From the NCBI GenBank assembly GCA_002189035.1, contig NEEC01000002.1:6037001-6101000 (forward strand): a DNA stretch of 64,000 bases, read 5' to 3'. Each line of letters starts with the position of its first letter. Position 1 is the first letter of the stretch. Below, piece after piece: positions 1-64,000 of this stretch. The notes beneath the pieces were generated by a model. That model was not told where the DNA came from. It did no database searches and saw nothing but the letters and a program-made list of their open reading frames with translations. The DNA comes from Utricularia gibba. Lineage: Eukaryota > Streptophyta > Magnoliopsida > Lamiales > Lentibulariaceae. A program made the position numbers and the translations under genes.

Positions 1-274
1 TGAGGAAAGTAAATCAGAGCAACGAAAATAACCCTTCCCATTCCAAAACGGCGCCGTCGAGAAGCCTTAAGATGGCGTTTCTTCAACGCGGACCGAAATC
101 CCATCCAGATTCATCTTCGTCTCTTCCTTCTTTGCAGCGATTGGAGAAGCAACCGCCCGCGATTTCCCCACGAATCTCGCAAAAACCTCGCCCCTCCGTC
201 GATTCCGATAGACCAGCATCGGCCTCGTGCAACGCTCCCAGAACAATCTCAGAGCGGCCAGACACAGAGCGAGT

Positions 275-661
275 ATGGGGCGGAGTACGGCCAACAGAGC
301 AGCAGAATCCACGGTCGTTTCACTAGACAGTCCTCGAATGAATCCATCAGGTAAAATTGTTTACAATCGGCTGGAAAGAAGCTCCAGCAGTCCAGTCAGC
401 TTGAACGGGGCCCCTGGCCACAAGCACCGAGGGATGGAGCGATCCTACTCCGGCGGCGTCAGAATCGCGCCGGTTCTCAATGTTCCGATCCGCATCACAT
501 CCAAATCCAGCGTATTCGGGTTCCCCTTCGTCCCCTCCAAGCAGAAGAAGGATTTTAATCCCCAAGCTCATTCTCATGGCGGCAATGGAGGAACCACCAA
601 AGGCGGTAATCAAGCACAGAACATTCCGAACAAGACGACGCAGATTTCCACTTCTAGGTAA
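275..661 (+). CDS. Conserved plant protein of unknown function
   Basis: This single open frame encodes about 128 residues. The start chosen is the ATG at 275, which gives an N-terminus beginning MGRSTANRAAES; an in-frame ATG at 227 would add 16 residues. The middle is rich in serine and carries a stretch like ERSSSSPVSLNG followed by HRGMERSYSGGVR and APVLNVPI, which resembles a small family of uncharacterised plant proteins whose members share the 'KHRGMERSYS...VLNVPV' core. No transmembrane segment, signal peptide or catalytic motif is visible, and the protein looks basic and disordered. The stop codon overlaps a good splice donor (AG/GTAAGT at 659-664), so a further exon cannot be fully excluded, but none was found in the AT-rich DNA downstream. 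Function is unknown. Confidence 0.65.
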   Translation: MGRSTANRAAESTVVSLDSPRMNPSGKIVYNRLERSSSSPVSLNGAPGHKHRGMERSYSGGVRIAPVLNVPIRITSKSSVFGFPFVPSKQKKDFNPQAHSHGGNGGTTKGGNQAQNIPNKTTQISTSR

Positions 662-1748
662 GTTTCTTCGTTTAACTTTCACCCGGTTCCGGCTAGAATT
701 TACCGGCGTTCCCAAAAGGCTGTCGCTAGGACGAGGGTAGGCTCTGACGGTGGGGCAATTCTGTGTCATGTTTTTACTGATCTTCATTTGAACGTAGGGC
801 CTTTTTTCCACGAGGTGGCCACTGCATTTTTCAGTTTTTTTTCATATTTATTTGAAAATAAAAAATATTTGTATTTTTCAAATGAAAATACCATAAAAAA
901 CAAATTCAAATGAATATCTACTATCGTATAAATAAATTTAATTTTTTATTATACTTGAACGGTTATATATTTTTGTGTCTTTTACTTTTTATTATATTAA
1001 TTTTGATATTATAGAATTAAAAAAGAAGATATAATTGCATTTATCTAAAAATGAATTAATAAAAAATATTTCTTATCACACTTTAAATCTAGTATATATA
1101 TAAGTGTGGGTATATGGATTCATTAATTTATGAATTTGGGTGTGTAGATTCATAATTTAAAATATTATAAATAAGTTGAGATAATTTCAAATTGTAATAT
1201 TTAAATGATATTAAATTGTTTTTAAAAATATTAAAATAAAATATTTTTTAATCAAAAATTGAACATTAACAAAAAAAAAACAAATATAAATTAAAAATGA
1301 ACTATAACCATTAAACTTTGAATAATGGACAATAATAATAAACAATAGTCAAGGAATAAAAAACAAAAATATTAGAAAATCAAGTAAATTAATTAATATT
1401 TTAATTAGTTACTTAAATAAAATATAATTATTATTACAATTAATAATTAAAAATATTTTTTTAAAAAATCCAACTTACCGTGCATCTGCACGGGATTCGC
1501 CGCACCTACTCATGGAATCATTGATTCCCAGCTTTAAATTCATCATATAAATGTAATTTTCAAACTATTTTATATATTTTCTATCCACATTTCCATATTA
1601 AAATAATATCAATTTCCCAAAAACATGTATATTCTTAGGGTTTTCACAAATGCAAATCATAATATGGAAGCATTAATTACGTGATAGCAACAATACAGGC
1701 TTGGTTTCCACATAAGCAACGGCCATATGGACAGACAGACAACAAGGT
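662..1748. other. AT-rich intergenic stretch
   Basis: From about 840 to 1480 the sequence is strongly AT-rich with runs of A and T and no credible coding frame. From 1480 on it becomes more mixed and is probably the 3' untranslated region and downstream flank of the minus-strand PsbR gene. No transposon ends were recognised. Confidence 0.6.
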
Positions 1749-2669
1749 CTACTGCGCCAAGGCGCTGGTGTTGTAAACAAGAAGAGCACCTCCGGCCAAG
1801 ACTCCGGCCAACGTCACGGCCCAGATCAGCAGCCCCGTCGTACCTGCATCCCCGAATTCATTCATATACAGCACACAGAAGTTCATCCTACTGCAAATTT
1901 GCAGTAGACTTCCTAATGAAACTGAACAAAAGGGTGCTGCTTACCCCCGGCGTAGACATCTCCGGTGGGAGACCAGTCATTCTCATTGTAAATCGGGCTG
2001 CATCAATGAATATGTGTCAGGGTGGGAATACAGAGCTACCATTGAAATACTTCTTTTTTATCTATCTTATGGGCGAGTTTACCCACAGATTTAGATGCTG
2101 CTACTAGGGATGCAATCACCCAAATTAGGATCGTTTCATTAAGCCTAAACGATCTGGGTATTATCATCTCTTAAAATCCTATCAGGTTTTACAGTAAGCA
2201 TGACGGCATGAATCTCAAAGGTATACCTGTAGCCATCGACGTTAGCGCCGTACTTGTCGACGAACTGATAAACTCCTTTGCCCTGGAATCAAGGAAATCA
2301 TAGATTGAGCCACAGATCAACACTGGGATGCCTAATCAAAATCGCTCTTGAAATTAAGGGGAGGCCGTACCTTTCCCTTGCGGCCTTGGGCATCCAGGCC
2401 ATCTCTCAGGTTCATCCCTCCGTTGATGCCTAGCCAAAATCAACACAAATCCGGTTCAAATACGTTTCCTCAATAGTTATCAACCATCAAAGGGAGGCGT
2501 CAAAGAGCAAACCGAAGGGCTTGTCCGTCTTGAGCTTCTTGCCGCCGCTGGCTTGGACGGTGAAGCTTCCGGCTCTTCTGGTAAGGGCAGGCACCCCCTT
2601 GGGTTGTGGCTTCGACGCCGGCAACGCGGCGGGCTTCAAGGAAAGGGAGCTCATCACAGTGGAAGCCAT
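1749..2669 (-). CDS. PSBR: Photosystem II 10 kDa polypeptide PsbR, chloroplastic
   Basis: PsbR is a thylakoid membrane subunit of photosystem II that helps PsbP dock and stabilises the oxygen-evolving complex. Five minus-strand exons are read as 2513-2669, 2371-2429, 2227-2282, 1945-1997 and 1749-1843, all with GT-AG borders, giving 420 nt or 139 residues, the usual family size. Exon 1 holds the chloroplast transit peptide ([16 protein letters not shown]) and the conserved [10 protein letters not shown]. Later exons give [20 protein letters not shown], then KYGANVDGY, then a single C-terminal membrane helix (about [18 protein letters not shown]) ending in NTSALAQ. The match to PsbR is direct along the whole length. 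A G-box and an I-box lie upstream, as expected for a light-induced photosynthesis gene. Confidence 0.97.
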
Positions 2670-2784
2670 TTTTCCGATTCACTGGAACCTCAGATCTTCG
2701 GGAGGGATGATAATGGAATCGAGAGTGTGGTAGTCATAGTCTCTAGATAAAAAAACGCACCAACGGTATGTGATCGCCCTTACT

Positions 2785-2830
2785 ACACGTGGCGCATCCT
2801 GAATGGCTGCCTTAGGGATATGGTTTATCC
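2785..2830 (-). promoter_or_regulatory. G-box plus I-box module upstream of PsbR
   Basis: On the minus strand, GGATAAACC (2822-2830, an I-box/GATA motif) is followed by GCCACGTGT (2785-2793, a G-box/ABRE core), about 120-160 bp upstream of the PsbR start codon. This pairing is a known light-response arrangement in photosynthesis promoters. The motifs are seen directly; their activity is inferred. Confidence 0.6.
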
Positions 2831-3185
2831 AAACGATCAACCGCGCGTTCCTCCTTTTTTTTCTTTTTTCCTTATTAAATTTATTCTGGAAATTGTTGAA
2901 TAAATAATTCAAATAATCTCATTATTTTCATAAAACAATTATTCAGGAAACATAAATACAATCTTATATTATACAAAATCATAGAAAAATGAAATCCCTT
3001 GTTTTCATTGCTATTTTTGATCAAATTCTGATTTCAAAAACAATTTTTTTTTATTTTTCATATCAAAATAGCAACTTTAATAAAAAGGGACAAAGGCATT
3101 TAGAAGTAGTAGAGCTAGTTCTTCTTTTTCTTTTTCTTTTTGTTGTGATCCTAAATTCAAATATAAAAAAAATAATAAAAATATC

Positions 3186-6100
3186 TCACTTCGCGGCCAT
3201 CAGGATCGAGTTGATCACGTGCATCATCAACCGGATGCTGGAAAGATCGGAGCCCGCCGTCGTCGGCAGGCTGCGGTGATGATTCAGTATCTGATAAACC
3301 TGCTCGAAGATGGGCCGTACATGCATCACGATGATCGGGTCGACCGGATTGACGGCGGACAGCACATCCCTCATCCACGTTAGTTTCCGAGGGGTGTCGT
3401 TGTTGATGTCGCAAGCCAGCTGCTGCACGAGTGAGAGCAGCACCCCTTGGCTGATCGGCGGCGGGCTCATCGACAGGATTCCAGCCAAATCCACCTGGTG
3501 AAAGATGCGGATACACGTTGAAGCGCATTAACCGAGGTGTTTATAGCTAAAAGAGGGGGAGAGCCACCTGAGAGCATAGCCAGGAGACGATGCTAACGTC
3601 ACTTCTGTGGAGAGCGGCTGTGAAAGCTTCCTCGTATTTCCGCTCGCTGATCAGTCTGAAAAGCTCTTTTGTAGGATCAACGGGCACCTCCAGCTTGTCG
3701 TGAATGGCGCCCAAAGGGCCAGTGTTGAGTTGAGCAACCAGACTGCTCGTCACTGACTTAGAAGTAGCACCTGAGGCTGCAAGAGCTAGCAATTTCCTTT
3801 GCCCATCAAGAATCTCACTGCCCAATGTTTGGGTCATGGATGATGCAGAATTTATGGCATCCTGAATGTGATAGTAAAGATTCAGAGGTATATGGGAATT
3901 GAATCACAAAAAAGGGAGTTGAAGCCATTTCATGACTGGAATCACTAATTTACCACCACAAGGTATCTGACTGCCATGAGTATGGAAAAAAAGAACAAAA
4001 TAATACCCGTAGAGCAGTAGCCAATGGTGAATGTGTTGCCTCCAGCTGTTGTTGCCCTGCAGTTGTGTGTTCCATGATTCCCTTCTGGACTGTAGAATCT
4101 AGTTGCTCAAACATTGTCCGACAGGACATCTCGAAAGCAGGGATCACTAAAGCTTCAAAACTTGATTTCATAGATTCCTGAATGCACACACATTAATCAA
4201 GTGTAGGTATGAATCTAATACAGCATAACCTATAAAAATAAGTTACCACAACAGGTTTACAAATAAGATTTTTTTTTTGTTACCCCCTAAAAATTGCTCG
4301 GGAACACAGATTGAAGGAATAAACCCACATACCCATCACACAATCTACCACTTAATTTCAGACAAACCGTCCCCCTCTGTCATTTTTAGAACTAAATTTT
4401 AACAGAGGCACACAAATTTGTTTAATTAGAAAAATGCTGAATAGGCCACACACTCTACCACTGAGGCTTGAACACCTAACCTCTCGTATAAAGAGCAGAG
4501 GCATATCCATACGCTAGTCATGCCCAAATAACAGAGGCAAATCTGCTTTATATGATATTAAGAAATTCATACGTCTCTCATTGTCTTGAAAGAAAAACGG
4601 ACAAGGTAAACCACATGATGAGAATAAATGAAGTTTTAAAATAATGCCATGCAATACGTTGGGAGGAAAAAAGAAAGGAACCCAGGCAACTTTGCTCCAG
4701 TCATACCTGAAGAGCTTGCTTTCCAGAATTTTGAAACTGAGTTTGGATATGCCTAGCGACAGTAGCTTCAAGTTTGGTGCTCACAGATTTCTCCAGCTGA
4801 TTTACAGCTTTATCACCCACCCCTTTCTGCTCGTATTCACAAAGGATTTCATAAACTCACTGCAAAGGATACGTTTTCCCATGAGAAAAAGCAAAAAGAT
4901 AATGAACCTGGAAATTCTCTACAATGGAAGAAGATATTGCTTTCTCGATGACAGGTGTAATTGTACGCGCCAAAGATTGGGCCAGAGAAGTTAGTTCTTT
5001 CTTGACAGTTTTATCAATAAGCGCAGGCAGTTCTTTGGTTAAACAAGTGCTGATCATGCTGGTCAACTGTTGGACACGATCTTTTAATTCCTTGTCCTGC
5101 CTTGCACTCTCATCATAGAAACGTGCCCATAGAGCATCAGTATGAGCCTTAAATGTGACTTCCAGATTTCTTCCAAGAGTGCCCTCCAGACGCTTTCCTT
5201 CTTTTGTAATGGGAGCAGCAATCATCGCACCCAACTGCTTCTGCATATCTTTCTGTAACGTCACAACCTACAAAATATAAATAATAGAAAGCCTGAGAAA
5301 TTTTGGAATCTCACACAGCTAGAAAAAAGTAAAAATGCATTTCAAATCATTCACCAAAAACAAATAATAGAAATCCACTGCATCCAGGCACACTGTTCTA
5401 AGATGTTCATTAGGAAATCACCTTATTCAGCATCTCCTGCATGGACAATAGTTGAGAAAATGCGGCTTCCATAGCAGTGCTAGATCCAAGATGCAGTTCG
5501 TTAGATGAATCTGTTGAACCAAAGATATTTGGCCCTTGTGAAGTTGACCCAGATGCCTGAGAATTCTTTCCTTTCTGTTTTTTCCTTTTATGAATTGATG
5601 TGGGTTGTGCCATTGAAGGATCTGGAGAATCAACAAATTCCCTAGAAACTCCCTCAGATGCACCATGGACTTGTTCTGCTGCAGATGGTTCATGAAATAC
5701 CTCAGCCTCACAAGCATCCTTGGCTTGCTGAGCTTCATGCACAACATACGTTTCTGGTAAAAGTTCACGACACTCTCGAGAAATCTCAACACCAAGATTA
5801 GATGCTTGAGAGGAAAAAGATTTTTCCTTATTATCCAAAACACAACTCCGGTTTTCATGTTGCATCCCAGCATCATCCACAACCTTTACCTCCACCTCAA
5901 CGCTCCTAGCATCATTGGTAATTCCTAAATCTTGAATATTCAGTTCCAGATCATTTCTTGGTTCATTAATTTTGCTGACTTCAGATGCAGAATTGGCCAT
6001 TAATATTTCAGAAGGAGTCACTAAATGCGTCGGATGTTTGAACTCAGCTTGCTGACCAAGGGTCATAGAGTCATCTTGAGGATGCCTGTTGTCATCACTC

Positions 6101-9100
6101 CTTGGTACACCGTCAACTGAAGCTAAATGAGAAGTATTTTTACAAATGACATCCACTTGCCTGTCTACAGAGTATTCCACAATTTTTGGCTCTGAAATGT
6201 TCTCACATGATGGGACTTCATTCCCTGTGATTCCTAGATTTGATAGAGCATTTTCTGGTATCTGAAGTCCATCTAGCATGTTGTTTTCCACAACTGATAA
6301 CTCCTGTGGTCCTGTCAAATTGGATGAGGAAGTGCCAGTAGAGAATTTGACTGCCGGTGAACTGTCTATGATGCTTTCACTTATGGATGACTTGGGAGAC
6401 AAGCTCGAAATGGAAATCTCAGGCGGCATACTAGAGAAAGCCTCCACGTCCACAAAAGCTCTAGGACTAGAAGCATCAAGGTTGGTACTGGAGTCCAACC
6501 TCTCATGCACATTTTCTGATGGAGGTGGCAAGCACTGTGACGAGTCCAATACATAGTACTGGATAGCATGGGTCTGGACACAATATAACCGAATTTCTTG
6601 TTCACCTTGGGGCAATAAATGACTGCATCCTGTGAAACTTAGAATTGGCATAGTAACAGTAAACTCTGCAATGTAATCCATGCGGGATTCTGCTGGGCAT
6701 GGACCATAGTTCAAGTGTACAGCATATATTGCATTCCTCTTTGCATTTACCAATAAAAGAAGGTTAGCTTGTGGCAAGGCCTTCACTTGATTGAAGAAAG
6801 CTTCTGCAAGAGCTTCTGATGTCTTGAGTTCCAATGTCTGTATACAGCGCCATGACTCTGCATCACTTGAAAGCAGCGAACCATCTTCACTTGCTGGAAC
6901 CCAGATTTTCAATTCACAATTCAATGGTCCCTGAAAAAAGTTGATTATTTAGTGGTGGCAAGCAATATAGTACTTGAAAGCGTGTGGACATGCACAAAAC
7001 CTCTAGTACAGGATCTTCGTGACATTCGCCATTACAAAGATATACTAAACATGATCAACTTCATGCATGCAGCCAAAATACAGTTTTTATCAACATCAAG
7101 TACCCCAGTAATGAGTATGATATGGTCTGGGCGAACAGGAGAAGCTAAAAATGTGACTGAATTAACAGGATGGCCATCATGCGGCCGAAGGACTGCAATT
7201 GGCTGAGGGTTTCGATCTTCCCATATCTTTATCTGCAACGATACAATCATAAATTGTAAATATCAATATATTTTTAAATCAGTATAAAATTAATATAGGT
7301 TCGGACATCTAAAAATAAATGCTTAATGGCATTATCATTTGCAGCCTAGGCTTCTACGAACGACAAAAATAAACTTACTTTTCAATTTCCAAGTAACATA
7401 TGTTAACTATTTTCAAAATTACTCGCGAGTTGGTAAAACAGCAAGATGATTAAACCATGGATAACAAGGCTTGATTTACAAACTTTTGATTTGCAATAAG
7501 TGGTTATTTAAGAAAAAATGAAGTTATGAATCTAAAGGATAGAAATGAAGATATAGAAAGCACCATAAATAGAACACAATCTAATGAGGAACATACTGTG
7601 CCATCCATAGAAGCAGATACCAAACGTGTGGTCATCCACTGACACATTGACAAACTAGTTACTTCTCCATCATGTGTGCCAACAATCTGAACTCCATTAA
7701 TTAATTTCTCAATGGGACATTTAAGCGGTTCCTCTGATGAAAACTTCTCACCCTTTCCAACTTTTGTAGTGTCGATCTTCAGAACATGTCTTCCAATGCC
7801 AACCACAAGAATTTCCTGTATCCAATTATACAACGAAAAATAAAGTCCAAATACATAAATGGTCAACAGAAAAAAAATCTATCCTTTTAAGCAATAAAAA
7901 AAATGTACATCATGACTAAAGTGATTTACTTGTTTATGACAGTGCCAGCAAACTCTGGGGTGAGCATTTTCAGCTTCTCCAGTAACTTGAATGGCAATAA
8001 CCGTCCTTTCAGAAATTGTAGGTTTATCTTCTTCATCTGGGCCTTCAGTAATCTTCCAGACATACACACGCCCATCTACACTGGCACTGGTATGAGAGCC
8101 TAGAGCGTTAGTGCAGTCAGGAAAAAACAAAAATACACTGGAGTACAAAAACAGAAGAAACTAACCTCGCCAAAATGTCAACATCTTCGGCAAAGAAAGC
8201 CATGTCTGTGACTCTCTGAAAAATATAAACAAAGCTGTAGGGTAAAAAAAGATAAAATGAAGATGTATAAAAAGGATTATGCAAGTACTTCCCATTTCCA
8301 AATCACCATTTCCTCACCAAAGCATACAAGTACTTCAGGGAAGAAGATGAATCAGAATTGAAAGTTCAAAGTGAAAAGGGATTCAAACCTTATTTAGGCC
8401 CTTGAGCAATGATCTCAAGGCCGTGGTGGTGTTCAGGACGCGAATAGCTCCTAATTTAAGGCCATAGCATATATAATTCTTGCTAATGGCAATCTGCCTG
8501 CCTAAAACAAGTTCTGGATCCGAACCATATTTAGTAATAGGAGTAACTTCGAGCTGAGGCTGCATCTCCCCTGGCAACCTAACATCAATATCATACACCA
8601 AGTGATCTCCCATTAAATGCCTGCCCTTAGGTATCTTATGGCTAGGCAGTCGCAGCGGAAGATTCTGATGTGAATCCACAAGCGCAGAAGGCATGCTCTC
8701 TACGCTTAGAGCTTGCGATGAATCTGGCACCGAAAACGAATTGGAGGGCATGGGCATCGCGAGCTGCTGTGGGATATCAAGAGCAGTAGGCGGTGCACTC
8801 AACAACGCCATCAATCGTGCCCCATGATTATCCGGATGAAGAGCCGGATTGTGAAAATTGGCGTGCAGTGGTAACACTGCGGTTTGCACTTGGGGCTGCA
8901 GCGTCGGAGTTGGATAAGACAAAGACCTCTGTGTTGGCGCGAATTCCGGGTGGTGCTGTGGCATCGGAGGATTAGAATACGGGGTATAAACCGGACGGTA
9001 ATTGAAGCCCGCAGGTTGAGGTGGGAAAGGATACACTGCACCACCACCGGCAGCTCCCGACGTCTGCGGATAAGACGCCGAAGGCGGCGGGAAATGAGCA

Positions 9101-9273
9101 GGTGCAAAATTTGTAGGGTTATTTACATTAACCATGAAATTCTGAGGACTCGGATTGGAGGAGGCAATGGACGTGAGTGGCTGGGGCAAAGGCGGCGTCG
9201 AAGGCTTGAACAAATTCTGCACATCGAAGGCGCCGCCTCCACCAAGTGCGTTAGGGTTCCCCGAAGTTGCCAT
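3186..9273 (-). CDS. VCS: Enhancer of mRNA-decapping protein 4, VARICOSE type
   Basis: VARICOSE is the large scaffold of the cytoplasmic mRNA decapping complex that joins DCP1 and DCP2 in processing bodies. Eleven minus-strand exons: 8389-9273, 8166-8215, 7930-8086, 7597-7815, 7104-7232, 5422-6930, 4908-5267, 4707-4826, 4007-4177, 3568-3861, 3186-3494. They total 4,203 nt, about 1,400 residues, close to the plant family. The N-terminus is rich in proline and serine. WD40-type blades follow ([70 protein letters not shown]). Then come a long low-complexity linker, a coiled-coil stretch (exons 7-8), and the conserved C-terminal helical domain ending SILMAAK. A nuclear-localisation-like KRKKQKGK motif sits in the linker. 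The gene looks intact. Confidence 0.96.
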
Positions 9274-12006
9274 ATTCTTACACTAACTGAGCATCCGTCC
9301 AAGAGCCTGAGCAATATCGCCGCCGACTGAGACTCAGATATGATCCTGGTGCCGGTGGTGGTGCTGACGACTGTCGAGCGACTGCAAAATGGATTTGAGA
9401 ACTAAAAGGTGTGAAATGGAGAAGCATGAACAGAGGAAAGAGATGATTTTGGAGGCTATACTGCGTTAATTTCCCCCCTATTTTTGGAACAATTTAAATA
9501 TTAATATAATGCCCATGTTATTGAATCCTAAATTGATGTTTTTCCCTCAGTATTATTTATTATGATTACAATTAAAAATAATTTTAATAAAAATAAAAGT
9601 AATTTGATTTTATTTTACACCAAAATATTTAAATTAATTATTTAATTATCTTGTAAAAAAACTTGCCTATTCGGTCCGCACACCTAGATGACAAGTTGGG
9701 GGAGTCTGTCACGTGATAGCCTTTGGAAAACCCTGTTCCCGGCCCCCCATCCCATAAATTTCTACATAAGTATCATCTCAATGTAATTAAATGGTTAAAA
9801 GTACATTAATTAAGATTATTTTAATAAAATAGAAGTTAATCTTCATAATTTCTTATAAATAAAAAAACGTATCTGGGTTTACATTCTTTTCAAAATAGAA
9901 TTTATTCATGTTTGATAATATAATTGTTTTTTTAACGTTTTTAAAGGATCGGAAATAGTTCAAACAAATCAAATCCCAAACTTATTCCTAACTAAAAAAA
10001 CACGGACACAAATATCCATAATTATTTAAAAGAAAATTATTTTAAATAATTATTGGCATTACTACTACAAGTTAATTAGGTATTAATGTAATAGCCGAAT
10101 TAACAATAAAATATTACTTTTTATTGATAAAAATATGATATTTAAGTGGAAAACCTTTATTTCAAAGTACTTCATATCACTACTCACTTTATTTAAATAA
10201 TAAATTCTTTTTTAAATATTGTTTATTGCGTGTTGTTTTTTATAACAAATTTTAAATAAAAAAAATTAAAACATAAATAAACTATATATTTATATAACCG
10301 TAAATAAGTATAGTGTGAGTATTAATTACAGAGAATTAATATTTTGTGTAAAGGTGAATTTGTAATCTTGTATAATCTATCATAATTTTATATTTGAAAG
10401 TAAATAAAATAATAAATTATGGTAAAGATAATTCATTTCATTTTTTTTATCTCTCCTTACATCAAGTCTCATTATCTCTTCAAAATAATATATTATAGAA
10501 GAAAAAAACAATATACATTTATTACACTTTAGTATAATAGGTATGGAATCTATTTCATATGATTCTTCTTTGACCAAAGGAAAAGACAAGAGTACATAGC
10601 TTTCAATTACTTTTGAGATTGAATCTTGCACATGGATTTGAATGTTATCAATATGGAGATAGCACTCATAACCTTGTTGTACATTAAAATTTAAAAACAT
10701 TGGTCAATCACTCATAAATCCTGACTTAGAGTATAAAAAAGGGCATGATATAAAAATTTTAAAAAAATCAAATAAATAATGGAAAATTTATATTCAATAC
10801 ATGGGAAAAGTGTTTATCAATCCTAAAAACTAAATTGCTTAACCATGAATGGGCATGATAAAATCATAAACGAAAATGAAAATTTATTCTTTTTCCCCCA
10901 CATCAAAATGGAAAGAAAGAACAAAAATACAGATCAATTTAAGTTTAAAAGTTGTTTCAAATTCCCATTCTCCAATTTAAGTTCAAAAGTTGTTTCAAAT
11001 TTATCCTGTCTGTCTTTTTACTCTTTTCTTTCACCATGTATACCATTAAAATCAATTTTCTCATCATTACAAGTATAAATGTGATATCATAGGCTATGTT
11101 TCACTTGCCCATCCCATTGTTTTATCCCCCCTTTTTTTTTTTATCTTTTATGCTATATTTCAAATCCAACATTATTTTATTTTCGAGTAAAAATATATAA
11201 ATACTTAAATTAACTATGGGTAACAGGTGACTATATCTTAAATTAAATAATAAAAATAAATTATATATAGAATATATTGTTTAAATACTAAACCATGAAC
11301 TCTAAATTGATATTTAAAAGTATTTGTTAACATCGGTTTCGATCACTTTATTGAGGTACTTCAAATTGAAGATATTTATTTCATTGTTTCTAATTCGATA
11401 GTAAACTATATATTTTTAAATAATATAGTTTGATTAATTATATATTCGATTTATTTATATTTAAATACAAAATAATATGAATACAATTGAAAATGTGTGT
11501 TTAATAAATAAATTATTATGTTTGATAGATTTATTCAAGAGATATGAAAAAAAAATCAATTGATTAAAAAATTATGTAAATGAAAAATTTCAATAAATAT
11601 GATTGGAGTATTTTACAAACATAAACACATATCTGTAAACCATTCTACCAAACATAATTTTAGAAATTCAATATAAATGAAATTTTATTTATTATGTTTA
11701 TAATAATATCATATATTTTTATTTATTAGTTTTCATTTATTATATTTTCGAGTGATGAATATATTATTTATATTAATTTATTATACATATTATAAAGAAT
11801 AATTAAATAAAGAAAGAAAATACTCTAATGAAAGCTCATGTTAAGAAGTGGGCCATCGTTCCGTTGGTTAGTTGGGCTTCCATATTAGACATCGCGCACA
11901 AGTCCACACGAAAGAGGGGATTCAGATTGATTTCGGTCTTCGTCGTCTTCCTCCGTCGAGGAAGGCTTATCCGTCTCTGGTTCCATTTCTCGGAGCATGA
12001 ATTGGG
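9274..12006. other. AT-rich intergenic region between VCS and SKIP5
   Basis: The first 200 bp are the likely promoter and 5' leader of the minus-strand VCS gene. From about 9,480 to 11,820 the DNA is strongly AT-rich without supported genes; a 106-codon minus-strand frame at 10,380-10,700 has no recognisable features. From 11,820 to 12,006 the base composition becomes mixed and is the probable 5' leader of SKIP5. Confidence 0.6.
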
Positions 12007-13985
12007 ATGCAGATGAACCCAAGTGAAAGAAATACTCGAAGAAAGTTTCCGCTTTGTTTTATAAATAATCTTGATGATGGCTGCCTTATGATCATTTTCA
12101 ACTTCCTCTCCCCAATCCCAGGTTTGTATGTTTTATTCTGTTTTTTAGGATTTTATTGGTGATAGAATTTTGGTGATAATGAGAAAACTGAGCTTAACTT
12201 GGTCAATCTATGGAAAGTTGGATGCCTTCAGATCTTTTTTTTTTTTTTTTGCTTGTTATGATAATTCAGGATTCAGAATCAAACTTGGGGATTGTTGTTG
12301 TTTTATATTCATCCGTGTTTTTAGTTAGACTTTGATTGAGAAGGCGAAAAAAATTAAAAAAAAAAACTTGATTAGAACACAATATTTTAGGTTTTCTCTC
12401 TGGGCATTGTGATTTTAGTGCATTCAACTTTGATGCTATTCTTGTTATTTTAGCCAAGGATAAAGTTTTTGAGCTGTTACTGATACTGAACATTTTTTAT
12501 TGAATTTGCAGATCGTTATAACACTGCACTAGTTTGCCGCAGATGGCGTTTTTTGGCATGCCATCCACGGCTTTGGCTCCGGGTTGATCGATCTGTAAAA
12601 GATTTGTCTTTACCCGGAGTATACCCAAGCATTGAGGCTGCTGTGGTTGCAGCAAGGTCAGTCCAGTTGCATGTGCCACGGTTGATTTTGAAGTCGATTA
12701 GCTCTTCATGAAAAAGATTGCAGGCCTGGAGACACAATACTTATTTCAGCTGGAGGGGTTCATCATACAGCTGACATTCAGATTAAGAAGCCCCTCTGCC
12801 TGGTATTTGCACTGTCCTCTCTGGTGTTCAGTTTAATTTCACTATGATTACTCATATGCAAATTCCGTAGCTGCATGTCACTATTAGCAGACAAAATTTC
12901 GTACCTGCAATCTACTAGTTTTAGAAGAAAAGAATGGAACCAAACTAATATTTTGTGGTACATACAGTTTTTGGAGCAAGGTCTTCTCCCTAAATATCCG
13001 TCTCTTGTTTCTGACTCTTCTGACTCAACACATTGGGATTCAGTTTTTATCGTGCTAGTAATCGTTCTCTGAGTTATACAATTTTCCATGCATTGAGTCT
13101 CTAGATGCTTACCTACTTGAAGTCAGTTCTTGTGATACATGTATATTGCTTTTTAGGGGAATATACTTTATGTCGAAGATTTTTTCTCTTGGTTCTACAC
13201 GAACTTATGTAGATTCATTTTTCTTTCCACTTATTTATGCAATTTTTTGAGTAACTCTACCCGCTAAAACTGTGCTGCATTAATATGTAAGTGGTTGGTC
13301 TTTTTCTCCAGATTGGGAGTGGTGATGTGCCTGATGAAACAACATTGGTTTGTTCCCGCGGGTCTGAGAGGTTTGTTCCAACAGTCCATCTATCAGTATT
13401 TCAGGTCATTCGTGATTCTTTCATATGTGTATCTACATATGATGTTGCTACATAGGTTTATCTTCCAACATCTTGAGCCCAAATGCCCATGCAGCCTGAA
13501 CCATACGCCATTCACCTCCTCCAATTTGTTACCACTTGATTAACCCTCATCACCTGTTATCTGTTTATGCCGCAAGATATCATGTAAGCTCTAGGATAAT
13601 GACATCTTCACTGATCAAATCTTGCTTCATCAGCGCGCTGGAATTCATGTCAACCTGCAAACTCTCCAACTTGACAGTAAGAGCCGAGCTGGGATGCTGT
13701 TTACTTCACCGAAGCGGGCGGCTCACAGTTGATGGATGCATTCTTCAGTGCGAGGCGAATCCCCTGGATCACCTCTCACATGCCATCGTGACAACCGCCA
13801 CTACACAAGACAAGGCTCCACCACTTGTAAGAAAAGGTTCTGTGGATTGTGTCACGGTAACAAGAACCAGGATCGAAGGGGGTGCAAAGGCTGTCTTGAC
13901 AAGTGGGTCTCTCTCGCTGCAGCGTGTTCGTGTCATCTACGCTCGAACCTCCCTGTTCTTCTGGTTCAGTGTGGAGAGCAGTTGA
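12007..13985 (+). CDS. SKIP5: F-box protein SKIP5
   Basis: SKIP5 is an F-box protein that binds SKP1-like proteins and is expected to act as a substrate receptor of an SCF ubiquitin ligase. Five exons were read: 12007-12121, 12512-12656, 12724-12802, 13312-13370 and 13634-13985, giving 750 nt or 249 residues. Residues about 22-55 are the F-box (INNLDDGCLMIIFNFLSPIP across the first intron, then DRYNTALVCRRWRFLACHPR). The rest matches the SKIP5 right-handed beta-helix-like part: PGDTILISAGG, PDETTLVCSRG, CKLSNLTVRAELGCCLLHR, TRIEGGAKAV and LQRVRVIYARTSLFFWF. The start at 12007 follows an in-frame stop and precedes a second ATG at 12013. No damage is visible. Confidence 0.96.
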
Positions 13986-14202
13986 GTCTGTGTTGGCATC
14001 CATGCTCTAGGTAAAACTTCTTCATGCTGTTTATTGCATTCCCTGAATGTATCATATGATTTGCAGGCTGTTGTATTACAGTTGCTTTGCTTATTAGTCT
14101 TTTCTAAACCCTAAACCCTAACTCATAAAATGTGATATTACGAATGAACGTTATAGCTTTGAAACACTTTTAAGTATGAAATATCAAAAAATTAATGTAA
14201 AA

Positions 14203-14235
<33 letters not shown>

Positions 14236-14520
14236 GTTAAATTTTATTTTTCTATTTTTCATTTTATATTCTAAATATTATTAACATTGTTAAATAATAT
14301 ATGTTTATTTTAAATTTTGATTAAATAAAAATTTAAATTTTCAATTAAAGTTATTTGAATTTATCATTAATTTATGTCGTTTTCAAACAACACACCGTGG
14401 GTATGATTTTACAACCTTTATTAAAGTTTTTTGTTAAACATTTTTACGAATGGGCCGGGTTGGTTCGGGTGGCGTGGTGGTTTGACCGGTTTGCTGTTAC
14501 CAAAGGAAAATTAACCGCGC
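13986..14520. other. Intergenic DNA with telomere-like motif and (AT)n tract
   Basis: Downstream of SKIP5 there is a telo-box-like run of CCCTAAA units at about 14,104-14,121 and a pure (AT)n microsatellite at about 14,204-14,232. The remainder is AT-rich and probably holds the SKIP5 3' untranslated region. No gene is seen. Confidence 0.6.
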
Positions 14521-14550
14521 GTGGCTGGGCCGCTACCCACGAGGCGGATG

Positions 14551-14938
14551 GTGGCAGAACCCTCGTCCGCCATCCTCAACGGCCTGGTTGGCGATGAAGA
14601 CGATATTACCGATCATGAAGAGGACGATTCTCCCTCCGCCGCAGCTGCCGCACTCCGTCTCACAGGTAACAATTGCCGTCCCCGATCCCCATCTGCAGCA
14701 GCATATTCCCGAGTCTAAGAGGCCGGTACCGCCGGATGAGTCTCGGAAGCTCTTCCAGCGCCTCTGGACTGATGAAGATGAAATCGAGCTTCTGCAAGGC
14801 TTCATAGACTACACCACTCGCCGCGGCTCCTCGCAGCAGTATCCTGATACGGCGACGTTTTACGATCAAATCAAGACGAAATTGCAGTTCGATTTCAGCA
14901 AGAATCAATTGGTTCAATTACCATCTGCACTTCACTGA
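14551..14938 (+). pseudogene. GeBP/storekeeper-like (DUF573) gene, 3'-truncated and frame-broken
   Basis: Plant GeBP-family proteins are DNA-binding transcription regulators. The N-terminal part in one frame (from the ATG at 14551) is acidic (DEDDITDHEEDD, then an alanine run). The family domain is in the next frame: SRKLFQRLWTDEDEIELLQG, then GFIDYTTRRG, then DTATFYDQIKTKLQFDFS, then KNQLV. The frame switches at about 14,640-14,668. The domain normally continues after KNQLV into a basic helix with lysines and arginines, but here it runs into QLPSALH and a stop at 14,936-14,938. The gene therefore lacks the second half of its DNA-binding domain and its C-terminus. It abuts the 3' end of the convergent ARM-repeat gene 100 bp away, suggesting that the rest was lost in a rearrangement. 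A short functional variant is possible but less likely. Confidence 0.75.
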
Positions 14939-15038
14939 TGTGCAGTTTTGGAATGTATTACCAGTCGGTTAGCTCCTTATCTACATGTGATTCTCAGCTT
15001 CGGACATTAACTGATGAGAAGAAATGGTTTGTTGAACC

Positions 15039-17209
15039 TCAGAAGTAACTAGACTGCTGTAGCAAGAGATCAAGCACTGCTAAGAGCTTAGCCACCATTG
15101 GGGCAAGCAGGGGATTATCATTTTGCACAAGATCAATAAGCAGAGCTTGAGCTGTTTCGGCATAGGCTTCTCTGTGTGCCATGACTCTGAAAATCCTCTC
15201 CAGTATCCATAGAGCTTTCTCCTTGGCCTTCAAACTCCCACAGGAAAGAATTTTGATGATCCGGGGAACGATAGAGTTGTCGACGAGATATTTGCATCCA
15301 CTCTCCCAGATATCATCTTGTACCAGTGTTGAGAAGCACCTTAGAATGGACTCATCCGCACCCCTCTGGTTGCTGTCGAGAATCTGGACCAAATGTTGTG
15401 TAGCTCCAGCTTTGACTATACATAGTGTGTGCCTCGTGGAGCAGTTTGCGTTGTGAACTTGACAGAGGGAACTTGCAGGAGTAGGCATACAGAGCCATTG
15501 CAATTTCCGCGACTGGGAAAGCTTGGGAGTGTTTTGTGAGAGTTGGGCCAAGCAAAACGCAGCTTGGGATTTGGTGATCTCTGAAGTGCTTGAAAGCAGT
15601 TTGAGAAGAACTGGAAAGATGCCACTTTCAGAGGAGTATATCTGTAGTTTCCTGTCTGCAGGATTGGTGAAACGGAGCAATGTACTAGTGATGCTCTCCG
15701 TCAGATGATCCATTGTTTCTAGTGAACTGCTCTGGCGTGAATTGATCATGGAAAACAACAGAGGCAATAAGTTTGCTTTCCTTAGAATATCGGAGGTTTT
15801 CTTGTCATTCACTGGAAAGGTGCTGAGAATTCCAAGGACTGATACCTTTTCAGACTCTGAATTTGAGGATGAGAGTATCTTTACTAGAGCATGGACATGA
15901 AAATGATCTATCACCTCAAAGAGCTCTCCTTTGACATCCTTGCAAAGCATGTGAACCAATTTTAGTGCACCTGTCCTTAGTTGCAGATCCCCTCCGGTGA
16001 TAAAGGGTAGAAGGAGCTGAATCGCACCATTATCATTCATTCGTATCCTTAATTCAGTTGCAGTCTCATGAGAAGCCACGTTATTCAACGCTTCAATAAG
16101 ATGGCCTTGAATCAGCGGGCTGGATGAACTCAGAAGTGAGAGCATCTGTTGCATTATGTCTTGATTAACTAGAATGCTTTCTGATTTTGCCACCTTTGCC
16201 AGAATTTCTGCTGCTGGTTCCCGTAATGTCATCATCACCGAAGTCACTGAGAACAGCAGATTCAGAAAGGATGGTACAATGCCAGTATCGATCAACCGTG
16301 TTACGTTTTCGGTCAAGTCCAGTAGCATCTCTAAGGCCTTCAAGGAAGACAACTTAGCCTCTAGATTCCCCTTACGGAACATGCTTACAAGTGACTCTAT
16401 AACCCCGTTTTCTCCAAGGAACGCCTTGTGTTGATCAAGGTGTTTTAGTTTGGATAGCGCTGTTGCCATCAGAATCTTGCTCATATCTGATCCTGGAAAG
16501 ATGATGCAACATTTTTTAGCTACAAAGCAATAGAAATTTTCATGTCCATGAAAAAAGGAGAAGTCTTACCTCCTTTGAGGAATCTGATTATCGGTTTGAA
16601 GTAGCCAGCTTCAGCCATATGAATTGCGTGTTGAGGATTACTTGACATCGAGTTTAGCAGCGCCTCTGCATCATGCGAAGCCTCCTTATTATCCGAATTC
16701 GAGATGTAGATCAGCAGCAAGATGCATCCCCGTATTTGGCCGATGGTACGTATGACTCCAACATCATCGGAAAGACACCGCAGAAGGCCAACTGCCTCTC
16801 CCTGCTCATGAACATCGCGTGCCATTGACTTCACCAAAGCTGATAGAAACTCCAACTGTTTCATCTGTTCCTGTACACTTCGGAGCAAAGGGTTAAGAAA
16901 GGCTACCAGCTTGAGGTTTGATGTGAACACATTGTGCCTGCAATTACCTTGTGTTCATCGTTTTTCCGAGCAAGATACCGTAGCATTCTAATGATCATGA
17001 CTCTGTCACTCTGTTTACAGACAATCAGCAGACGGCATAGAGCAGCGACTATACCTTGTTCATCTATAGTTCGGTCCGAAATCATGCCATCCATCATCGT
17101 TCCATTCAATAAGGCAAGAGCATCCTCCAGATTTTCACTCTTACCACTCTTGATCTGTAAAATTGCGTCGTCAACTGTTGCTACTATCGCTTCTTCTTCT
17201 TCTTCTTCT

Positions 17210-17256
<47 letters not shown>

Positions 17257-17649
17257 TTCCGATTCCTCCTCGATTTCATCCACCGTCACGTTTTCGTACC
17301 ATTCCGAGCTACTGGAACTTAGATCCAGTTTCATCGCCAGCAGTTCCTTACACAACACCTCCATCGTTTCCTTGTTCACAATCGTCGCTTCTCTGCTCGA
17401 CAGAAGCACGAGCTCAAGCGATCTCCCAAGTTTCTGCAACAACTCCTCCTTCTGCTTGACCGGAGAAGACTGAGTTTCTATCAGGTGTTTCGCGTCGTCG
17501 TACTCCGCTTCCAGCACACCGAAAGCTTGCTTGAGTGCGGGGAAACTCGCCATCTCGATGCTCTCCATTTGTATCAGAACTTCACCTAGCTTTTCCATCA
17601 TCATCGATAGGGACGAGGAATCGAGCTCAGCCGCCGCAGACTCCTCCAT
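15039..17649 (-). CDS. ARM-repeat protein related to PUB43/44-type U-box proteins, without a U-box
   Basis: Three minus-strand exons, 16948-17649, 16570-16870 and 15039-16492, total 2,457 nt, or 818 residues, close to the length of PUB43/44-type proteins. The first intron is only 77 bp (16871-16947) but has a good donor, a pyrimidine tract and an acceptor, and it keeps the frame (NDEHK joined to EQMKQLEF). Residues about 1-110 form the helical N-terminal region typical of plant U-box/ARM proteins. An uninterrupted glutamate run follows at about residues 130-155, encoded by a GAA/GAG repeat. ARM repeats fill the rest (for example HMAEAGYFKPIIRFLKGG, ALSKLKHLDQHKAFLGENG). The cysteine/proline-rich U-box expected in this family is not seen, so ubiquitin-ligase activity should not be assumed. 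Similarity was judged by eye. Confidence 0.85.
17191..17263. repeat. (TTC)n microsatellite encoding poly-glutamate
   Basis: A nearly perfect run of TTC units with one or two TCC/TTC variants lies in exon 1 of the ARM-repeat gene. On the minus strand it encodes the glutamate tract. Such coding repeats are prone to length change. Confidence 0.9.
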
Positions 17650-18240
17650 TTTTTCCGGTCACCTGAAACCAGACTGAATCGCCGGCTGAAATCCGATTGA
17701 AAAACGTCGAAGATTAGGGTGAGTGGCGAAGAACAGTCTGTGCGAAGTACATGTAACGATTTCACATGGACCCACGGTTCAAGGATGAATGCTTGATCAC
17801 GAAAGGGTGGCTTGATTATTTTTTTAATATTTTAAAGTAAAAATAGTTAGAAATAACTAAATTTAAATATAAAATTTAATTGATATTAATCTCATAAAAT
17901 AATTTAAAATATTAAATAAATATGTAAATAATTTATTCGTATTAAAATCGAATAATTTGGGGAATGCATGATTTATAAGTAACAAATGATTATAAATGAG
18001 TTACATTAATATATATGATGATTTAAAGCTGAATTGTTTGATATTTCTTCGATTGTAGAAGTGAGAGTACGAAATATGAATCGATTTTTAGTCCCTTTGA
18101 AGTTTAGAATCATTTATTTATAAAAAAATATAGTCATATCTATATCTTATATTGATATAATTTGGTATCATAATATCTTTCCAAAGATTCCAATAAAGAT
18201 AATTAACTGTTATAATATTATTATTCTCACTAATCATACT
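17650..18240. other. ARM-gene leader and AT-rich spacer
   Basis: The first 150 bp are mixed in composition and probably hold the leader of the minus-strand ARM gene. The remainder is AT-rich with no recognised feature. Confidence 0.5.
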
Positions 18241-18259
18241 TTAAAAAAGATGATTATGA

Positions 18260-18770
18260 TTAACGACAATGATAAAGGTCGTCGACGACCAGACCAGGTC
18301 GTCCACTACCTGGCATCACTTTCTCAATAATGTTCGCTTTATTTGTTATGGCGGAGGTCCAGTCCGTACGCCGGAGAAGAACACGCGTTCCATCCATATT
18401 CCACGCAATCATGACGCTGGACGTAGGCCCGCTCTGTCGTGACCAGATCCTGACCCAGGAGGGGCCTCATGCGCATTCGTCGTAGTGAAGGCGCAAAAAA
18501 AAAATAAGCAGGCTGAGATCCAGTTCCCCGGTGAAGTCTACGTCTTCCGGCGGTGCCTAGAGATGGAACCCAAAAGACTGCTGCATTTCGGCCTCTCCCT
18601 GTTATGAGGCTGCTCCGGGTTAACTGCCAAGCAGCAAGTCAAAAGTCTTTCCACCGGGGGCAGCCCCGGTGCTGAGGAGACCTGCCAGAAGAATGAATGG
18701 GCCAGGGCAGGACAAAGATTGGCTAGTGCGGGTTCCCTTCTTAGTTAGAGCTCCAACCTAGCAACTAATC
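18260..18770. other. GC-rich island of unknown origin, possible organelle-DNA insert
   Basis: About 500 bp stand out from the AT-rich surroundings by balanced base composition and by several open frames on both strands. Examples are a plus-strand frame starting MAEVQSVRRRR at 18,348 and a minus-strand frame whose end reads RPLLGQDLVTTERAYVQRHD and stops near 18,338. A perfect 14-bp palindrome, GGTCGTCGACGACC, lies at 18,277-18,290. An A10 run occurs at 18,495-18,504. No known protein, tRNA or snRNA was recognised. The texture resembles plant mitochondrial intergenic DNA, so a NUMT is one guess; a lost gene or non-coding RNA are others. Confidence 0.4.
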
Positions 18771-19259
18771 TCAACCTTCTCCCTGATTTCTACAAAGAAA
18801 AAGGATCCCAGTTGGGGAATATCCATACCCCATCATCACCATCATCTTGGAGAATTTGATCCTCAAATCCATTAACAACCACTTATGAATCCAGTTTCCT
18901 TGGTTTACATCCTTTCTCTCAAGTTTTAGATCGAGTTCATCTATCCTGTAGGAGGACTAACAGGGGTAACTGCTGGCTTTCCAATATGAGATTGCCATCC
19001 AGTCACTAAAAGATTTCCGGATAATAAACCATTGCATCTTGCTTTGGGTGTAATGATTTAGAGTTCGATGAAGAAGTTAACTTCTTGAACCAGAGCCTCT
19101 CTACATTCAAAAGTCATCTCTGATGATCCATTGCTAAAAGCATGAACGGGAAGAATCCGATGATTCTAACTAAACTAAACAAAGGGCAATCAATTCGTAA
19201 GTTTTCCTCTGTGCACATGAAGCAAGAGGGGTGCTTCTCCATATCATCATTGAAAAGCA

Positions 19260-19532
19260 TCACAACTTGATCATACCTGGGCTGAATTCTTCCACAGTCT
19301 TCGTCGCAAGTGTGAGAACATCAACAAAAGCGCTGTATGAAGCACGGAGAAATCTTGCTTCCACCGCCTCGAAGTGCACGGAAAGCTTCCCTCCTGGTGA
19401 TACAGACATCTTCCTAATCACCTTGTCGGGCTGCAACTCTTTATCAACAGCTAACGCATTGTACACAATCTGCGCGACCTCCTCCGAGCCGTAGTCCACC
19501 TCCAGACTGCAGCTGTAATCGAAATTCGTCAT
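19260..19532 (-). CDS. KEOPS/EKC complex subunit Pcc1 (LAGE3 homologue)
   Basis: Pcc1 is the dimerising small subunit of the KEOPS complex, which is needed for the t6A modification of ANN-decoding tRNAs. The 90-residue frame MTNFDYSCSLEVDYGSEEVA, then YNALAVDKELQPDKVIRKMS, then LSVHFEAVEARFLRAS and AFVDVLTLATKTVEEF matches the whole Pcc1/LAGE3 fold, including the conserved 'EARFLR.S...F.D.L.LA..T' signature. A possible splice donor (CAG/GTATGA) sits at 19,275-19,280 just before the stop, so the last few residues could come from a downstream exon that was not located. The length without it is already normal for the family. Confidence 0.9.
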   Translation of the reverse strand: MTNFDYSCSLEVDYGSEEVAQIVYNALAVDKELQPDKVIRKMSVSPGGKLSVHFEAVEARFLRASYSAFVDVLTLATKTVEEFSPGMIKL

Positions 19533-20020
19533 CCCAAGCCGTCTAGGGTTTAATGTTCAGATATCAGAGATAGAGCGAGCGTATTTATACGCGTAGCGAG
19601 ATTGGGCTATCGCAATGGAGCTCATGAAACCCGACCCGTTTTACCACAATCTGGGGAATGAATGAATGAATTCCTCGCTGCGTCTGAATCTCTCTTCTCC
19701 CGTGGATTCATATTTTCTATTGACTTGGGAGTTGATGCGGTTGATGTAAAGATTGCCGGAGGCACTTCCTCTTGTGAGTGAGTTCCTGGTGAAGCTCAAG
19801 AAAAGGTATGATCTTTTTGGGATGGTTCATCTGAGCGCCGTCAGATGATTTGTGTTTCCCGTTCTGGTTTTACTGTAATCGTAGGGAGGTCGAGGGTTCA
19901 AAGGCGACGGCGAGGTTGACTGCGGAACTACTCCCTTCGATTTTTTTTTTTTTCTGGAGATGTGCAGGGTGCTGTCTCTATAAACAGGGCAACGGGACTT
20001 TTGACAAGCAGCACAGAAGC
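19533..20020. other. Divergent promoter region
   Basis: This stretch separates the minus-strand Pcc1 gene from plus-strand reading frames and must hold the Pcc1 promoter and leader. A T-rich tract lies at about 19,940. No specific motif is claimed. Confidence 0.4.
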
Positions 20021-20269
20021 ATGGAGAACAATGGCAATGTCTTGGTGGTGGGGGATTTCGAAGCGGAGGTGGTGTTACTTAACCTGCAGCATGAACTATT
20101 GCTGTTTGTCTTGGTGATGCTGCTCCTGCATTTCTTCCCCATTGTTTGTCGCTTTGTTTCGATGCTCACATCCAGGAAATCCTTGCTGAAAATGGCGACT
20201 AGGCTGCGATATTTTTACGGACAGAAGCCGATGATGGGCGGCGATCTGTTGAATGCCGTTGATGGATGA
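20021..20269 (+). CDS. Possible small membrane protein, unrecognised
   Basis: An 82-residue frame starts with MENNGNVLVVGDFEAEVVLL and contains a strongly hydrophobic segment (about residues 26-46, LLFVLVMLLLHFFPIV) followed by a basic tail (SRKSLLKMATRLRYFYG). That layout fits a single-span membrane protein with a cytosolic basic side. An upstream in-frame start codon at 19,850 would lengthen it but gives low-complexity sequence. I do not recognise the family, and the frame lies just upstream of the DUF1442 gene, so it could instead be leader or chance sequence. Confidence 0.35.
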   Translation: MENNGNVLVVGDFEAEVVLLNLQHELLLFVLVMLLLHFFPIVCRFVSMLTSRKSLLKMATRLRYFYGQKPMMGGDLLNAVDG

Positions 20270-20523
20270 AACCGAGGTGGCAACTCTTCGTCTACGTGGT
20301 TAGCTTCAGATTTAAATAAGAGAAGGAATGAACGGTGGTTGTGGTCCGTGGAATGGATTCCCAAAGAAGCGGAACACAACGGCGTGTTGATAATACGACG
20401 CCATTGGAATTGGGCGTCATCGTCGCCCGTCTCTCCTTCAGATTTTCTCCGGGAGGAAGACGGAAGCACCTGTTCTATGCAGCAGCTTCGTGATCGGTTC
20501 ATTTTCTATTTTCTGAATGCGCC

Positions 20524-21480
20524 ATGGAATGGTCCCCCAAATCAGCCGCCAATGCCTACGTCGATGCCCTCAAATTGGTACGTTCTCTCCATCCCCTCTT
20601 GATTGAACCCTGTTTCTTCCTCTTCATGCTTTGCCGATGTTGTTACTCAGAGAAGATGGCCGATGTTTTGGAATTCTCCATTCTATCAGGAGCTTATTTT
20701 CTGTGTAAAGATGAGATTTTTTTTGAATGTCAGTGACGAAGAAGCACATTCTTTCCTTGTCCTAATTTCCTTTGGCATCTGGTCATGTTTTGATGTTTTT
20801 ATGTACCAAAGCAGTGCCATAGATGCAAGAAAAGGTGCAATTCTTGTGATGCACAGATGCCTGCAAGCACCGAACTTTTATCAGCACTAGCAGCTGGTAT
20901 GAGCGCAAAGTTGATTGTGGAGGTGACACCCGAGGTTTCGCCATCAACGGTGGCGTTGGCAGCCGCCGCGAGGCAAACTGGAGGGAAACTGGTTTGCATT
21001 GTGCCAGAGCCGAAGCTCTGCAGAACACAGAAAGAAGTAGAAGAATCAGGCCTTAGTGACATAGTGGAATTCAGAACAGAGGATCCTGCTGAGGCATTAC
21101 TCAACTACGAGAACATTGACTTCTCCTTTGTGAACTGCAAAGCTGATGACTACGAGCGATTCATTGAAAATCTGGATGTGAATCCAGTAAAGTCGATGGT
21201 GGTGACGAGCAACTCCTTGCCAGGGGAAGAAAAGCTAGGAGAACACTTGAAAGATGTGGAGAAGAGAACTGAAGTAAGATCCATGAAGCATCTTATTGGG
21301 GAAGGCATGGAGATTGCAATGATTGGGAAGGGAAACGATCCTCGGACCCCTCGAAACCATGGAATCCCCTTCCAGAGAAAGATGGGTATTGTGAAGAAAA
21401 CAGAGAAAAGCAGATGGGTTTTCCGAGTTGATGAAATCAGTGGAGAAGAACACATCTTCAGGATTCCCAGATCAGCATGA
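20524..21480 (+). CDS. DUF1442 family protein (SAM-methyltransferase-like fold)
   Basis: Two exons, 20524-20577 and 20815-21480, make 720 nt or 239 residues. The short first exon MEWSPKSAANAYVDALKL is the characteristic start of plant DUF1442 proteins. Exon 2 continues with a cysteine-rich segment (CHRCKKRCNSC), then a Rossmann-like core: ELLSALAAGMSAKLIVEV, VALAAAARQTGGKLVCIVPE, IDFSFVNCKADDYERFIE. The C-terminus ends in KSRWVFRVDEISGEEHIFRI. The family is placed in the SAM-dependent methyltransferase superfamily by fold, but substrate and activity are unknown. The gene looks intact. The cysteine cluster at the start of exon 2 is worth noting because DUF1442 members vary there. Confidence 0.9.
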
Positions 21481-23214
21481 GAGTGCTGATCAGTTTGCTG
21501 ACTTTCACAAACTGTATAATACCACATTATAGCTACAAGTTTGGAGAAGAGGAGAGCTGTGCACTCCCTCACCCTTGATGCGCACCTCATATTTCTGCGC
21601 AGGAGGTTCTAGTAAGTGTAGTTTCTCGAGTTTTGGATGCTTCTTCAAGATTATGAATGCTGTTGTAGAACACAGAAGGGTTCTTAGTCCATGGGAATGA
21701 TGGGGATGAAGCGGTTTGTGAGTGGAACGCCTTGATCTCTTCGCTGTTTAGACATCATCGTCTTCTCTCCGCTGCTCACCCCTTGCTCTGTTACCCTGCA
21801 GAGTGAACGCTGTGAACCAGTGTTTCTGAACCCGGATCGGGTTCCGTAAACCCGGTTTGATTTATGTAAAAACCGGTAATACATTAAATGCAAAATTAAC
21901 TTCACATTATTCTAATTTAAGTGAACATATTCATATAATGACTAATTATCCAATTTTTTTCCAAAATTCATATTATTTAAAAAATTAGTTTTGTTGCTAC
22001 CTGAAAAAATTCTTACCATACTTAGTAATATATGATAACTGTCATTTTATCTCACATACATTCAAGTAAAAATATTATGAAAAAAATTATGTCAATAGTC
22101 CATACTGTTTACCTAAATGACATAATTGATATTCCAAAATAATATTTTAATTTCTATTATTTCAAAATCATTTATAATTAGTCTCCATGGTTTCCAAATT
22201 GGACAAAAATAGTTCCCATTTTCCAAATTATTAAACAATAGGGATGAATTATATTTGGTTTTTAAATATTAAGAACTAATTATAAATTATATTTAAACAA
22301 TGAAGATAAAAAATAATTGAATTAAAAAATTTGAGAATTAATATGCCAGATATACAAATTTGGAAACTAAATGTCAATGGAAGATTATTTATGCTATTTT
22401 CATTAAATATTGGGGATTAATCATGTTAATTTTAAAAACTTTAAGGAATTATGCCGTCAAGTGCCCAATATATAATATATTTATTTTTTTCAGCGTAGTC
22501 ACTTTTATAATACACCCGGTAATATATTCATTATATATCATATTAAATAAGAGATATCTAAATTAATCATATTAATTTATAATTAAAATATTTTTATAAT
22601 ATTAATTAAAGTAAAATATTAGCAAACCCAATCGCCAATCCTCCATGTTGACCCCACATTCGTAAAACCTGGAATTTCCATACATTTGAGCCTGGCGCGA
22701 GGCTGCAGCGAAATCTTGGAGCCAAAGGATTTCAGTCAAAATCCGACCTCCCTTTGCAATTCGCAAATCTCTCTCGCCCTAATTCGCATCCTTATTGCCT
22801 TTTTTTGGGAAGCCATCAGTTTCGATACAGATCCCTTGTACATCATCGTACATTGCCCCTTCATGTGAGTCCCGTCTGCGTGTGCTGCTGTGGCTGTTGG
22901 GGCTCCATCAGGAATTGAATTTGATGCCCTTCTGTTGATTGTTTCAAACTATTTTTGGAAAACCTGCGTAATCTCTTGAGGGTCTATCTCAATCTGGTGA
23001 TTGCTCGGTATATTTTATCCAAGTATCTGGATTTTTTGATAGGGTTTTGTTTTCCTCTTTTTTGTTCGCGTTTCTGGGTCGGTTTCGGTTGTGGATTGTT
23101 TAAATTGGAGGATTTATGAAAATCGGGGAGGTGGGATTTGTATCTCATCGTGTTGTTTCGATTTGGGAGGGTGTTGGATCGTGATCAGCAGAAAAATTGT
23201 GTTTTTTCTGCGTG
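21481..23214. other. Intergenic region and ATX-type gene leader
   Basis: After the DUF1442 3' flank, 21,900-22,620 is AT-rich without genes. From 22,620 to 23,214 the composition is mixed. This part probably contains the 5' leader of the methyltransferase gene, with a possible leader intron beginning at the GTGAGT at 22,865. Confidence 0.5.
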
Positions 23215-26200
23215 ATGCTTGGAAAACGGATTCTGGAAATAGGAATGCCTAAGGTGAAGCGTTGCTCAGTGGAGAAGGAAGAAATCGTCCAATGGGAGAC
23301 GCCCACTGCGGATTCTGTAAACTCGAAGAACACGCAGGGTCAATTTTTCAGCATTCCTGTTTTTCAATCCCAAAACGAAACCAGTAATTTCTCCAAAATT
23401 TGTTCTCCGACTACAGTATCAGTGTCCAATGGCGATTTGAATCCTGTTCGCCGGGCAGCAGCAAAGAATAAGCCACCGCTTTTAAAGTCTTCTCGTGGGC
23501 GTAGGCAAGCGTTGCCCACAAAGTTTAGTGATTCCGTTTTGCACACATGGAAGAAAGAAAAGGCGGATTCCCCTGATGAATACCAAAGTGACGAGGATGT
23601 AGCTCGGAAAAAGAATTTTGAACTAGAGGAACCGGATGAATATAATGACGTTTATTTGGTCAAGAAGCCACGGATTGAAAGGAACGTTGCATTTTGTTTG
23701 AAAAATATAATTTTAGAGCCTTATCCCAGTTCAAGAAATCCGTTGCCGTCGGCTCAGGAAGTATCACGTCGGGCTACTCCTTTGGTGGGAGACGCTGAAA
23801 GTCTGAGTGGATATGCGGGAGTTCAAAAACAATCGAAGGTTCGGGCTAATGAGAAGAAGGCAGATTTTTATGAACTTGATGAGTTTAAAGTGGGGGATGT
23901 AGTTTGGGCGAAATGTGGGAAGAACTTCCCTGCTTGGCCTGCTGTAGTTATTGATCCTCTTTATCAAGCCCCTGAAGCGGTACTGAGAGCATCTGTTCCT
24001 GGCACACTTTGTGTGATGTTCTACGGCTACGCAAAGAATGGGCGAAGGGTAATCTCCTCTAATAAAAAAATTGGAAAAAGTTTAGCAAAGAGGGTTTCAT
24101 GATCAGCAAATTATCTTCCTTGATTTGTTCCGCTGACACTGTGTTAGTGGGTAAGCTGAAAAAGAAAGTTTCTTAATGCCGCTTGTGTTGTTTTTTGCAG
24201 GATTATGCGTGGGTTAAAGCTGGAATGGTCTTTCCATTTCATGAGTACGCTGACAGGTGAAACTAAATTCAGCATCTTGCAGAAAATTCATGATCTAGAA
24301 TTCAAGTGAAATGGTGTGTGTTTATGATATTAGGTTTCAGGGGCAGACTAAGTTATATGGCAGTAAACCTAGTGATCTCCTTATGGCTATAGAGGAAGCG
24401 ATATTAGCTGAAAACGGCTTTGCAAATCCTACCGCAGATGCTGAGCAGGAAACAGTATCTCTTCGCAGCAATGGCAGTACTGGAGTGGTGACTGGATCTA
24501 ATCAGATCTTAGAATCCACTGCTCATCAGGCAAGCTTCAACTGAGATTTCTAGTGCAACTTTTTGGTGATTATGGCGCTAGTTAGTAGTTTTACACTGCG
24601 AATTGATTTTACTGGGATGGGCTGTGGAGACTTACCTGTAGTATCTGAAAAATTGAGTTGGTTTTTGTGACGCCTTGAATGATGCTAGATTTATTATTGT
24701 AAAAAAATAATAATAATAAAGAAAGTGATGTTCGATCACTATTGAACTCTCATCGTGTAGTGAATTTTTCCGATTATCATAGGCAGTAGATTTCATGCTT
24801 TCCCATTGAGTAAAAGTATGATGACCTTTTTTATGCAAGAAGTTTGATTGGTGTATCCTTAACTGTCTTTATGAAGGATACGGGTGATAATGTCAGAGGC
24901 ACACGAGAGTGTAACAGCTGTGGATTGATATATTCCAGCAAGATGGTGAAGAAGGAGAAAACAGATAAAGGCGTCTTCCTGTGCTGTCATTGTATTAAGG
25001 TTTGCTGATAGTTGTTTTTCTATCATTGCTGGAGTGATATACAAAATGATATGTATAGCTTCTGATCTTTAGAATGTTGAACTTGCAGTTGAGAAACTCT
25101 AAACAATTTTGTGGCATTTGCAAGAAAATTTGGCATCATTCTGATGGAGGTGGTTGGGTGAGAAATCCACCTTGAATTCTCTGTCTGTGGGGTTTTCTGA
25201 TTTATTTTACTTAATTAATTAAGTTTTTATGCTTCCTTGATTTAGGTCTGTTGCGATAGATGCAATGTCTGGATTCATGCAGAATGTGCCAACATTCCTA
25301 CTGATATTTTGAAGGTCTGCCTACAGATTCTTATGCATCGAGATGTATTTTATGCTTTCAGGGAGTTATTTTCATGCAAATTATTAAGTTTGTACTTTTG
25401 TCATGCGTGTGTTATATGTAGGACATAGAAAACAAGGATTTCATTTGTTCTGAATGCAAAACAAAATCCAGAGCTGAATTCATGCAATTGGAGAGGAAGC
25501 AGTTTTATACAAGGTTTGGATTTTAAAGGAGTTTTTTCTTCATCCATCTTCATTTTTTCTTCCCTTAATTGATCTTTCCATTCTGGTTTTTACAGGCCTG
25601 CTGAAAAGCGTGGAACTAAAGCCCCTCCTGAAAAGATCATTGTCATCTGTAATGGGATGGAAGCAATTTATTACCCAAGCCTTCACTTGTAAGTTTTCCT
25701 TTACTTGAGGTGTAACTGGATATGTGTGAACATAGCTTCGATGGTGTGTCTCATATCATGGAATATTCTGATTTTTTAATGAACTGACTAAATGTTTGTC
25801 TTACTGTTCTCAGGGTCCAGTGTACATGCGGTGCCTGTGGGACCAAGAAATATGGACTGAGTCAGTGGGAGAAGCACACTGGATGCCGAGCTAAGAAATG
25901 GAAGCATAGCGTAAAAATCAAGGGTTCCAATACAACACTTGAAAGATGGGTTGGTTTTACTACATGTTTGTGGCATGCTTTCTTAAATGATTTATGATAT
26001 TGGCACTCTTGCGCATTATAGAGTTCTCTTTCATTTTGGCTTAGTTATCCACCTTACCATGCTATGTATTTGTCGTTAAAAAAAATTCAAATGAGCTTCT
26101 TTTCTGTACCCATGCTTGTATGTCCATTTAAGTGAATTGTAACCTATAACTCATGTTTGTTGGTTTTATCTGATAATCTATCTATCCTGCAGTTATCAGA

Positions 26201-29118
26201 TTACAGTGCGTATGGTGTCAGTAATGTGAAATTGGATAAGCAGCAACTGTTTGCGTTTCTTAAAGGTGTTACTTTGCTTTTCGTTGTTCAAGATGGATAA
26301 TACATTACGCACTAGTGGGCTATTTCTTACCAAGTCAATTTCACAGAAAGCTACGAGCCTATTCTTGCAAAGTGGACGACTGAGAGATGTGCAATTTGTA
26401 GATGGGTTGAAGATTGGGATTATAATAAAATAATAATATGCAACAGGTATGTCTAGCTAAGATTAATGCTTCTCATTTAAACTAGGGAAAAGACGTTTTT
26501 TTCAATTGAAGCTAACTCTCTTTTAATTAAGGTGTCAAATTGCCGTACACCAAGAATGCTATGGTGCCAGAAAAGTTTCCGATTTTTCTTCTTGGGTCTG
26601 CCGAGCTTGTGAAACTCCAGAGATTGAGAGACAATGCTGCTTGTGTCCGGTCAAAGGTATGTCCTGCAACTTAGCTTGAACTTGTCTTTGTTGCTGTAGC
26701 AGTGGTTTAATTTCACTGATTCATTTCTAATCAGGGGGTGCTTTGAAGCCAACCGACATTGATGGTTTGTGGGTTCATGTCACATGTGCTTGGTTCCGTC
26801 CAGAAGTTTCAATTTTGGATGCTGAGAACATGGAACCAGCGACTGGGCTTCTTAGGATTCCGCCAACTGCATTCACAAAGGTTGGAATCCAAATATTGCA
26901 ATTGTTATTTTCCGTGGAACTGAATAGGAGTTCTTTTGCATGTGAAATGTCTTTCCTGTAGTAGCATTGAACTGGATAATTTGAGTTTTTTTTTTTCAAT
27001 TTAAACGAAAGTTTCCATCATTGTTTTCCTCTTCCTCATTTCTCAATTATCTGAATTATGCAGGCCTGCGTTATCTGCAAGCAGATTCATGGTTCTTGCA
27101 CACAGTGTTACAAATGCTCCACACATTTTCATGCTACATGTGCTTCGCAGGCTGGATTTTGCATGGAAGTAAGCTTTCTCAGTTTTCTCTTTTAATTGAC
27201 TTGATTCTCGTTCGTGTTTTCTATAGTTTTATATTCTCAATAAGGTGGCCAAATAATCAATTAAGGACGTAGATGGCTCAATTTCAGTCAAAGAAACTTG
27301 CTCTTTATTTCTTTTGTTTGATATAATGTTGTCGTCTTCAAAACCCAGTTACACTGCTCCGAGAAGAATGGGACACAGACAACGAAGTGGATATCCTATT
27401 GTCCTTTTCACAGGTATGACTGTCTGCCATGCTTTCTCTGTGTTCTGTTAGATTAGTAACCTGCTTACCTACTTTGGAGTTTCCCTTTCATCGCCATAGT
27501 TAGATTTCTGTATGAACCAGGCTTAGTTCACCAGCTTCTTGTCTTATATATATTCTTGCTCTCGTGCAGTCGTAAAATAAGTGATTAAGGAATCTAGTAA
27601 TCAATGTAATTTGTGACACTACTGTAATTGGGATGCAAAACTTTTCAGGACTCCAAGTTCTGAGAATGGATTGGTTATCCAGACGCCACATGGTATATTC
27701 TCTAATCGAAGTTTACTGCAAAACCAATATCAAAAACAGTGCTTGAGAGGTTCAAGGCTTATCTCACATCGGACCACTGAGGACAATGCGTCATCTCCTC
27801 CTACTTTGGTGGAATTTGATGAAATGTCTGCAGCAAGGTGTCGCATCTACAAAACATCAAGGCTCGAGGTAGCTTAATCCTTTCTTTGTAATGCCCTGAT
27901 GTTTTCACTGGATTTATGGCACTTGGATTTTTTTATTATTTATAATTTCAAATATGGTTAGTTTTATTGTTCTGTTTTCGTTCAATGCTACAGAAAACTG
28001 GAATAGATTCTGTTTTTCACCGGTTATCGGGACCTCGCCATCATTCATTCCATGAAATTGATTGTCTACGTTTGTGCGACAAAGTAAGAAATGCCCTTCA
28101 GGTGATTATTATGCATATCACTCCTGTCTAGTTTTTAACTCACTGTTGTTGCCCTTTTGCTTTTTTTCATCGTAAAGGATAATCAAGAAGCAAAAGCTTT
28201 TTCGACATTCATGGAACGACTTGAGCATTTAAAGGTAGCTTGTATGTTAAATATGCCAATCTTCATTTACGCTATGAGAAGATCTCATGGAAATTAACGG
28301 TCTTCCCATATTTGATTCTTCAGAGGACAGAGAAATTTTATGTTTGTTTTGGTAAATCAAGGATACATGGATGGGGCCTCTTTGCCAGGCGGGACATCCT
28401 TGAAGGGCAGATGGTAATATGTCTATCCCATATCTTCTCTTTGTGATTCACAAGCAATGCAGTTCTCATATGCCCTGCTTGCTGCTGCTCTTGAAATTGT
28501 TCAGGTTGTGGAGTACCGTGGCGAACAGGTTAGACGTAGCATAGCAGACCTCAGGGAAGCCCGGTATCGGCTCGAGGGCAAAGATTGCTATGTAAGTTCA
28601 TCAAGGGCCCTCCTCTTCATCATTCCCAAGCTCAATCAACTGCTACTCCCTTTGCTGATTTTTGGTTTCTGTTTGATTACTACTCAAGCTCTTCAAAATC
28701 AGCGAGGAAGTGGTGATCGATGCTACGAATCAGGGGAACATAGCCCGCCTCATCAACCATTCAGTACACTTCATTTTTCGAATCCTGTTTTCTCTGCATG
28801 CCGCTTCTCCTATTGCTTCTGAACATCAAGCATTGTGTGCAGTGCATGCCAAACTGTTATGCAAGGATTGTTGGCGTGGGGGACGACGAGAGCCGAATAG
28901 TTCTCATCGCAAAAACCAACGTCTCCGCCGGCGACGAGCTGACGTACGCTACCCCTCCCTCTCCCTTTCCCTTTTGGGGTGCTCCACTGTTTAGATCACT
29001 GTCTCATGATGCCATGCCCAATCTCAGGTACGACTACTTGTTCGATCCAGACGAGCACGAGGACGTCAAGGTCCCCTGCTTGTGCGGCGCTCCCAACTGC
29101 CGGAGGTTCTTGAACTAA
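23215..29118 (+). CDS. Histone-lysine N-methyltransferase, ATX3/ATX4/ATX5 type
   Basis: This trithorax-type enzyme methylates histone H3 lysine 4 in chromatin. Twenty-three exons were traced (first 23215-24048, last 29028-29118), summing to 3,111 nt or 1,036 residues, matching ATX4/ATX5 size. Domains in order: PWWP at about residues 225-310 ([20 protein letters not shown]...[16 protein letters not shown]); PHD finger ([39 protein letters not shown]); extended PHD ([57 protein letters not shown]); SET ([56 protein letters not shown]) and post-SET cysteines (CLCGAPNC). The NHS motif and the YDY tyrosine of the active site are present. The start at 23,215 gives a short leader before MPKVKRC, as in relatives. 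Intron 3 appears to use a GC donor (24,530). Confidence 0.96.
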
Positions 29119-30314
29119 CACCTGAGTCAGTCCCATCACACAGCGCCATGAACATGATGAATATGAGAATATGGTGGATGCAGCAGAGCCTGCCTCCCCC
29201 CAACCCCCCTCACAAGAAATATTGGTTTGGTTTGGTTTGGTTTGATTTAGTGTAGCAACAGAATGATGCAATTTACATAGAGGAATGAATGAATGAATGA
29301 ATGAAGCAGTCAGTATATGCCATGCATTTCTTGAGGCTCTTGCTGCACAATGGATGAAATATTTGAAAATTGGCCATTTTTAATACACTTTTTTTATCTG
29401 AATATATGAAATATAAAAAATCAGCTATTATACAACCCTGGTTCACAAATAATAGTTGATAAGTGACTTAAGTGATGGACACATCATTGTTTTGTGATAT
29501 AGGGATTTGAAAATTTTGTTAGATTTGGAGCTAATTTTATAATTTGAAATTGTGTTTCAAAAATATAGTCAATTTTGAAATTATATGAATAAAATTAAGT
29601 TAACATTAAAACTGTTTTGTGATATATTAAAAAGTTTAATAAAATAAAATATATAATATAAATTTAATACTATTAAATTATCATATAATTTAATAGTATG
29701 ATATAAATATATACAAATAACTTTATTTTCATATTATAATCATTGTCTATCAAAAATTAATATCATAAAAAAATAATTTATTTAAATTTAAATAAAAATA
29801 ATATTAAAAAATCATTTTTTAAAATATTATTTAGTTAAATATAATTATAATTAACATTAAATAAAATAAGGAATAAATGTGATTCTAAATAAATTATTTT
29901 ATATAAATTTATTAAAAAAATTCTCACAATCATGAACTTATTTAAACACATGAAATAAACACAATATAATTCATAATTTTACTTTTAAACCCAATTAAGA
30001 AAACAATATCTCACAATACATGTACACGTGCAAACCAAAAGAGGCAAAAATGTTTTCAATAATCTTTTTTTTAGTCAATTGCATTTATATCCATATTAAA
30101 AGTTTACCCTCTAACCTAAAATACAAAATAAATCATGCAAACTAATTTGACTTGAAAAAAATAAGGTTAGGCAACGTAGGGTGGGATAATATATATTTTT
30201 ATTATTATTATTGTTTCGATAATATCTGTGGAATTAAGCAAGGGGCATGAGGCGTAGTGTCTCCATAAAGGAACTTGGGTGTGGAGGGGGCGGGCCGTCA
30301 GGGAGAAGCTGAAA
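29119..30314. other. Intergenic region with short tandem repeats
   Basis: A TTTGG-type repeat occurs at about 29,221-29,245 and an (AATG)n run at about 29,284-29,304, both just downstream of the ATX-type gene. From 29,340 to 30,040 the sequence is AT-rich and empty of genes. From about 30,050 the desaturase promoter begins; this part is repeated near 34,410. Confidence 0.6.
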
Positions 30315-31586
30315 ATGTTTCCAGCAAGCTGTGCCTTCTCTCTTCTTCCTCAGTCGACCATCTGGGCGTCTCCCAAGTTTTTCGTCTCCTCCTCTGCTCT
30401 CCAAGCTCGTTCCAGGTATCTCTTTGGTTTGGTAACTTGCGTTTTTCAGTGGTTGCTCTGGTTTAAAGGGGTCTCTGTTGCAGAGGAATCAAGGCTGTGA
30501 AGACGCAGCAGATCACACACTCTATGCCTCCTGAGAAGCTTGAGATCTTCAAGTCATTGGAAGAGTGGGCTTCTGAGAATGTTCTGGTTTATCTTAAGCC
30601 TGTTGAGAAGTGCTGGCAGCCTCAGGATTTTCTGCCGGATCCGTGCGGTGATGGGTTCTTTGATGAGATCAGGGAGCTGAGGAGGAGGACGGCGGAGGTC
30701 CCGGATGATTACCTGGTTGTTCTGGTGGGTGATATGATCACCGAAGAAGCGCTCCCTACGTATCAGACGGTTCTTAATACTTTTGATGGCGTGAGGGATG
30801 AGACAGCGTGTAGCTTGACTTCTTGGGCGAAGTGGATCAGACAATGGACAGCTGAGGAGAACAGGCATGGAGATCTTTTGAACAAGTATTTGTATCTCTC
30901 TGGAAGAGTCGACATGAAGCAGATTGAGAAGACGATTCAGTACCTGATTGGAGCGGGAATGGTAGTACCCTGCCTCTGCCTGCATACTTTTCTTTTCTTC
31001 CTCCTCTGACTCCTCTGTGTTTCAGGATCCAGGCTTTGAGAACAGCCCCTATCATGGATTCATCTACACCTCCTTCCAAGAGCGGGCAACCTTCATCTCC
31101 CACGGGAACACGGCCCGGCTCGCCCTTCACCACGGCGACGACACTCTGGCTCGAGTCTGCGGCACGATCGCCTCGGACGAGAAACGGCATGAGATGGCAT
31201 ACAGTAGAATCGTGGAGAAGCTATTCGAGGTGGATCCCGATGAGACGATACTGGCCTTCGCGAGAATGATGAAGAAGAAGATCATCATGCCGGCGCACTT
31301 CATGCAGGACGGGCGGGACACCAACCTCTTCAGCCATTTCTCCTCCGTCGCTCAACGGCTCGGCGTCTACACTGCAAGCGACTACGCAGACAATGTAGAG
31401 CACTTCGTTGATCGATGGAAGGTGAGGGATCTGGTTGGGCTGTCGCCGAAGGGGCAGGAAGCTCAGGAATATGTATGCGGGCTGGCGGCGAAGATCCGGA
31501 GACTGGAAGAGAGAGCTCAGAGCCGGATCAAGGAAGGCCGGAGGATCCGATTTAGCTGGATACACGACAAGGAAGTGCAGCTCTGA
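30315..31586 (+). CDS. Acyl-[acyl-carrier-protein] desaturase, chloroplastic
   Basis: This soluble plastid di-iron enzyme puts a double bond into acyl-ACP (classically delta-9 of stearoyl-ACP) using ferredoxin and oxygen. Three exons, 30315-30415, 30484-30961 and 31026-31586, total 1,140 nt or 379 residues. The first 34 or so residues, rich in serine and alanine, look like a transit peptide. Iron ligands are visible in [34 protein letters not shown] and [11 protein letters not shown]. Other family landmarks are [51 protein letters not shown] and the C-terminal [11 protein letters not shown]. Some positions differ from housekeeping SAD proteins (for example FENSPYHGF and [10 protein letters not shown]), so regiospecificity cannot be told. 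It is the intact member of a tandem pair. Confidence 0.95.
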
Positions 31587-32599
31587 GACGAATGCTGCTG
31601 CTGCTGCTACTGCTGTCTTCCTACAATACTTGTGTACTGTTATGGATCGAAATAACATTGCCATCATCACCATCCTCTCCTTGTTCTATACATGATCATT
31701 AAACACAAAATGCAGTTGGCAATACCCTGATATCGGTTGCTGCTCCACCATCTAGTATTAAAATAAACGATATCATATTTAAAATTAAAACAATCAAATA
31801 TATAATAAATTATAAATAATTAGTAATTGATTGATTTCAATTTTTTTTTAATGTGATACACATTTTTTATATATTTAAGCTTTACATATGTTCGTTCGAT
31901 TCATTTGATTCTGATTTTCAATATTATTTGCACTACTCCTATGCACATAAACAAAGCCCCGAAGTGAAGAAGTTATCACTCAAGGTTAATACCTCTCTCA
32001 ACATTCATCATCTTCCAAGTTAATCAGAGCTGCCACGTCTTTCCAAATAAAATTCCAACATTCACGACTGGATGATATATAATAAATATTAATTATATTG
32101 AAAAATATTATATTTAAATAGTTATTAATAATTTATAATTTATTATATACTTTAACATTTTATTTATTTTCTGGAATTAATATAATATTAGACTAGAAAA
32201 TTGGGAGTATTTGGATGATCCAACACCAGCCGCAGTTTCTCGTGGTCAGAGCAGTTCCACTTGGCTTGTGTATCCTCACGGAAATACACTCGGACAAATT
32301 TACGTATGACACAATGTGCGTGCTTGTCAAATTATATTATTAAAAATGAGTATCTCGTTATTTATTTCAAATATTTTTAAAATAGCAATTATAAATGTGA
32401 GATTTTAAATAATTAATATTTTAAAAATAAAAGAAAAAGGAGTGATAGAATTTGAATATTTCACATAGCATTAAATAATATTATCTCTTAATTTTTGTTG
32501 AGTTTTTTATATTTCATTTCAATCATTTTCATTTTTAAATTTGAATTTTATTTTATGTTTCTAAGTTTGGTTTTTTTCTCTCTTTTTTTGAATTTCATT

Positions 32600-32790
32600 A
32601 GATTTGGCTTAAACGAATCTTACATCGGTTACATATAGAGAACAATATGTATTTAAATAGATGGATAATCATAATCTTATAAAAATATTTTTTTCTAAAA
32701 CAAAAAATATAAAACCGTGAAAATGGATATCCGAAAACAGATAATATCATATAAAAAAATATAATTTGTTATATTTGATATCAGAGCAAA
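32600..32790 (+). mobile_element. Possible LTR-element remnant with primer-binding-site-like motif
   Basis: TGATATCAGAGC at 32,776-32,787 differs by one base from the TGGTATCAGAGC primer-binding site used by many plant LTR elements. A sequence similar to TRIM termini (TTACATCGGTTACATATAGAG) lies at about 32,618. The stretch is missing from the sister unit near 37,500-37,900, which fits an insertion. No second LTR was found. Confidence 0.35.
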
Positions 32791-33705
32791 ATCTAAATCT
32801 GTAATTAATGGTAGGGCGATTCTCACGGAGGAGGATGAGTTTCTAAAGGGGGTGGAAGAGCCCAATTTTCTAAAATTTCATTGAGTATGGTGATCAAGTT
32901 ATATTCTATGAAGTATTTATAAAACATAAACTCATCTCAAATATTTAATATTATATTTTGCATTTAGTGTCGAAATTTTTTTATATATTTTATATTAAAA
33001 ATATATTATTTTAAAATATTTTACCGTATATTAATTTTCCGAAATGAAATATGCACCACAGGTATTTCTCCCTTACAAGCATGGAATAATTTTAAAATAA
33101 AAAATTATTCAGTAAATAAGAGAGGAAGAGAAGGGCTCTCTTCGTGATATACCATTTTCCCAAAAACGAGTTTGCAAAACACCCCGATTTTGGATTGGAT
33201 TCGTAAAATACCACATTTTAGATGAGGTTTGTAAAATATCTTGTGTTGGTGTGATATTCGATTATTATTGATTATTTTTATTAAACTGTCATTTTTTTAT
33301 TTTAAATTCAAAAAATTATCAGTGTTTTTATCAACAAATTCTTCTATTACAACAAACTCTCATTAAACCTACTGATTTTGCCATCATCTTTTTCCTCCTT
33401 TTTTTTTTCCTTCCATCAAACTAAGCTGAATCCTTGCTCCTTCCATATCTTATATTATCATATCATAGTCACTGCCTACCAGCAATTAATATCATAACAA
33501 AATATTCTGATTTATAATAGACCGCCGCCTACCTAAAAAAGTATCTTTCCGTGAGTCGTTCTTCAGGTTATTGAAAAATATTCCCTCCCAATTTTATCAA
33601 CCTAAAATAATATTTTCTCCTGTCTTTTTTTTTCTATATTTGTTGTGTATGCTAAATTCTTTAAAAAAATTTTAAATATATTTTAAAAAATTGAAATTAT
33701 ACTAA

Positions 33706-33956
33706 GTCCTTGTTTGATATGAGGGTATAAAATTGGTTTATGGTAAATTTAATAAAATTGTATTGTTTGGTATGTAAGTATAATTATACATTATATATGG
33801 GTATAATAATCATTTTATCTATATAATACCACCATATATGAATATATATATACCTAAGAAGGGATATGAGTATTTTTATACTCATATATTTGAATTTAGC
33901 TAAACCCAAATAATCTAAACCTACTAATACCTAAAACACATCAGTCAAACAAGACC
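33706..33956. mobile_element. Tourist/PIF-Harbinger-like MITE
   Basis: A 251-bp element has terminal inverted repeats GTCCTTGTTTGA (left) and GGTCTTGTTTGA (reverse complement of the right end) and is flanked by TAA at 33,703-33,705 and 33,957-33,959. A three-base TAA target duplication and a TIR of this type are typical of Tourist-like MITEs. The interior is AT-rich and non-coding. It lies between the two duplicated desaturase units. Confidence 0.7.
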
Positions 33957-34664
33957 TAAGGGTTTGTTTGGTTGGGGATTGATTTGAATTATAAAGTATA
34001 TGTTTTTCGTGGAATGAATACGTGTTTAATTGATAGATTTAGAATTGTGTTATTCATGTTTTTCCTTAGAGAGGTATGATTATTATTTTTTTATTATGAC
34101 TTATGAAATGATGAAAATTCAGTTTTTATTTTTTGGTTCGTAGATGTTTGTTTTCAGTAGATTGATGTGTCTCTAGGATTTTGAAAGTCCAATTTCAACT
34201 CTTTCATTAAAATTGATTAATTGGACAATAGAAAAATGTATGCAATACTAAAGCGATGACTAAAAAAGATTATGATTTCTAGCAGAAGAAAAGAATCTAA
34301 GCTCTTCAAAAAAAAAAAAAAACGCGATGCAAGAGTAATCTTATAATGAAGATGAATTGGTTTTTTAGTTTGATTGTAGTAAGTGTTTGATTGATATGAA
34401 TAGAATAAAAAATGTTTTGAATAATCTTTTTTGTTTAGTCAATTGTATTTATATCCTTATTACAAGTTTACCCTCTAACCTAAAATACAAACTAATTTGA
34501 AAAAAAATGGTTAGGCAATGCTGGGTTGGATAATCATATATATATATATATATATAGTATTCTTATTTCGATAATATCTCTGTGATTAAGCTAAGGGCAT
34601 GAGGAGTGGTGTCTTTTTATAAAGGAACTTAGGTGTGGAGGGGGGCGGCAGGGAGAAGCTGAAA

Positions 34665-36134
34665 ATGTTTCCAGCATGCTCTGCCTTCTCTCTTGTTCCT
34701 CAGTCGGCCATCTGGGCGTCTCCCAAGTTCTTCATCTCCTCCTCTGCTCTCCAAGCTCGTTCCAGGTATCGCCTTGGTTTGGTAACTTGGGTTTCTCAGT
34801 GGGTGGTCTGGTTTAAAGGGGTCTCTGTTGCAGAGGAATCAAGGCGGTGAAGACGCAGCAGATCACACACTCTATGCCTCCTGAGAAGCTCGAGATCTTC
34901 AAGTCATTGGAAGAGTGGGCTTCTGAGAATGTTCTGGTTTATCTTAAGCCTGTTGAAAAGTGCTGGCAGACTCAGGATTTTAGGTAGGATGATTATTTGA
35001 TTGTTAAATATATTGTTTGATAATATTTAAATATAAAAAAATAATAATTATTACAAATGTTACTGTAAAACATCTATAATAATTCATATGAATGATTGGA
35101 AAACACCTATAAACAGTAACCGATCGGTTCCAGTTACGGTTCGATTCAAGGTTTCGTCCGTACTGTTCCAAACCGAAACCGGAATCGTGTATACAGTGAA
35201 TCGCGGTTTTTAAACCGATGGTTCGTTGGAACCGTTCGTTCTGAACCGAAACCGTTCGAAACCAAACCCACCCAACTCTAGGTGATATGATCACCGAAGA
35301 AGCGATCCCTACGTATCAGACGATTGTTAATACCTTGGATGGCGTGAGGGATGAGACAGCCTCTAGCTCGACTTCTTGGGCGAAGTGGATCAGACAATGG
35401 ACAGCTGAGGAGAACAGGCATGGAGATCTGTTGAACAAGTATTTGTATCTTTCTGGAAGAGTGGACATGAAGCAGATTGAGAAGACGATTCAGTACCTGA
35501 TTGGGTCGGGAATGGTAGTAGTCCTGCCTGAATGCTTTTCTTTTCTTCCTCCTCTGACTCCTCTGTGTTTCAGGATGGAGGCTGGGAGAACAAACCCTAT
35601 CATGGATTCATCTACACCTCCTTCCAGGAGAGGGCGACCTTCATCTCCCACGGGAACACGGCCCGGCTCGCGCTGCAGCACGGCGACGACTCTCTGGCTC
35701 GAGTCTGCGGCACGATCGCGTCAGACGAGAAACGGCATGAGATGGCGTACAGTAGAATAGTGGAGAAGCTATTCGAGGTGGATCCCGATGAGACGATGCT
35801 GGCCTTCGCGAGAATGATGAAGAAGAAGATCATCATGCCGGCGCAGTACATGCAGGACAGGCGAGACACCAACCTCTTCAGCTATTTCTCCTCCGTCGCT
35901 CAACGGCTCGGCGTCTACACTGCGAGCGACTACGCAGACAATGTAGAGCACTTCGTTGATCGATGGAAGGTGAGGGATCTGGTTGGACGGTCGCCCAAGG
36001 GGCAGGAAGCTCAGGAATATGTATGCGGGCTGGCGGCGAAGATCCGGAGACTGGAAGAGAGAGCTCAGAGCCGGATCAAGGAAGGCCGGAGGATCCGATT
36101 TAGCTGGATACATGACAGGGAAGTGCAGCTCTGA
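34665..36134 (+). pseudogene. Acyl-ACP desaturase duplicate, exon 2 disrupted
   Basis: This copy is very similar to the gene at 30,315. Exon 1 (34665-34765) and exon 3 (35574-36134) keep full length and frame. Exon 2 is read as 34834-34981 and 35281-35514, separated by a 299-bp block (34982-35280) that replaces 96 coding bases, losing 32 residues from DFLPDP to LVVLV. If the block were spliced out at its GTAGGA...CTCTAG borders, the frame would reach a TGA at once, so no full-length enzyme is expected. Both di-iron motifs remain downstream. High conservation of the other exons suggests a recent loss. Confidence 0.85.
34982..35280. mobile_element. Block replacing part of desaturase exon 2, hAT-like remnant
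   Basis: The right end read on the minus strand begins TAGAGTTGGGTGGGTTTGG and continues with stacked GGTTC/CGGTTTCGG-type words, a texture common at the ends of plant hAT non-autonomous elements. The left end begins AGGTAGGATG after a shared T. No clean 8-bp target duplication is visible because 96 bp of exon are missing. Confidence 0.45.
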
Positions 36135-38213
36135 GACGAATGCTGCTGCTGTCTTCCTGCAATACTTGTGTAGTGTTATGGATCGAATCAACATTGCCAT
36201 CATCACCATCCTCTCCCTGTTCTATATATGATCATTAAACACAAGATCCAGTCGGCAGTTTCCTGATATGCATTGCTGCTTTACTATGACAAAGAAGTAA
36301 TGAGAGCAGGTAGAGAAATGTTAGACACATAATTTGGGAGTTTGATAGAAGTACAAATAGCTGGTAACTTCAGGGAGCAGTCACCCTGCTCCTTGGAGGT
36401 GATGTGTCGGTTGTTCTTCTGTTTACAAGAGAAATACACAAAAGTTAGAAGGTTTTGAAAACTAAATTATAACATAAAGAGAAGTTTTTTATATATGAAG
36501 TCCCCATGTGTTGAATGTGTGGCCCCTTTTAGCATTTGATTGGCTGTCCCTTATTCATCTGACCCATGTGAAGGTGTTCTCTTTGTTTATCTTAGATGTG
36601 TGACAAGAATCCTTTTTATATTATTAAAACAAATAATTCCAATTTAAAATTAATATAATAAATTATATATCATAATTAATTGATTAAATTTAATTTTTAA
36701 ATTTTTTTTTTCAATTATTTATTCGAAAACGTAATATGTAAACAATGAATCTTGAATTATTCTTCATCATCACAATTAATCTTGAGTTATTCTTCATCAT
36801 CACATTGAATCAATCCTTATCAATATAATTAATACGTTACTTGGTTTTGCGACTACATACTTCTCACTCACCATCCCTTGAACACATATGGTTGTTCAAG
36901 TATAAATTCTCATCAGCTCAAGTGGTGGATCTCTTCTGCAAGCACTCTCGAGGTTCGCTCGAGAGTTTGATATGCCTCTACCGAGAGTTGCACGTCATAT
37001 TCATTTCCGACTAATTCCTTGCATACAAACAGCCGAGTAGAGGGGTTCCTTATAACCTATCCACATTTATCCCCTTAACTCTGCAGGGCTGGTGATATCT
37101 CCAAATGCTCTTGTCATAGAACAATACACAGTTCTCAACTTCTTCCTATATCTAGAAAACTGGACGTTTTAAGGACCGGAGATCCTACACCAGGCGCAAC
37201 TTGTGAGTCTCTCGTGGTCACAGCAATTCCACTTCGCTTCTGTATCCCTCTCGGACGACTTTACGTATGACACAATGGGTTTGCTTATCAAATTTTATTA
37301 TTAATAAAATAATATCTTGTCATTTATTTCGAATATTTTAAAAATAGGAATTATAAATTTGAGATTTTAAATAATTAATATTTGAAAAATAAAAGAAGAG
37401 GAGTGATAGAATTTGAATATTTCACATAGCATTAAATAAATTTTATCTCTTAATTTTTGTTGATTTTTTTTAGATTTCATTTCAATCATTTTCATTTTTT
37501 TCATTCGATTCTTCCTTCCTTTTAATTTGTTCAAGTAAATTGATAGTGAATTTTATTTATGCTTCTAAAATTTATTTATTTTTTCTAAAATTTTATTATT
37601 TGATCACTAGTATAGAAATATCTTACTTCTATTTATAACAATCATGATATAAATAATATATTAAAATTTATTTTCAAAATTCCAATTGTACCTATATCAG
37701 TAGTAAATGCACATATTCGATACAATATTTGTTTTATTAATTTTTTAGTTAATAATTAATTTATTTTAGTATTTTTAAAATTAATTTAATATAATTTAAA
37801 TATTATAAATTGAAATTATCATGACACACTTATAATTTTTCAGATCAAGAATTCACGCACCCAAATGCATGAATCGATGAATCAACTCACCCGCATCTAC
37901 ATGTACTAGGAGGATGGTGATCAATTCATGTTCTATGAAGTATAATTATTTTTTTATAAAAAATAAACTCATCTCAAATATTTAATATTATATTTTCCAT
38001 TTATCATCCAAACATATTTTTTAAAATCTTTTTCTATTAAAATATATCTATTTTTTACTTATATATTCTTTTAAAATATTTTAGGCTATACCAAATACAC
38101 CCCATGGGTATTTCTCCCGTACAAGCATGGAGTAATGTTAACCTAAAAAAAGGAAAAGAATATGAAACGTGTCTCCCTGTGAATAAAAGCAGGAACCACT
38201 AGCGACCATCATA
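36135..38213. other. AT-rich spacer downstream of the broken desaturase
   Basis: This spacer is mostly the duplicated downstream flank of the desaturase unit. A mixed-composition insert at about 36,860-37,200 holds the small hairpin noted above. No gene is supported. Confidence 0.55.
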
Positions 38214-38299
38214 GGACACGTGGCTATCCCAAAATGCCACCTCCTCTGTAATGACGCTGCGCCTCCACTCTCGCACCCTGCGCGTGTATATATATCTAG
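38214..38299 (+). promoter_or_regulatory. ABRE and TATA box of the LEA-like gene
   Basis: GACACGTGGC at 38,214-38,223 is a strong ABA-response element with a G-box core. TATATATATCTAG at about 38,287-38,299 is a likely TATA box 50-60 bp before the start codon. A further ACGTGTC lies at 38,167-38,173. This fits a seed- or drought-induced gene. Confidence 0.6.
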
Positions 38300-38348
38300 A
38301 TGTGCGAACGGACACGCAGCGGTAGCTCCATTTGATCCGAACCCATCA

Positions 38349-38993
38349 ATGGCTTCCGAGCAGCTGAGAAGGGAGAGCCTCTCCAACGTGGAGAAGGACC
38401 GCGTCCAGAAAATCACCTCCCAACTCGAGTCCCTCAACGACACCGCCAAGGCCCACCAGCACGCGCCGCCGTCGCTAGAGGAAACCCAGGCGCTGAGAGC
38501 CACGGCGCAGCAGATTTCCATCGACGCCATCGCCGCCGCCGAGAACCGGTACAACAAGGCCAAAGAAGAACCCGCCGCGCCGGGGGGAGGAAACAGTAAT
38601 AATAATACGTTGATGGGTCAGGCGGCGGCGGCTGGGTGGGGAGCGGCACAGTACACCATTGAGAAGGTGGCCGGAGCGACGAAAACGATCGCGGATGCGA
38701 CGTCGAATGCTGCCTTGTATACCAGCGAGAAGGCGGCCGCAGCAACGAAAACGATCGCGGATGCGACATCGAATGCTGTTTTGTATACAAGCGAGAAGGC
38801 GGCTGCAGCGAAGGATAGAGCCGTCACTGGGAATGCGGGTGAAGAAGGAGAGGGCGGCGGCGGAGTGTGGGAGGCGATCGGGGAGACGCTGTCGGAAATT
38901 GGACATACGACCAAGGACATGATTGCAGGGGCTGCACAAACGCAGTATCATTATCCAAAGGAAGACGAGTCAACGCAACAAGAAATCAAATAG
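38349..38993 (+). CDS. Late embryogenesis abundant (LEA)-like protein
   Basis: A single exon encodes 214 residues that are alanine-, lysine- and threonine-rich and have no hydrophobic core, as in LEA proteins, which protect membranes and proteins in drying cells. Residues about 1-75 are helical and charged (LRRESLSNVEKDRVQKITSQ). A tandem repeat of 22 residues follows: TKTIADATSNAALYTSEKAA and TKTIADATSNAVLYTSEKAA. The C-terminus contains GGGVWEAIGETLSEIGHTTK. The repeat is exact enough at DNA level (66 bp at 38,661 and 38,727) to be a recent duplication. The ATG at 38,349 is chosen because the upstream in-frame sequence contains the TATA box. The LEA group is uncertain (group 3-like). Confidence 0.82.
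   Translation: MASEQLRRESLSNVEKDRVQKITSQLESLNDTAKAHQHAPPSLEETQALRATAQQISIDAIAAAENRYNKAKEEPAAPGGGNSNNNTLMGQAAAAGWGAAQYTIEKVAGATKTIADATSNAALYTSEKAAAATKTIADATSNAVLYTSEKAAAAKDRAVTGNAGEEGEGGGGVWEAIGETLSEIGHTTKDMIAGAAQTQYHYPKEDESTQQEIK
38661..38814 (+). repeat. 66-bp tandem repeat inside the LEA-like gene
   Basis: Two full 66-bp units (38,661-38,726 and 38,727-38,792) and a partial third beginning GAGAAGGCGG at 38,793 keep the reading frame and add 22 residues each. Confidence 0.9.
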
Positions 38994-39281
38994 ACTGCTG
39001 TTAGATAATTTGGATGTCTTGGGGATTTTCGTGTTTTTGTTTTACAAAAAAAAATGTTTAATATGATCCTCAAAATATCCATATGATTAAAATTTATTTT
39101 TAATAATTATTACGTCATTTTAAAAATTTATATTTATTATTTACTGGAAATCACCGTTTCGTCTCCTTCGCCTTCCTCTCTTCTCTACGTATCTCCTCCA
39201 GTTCTTCCCTCCTGCGTAACGAGCCTCCTACCCTAAAAAATTGTGAGAAGGCTTGGCATTTCTGTGGGCAATCGACACAGA

Positions 39282-41122
39282 ATGTCGAGGCTGTGGAGGA
39301 AGTTGGTGGGAATTTGGAGCAATAGAACGCTCATGGGAGTAGACAAAGCAGGCAATCGCTATTTCGTGCGAACCGAAGAAATTGACGGTCGTGGTGTGTT
39401 TTCCTCCTGAATTCTTATCATGGTTCCGCTGAATTTTTCGTCTTTTCCTGCTCCACTCGTCTTTCTGTTCATTAATGGTTGTGTTTGCAGCCCTCCTAAA
39501 TTTCAGTCCAAAAATATGTAATTCGATTGTGTTTGGGATTGTTTTTTTTCCTAACCAGTTAAAGAGAAGAGGTGGGTAGTGTTTAAAGGAGAGCAGGATC
39601 CCACTTTTGTTCCAGGTATATTAAGTCTCTCTAGTTTGTGCTGTGACTGAAGATTGATTCACGTTGAGGATTTTTCCATTGTGTGTTTGAAACATGTTAA
39701 ACTTCACTTGCGATCTTGATTACGGGATTTATTGCCTTATTCATTCATCATTAGTTTTTCATAGTTGAATGGATATGTTGGTTGAACGGACAGCGCAGAA
39801 GAGCTCCAACACCCGAGGTCAATTCTCTTCATTTGTTAGAGCTTCTTATGTCTCCTGTAATGAGTGTTTCTTAGTCAAATTCATATGCTTGTTTACTGTT
39901 CCATTCTTTGTAGAGGATTTTTTCAGTCAAACTACCAACTTCTGCATATTGCCATGGCCTGATATCATTTGTCTTTAGTTGATGCTAAAAGGGTTTCTTG
40001 TTCTCTCGTGTCCGTGCAATGGAGTTTCATCATTCTGTAATGATCTAAAAAGTGGGTGTTATTCAAATTTTTATAGGAAATGGCGGAGCTTGAGGCGAGA
40101 AGGGAACAAATAAAAATGAATGTTGCCCGTAAGAAACTAATCTTCATGTCTCTTATATTATGAGTTTGTTGGGGTACTCGTTAAGTTTCCTTCAATCATT
40201 TATCTTTTGTTTTAAGTTCTCAAGAAGGAGGAAGATGAAAGAAAAGTGAAAGAAAACATAACAGGAGGCAAAACCACCACCATTCGTGAGATTTCCCATT
40301 CTGTGTTCTATTGCAAAAATTTTTATTGTGTAGGTAATGATTTTCTGCTTGATTTGTTAATTCAGGTAAAGCCACTGATCCTGATTTAAAAAGCTTTCTA
40401 CAACAATTTCCTAGTGATTCAAAAGGTAATATTTGGTGAATAGAAAACCTATAATGTGCTTGTGTGATCAGGTTTCGGACGCTATTTTATACCCTCATTG
40501 GGGAATGCAGGTTCCTTAGGATAACAGCTGGTGTGAAAACAAATGATATATGTAGTTTCAAAATGGGTTAACGTGTCACCCATTTTCTTGGGTTTTTAGA
40601 TAAAAACTGTTGCCTTTTCGGAATGACTACAACACCATCATAATTCATGGATGATAAAATTAGCACCTTTCTTGTTGGATCGTATCGCATTGTTTTTCTC
40701 CTCTTACTCTATTTTGTGTTTGTGATAGGGACTCTGACTCAGGATTCACCTGGTTTGAAAAAACCTGAAAGGTCAGCATTTGGCAGGCTTTCCCATTATT
40801 CGCTTAAGATTATGGTGCTACTATTTGCCACTGTTGGTGTTCTCTATACACCCTGATGGGACATGAAGACCCTTTCTTTTATATTTTCAATGGGCAGAAA
40901 ATGATTGACAGCTCAATGCATGCTCTATCACTGAATATTTTGATAGTTGCACAAATTAAAACTCTCCATATGAATACTTCCCACTTGGTTTCTAAGAAAC
41001 CTTTACTGCTGTTCTCCCCTGTGAGTTCGTTGATTGTGGATGCCACATTGTTTTCCAGGTCTTCTGAGCCAACCGGATCCGGTGAATCCTTCAGACCAGG
41101 GACATGGCAACCTCCCTCTTAA
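39282..41122 (+). CDS. NADH dehydrogenase complex I assembly factor NDUFAF2 / mimitin-like
   Basis: The homologue of human NDUFAF2 (B17.2L) assists a late step of mitochondrial complex I assembly. Eight exons, 39282-39393, 39559-39615, 39765-39817, 40077-40128, 40217-40285, 40366-40425, 40729-40771 and 41059-41122, add to 510 nt or 169 residues. The NDUFA12-like domain is plain: RTLMGVDKAGNRYFVRTEEI, VKEKRWVVFKGEQDPTFVP, VEWICWLNGQRRRAPTPEE. A charged helical region (EMAELEARREQIKMNV) and a disordered C-terminus (SFRPGTWQPPS) follow. All splice junctions keep the frame. No cleavable presequence is evident, as in other members. Confidence 0.93.
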
Positions 41123-41716
41123 TACCATAGGATTGCAAGCACAAGCACCAAGAGAAACAAGCTCCCGTATTTCAACTTCAATCTTGCGACAGAAATAAGA
41201 TCCATGGTTGTTGGCTCCTCCAAATACTCCTCAGTTTCATTTAAATCTCATTGTCTCCTGAATCTCCAGCAGCCATTGGCGGCGATGGAACTAAGATCCA
41301 CGAAGGTGCCCACAGGTGCGCTCGTTTTGGTACTTGTTTCTTATTTCCGGTGATAAACTCACCACACACCAACTTCAACTGAGATTCAACCGAAAAAGGG
41401 TCATCAATCTTCCCAAGGTGATTCCACCAATTTTTTTAAACTTTTTTCTCCAAATTTGTATTCATATCTAATGAATACGAGTCGAATCATATATTTTCTA
41501 TTTCGGTTTAATATGAATCAATCTATATTTTTTAAAATAAATATCAATTGATACAAACGCGATGTTGTGTGATTTGAATCCATTAATCTTGCATTGTGAT
41601 GAGATTAGTTGCTAAATTAAAGAATTGTTAATTGATTATGAAATAATTAAGAAGGGAGATTACGGCCTACGGAGTGAATGTGATTCCCGTTATACAAAAC
41701 AAGGGTGTTGACACTT

Positions 41717-44234
41717 TCAGCATCCAATGCTCGTCAAAATGGTGCTTAGTCTCTTGATCACTTCCTGGGGATCTGCATGTGATCCCTGCAGATTCATGGC
41801 GTGGTACTCCAGCCCCTTCCACATCGCGATCAGCTCGAAGTGCGGCCGCATGTACTGGCTGCTGATGATCTCCAGAATCACGGCGTTCATGCTCGCCGAG
41901 ATCATGTGCGTCAGCCCGGCGCCATGAGCACCCACGATCACCGCCGCGTTCTCGATCGCGGCAACCTGCTCCTTCATCGACATATGGGCGAATATTCCGT
42001 TCACCACGTTGAGTTTGCATGGAGAGGACGAAGGGGAGTGGGTTGCCGCCCAGTTGCTGATCGCTTCGAACACTTCCTGCTCGTTGCTCAGCCGCGTCTG
42101 CACCTTTCCCTGGTGGCGGGGGTGGGCGAGATAATCCTCCCGTCTGATGAACAGGATGTCGTGCCGAGAAGACGCGGGCTTTGGCGGGTTGTTGTGACGA
42201 TCCACAGGCAGCCCGAAAGCTGATCGGATCATTTCCCCAAACTCTGATAATCGAGCTGTTTTCTGATCATCAGGGTTCAACCATAGTGAGTTTGCGGTGG
42301 TTCCATGGCAGTTTATGCGCTCTGAGAGTCCCCGGAACATGGCGGTTTCATAGCCTAATGGGACCAGAACTGCTCGGCTGAAGCACACAGGGCCAGTGAA
42401 ATTCTTGGCATAGTTCAGGCTTGAGTACAAAGCTGACCATGTTTCTTCCAACTGCGTCTGATAAATGGGAGATAGAGGGTGAGGTTACATGAAATGGAGT
42501 AAACCAGAAAACAATCAAGATCAAATGCATAGTACCGATTAACACCTTACACGCACAATGCGACTGCATTGTGTCGAATTGCATTTGACGAAGATGAAAG
42601 CCACAAATTATTCTTCTAACACAGAATCAAAACTAAAAACACCCAAGTGATTTTAAAATTTAAAGCTTTCAACTTTGAGAAGAGAAAAACACAAAGTAGC
42701 ATTGAGATAATGGCATTGAAAGGGTTTAAAGAAGAAACGAACACATGTTTAGCGTTCTACAGTCACGCCTTTACATTAAAAAAAAAAAAAAAAGCTCAAG
42801 GAATCATACCTCACAGTGGCCATCGACAAAAACAACACGGGGCCGACTGGATAATCCTGTGACTCTGGAAGATACATAAGTACTGTACCAATCTGTAAAT
42901 GTGTGAAACACATTTGCATATTCGTAGCGAGTAACCAAAAGAGTTGGTTCCTCGATCCACTGAAAACAAAAACCAGACCACTTATGTCAAGCTCAAAAAC
43001 TGTAAAATAGGTAACATGTGAAAGTATGAGCTCTATGTAACCAATAGTAGCAATTTATAGCATAGGGAGAACAAAATACTGTCTAATGGACAGCATTTCG
43101 CATTGTTATCTATTTACTAAAGTCGGCAACCCTGGGCTCTTTTACAAAAGTACATAACACTGAAACATATTCTCCTGAATCGAAGAACATCTAAAGCCAA
43201 GGCACATTCTTCATGGATGATTCACTGAACTTTGATACGACGGTAGACTCTATAGCCTTTCAGATCATGCATGTCTATAGTTCACAAAAGGTTCTTAATG
43301 GCTATCTAAGATCAGCCTACGATTTTTTCATTAACAGGAATCCAAAACCCCAACAGAATTCTTCAAGTGTATTTTACAAAATTTGGAAAAAACTTTAAAA
43401 CTTGGCGCAAGAGAAAAAAAAAAAAAGAATCAGATTATACACGGAAACAAACAGATTTTCTGAATGGAAGCGATCGTTACCCTAATGCATCCCAAATCAC
43501 ATTCAATCTCATACAGATTTGGAAGCATTAAAAGCTCAACCAAACATTTACTCACAAACAAAGATACTGCAGAAAGCAACCTTATTGCAAACAAATTCAG
43601 CAGCATCAACTTCACGAATAGAGCCAATCAATGCACGCATACTATGCCTTTCAATTCCACCTTGCTGCACATAACGATTCAAGAATTCCTCATCTACCAG
43701 TTTTTTCCCAACTCTAGATCTGTCCCCAACCTCAATTTCAAACGCCCCATCTTCGAATTTCGGCATCTCTTCATTCTCTCCCCTCCCAATCACACTTTCC
43801 AACTTCTCACCCCCTTGAGACATCAAAATTTTACCCGGAATCATCCGAATCCTACTCCCTTCACATATCGAGCTCCTCAAAGTCTCGCTATAAAAACACC
43901 TAAACCATCCTCCCCTGGAACCAGTTACACGACGAGGTTCAGAAACCGGCTTCAAAAGGTCGATGCGCCGAGTGAACCCATTTCCAAAATAGGCTTCGCA
44001 GGAATGAAAAATCGGTGATTTCCCACCGAGAGACCACGGGAGGTAGGAGGGCAATATGGGCCATGGTTTGAGCGAAGAACGTAAGTGGGACAATGAACTT
44101 TCAGACAAAGAACGAGGGATTGAAGTGGGTAGTTGGTGATCGTGATCGGTGGAGAAGTTTATGTAGAGAAGAAGGGAATTGAAAATGAAGAGAGCGAATA
44201 GCAGAAACCTGAGCTTCGTACACTTCAACTTCAT
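41717..44234 (-). CDS. XYLT: Beta-1,2-xylosyltransferase (N-glycan), GT61 family
   Basis: This Golgi enzyme transfers xylose from UDP-xylose to the core beta-mannose of plant N-glycans. Three minus-strand exons, 43581-44234, 42810-42959 and 41717-42457, total 1,545 nt or 514 residues. Residues about 8-25 (LRFLLFALFIFNSLLLYI) form the signal anchor of a type II membrane protein. The stem and start of the catalytic part contain SEPRRVTGSRGG and IERHSMRALIGSIREVDA. Exon 2 gives WIEEPTLLVTRYEYANVFHT. Exon 3 carries the GT61 core: LFIRREDYLAHPRHQGKVQT, NAAVIVGAHGAGLTHMISAS and VILEIISSQYMRPHF. Length and exon layout match plant XYLT. No defects seen. Confidence 0.95.
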
Positions 44235-45134
44235 CCCGGAAAATCCTCTTCTCTCTCACCCAATCACAATTCTCTCGCGATGGAGATCTCTGCATCACTT
44301 GCGCTGCACTCCCCCACCGTCGAGCTAAACCCAGCTGACCAATACCGTACCACCTCCATTAAAAAAGCCTTCGATTAAACTTTGAGGAAATTGCCAAAAT
44401 GGTCTCAAATTTTAACCTAATTACCTTTAGTCTCATGAACAAAAATTGTGAAATTCTCAAAGTTCGGGGACTAGAAAGATATTTTTTTAATATTAAGGGC
44501 TAAGAAAATAATTTTTGTAACAGTTGGGGATTCACTCAGATTTCAGAAGATGATAAATCAATAATTTAAAGGGCCTCCCGAAACAACTGTAGGAAAGAAT
44601 TTTAGGCGTTATCCGACGGTCGTAGATTCAGCCGCCGCTCCGTCGTCTCTCCCACGAATTCTGTGACAAAACTTCGGTACGCCTCCTTTAAGACGATTTT
44701 GTCGCTTCAAAATTCAGGGGATTGATCTAGAGAATCGAATTTAGGGTTTGTCTGTTAAATCCGACGATCAGCCACGTTAATCTGATTTCCTTTTTCAGTT
44801 TGCGCGGGAGCTACCAAGATGTTTTTTGACATACATAATATTTTGATCTGGCTATGCTTCGTTTGATGCTTTTCAATTTTTTCTCTTGGGTGATAAACTT
44901 TTCAGATAGTTTGAGTAGAAAAGAATGAAATTTGGATGCGTGTGATTCAATTAGCGGTACTTATGTTTCTTCTTGGGGATGCAAAACTAAATTTTGCTGC
45001 CCAGTTGTAGTCTTGTTTTTTTCCCTGTTTGTTACCGTCTAGAATTGTGCCAATTCGTGGAATCACGGTAGGCTAATGACTCTTGGGGTCTACGTTTTCG
45101 TAGGTTGAATAAAAAGCTGTATATTTATCAGGCA
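44235..45134. other. Divergent promoter and SYP51/52 leader
   Basis: This stretch lies between the start of the minus-strand xylosyltransferase and the plus-strand syntaxin. The syntaxin leader probably begins near 44,600 and is interrupted by an intron (possible donor GTACGC at about 44,678). DNA from about 44,918 rightward is repeated at 51,926 and marks the left edge of the large duplication. Confidence 0.5.
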
Positions 45135-46640
45135 ATGGCAACTTCATCGGACTCATGGGTAAGGGAATACAATGAAGCAGTCAAACTTGCAGATGACATC
45201 AGTAGTATGATAAGTGATAAAAGTTCATCACAAGCAACGGGGCCAGAAGCACAGAGGCATTTTTCTGCAATGAGGAGGAAAATTACTATACTGGGAACTA
45301 AGCTTGATGGCCTAGATGGACTTTTGCCCAAGCTTCCAGGGAAACAATCTATGTAAGCATCTGGTTTCGGAGGACGTTGTTCGTTGTTATGTTCATTTTC
45401 TTTTTTATAATTGTTCTTTTTAGTGATGCAACTGAAATATCGAACACTTTGGCGTCATGTTGTCCTTTCCGCCTGAGGTTTCTAGCTCTCTAGATGTATT
45501 CCATATGGTGTGCCTGTTGATAATTACATATTGTGCACAGGGATACTGTACTTGTAAATTAAGGATCCATGTGTTTCCTAAGGCTAATTCGCCACCAAAT
45601 CATCATCTTTATCTCATGCTTTTTTTTCAGTTTGCGTTGTTTGAATTGAAATTTGGTAAATGCTTTATGCAACAGTACCACGAAGGAAATGAATCGCCGC
45701 AAGGACATGATGAACAACTTGAGATCAAAGGTAAACCAGATGGCGTCCATGTTAAACATGGCCAGTTTTGGGGATCGAAATGGATTGCTTGGTCCTGAAG
45801 TAAAACCAGCAGACGCAGTTAGCAGAATACGGGATCTTGACAACCAGGGAGTTGTTGTTCTCCAGAGACAAATCATGAGAGGCAAGTTTTTCATCCTGCA
45901 ACCTTTTATCTCGTGTGCCTTATGCTCTTTTCTTTTTCCGTTTGATCATTCATTAGTTCTTTATTCAGAACAAGATGATGATCTTGGAAAATTGGAGGAG
46001 ACAGTCGTAAGCACGAAACACATCGCACTAGCCATCAATGAAGAGCTTGGTCTTCATACCAGATTGATTGTATGTCGATAATTTTTTTTTCTTGTTAACC
46101 CTGAAATTTTTAATTTGATGCATTTGATACTGTAATATGCAGGAAAACCTGGAAGAACATGTTGACGTCACTGACTCAAGACTGCAGGTGACCTTTTTCC
46201 CCTAAGAAAACGCCTTCTTGTGTGATTGAAAATCTTTTGTAAGGTGGCACTTACCCATTAACCCGTTTGAATTTTCTGTGGTGCTACGCATATAAATAGA
46301 TGCCAATCTTCATTTCTGCTAAAGAACTTCCATGTCACTGGATTCTATCTGTTTTTTCCACTCATCCCTAATGAAAGCAATGTAGTTGGAAATTACATTA
46401 CAATTTTCGCTTCTCCGAACGTATGTTATGCTTTACTTCTAATCCATGTAACCGCATTTTCTTCAAGCAACTGAATCTTTGTTGTCAACTATTCCGCAAA
46501 TGCAACAGCGCGTGCAGAGAAAGCTTGCAATATTGAACAAGAGGACGAAGAGTGGCTGCTCCTGCTTGTCCCTGCTTCTATCAATCATCGGTATCGTGAT
46601 TCTAGCAACAGTTGTATATTTGCTGATCAGGTACCTGTAA
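45135..46640 (+). CDS. Syntaxin SYP51/SYP52 type (Qc-SNARE)
   Basis: This Qc-SNARE works in fusion at the trans-Golgi, prevacuolar compartment and vacuole. Five exons, 45135-45352, 45676-45881, 45969-46069, 46143-46187 and 46509-46640, add to 702 nt or 233 residues, the size of Arabidopsis SYP52. The N-terminal helical domain begins MATSSDSWVREYNEAVKLAD. The SNARE helix starts at VVVLQRQIMREQDDDLGKLE and runs through ALAINEELGLHTRLIENLEE, HVDVTDSRLQRVQRKLAILN. A C-terminal membrane anchor (LSLLLSIIGIVILATVVYLL) ends IRYL. The exon 2 donor is GC rather than GT (GAG/GCAAGT at 45,882), and only that choice keeps the frame. A broken second copy exists at 51,929 and 55,390. Confidence 0.95.
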
Positions 46641-47024
46641 CAACCCTGCTGCTCATATACCAGTTTCTTTGCAATTCCAAAAGAAAAAACAATGAATCCA
46701 TCAACTCGCTGAGGTTCCATATGGAAATGATTTGTGTGTAATGTGTATAAACGCTGTTTTTTTTAAATCATGCCGTGGCAATTTCTCATCATCATGCTGT
46801 TTTGTGTGTACTTTTGTGGTGTTCTGGTGTGTGTACTGTGAGCTTTCCTGTTTTGGATGGCGCTGCCATGAACCAAAATTGAAACTTCAGGATTTGAAGC
46901 TATTCAGCCGCACTTTCCCAGTTTCTTTTTTTAGCAAGGGGCGACAACGTGTCGGCGTGTCCAAGTACGTTGACTCGGTGCAATTTGCACAGTCGAACAG
47001 ATACGGATTAAAAGGACGGTTCTT
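46641..47024. other. Spacer between SYP51/52 and wax synthase 1
   Basis: This convergent spacer holds the 3' untranslated regions of both genes. About 46,680-46,990 is repeated at 55,480-55,760, which helps to define the large duplication. Confidence 0.6.
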
Positions 47025-48062
47025 TTACAAGGAAAGTTTACTCTTTAAAAATGTAGCCATCATGGAGTACTCGTTTATGACTCTCGTGTCAATCCCGCTA
47101 CTTGTGATATGCGGGAAAAACAGCCAAGCTCCGGTGATGCCCATAAAGCCAAGTGTCAGCACTCGCGACACGGCTACCGGCGGTGACCAACCACCGCGAC
47201 TCGCCACCGCCTTCTTCACCTCGATCTCCACGGCGACGCAAACTCCGTGTAGTACAAAAAACCCCGTCATCTCCCAAGTGGGAGCGGCACGCGACATGTA
47301 GTAAAAAATCAATTCGTGCATCAGACCTGACACAGAGAACGTCGCAATGATAGCTGACAGCCGCGCCCAGGTGTTGCCGAGGAGGCGCGTGGAGATACGA
47401 CGCACCGGAGAGTAGACGGCGGCGTGGAGGATTGTAGTGACCACGAGATTCCATCGCCGGCCCCAGAAATCCTGCAACGACGTCGCTAAATACGGTTCGT
47501 CGAACTGCGGGTCGAGCCTGTTGCCGAGGAAGGCTCGCACCGGTAAGGCTGTGAGTGCTAGAAACACTTCCAATGCGATGTAGAGATGGCAGCAGTAAAA
47601 AGAGCAGATCAGGTAATAATTAATCGATCCTCTGTATTGGAAAAGGCTTAGAGTCACTGCTACGAGAAGAAGCTTGAAGAAGACCATAAATGTTTTTCGT
47701 TTCACAGATCCGCATTCAGTCGGAGATTCGGAGGCTGTTTGACTTTTGAGACTGATGGGCAGAAGCCCGACTGCCACGAACTGGGCGAGAGAAAGGGTCG
47801 GGTCGGCGAGAGGGCCTTTGTCGAAGGCGAACAGGAGGAGCTTGAAGTTCCCGAGCCAGACGAAGTAGAAGAAAGCGGGACCGCCGATATTTATGTAACG
47901 GTTGATGCCGAAGGGGAGAGTGGAGAAGAGATAAACGACAGGGAGGAGAGGGAGGATCCTGGCGCCGCCGCTGGGAAGCCTGCGGACGACCTGATGGGAG
48001 AAGATAAGAGAGACGACGCCGGTAATCCAGAGTTGAACAAAGGATCGAATTTCAGGGTCCAT
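47025..48062 (-). CDS. Long-chain-alcohol O-fatty-acyltransferase (wax synthase), copy 1
   Basis: Plant wax synthases of the MBOAT superfamily make wax esters from fatty alcohols and acyl-CoA in the ER membrane. The gene is a single exon of 345 residues, the normal length. About eight hydrophobic segments are visible, starting with SFVQLWITGVVSLIFSHQVV and LPLLPVVYLFSTLPFGIN. The conserved family box DFWGRRWNLVVTTILHAAVY and the MBOAT histidine region SVSGLMHELIFYY are intact. The ATG at 48,062 begins MDPEIRSFVQ, shared by all three copies here. A TATA-like TATATAAAG lies about 50 bp upstream at 48,112-48,120. It is the only copy that belongs to the left duplicated unit and has a clean full-length frame. 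Confidence 0.93.
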   Translation of the reverse strand: MDPEIRSFVQLWITGVVSLIFSHQVVRRLPSGGARILPLLPVVYLFSTLPFGINRYINIGGPAFFYFVWLGNFKLLLFAFDKGPLADPTLSLAQFVAVGLLPISLKSQTASESPTECGSVKRKTFMVFFKLLLVAVTLSLFQYRGSINYYLICSFYCCHLYIALEVFLALTALPVRAFLGNRLDPQFDEPYLATSLQDFWGRRWNLVVTTILHAAVYSPVRRISTRLLGNTWARLSAIIATFSVSGLMHELIFYYMSRAAPTWEMTGFFVLHGVCVAVEIEVKKAVASRGGWSPPVAVSRVLTLGFMGITGAWLFFPHITSSGIDTRVINEYSMMATFLKSKLSL

Positions 48063-48957
48063 GGCGGATGCAAACGCAGAGTTCGGGTTGCCGCAATGCA
48101 GCGCAGACCTTCTTTATATATTCACACCCACCACGTGGCGATGAACTCCACAAATGAATAGCCTCCGCCGCCCTCCAACATACAAAATCAGCCAGCACGC
48201 AGCCTGCGGCGTCCGACCTGACCGTGCTCCCGTCAGCAACGTTTTTTACTTGCCCCAACTGCACTGTGATTTGACCAAATTAGCCACGTTGACTTTACCA
48301 CATTATAATCAATTTATTCATTATATATATCGTGCCCATTTTTTATCCCATGTTGGCCACTTTTTTAATACAAACATCGATAATGTGGGGTTAATAATAG
48401 ATTTGAATTTAATTCTATTTATAATACATTAAATCAGATTTAATAATTTTTAATCATATTTTAAAATATTTACGAAAAATATAAATTGTTATTTAAATGA
48501 ATTTAATAAATTATTCAATTTATTCATGAATCTGATGTAATAACTTGTCATAGTGAAAATTGAAATGACCTTATATCAATCTCATTTCCATTACAAAGAT
48601 AGAGATCAATTTCAATAATCATGTAAATTTTATACGAGTTCTTTTTTTGAGCACATATGAGCATTACTATGGGTCTATTTGGTATAGCTTCAAAAAATAA
48701 CTTCAAAAACGTGATTCTAGAAGTAATTATGTTTTTTATGGAGTAAAATTATCCCAACTTCTAAAAAAATCGAAATGTTTTATTATTTCAATTTCATGTG
48801 AAACAGAAACAACACGTATTTTGTTTGATGATCACTTCTAGAAATGCTTCTAGTGAATCACAAGCTGTACCAAACATACCCTAATTTTTCGAGCACATAT
48901 CAGCATTATGTGCAAATTTACAGTGTCGAACAGATACGGATTAAAATGACGGTTCTT
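48063..48957. other. Wax synthase 1 upstream region
   Basis: About 48,175-48,560 is clearly related to 50,755-51,005, the region upstream of wax synthase 2, showing that gene plus promoter were duplicated. A MITE follows at 48,671-48,881. No gene is present. Confidence 0.65.
48671..48881. mobile_element. MITE with about 20-bp terminal inverted repeats
   Basis: The left end GGGTCTATTTGGTATAGCTT and the reverse complement of the right end GGGTATGTTTGGTACAGCTT match at 17 of 20 bases. The element is 211 bp long, non-coding and flanked by TAT and TAA, near-identical three-base flanks. The ends suggest a PIF/Harbinger or related family. It sits between wax synthase copies 1 and 2. Confidence 0.7.
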
Positions 48958-49997
48958 TTACAAGGAAAGTTTACTCTTTACAAGTGAAGCCATCATCGAG
49001 TACTCCTCGTTTATGACTCTAGTGTCAATCCCGTTTCTGGTGGTATACGGTAAACACAGCCAAGTTCCGGTGACGCCCACAAAGACAAGTATCAGCAGTC
49101 GCGACACGGCTACCGGCGGTGACCAACCACCGCGACTCGCCACCGCCTTTTTCACGGCGATCTCCACGGCGACGCAAACTCCGTGAAGTACAAAAAACCC
49201 CGTCATCCCCCAAGTGGGAGCGGCACGCGATATGTAGTAAAAAATCAATTCGTGCATCAGACCTGACACCGAGAACGTCGCGATGACTGCTGACGGCCGC
49301 GCCCATGTGTGGCCGAGGTGGGGCGTGGAGATAAGACGCACCGGAGTGTACACGGCGGCGTGGAGGATTGTCGTGACAACGAGATTCCATCGCCGGCCCC
49401 AGAAATCCTGCAACGACGTCGCTAAATAAGGTTCGTCGAACGGCGGGTCGAGCTTGTAGCCGAGGAAGAATCGCACCGGCGCGGCCGTGAGTGCTAGATA
49501 CAATTCCGATAGGATGTAGAGATGGCCGTAGTGCAAATAGCCGGTCGGTAATAATTAAACGATTCTCTGTATTGCAAGAGGCTTAGAATCACTACTCCGA
49601 GAAGAAGCCTGAAGAAGACCAGAAATATTTCTCGTTTCACAGATCCGCAATCAGCCGCAGATTCGGAAGCTGTTTGACTTTTGAGATTGATGGGCAGAAG
49701 CCCGACTACCACGAACTGGGTGAGAGAAAGGGTCGGGTCGGCGAGAGGGCCTTTCTCGAAGGCGAACAGGAGGAGCTTGAGGTTCCCGAGACAGACAAAG
49801 TAGAAGAAAGTGGGAAGGCCGATATGTATGTAACGGTTGATGCCGAAGGGGAGAGTGGAGAAGAGATAAATGACCGGGAGAAGAGATAGGATCCTGGCGG
49901 CGCCGATGGGAAGCCTGCCGACGACCTGACGGGAGAAGATAAGAGAGACGACGCCGGTAATCCAGACTTGCACAAAGGATTGAATTTCAGGATCCAT
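48958..49997 (-). pseudogene. Wax synthase copy 2, single-base frameshift
   Basis: The sequence is homologous to copies 1 and 3 from MDPEIQSFVQ to the last residues KSKLSL. The reading frame breaks at about 49,525-49,552: the first frame ends soon after RESFNYY, and the second opens at GHLYILSELYLALTAAPVRF. Between the shared words AATTATTAC and GCCATCTC copy 1 has 22 bases and this copy 21, so one base is missing. The box DFWGRRWNLVVTTILHAAVY and SVSGLMHELIFYY remain intact downstream. Unless the base is a sequencing error, the gene cannot make a full protein. A TRIM element lies 94 bp upstream of its start codon. Confidence 0.85.
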
Positions 49998-50090
49998 GGC
50001 GGCTGCAAACGCAGAGTTTGAGTTCCGGTTGCTTAAATACACAGCAGACTTTCTTCTTAAATTAACACCAACGACGTGGACGTGGGTATG

Positions 50091-50622
50091 TGTTGAAATT
50101 GAGTATCAGATGTATCGGACGACAGTGCACTTAATCCTAATTGCACTTAACCCTAAATACACAATAAACAAGTATCATAATAGAAAAGATTAGGCTCAAC
50201 CGATTATTTGAGATATGTATTTTCTTATATACTAAACTTACATTTTCATTTTTCGATATAAAATTGTGTATTCTAACACCCGCCTTCAAGTCGAATTAGT
50301 CTTTGATCCGATTAAGACTTGTATTTTTTTTTATGTGATTGTAGATAGTGTTTCGGTCATAAATCGATCTAATTTTTTGTCGTCTAAGTTCAATACATCT
50401 CCTTGCCATCTTGGCCACCCAAGTCGAAGTCAAACGCTCTAATACCATATTGAAATTCATGATTAGATAGGTTGGACGATCGTGCACGTGAAATCTAAGT
50501 ACACAAGAAACATAGATCACAATAGAAAAAATTAGATACAATCAATTATTTGTGATGTGTAAATTATTATATACTAAACTATTGTATTTTCATTTTTCGA
50601 TGTGAGATTGTATATTCTAATG
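50091..50622 (-). mobile_element. TRIM (terminal-repeat retrotransposon in miniature)
   Basis: Two related terminal repeats, 50,091-50,278 and about 50,448-50,622, flank a 169-bp interior without coding capacity. The left repeat runs TGTTGAAATTG to TTCTAACA. On the minus strand a primer-binding site, TGGTATTAGAGC (50,436-50,447), touches the right repeat, and a purine-rich stretch (GACTTGAAGGCGGG) touches the left repeat, as required for an LTR element read on the minus strand. Flanking five-base words GTATG (50,086-50,090) and ATATG (50,623-50,627) may be a decayed target duplication. The repeats have diverged, so the insertion is not recent. Confidence 0.75.
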
Positions 50623-50627
50623 ATATG

Positions 50628-51570
50628 AATTCGGCTGGTACAAATGAATGTAGGACCTCACTATATTATATACGTGATTAATTACTAATAATTTATTATT
50701 TACATAATTATTTCATTTTCAAATGTCAATCTAAATCATTTCTTTAGTATTAAAAACATCAGCCAGCGCCGCACGCGGCAGTGTCCAACCATGCTCCGGT
50801 CAACAACGTTGTTGACTTGCCCCAACTCCACCATCGGTAATGTGGGGTTAATGATGCATTTGGATTTAACTCTCTTTATAATACATTAAATCAGATTTAA
50901 TATCTTCGAATCATATTTTAAAATATTCAGGAAAATAGAAATTATTATTTAAATGAACTTAATAAATTATTCAATTTATTCATGAATTTGATGGAATAAT
51001 TTGTGTCATTGAATATTAAAATAATCTAATACTAATCTCATATCAAAGTAAAGATCAAGTAGAATAATCATGTAAGTTTTATAAAAGTTCTTTTTCAAAT
51101 ACATATGAGCATTATTAATAGTAACACCTAATTTGAATTTGATAAGTTTTTTTTATGTAATTGTATCAAATGTTTAGGAACATAATTTTAATTTTCTATA
51201 GTTTTAAATTTTAATAGATTAAATCATGGTTTTATAATAATATTTTAATAAATATAGTTAAAATTTAATAAATCTTAATCAACTTAAAATCATAATTAAA
51301 CAATTCAATGAGTTTAAATCGTTTTTGAAATATTGATCATAGCAATCTATTCCAATAGAACCATTTCAACCCCGCGTAGAATAAGGATAACAAAAATGAA
51401 TAGTTGAATTTATAATTATAAAGGATAATTACAATAATTAATTTTAATTAAAAAGGTTTATGAATGGGCAGAGAGAGGAGAGAGTATATATGGTGAGGAG
51501 GTGCTAGGCGGCGTAGGAAGACGGCGACTAATGCAAGTATCAGGGCATGGCCGGTGTAAATTATGGGAGA
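50628..51570. other. Displaced upstream region of wax synthase 2 and AT-rich spacer
   Basis: The DNA at about 50,755-51,005 is the counterpart of the wax synthase 1 upstream region, now separated from its gene by the TRIM element. The rest is AT-rich. No gene is present. Confidence 0.6.
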
Positions 51571-51606
51571 TTCTCCATTCTCCAGTGCGGGGAGGTTGCG
51601 CGGCAG

Positions 51607-51928
51607 TCACGAGATTCCGATGGTCTTTCCGAGCAGCCACAGGAAGAGCGACAGCTCGAAGCAGAAGACGGTGTGGAGAGAGCTCCTGTCGAGCACGAAC
51701 CCGTATATCGTGATCCCCGCTCCGTTCTTCTCCAAGTACGACACTGCGCCACATTTTCAGGAACTCAAGAGTCAGATGGAACGCCCTGATGATTCCCGGC
51801 GCAACAGAGCAGGCTGCAAGTACGGCGTACCCAAGGCTTGCCTTCTGTGGTATGAGGCTGCATTGTAGGATACAGTCGTCATCTTCTTCGTCCTCCTCGT
51901 GATCCGATTCCTCAGCCATCTCGTCGAA
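51607..51928 (-). pseudogene. 3' fragment of a DUF3537 (GRL) gene at the duplication junction
   Basis: This is a partial copy of the gene at 59,436-60,924. It keeps the last exon (51,607-51,743), the small last intron and part of the exon before it, up to FDEMAEESDHEEDEEDD. Compared with the intact gene it lacks five bases (CGCAT) after GATGAC, which breaks the frame. All upstream exons are missing: the homology stops at TCGTCGAA (about 51,928), where sequence of the syntaxin leader begins. It is non-functional and marks the breakpoint of the large tandem duplication. Confidence 0.88.
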
Positions 51929-52079
51929 AAGAATGAAATTTGGGTGAGTGAGATTCAATTAGCGGTACTTATGTTTCTTCTTGGAGATGCAAAACTAGGG
52001 TAATGGCTCTTGGGATTTGGGAACTATGATTTCTTAGGTTGAATAAAAAGCTGTATATTTATCAGACAATGGCAACTTC
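51926..52079 (+). pseudogene. 5' fragment of a duplicated SYP51/52 gene
   Basis: From GAAAAGAATGAAATTTGG onward the sequence matches the intact syntaxin gene from 44,918 to its start codon (with a deletion in the leader), including AGGTTGAATAAAAAGCTGTA and ATGGCAACTTC at 52,069-52,079. It ends exactly where a Copia LTR begins, in codon 4. Promoter and first leader part were never copied. The matching 3' end of this copy lies at 55,390-55,800. Confidence 0.85.
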
Positions 52080-52553
52080 TGTTGGAGAATTTGGTTTTGG
52101 GAAGAGGATTTAGAGGCGTGGAGCTTTTGCAAGGAACAGATTGTGAATTGTGGCAAACCTTTTTTTCTTCAGAGAGAATTGTATTGACGTACATTGGTAT
52201 TCTTCTATTTATAGGCTTAACTTTCAACCGTTGGAGAAAATTACCGTTGGAGTACTTTGAGACTTCACTGCTTGCAGTGCCACAGCCTATTCCCTCTAGG
52301 CTGGTTTCTTTACGCAATCTGCTTTCCTTCGGTCTTGGACCGTTTCTTCAACTTGGCTTTTATGGTCGTTGGACTGTGAGTGCAGAGCCTTAGACCAGCA
52401 TGCGCCCAATAACATAAGCCCGGTTTTGCTTCCATCTTCTCCCTTCTTCTCGACAGATTTCACCGATGCTTGACTCTCCTTCGCTGATTCTTCGTTTCTG
52501 CGTGTGCCTTCTTCATTTAGGCTCTGAATTAATTCCTTCATCACACACCAACA
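52080..52553 (-). mobile_element. Copia long terminal repeat (3' LTR of a minus-strand element)
   Basis: The 474-bp repeat starts TGTTGG and ends CCAACA, an inverted six-base end pair. Directly inside it, on the minus strand, lies the polypurine tract TCAGGAGGAG. The outer edge lies in codon 4 of the duplicated syntaxin. A second LTR is absent at the other side, so its partner and a target duplication cannot be shown. Confidence 0.8.
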
Positions 52554-55340
52554 CTCCTCCTGATGAAGGAATTTGAATTCCGGGCCAGCATCTAGCGGAT
52601 TAGGTCTCAGCCCTAGCATGTTGCGGACTCTGTTGAAGTTCTTCCGGAATAGACAATTCGTTAGGATATGGGCGGCCTGCTCCCCCATAGGTATGCAGTC
52701 CAGTTTAATCTATCCTTCCTTGATGTAGTCCCTAAGCACATGGTACTTAACTTTGATGTGTTTCGTTCTTTCGAACATCATCGGGTTTTTCGCTATGCTG
52801 ATAGCCGATTTATTGTCTATTTTCAATACTACAGGCTTGGTGATGTTGATCTTCAGGTCGTTGAATAGTTTGATTATCCACTGCACATGATTCGCAGCAG
52901 ATGCGCCAGCCACATACTCTGCCTCAGCAGAGGATTAAGTGAATGTGCCTTGTTTCCTGCTATTCCAAGAGAATGCAGCTGATCCCAGGTTGAATAAGTA
53001 TCCCCTCGTGGAATGACAATTGTCTTCATCCCCTGCGAAGTCTGAATCTACGAATCCTTGCAGGTTAGGTTCTGTTCCCTTCTTGAAATATAGGCCGAAA
53101 TTTTGTTGTGGCTTTTAGATAACGAATTATTTTCTTTGCCACATCCAAGTGCACTGTGTGTGGCTTGTGCATGTACCTAAAGAGGAATGAAACTGCAAAA
53201 GTAATATCAGCTCGTGTCGCCGTGAGGTACATCAATGCTCCCACTATTTTCTGAAACTCTTGAGGATCAGTCCACTCATTGTTCTATTGCTTCATTTGCT
53301 GTTTCATTTCAGGAGGAAATGGGACAAAGCAGTTCCTAGCATTGTGCTGTCCAAATCGGGTTATAATGTCCTATGTGTACTTTTTTTGGTTGAGGAATAT
53401 GTATTCCTCTCTTTGCAAAACTTCCATTCCCAGGAAGTAGCAGGTAAGACCTAGATCCACAAGTTTGAATTTTCTCTTCAGAAGTTCCTTTTGTTCTTCG
53501 ATCTGATCTGTATTCCTTACTGTGATAAGTATGTCGTCAACATAGAGAGTAATGATTATCTTATCTCTAGAGTCCTCTAGAATGTATAGCGAGGTGCCGT
53601 TTTTACTTCGCATGTATCCTAGCTCAAGGAAGTAGGAGTCTATGGTTCCATACCATTTTTTCGGCGCCTGCTTTCACCCGTATAGGGCCTTCTTTAATTT
53701 CAGAACCTTGTTTTTTCTTGTTTTGATCTCGAATCCAGGCGGAGGATAGACATAAACATCCTCTTGGAGTTCTCCATTTAGGAAGGCGCTTTTCATATCT
53801 AGGTGATATAATTTCCAACGAAAGCTTGCACCCATTGCCACCACCAGCTTTATGGTGTCCAGCCGAACCACAGGTGCAAATGTCTCTGCATAGTCTATCC
53901 CTGCTCTTTGCATGTAGCCAAGAGCTACCAATCTAGATTTCAACTTGTTTATGCTATAGTCAGGGTTCAACTTCGGTTTTCTTATCCATTTGAGACCGAG
54001 GATTTTGGTATTTGCAGGTTTATCAACGGCTTCCCAGACATTGTGTTTCTCAATGGAAGCGAGTTCCTCATACATTGACTTCCTCCATTCTGGATCTTTG
54101 AGGGCTTCGTGAGTGCTAAGGGGCTCATAGATCAAGAGACACATGTCTAGAATATTTTCGATGTTTCGGTACTTAGGTAGGAGGGGTCTATCACCGTTCT
54201 CGATAGTCTTCATTTTTCCCAGGGCTGGTGTCCATGAGGTGAGGGATGTAGCTGGCATAGAGGTGTCGGTCTTCGTCTGTTTCATGCTAGAGGATCTCGG
54301 AGTCTGAGATTTCTTGTAGCAACCTTGGAGCAAGAGATCAGGGGTGTCTTCTCCAGACTCGAAATTTTTTGATCCTCCAGTAAGATACTGTGCATTCTTC
54401 CTCATTGACTTGTTGTTTTTAGGCTCCAAAGAACAGCAAGTCCCATGCTCCAAGTGCGAGTCTTCAGGATCAGTTGCATCATCTTGAGTGTGGTGGGTGG
54501 AGGGGTATGTGACTCTGTCCAAACTTGAGGGAGGCTGATGCTGTAGGATATCAACTTGGGACAGTTCAGGTGAGCTGATGACTTGATATGGTCTGGGATG
54601 TGCAGGTGGGTCGTCCTCCGCGATGTCAGGGAACAGAGTCAAGAGGGAGGAGTCGTAATCCCAGTGCGTTGACACAAGGGTTGATTTGTTCAAGTCATAG
54701 GTCTTGCTTTCGTCTACGGTTACATCTCTGCTCAGCTCCACTCGGTTGGTTGGTTCTCAAGTTCAAGACTCGGTAAGCTTTACAAGTATCTCCATATCCT
54801 AGCAGAATTCCAAGGTCTGATTTCATGTCTAACTTGGTTCTTTTTTCCTTTGGAATGTGGATGTAGCATAGAGACTCAAATATTTTGATATGAGTTAAGT
54901 CAGGAACCTTGTCGTGCCAGATTTCATAAGGTGATCTGCCATCTTTAGTTCCCTTGGAAGCAAGCAGTTCAGTAGGTAAACGGCTGTGTTTACAGCTTCC
55001 CCCAGAAGCATGTAGTTATCCCTTTCTCATACATTAAACATTCGGCCATGTTCATGATGGTCCGATTCTTCCTCTCACAGATTCCGTTTTGTTTAGGGGT
55101 ATAGGGAGCGGAGAGCTAATACACGATGCCTTCAGAGTCGCATATGTGTCTCAGTTCCGTAGAAAGATATTCCCCTCCGTTATCTGAGCGCAGAGTCAGA
55201 ATCTTCTTTTCACTGTGAGTCTGAGATAATGCTTTAAGTTTGGAAGCCCTTTGAGCGCCCTCATAATCAAGTCTTGTCATATTGTTATTGACCTGAAGCG
55301 AGAAGGGGTTATAACCATATATTCCTAGAGATAGCACCAA
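52554..55340 (-). mobile_element. Ty1/copia retrotransposon, truncated and degenerate internal region
   Basis: Read on the minus strand, the order is integrase core end (LTLRSDNGGEYLSTELRHIC), reverse transcriptase (EWRKSMYEELASIEKHNVWE, VALGYMQRAGIDYAETFAPV, HLDMKSAFLNGELQEDVYVY, then ITLYVDDILI) and RNase H (DNKSAISIAKNPMMFERTKH, HVLRDYIKEG, then an ILTNCLFRKNF-like tail). This is copia order. Several frameshifts and stops break the frame, and gag, protease, the N-terminal integrase and the 5' LTR are missing at the right edge. The element cannot move by itself. Confidence 0.9.
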
Positions 55341-55389
55341 ATGATACGATAGTTTAGGATTTAGGGTTTATGGTTTAGTATTTGTGGTC

Positions 55390-55800
55390 AACTTTTCTAC
55401 AAATGCAACACTGCGTGTAGAGAAAGCTTGCAATATTGAACATGAGGATATAGAGTAGTTGCTCATATACCACTTTCTTTGCATTTCCAAAGGAATCCAT
55501 CAACTCGCTTAGTCTCCACATAGAAATGATTTGTGTGTAATGTGTATAAACGATGTCTTTTTTAAATCATGAGTTGGCAATTTCTCATCATCATGTTGTT
55601 TTGTGGGTGCTTTCTGGTGTTTTGATGTGTGTACTATGAGCTTTCCTGTTTTGGATGGCACTATCACGAACCAAGATTGGAACTTAAGGATTTGGAGCTA
55701 TTCGGCCACACTTTTCCAGTTCCCTTTTTTAGTAGGGGTGACAACGTGTTGGCGTGTCGAACAGTAAAGAGAGGCCACAATTTTTTTTACTTGGAAACTA
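55390..55800 (+). pseudogene. 3' fragment of the duplicated SYP51/52 gene and its downstream flank
   Basis: The sequence matches 46,490-46,990 of the intact locus: the last-exon start (AGAGAAAGCTTGCAATATTG) is recognisable but carries base changes and a stop (GAGTAG), and much of the membrane-anchor coding part is deleted. Downstream text such as GATTTGTGTGTAATGTGTAT is well conserved. Exons 1-4 are absent, lost with the Copia insertion and a later deletion. Confidence 0.82.
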
Positions 55801-56961
55801 TTGAAATGGAAAAACTTCAGAGCTGAAGAAGTTTATCGGGGAAAAGTGTTTCACTAAGGAGAAAAATGGGGAGGTTTACAAAGGTTGTGCAATAAGTCGT
55901 CCTTTATCCCTCAAATGTTTTCCTATTTATAGAAGAAGCTTGCTCAATCGGTTTCTGTGAATGTCAGCTAATTTCTTCGCGTGAAGATTATGTGAACTGC
56001 ACATGTGATCTTGCTAACACATAAACATTATATGCTTTGAGCTCCTACAAGTTGGTTGCTTTTCAGGTCCTATTGAAATGGTTGGGGTTTGACAGTATCT
56101 TTTTCCTACCACTACGGATAATCCATCCAATCTATTGATCGTGAGGGTTCAATTTACGAGATTAGCTGATATCGTTCTTATCGAGTTAGTTGCATAATCT
56201 CTTCCTATGGCCGATTCCCATGACCTTATTGTGCTCCATTTGGATTCTCCAATTGGTGACCCCCAGTTTTCACTTTATGTTGTGCCTTGTCTTTAGGAAG
56301 TGTGTATCTTGTCTTTTATCTCTTCTATATGGCATACACTGATTTCCAATACCACCACATGTATATACTTTGTGCATTGGATGAAAGTGAAAACAAATTA
56401 ATCACTTCCCAATCTCTTTGATATTCGTTACTTAGGAGTATGTCTTTGCATCTATCAAGGTTATTCAAGCTTATAGTAGACCATACCTGCACTTATTTAG
56501 ATGAATTTATGATGAGTAATGAGGTCTTTGAAAGGTTGTGCATCTTGTTACACGGTTATTTAGGGTTACGAACATCCAAATATGTGATTGTGTCTAAGAT
56601 AGTATCAACTTTTCTAGGGATTGTGGCCCACCATCGTAAGCAGCGCACATAGAAGGCTACATGACATGTTACTAGCGAAACCCCAACCCATGAATGAGAA
56701 TGACATTCAATTCTTTAAATACTTCCCGATGAGCTTTTTAATGCATGGTTTAATCATTGTTTGTGTACGAACAATTTGATTGGATATAGAATGCATTGGA
56801 GGCTCTTGACAGTACATGTGTGGATGTTCCAATAAAACTTGATGTTCAGGGGAGCGAGCTATTGTAATGGGAAGGGTAAAATTTATGTGAATGTAATGAG
56901 AGTTGATACACCAAACTTGAATTTTATATAAATCAACAATACAACCATGTTCTCAAAGTTG
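55801..56961. other. Spacer between the syntaxin fragment and wax synthase 3
   Basis: The sequence is mixed and partly AT-rich and holds a transposase-like remnant at about 56,440-56,865. No intact gene is present. Confidence 0.5.
56440..56865 (+). mobile_element. PIF/Harbinger-like transposase remnant
   Basis: A 70-residue frame (56,440-56,652) reads MMSNEVFERLCILLHGYLGL, then VSTFLGIVAHHRKQR, which resembles the N-terminal region of plant HARBI1-type transposase/nuclease proteins. About 160 bp downstream, ALDSTCVDVPIKL followed by QGSELL resembles the start of their catalytic part (usually 'ALDGTHV'). Frame breaks and gaps separate the pieces. Assignment is by motif memory only. Confidence 0.5.
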
Positions 56962-58011
56962 TTATTTCCCGAACACATGGATTGAGAATTCATAAAGTGT
57001 GGCCATCACCGAGTACTCCTCGTTTATGACCCTAGTGTGAATCCCGTTTCTGTTGATAGGGGGTAAATACAGCCAATCTCCGGTGAAGCCCACAAAGCAG
57101 AGTGTCAACAGTCGCGACACGGCTACCGGCGGTGACCAACCACCGCGACTCGCCACCGCCTTCTTCACCTCGATCTCCACGGCGACGCAAACTCCGTGAA
57201 GTACAAAAAACCCCGTCATCTCCCAAGTGGGAGTGGCACGTGATGCGTAGTAAAAAATCAATTCGTGCATAAGACCTGACACCGAGAACGTCGCAATGAC
57301 TGCTGACCGCCGCGCCCATGTGTCGCCGAGGAGGCGCTTGGAGATACTGCGCACCGGAGAGTAGACGGCGGCGTGGAGGAGTTTCGTGACCACAAGATTC
57401 CATCTCCGGCCCCAGAAATCCTGCAACGACGTCGCTAAATACGGTTCGTCGAACTGCGGGTCGAGGTTGTAGCCGAGGAAGGCTCGCAACGGCGCGGCTG
57501 TGAGTGCTAGAAACAATTCCGATAAGATGTAGAGATGCCAGCAGTACAAAAAAATGATCAGGAAATAATTAAACGATTCTCTGTATTGGAAGAGGCTTAG
57601 AACCACTGCTAAGAGAAAAAGCTTGAAGAAGACCATAAATGTTTTTCGTTTCACAGATTCGCAATCAGTCGGAGATTCGGAGGCTGTTTGACTTTTAAGA
57701 CTGATGGGCAGAAGCCCGACTACCACGAACTGGGTGAGAGAAAGGGTCGGCTCGGCGAGAGGGCCTTTATCAAAGGCGAACAGGAGGAGCTTGAAGTTCC
57801 CGAGAAAGACAAAGTAGAAGAAAGTGGGACCGCCGATATGCATGTAACGGTTGATGCCGAAGGGGAGAGTGGAGAAGAGATAAACGACAGGGAGAAGAGG
57901 GAGGATCCTGGCGCCGCCGCTGGGAAGCCTGCCGACGACCTGATGGGAGAAGATAAGAGAGACGATGCCGATAATCCAGAGTTGAACAAAGGATCGAATT
58001 TCAGGGTCCAT
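56962..58011 (-). CDS. Long-chain-alcohol O-fatty-acyltransferase (wax synthase), copy 3
   Basis: This single-exon MBOAT wax synthase has 349 residues when started at MDPEIRSFVQ (58,011), the start shared with copies 1 and 2; an in-frame ATG at 58,065 would add 18 residues. The hydrophobic segments and the boxes DFWGRRWNLVVTKLLHAAVY and SVSGLMHELIFYY are intact. The C-terminus differs from the other copies: after RVINEEYSVMATL it reads YEFSIHVFGK rather than KSKLSL, because the similarity to copies 1 and 2 ends at about 57,000. It belongs to the right duplicated unit. The upstream 5' flank also differs from copies 1 and 2, so expression may differ. Confidence 0.9.
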   Translation of the reverse strand: MDPEIRSFVQLWIIGIVSLIFSHQVVGRLPSGGARILPLLPVVYLFSTLPFGINRYMHIGGPTFFYFVFLGNFKLLLFAFDKGPLAEPTLSLTQFVVVGLLPISLKSQTASESPTDCESVKRKTFMVFFKLFLLAVVLSLFQYRESFNYFLIIFLYCWHLYILSELFLALTAAPLRAFLGYNLDPQFDEPYLATSLQDFWGRRWNLVVTKLLHAAVYSPVRSISKRLLGDTWARRSAVIATFSVSGLMHELIFYYASRATPTWEMTGFFVLHGVCVAVEIEVKKAVASRGGWSPPVAVSRLLTLCFVGFTGDWLYLPPINRNGIHTRVINEEYSVMATLYEFSIHVFGK

Positions 58012-59435
58012 GGTGAAAGAGATCGAGAAGTGTTGGAGAGTTTTGAGAGCTGTTGTAAGTTTCACTTGAAGACTTGCATGATTCCAACTGATTACAGGGT
58101 ATTTGTACAGAAAAATAGAGCCGTTGCCTTGTCTCTATGTGCATGTATTCATTGGGCTGTGGGCTTGTGTGAGTGGGCCTAGGCGTGAGTCCAGCAGTCA
58201 TGACTCTGTATTGGGCTTCTGTCAAGCACAATAAGGCCCAAGTTCTTGAATGAGTGAGTATTCGACTTATCAGAGCCTATTTGCACAAAGATGGGTGCCA
58301 GGTGCAAGTTTGGGGATGCCTGGGTGCAGGATTATTTTAGTAATTCGATTTTTAGAATGCGTTATATTATCTTTTATATATTAATGAATATTTTTAAATT
58401 AGTTATTATATATGATAAACTAATTTTTGTTAATATGTATATATTTTTTAAAATAATGTATCAAAAACATTAAACAATATAATAAAAATTTTTAATTTAA
58501 AAAAATATGATTAAATTGTAATAGCCTAAACATCAAATTCAACATCTAATTCTAAATCAGGGTCTTCATCTGTGATTTAACTCTTATTATCATTCTCTTA
58601 TTCTTCTCTATACAATGAGACATTGTAAGACTCATAAATCTCTTGTTTTAATGTAGAACAATAGATTAATTAATATTGAAAAGTAACACCAAATTAAGCA
58701 TAATTGACATACAACAATTTGAAAAGTTGTTGACTAAATATAAAGAAAATGTAAAATTTTAAAAATTAGATATCCAAAACATACAATATTATACAATAGA
58801 TGTGTGGATAGTAATATTTTAGGATTATTGAATCTAATCTCGAATTGAACCTATTATTGTATAATATTGATATTCACAATGATTAAGGTAATACCAATTT
58901 ACCATTTGAGTTAACATGTCCATGTAACATGTTGTGTGTTGGAAGCACTCGTAATGAATTTGTTGAAGAAGATGTCGATGGAAAAATAGAAAAGCACTCT
59001 ATCAGTGCTAAATCCATAGACATAGTAATCTTGGTGTTATTAAAATATGGATCAAATGACAATTATGGTATGTATTATGTATCTAAACAATTAAATCTCT
59101 TTATTTATTGCGATTATGATATTATCTTTTTTTATATGATTACATCACAATGTCACCTTTTTTTTTATTTAGTATAGTTTATATCAACCATAGATACCAT
59201 TTGATTACATTCGAATCAATATTTTAATGAGATGGATTCAATTATGTTATTATTACAAATATTTAAAAATGTAATAAGATATATAACGATGAAGATGATT
59301 TTGATGAAAATTTTTAAATGTAATTGTTTAAAATATTTAAAAATATAATTTTAATTTTCTATATTTTTAATATTTTGATATATTAAAACATGATTTTAAT
59401 CTTTCGTTCTCCAGTGCGGGGAGGTTGCGCGGCAG
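58012..59435. other. AT-rich intergenic region upstream of wax synthase 3
   Basis: The first 250 bp are mixed and probably hold the promoter and leader of wax synthase 3. From 58,330 to 59,400 the DNA is AT-rich with no supported gene. The 3' flank of the DUF3537 gene begins at about 59,405. Confidence 0.55.
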
Positions 59436-60924
59436 TCACGAGATTCCGATGGTCTTTCCGAGCAGCCACAGGAAGAGCGACAGCTCGAAGCAGAAGACGG
59501 TGTGGAGAGAGCTCCTGTCGAGCATGAACCCGTATACCGTGATCCCCGCTCCGTTCTTCTCCAAGTACGACACTGCGCCACATTTTCAGGAACTCAAGAG
59601 TCAGATGGAACGCCCTGATGATTCCCGGCGCAACAGACAAGGCTGCAAGTACGGCGTACCCAAGGCTTGCCTTGTGTGGTATGAGGCTGCATTGTAGGAC
59701 ACAGTCATGCGGTCATCTTCTTCGTCCTCCTGGTGATCCGATTCCTCACCCATCTCGTCGAAGGACTCGATCGTGGCGCAGACGTGCCATTTCGCTGCTA
59801 GTCCGGTGACACCCTGCGCCTTATGCGTGATCCTGGTTGCACTTCTCAGCAGTATCGTCAGCCCAGCAAGGAGGCTCACGGAGCAAACCTGCTCATCATA
59901 GAAATAGCCTTCAGCCTTCAGAAGTGAGAGGATTGCTGCAGCAAAAGGTCTACCGCGAGCTGGCCGGTGTTGCCGATGGTGTCATCGGAGGTGCTGCTAG
60001 TTGTCAGGAGAAGAGCCGCAAAAAGGCTTGCGGTGATGAAACCCAGAGCACATAGAATGAACATCCTGCGCGAAAAATGCAGGGCCTAATGTTCTAACAC
60101 CTGTTGCTCTGAAAAACAATTACCAAACGACCTGAATCTATGGCTGATTATGCGGAGATGCCTCCTGATTGTAAGATGTTCTCTAAGGACAGATTCTACA
60201 TCAGAATCGGCCTGAAAAAGCCGGGAAAAGTCGTGGAGACGGAGAATCTGAAGGTGGCAAGTGAGCCGGAAGAGAACGCAGACGAGGAAGAAGGAGACGG
60301 TTCGGTAGAACCATGAGCAGAGCTCGAGGATGCAGGCCACGGCGTTAGTCCATAAGGGCATCTGGCTCCGGCCGGAGGCGTACCACCAGATTTTGTAGGC
60401 CGCCTCCACTGCGAAACAGGGCAGCACGAAGATGAACAGAAGCTTCAAGGATGTCTGAACCAGGAAGAAAAAATAACTTCAAATAAAAATTAGAAAAAAA
60501 AACAGCGAGGAAAGCGACAAGGAAAGAATAAAGTAGGAGGTCGGTGGCGTACGTTAAACTGTTTGGTGTAATCCTTCCTGACGCTCTCGCTCACTTGGCA
60601 GAGTTTATCGAAGAACAAGAATCGCCGGAGTCCGTACTTCCGAACGAATCCCGACATGCAGATGAAGGACAGGGAGGCGACGGCGCTGAGTGAGAGCTGC
60701 GCCACGGCGTCGTACGGCCGATTATGGCCGTCGGGGAGGACGAAATGCGTGACGGCAGGTACAACCACGGTGAGTCCTAGGAATACGAACCACGAGAGTG
60801 AGGCTCTCCATGGATTCGATTGATCGAAGCATAGCCACTTCAACCATTGCCGGAATTCGCTGAGTTCATCGTACCGGCGAGGGATGCACCGTGAGTGGAG
60901 GAGGAGCGAGGCTTCGTCCGCCAT
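59436..60924 (-). CDS. DUF3537 membrane protein, gustatory-receptor-like (GRL)
   Basis: DUF3537 proteins are plant seven-helix membrane proteins regarded as distant relatives of insect gustatory/odorant receptors; their function in plants is unknown. Five minus-strand exons, 60553-60924, 60132-60454, 59954-60065, 59660-59888 and 59436-59572, total 1,173 nt or 390 residues. Landmarks are FRQWLKWLCFDQSNPWRASL, FVRKYGLRRFLFFDKLC, VLPCFAVEAAYKIWWYASG, ELCSWFYRTVSFFLVCVLFR, LQILRLHDFSRLFQADSD, LREHLTIRRHLRIISHRFR, ATRITHKAQGVTGLAAKWHV and the final TVFCFELSLFLWLLGKTIGI. An acidic loop (EESDHQEDEEDD) precedes the last intron. It is the complete right-hand copy; a broken 3' copy lies at 51,607. The ATG at 60,924 is preferred over one at 60,972 because MADEASLL fits the family. 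Confidence 0.9.
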
Positions 60925-62386
60925 CGAGGTGAGTAGAAGGTGTTCGATGAAAGTTCCCAATAAATGGGCCAAAAATGGAAAGAAATTGAGTTATCGGATG
61001 AAAAAAGTAAATGCATTTAAAAAATCAAATAAAATAAAATTGGAATCTCATGTGGTTGCACCCATGACATCTCTCGTGAATGCCTCCACGATATGCACCT
61101 TCTTTTGTGGGCCCCATGACACTTAAAGTTAATCACGAGTGAATTTTTAGAATGAATATTTGTTGTGTTTTTATTTGAATTTTAATTATACATTATTTAA
61201 AAAATACGAACGTAACTATTTATTAACATTAAAAAAGACGATATTAGCCTTGGGATGTGAGAGTCACTGGGGCAGGTCAGGAGGGCAAAAATATGAATGA
61301 AGTTTTATCATTTCCCACCAATCCTTTTTTGGTTTGTTTGTTTCTTCAATTCTCGATTTTCTTCTCTGAAGTTTAGGCTCCGTAATCCAATTGGCTCTTC
61401 TTCTTGTACCTTGGGATTGTGTGTTTGAGGTGATGGATGGCAGTGAAGCGGTTGCGGGGGGCTCTCAGAGCTTCGGCATGCGTATGTATTTTGTATCCCA
61501 TGCATAATCTTGTTTCTCCATTACTTTTATGCTTGCCAATCATGGGGTGCCTGTCTTTTCAAATAAGCCAGTGATTTCCTGTAAGCTAGGAGATTTTATG
61601 ATGAAATGCTTTAACAGAAACTGGAAGGATCCCCTATATTGGGACCAATGGATTTAATATTCTCTTACAAAGCATGCTTGAGTTTATTGAGAAGTGGCAT
61701 TATCATTTTCTGAAGCAGGGTATCGTTTTTATTGCAAACATGGGTTATGCCACTGCCAAGAAATCTAATGTGGGAAACGCAGGTTATGCACGATGCTACT
61801 GGCATCAGACTTCATGTTGGTCGGCAAGCGGAGGTGAGGCTCATGTAAACAGAATACCATGTCTTCTTCCTGAGAAGCTCACCCTGAAAGAATGGAAGGT
61901 ATGCTGCACCAGGGATAATCATCCAACACTAGAGTTTGTGCACTCAGTGCCTTATGCTTTCTTCCTGTGCTGCATCCACTGTAAGTGGATTCGGGTTTAG
62001 CCATGCCCACATTTTAATCACATGACCCGAGTAGCATGTCAATTGTCAAAGTAAAGAAGATTTAACTGTGGCTGTGCAGCCATACTGGTTACTGGTTATC
62101 AGTTATGGAATTATTTAATCCTTTTGTGTATTTTGTCCAATTTATGAATTTAGCACTAGCAAAATCGAGCATCAATACAAAGAAAACCAGCAGTTGTAAC
62201 ATTTCCTCCAATACCTGGTTGCTACTTTTCAACTGTCCAAAAGAAAAGAACAAATACCTCATTCCTAACTGAACTATTTCACAATTGTTGGACATGAAGC
62301 ACATTCATCGAACCACAAGAAACTTCGGACACTCATACAATAACCTGGTTTTTTCTACTGTGCTGTCCTTGCTGACCACCCGACGA
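60925..62386. other. Intergenic region with possible unrecognised exons
   Basis: This stretch contains the DUF3537 promoter (to about 61,250), a possible plus-strand gene (see next entry) and AT-rich sequence before the NOT9 3' end at 62,387. Confidence 0.4.
61432..62000 (+). other. Possible exons of an unrecognised plus-strand gene
   Basis: A short frame MDGSEAVAGGSQSFGM (61,432-61,480) ends at a splice donor GC/GTATGT. A later frame (61,674-61,901) reads LEFIEKWHYHFLKQGIVFIA, then VNRIPCLLPEKLTLKEWK before another donor (AG/GTATGC). A third possibility is a short exon at 61,783-61,832, VMHDATGIRLHVGRQAE, between good splice sites. These have a coding look but I do not recognise a family, and the frames do not join simply. 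It may be a decayed gene. Confidence 0.25.
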
Positions 62387-64000
62387 TCAAAACCCACCTC
62401 CTCCTTGCATCACAACACGGGGAACCTGCACGTTAAGAAGCAGCTGATGCAGCCACTTCCTTGTCGTCACATCTTCCTACAACATGTTTCAACCACGCTC
62501 TATCAGCATTTGCCTCTATCAGGATTTAACCAGAGAAGTTTTTTTCTTTCTTTTTTTTGTGGTGCTAAAGGGAGAGGCTTACACGAAGGCAGGATTCGAA
62601 TGTTGTGTCTCTAAGCATCTCGGGTAAACAATTTCTCAACGCATCACATGCCCTCCAAGAATGACACAAAAACATTACCATCTGCTGCATTCACGAGTAC
62701 TAATATTTTTGAGGAAAAAAAAATCTCTTAAATAAGCAATGCCAACCTTGGATTATCAGATAAGCGAAGGTAGCATCTGATTATGTGCTTCAGCAGCCTA
62801 GGAGAAGGCATTTCGGCAAGCGCAGCAACCATGTTTGCCAGCACTCTTCCTACAGCATAGAATCGCTCAGCTGTTGTGCAAATGTACTCCAAGCCAACAT
62901 CATCGAGCAAAATTTTTTGAACAATAAACGTTGCTACCTGCAGCGCATGACAGGAACCCGTATGTCAACTTGCGTGGGAAAAATTGATCAAACTACTCTT
63001 GATCTATATATGCATTAACTCATAAAATTGGTTAGAGAGGGCCTACGGTTTTGGATAATTCACTTCCCATTTCCATTGTACGTAAGCACAAGGGAATGAT
63101 CTCCGTAGATAGAAGAAATCCAATAACCTCAGTGTCATCAACCTGGTAACCATAAAGCACAAGCAAAAATGCCTTCAATTATCTTATGGCATTGTACAAC
63201 AAAGAGAAAAAAAGCACTATATTTAAATAAAAGCGAAGAACTTCCAGATAATTATGCAATTATTAGTGATACGAAACAGGCACAGAAAGAGTTCGGGCTT
63301 GGCCCCTGATGGCATTCTTGTAAATGCACGAATATAAGGATTGCAACATGGAATAGAAATAGAATAGATGATGCAAAATACACCGAACTGTTTAGGAAGT
63401 GACTCGCAATGTTTCAATTTTGCATGCAATGGAACTCGAGCTAAACCTGCTAATAAATTATCAAAAAGGGGAAAACCTTGACTAGAGCCCCTATAACACC
63501 AAGACTTGTAAGCCTCAAATACTCGAAGGGCCTGGATTTGTTGGTTGTGTTGAGGAATGGATACAAATAGAGAGGGATATGAGCTGTGATACAAGACAAG
63601 GAACATATAATTAGGTAATCATTAGAATTAGCAGCAGGGAGCGAAAACTTAATGATATTAATAATGCAAAAAAGAGCTTCATTGAGCAAATTGAATACAG
63701 AACAAACAGTTGTTTTACTAATAATTAGGATTAGCATAACTAGAATCTCATGATACAGTAATAGACTAGAGTACCCTTCAAACACTGGAAAAGGGCAAGC
63801 ACATAAGAATCTTACCAGTGAGAAATAGCATCCTTGTTTCAGGATGTGAGGCCACACACTGCATCAAAATGAACAAAAACTTAGACATCCGTAGTAATAC
63901 CGAAAATGAAACATTTCTGTACAAATACCCCCATTATTTAATTTATCAGAACTTGCAAATAATTCCAAAGTTACCTGATACTGAAATATTGCTCACTAAT
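62387..64000 (-). CDS. CCR4-NOT complex subunit NOT9 / RCD1-like, 5' end outside window
   Basis: NOT9 (CAF40, RQCD1) is the armadillo-like subunit of the CCR4-NOT deadenylase complex, controlling mRNA decay and translation. Exons seen on the minus strand: 63816-63858 ([14 protein letters not shown]), 63477-63583 ([36 protein letters not shown]), 63047-63142 ([20 protein letters not shown]), 62747-62937 ([34 protein letters not shown]), 62583-62652 ([20 protein letters not shown]) and 62387-62476 ([17 protein letters not shown]). The match is almost residue by residue to plant NOT9. The C-terminus ends VVMQGGGGF. The N-terminal exons lie beyond the right edge. The substitutions [18 protein letters not shown] and EDVTTRKW suggest a somewhat diverged paralogue. 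Confidence 0.95.

Follow-up and report, generated by a model that had tools for sequence, protein, structure and literature searches.

In the Utricularia gibba genome, a truncated syntaxin gene and a truncated DUF3537 gene meet within three bases, and an earlier note on this DNA attributed the join, together with every truncation around it, to one tandem duplication. How much of the locus can one event explain? The genome searched was the 100.09-Mb assembly (516 contigs), and the window, meaning the whole 64,000-nucleotide stretch that was analysed, is C451:6037001-6101000.

Structure of the duplicated locus

Collinearity was determined from a self-comparison of the window, in which the blocks had E values of 1e-18 or better, and from gapped alignments. 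Both units aligned in the same order, head to tail, as collinear copies. About 7 kb is duplicated in tandem, and both the duplication and its junction are real, as the earlier note had proposed. The units and aligned blocks were as follows.

44921..51928, + strand: left unit, syntaxin leader to penultimate DUF3537 exon
51926..59762, + strand: right unit of the tandem duplication (self-comparison and alignments)
44915-44989 (left), 51923-51997 (right): syntaxin leader
45069-45145 (left), 51996-52079 (right): leader and start codon
46478-46964 (left), 55381-55761 (right): syntaxin last exon and 3' UTR
47048-48064 (left), 56994-58013 (right): wax synthase
51134-51234 (left), 59296-59398 (right): intergenic
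51578-51928 (left), 59407-59762 (right): DUF3537 end

Pfam supported the gene identities given before: the assembled syntaxin carried a SNARE domain, wax synthases 1 and 3 and one half of wax synthase 2 matched MBOAT_2 (wax synthase type), and the third gene matched DUF3537. The syntaxin is presumably of the SYP51/52 type known from Arabidopsis. The genes and gene parts are listed below.

45135..46640, + strand: coding span of the complete syntaxin gene (SYP51/52 type, SNARE domain), with leader homology from near 44,680 (C304 paralogue)
47025..48062, - strand: wax synthase 1 (MBOAT_2), intact ORF, 345 aa
48958..49997, - strand: wax synthase 2, with a 1-bp frameshift near 49,540
51578..51928, - strand: DUF3537 remnant (last exon, last intron and truncated penultimate exon)
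51926..52080, + strand: start of the right syntaxin copy, a leader lacking its upstream part followed by ATG GCA ACT TC
55381..55755, + strand: what is left of the right syntaxin copy beyond its start, the 3' UTR and a portion of the last exon
56962..58011, - strand: wax synthase 3 (MBOAT_2), intact ORF, 349 aa
59407..60924, - strand: complete DUF3537 gene, five coding exons, 393 aa assembled by eye, Pfam DUF3537 E 1e-143

The contents of the units were amended in part. The left unit does hold a complete syntaxin gene, wax synthase 1 and the 3' part of a DUF3537 gene, but its wax synthase 2 is frameshifted and its DUF3537 remnant also carries a 5-bp deletion. The right unit does hold wax synthase 3 and a complete DUF3537 gene, but its syntaxin is not just a start, as 55,381-55,755 represents part of the last exon and the 3' UTR.

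The junction

The change from DUF3537 to syntaxin was abrupt in the ungapped comparison, which located the three shared bases where they had been reported, and the 500 bases around the junction occurred once in the genome. The letters at the site were GAGTAGAAAAGAATG in the syntaxin gene, CTCGTCGAAAAGAATG at the junction and CTCGTCGAAGGACTC in the DUF3537 gene.

51926..51928: junction, GAA common to the syntaxin leader (..GTAGAA/AAG) and the DUF3537 exon (..GTCGAA/GGA)

At this point the minus strand carries DUF3537 and the plus strand syntaxin, and their truncated 5' ends abut head-to-head. Because the two gene parts are on opposite strands and are not co-oriented in one transcript, a chimeric gene was ruled out, and in that sense the description of the join as a fusion of half genes does not hold.

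A microhomology of six bases (GTMGAA) was rejected: the C304 syntaxin paralogue likewise reads GAGTAG at the site, and the shared stretch is therefore three bases only. No longer homology between the endpoints was found beyond GAA in the ungapped comparison or in the comparison with paralogues. At least three shared bases are expected at a random join with a probability of ~0.05 (sum of (n+1)(1/4)^n(3/4)^2), so GAA by itself is weak evidence; a 3-bp microhomology is compatible with end joining and barely beyond chance. End joining over recombination between repeats, as suggested before, is favoured because long homology is absent and not because of GAA.

Polarity of both endpoints

Paralogues from the same genome served as outgroups, on C304 for syntaxin and on C412 and C213 for DUF3537. 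At the syntaxin endpoint (~44,920), the left-unit sequence from 44,680 to 44,962, comprising the upstream region and leader, aligned continuously to C304 (71%, E 5e-29), and the right syntaxin copy matched the same paralogue inside the leader only. The intact DUF3537 gene aligned to C412 and C213 through its endpoint (59,762). Since the complete copies are continuous with the paralogues through both endpoints, the edges are ancestral and the junction, judged by these paralogues, is the derived state. This agrees with the earlier note, which placed one endpoint of a single duplication in the syntaxin leader and the other in the penultimate exon of DUF3537.

An unduplicated homoeologous locus was sought in the same genome and was not found in the flanking pieces compared around the paralogues. 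The other genes of the locus were absent from the pieces compared around the C304 syntaxin paralogue (redundant on C241) and around the DUF3537 and wax synthase paralogues (C412, C213, C413 and C505), and a second copy of the GT61 neighbour was not found in the genome. Contig C241 matched C304 near 2.236-2.256 Mb at 99.3-99.8% identity, and its repeat part was rearranged, as in a redundant or allelic contig.

Later changes in the two units

In the right unit, the syntaxin copy runs from the junction to the fourth codon and is then interrupted by TGTTGG, the end of a copia LTR.

52081..55370, - strand: copia retrotransposon lacking its 5' part, ending before the syntaxin remnant at 55,381
55765..56990, strand not assigned: insertion with similarity to dispersed repeats, missing from the left unit

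The copia 3' LTR (~52081-52553) adjoins a polypurine tract on the minus strand, as judged by eye. Reverse transcriptase and SH3-like domains were detected by Pfam, and similarity to a copia element at C413 revealed stretches of RNase H and integrase. With the element lying in codon 4, lacking its 5' part, and the last exon resuming beyond it, this truncation is explained by a copia insertion and a deletion after the duplication, and not by the duplication itself, as had been claimed. Within the second insertion, a reading frame at 56422-56652 looked by eye like the N-terminal portion of PIF/Harbinger nucleases and had no Pfam match.

Wax synthase 2 is split by a 1-bp gap between the frames 49,497-49,997 and 48,961-49,554, and is either a pseudogene or a consensus error of the long-read assembly. 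The DUF3537 remnant has a 5-bp deletion relative to the intact gene and the paralogues, which could be less easily mimicked by such errors. Both lesions are later damage and lie outside what a single event can explain.

The values of dS among the three wax synthases were about equal (0.096, 0.107 and 0.109, with 0.107 for copies 1 and 3). Wax synthases 1 and 2 share their flanks in the self-comparison and are therefore a tandem pair of their own, which may predate or postdate the large duplication; no second wax synthase remnant was found in the right unit. Other wax synthases are ~50% identical to the three and too distant to root them. A second wax synthase pair was observed at C413:3.094-3.107 Mb, ~11 kb apart and 66% identical in DNA, with a copia element in between. 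Between copies 1 and 3, which are both intact, dN/dS was 0.77 (bootstrap 0.49-1.19), which does not demonstrate strong constraint on either and suggests relaxed or diversifying evolution.

Repeats were also found upstream of wax synthases 2 and 3.

50080..50760, strand not assigned: dispersed repeat upstream of wax synthase 2, >60 genome matches
58033..58277, strand not assigned: repeat directly upstream of wax synthase 3, replacing the upstream region common to copies 1 and 2

Wax synthase 3 is homologous to copies 1 and 2 only as far as its start codon, and its promoter may come from a mobile element. The repeat upstream of this copy (58012-58277) begins TGTTGGAGAG, in the manner of the copia LTR at 52081, which starts with TGTTGGAGAA. 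The repeat at 50080-50760 contains direct repeats (50153-50276 and 50495-50620) that are ~80% alike and 342 bases apart, and it looks like a small terminal-repeat retrotransposon (TRIM). A primer-site-like stretch was seen on its minus strand. The two repeats are more diverged from each other than wax synthase 1 is from wax synthase 2, yet the element is present upstream of copy 2 only.

Divergence of the blocks and alternative explanations

Most blocks had diverged by 6-16%, with substitutions per site of 0.060 and 0.091 in the leader blocks, 0.115 in the syntaxin exon, 0.122 in the 3' UTR, 0.158 in the intergenic block and 0.085 between wax synthases 1 and 3. Divergence was homogeneous among the syntaxin, intergenic and wax synthase 1-3 blocks (chi-square p 0.09), and these blocks are compatible with one age. 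The DUF3537 block had 8/349 substitutions (0.023) against 156/1617 in the rest (p 6e-7). Its last exon and intron had only 2/229 (0.009; p ~3e-6 compared with wax synthases 1 and 3), whereas 6 substitutions in 120 positions were counted near the junction (p 0.02 within the block, the second count being dependent on gap placement). The paralogue comparison placed both last-exon substitutions on the branch of the remnant.

A single event alone leaves the DUF3537 block over-similar for its age, and the claim of one event for everything falls short here as well, since gene conversion or some other event is required to make the last exon and intron so nearly identical. Constraint explains the similarity poorly because the remnant cannot encode the N-terminal part of the protein; a remnant kept near-identical through some function, such as supplying small RNA that acts on the intact gene, would be a most doubtful explanation. 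The simplest reading is that the last exon and intron were probably converted later by the intact DUF3537 gene, which would account for the excess similarity.

The same figures, 2.3% against 6-16% elsewhere, are what could be expected if an older duplication of syntaxin and wax synthase had been followed by a younger copying of the DUF3537 3' end to a place beside the syntaxin leader. The second event would then have had to hit the very position next to the syntaxin endpoint. The intergenic block adjoining DUF3537 (51134-51234 and 59296-59398) is collinear and as old as the rest, and the divergence rises from the last exon and intron, where it is lowest, towards the junction, like a conversion tract. 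We consider such a pair of events unlikely. The locus is rich in repeats, as would suit unequal recombination between dispersed copies at the two endpoints. A repeat was found at neither endpoint, however, nor was the long homology of non-allelic homologous recombination, and the paralogues show ancestral gene sequence on both sides with GAA alone in common. Recombination between repeats is excluded by this lack of longer similarity at the junction, and we give this origin hardly any weight. Still less credible is an assembly artefact in which two unrelated reads were joined. The assembly is partly redundant, as the 31-kb contig C241 duplicating part of C304 demonstrates, but a chimera would be identical to its sources, and the sequence on either side of the junction has diverged from its parental copy (8/349 substitutions and a 5-bp gap on the DUF3537 side, 4/67 on the syntaxin side). 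Each unit also carries different insertions, and the junction lies ~6.09 Mb into a long contig.

Discussion

The data point with good confidence to one tandem duplication that ran from the syntaxin leader into the penultimate DUF3537 exon and was followed by decay, including a probable conversion. The ancestral segment would have been syntaxin, one or more wax synthases and DUF3537. A break in the penultimate DUF3537 exon would have been joined to a break in the syntaxin leader, with at most 3 bp shared, by end joining or a replication template switch, and the incomplete copies would have decayed thereafter. In the right unit, the copia element would have inserted at codon 4 of the incomplete syntaxin, a deletion would have removed the middle of syntaxin together with the 5' part of the element, and further repeats would have entered on either side of wax synthase 3. 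The left unit would have suffered a 5-bp loss in its DUF3537 remnant and a single-base loss in wax synthase 2, and gene conversion by the intact DUF3537 gene probably replaced the last exon and intron of that remnant. The insertions, the collinearity, the junction and the direction of change at each endpoint are shown by the data; the order of the later events, the repair pathway and the gene conversion are inferred.

Among rice copy-number genes, duplication breakpoints have likewise shown micro-homology or none, and that study held NHEJ responsible for 14 cases, transposable elements for 12 and NAHR for 1 (PMC4812662); the copies at the Utricularia locus are older than these and have decayed in part, and the incomplete genes can still be read where they meet. 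The ASY3 gene of Arabidopsis lyrata also carries a tandem duplication at short direct matches (AGAGA); that one measures 78 bp, keeps the reading frame, stays inside a single exon and is associated with a phenotype (PMC7392332), whereas the Utricularia duplication spans ~7 kb and several genes and yields no chimeric protein. PMC6982007, citing Lan et al. 2017, describes Utricularia gibba tandem duplicates as enriched in lipid metabolism. The locus was not found by name in the accessible literature.

Plant duplications with micro-homology or none at their breakpoints are common, so the mechanism is ordinary and the example well preserved; it is unusual only in the legibility of the join and of the later decay. 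The known picture of how tandem duplicates originate is unchanged. The locus offers a clear teaching case of a 7-kb duplication with a junction at base resolution and with both ancestral edges traced through paralogues of its own genome, and it also illustrates the decay of such copies by insertion, frameshift and probable gene conversion.
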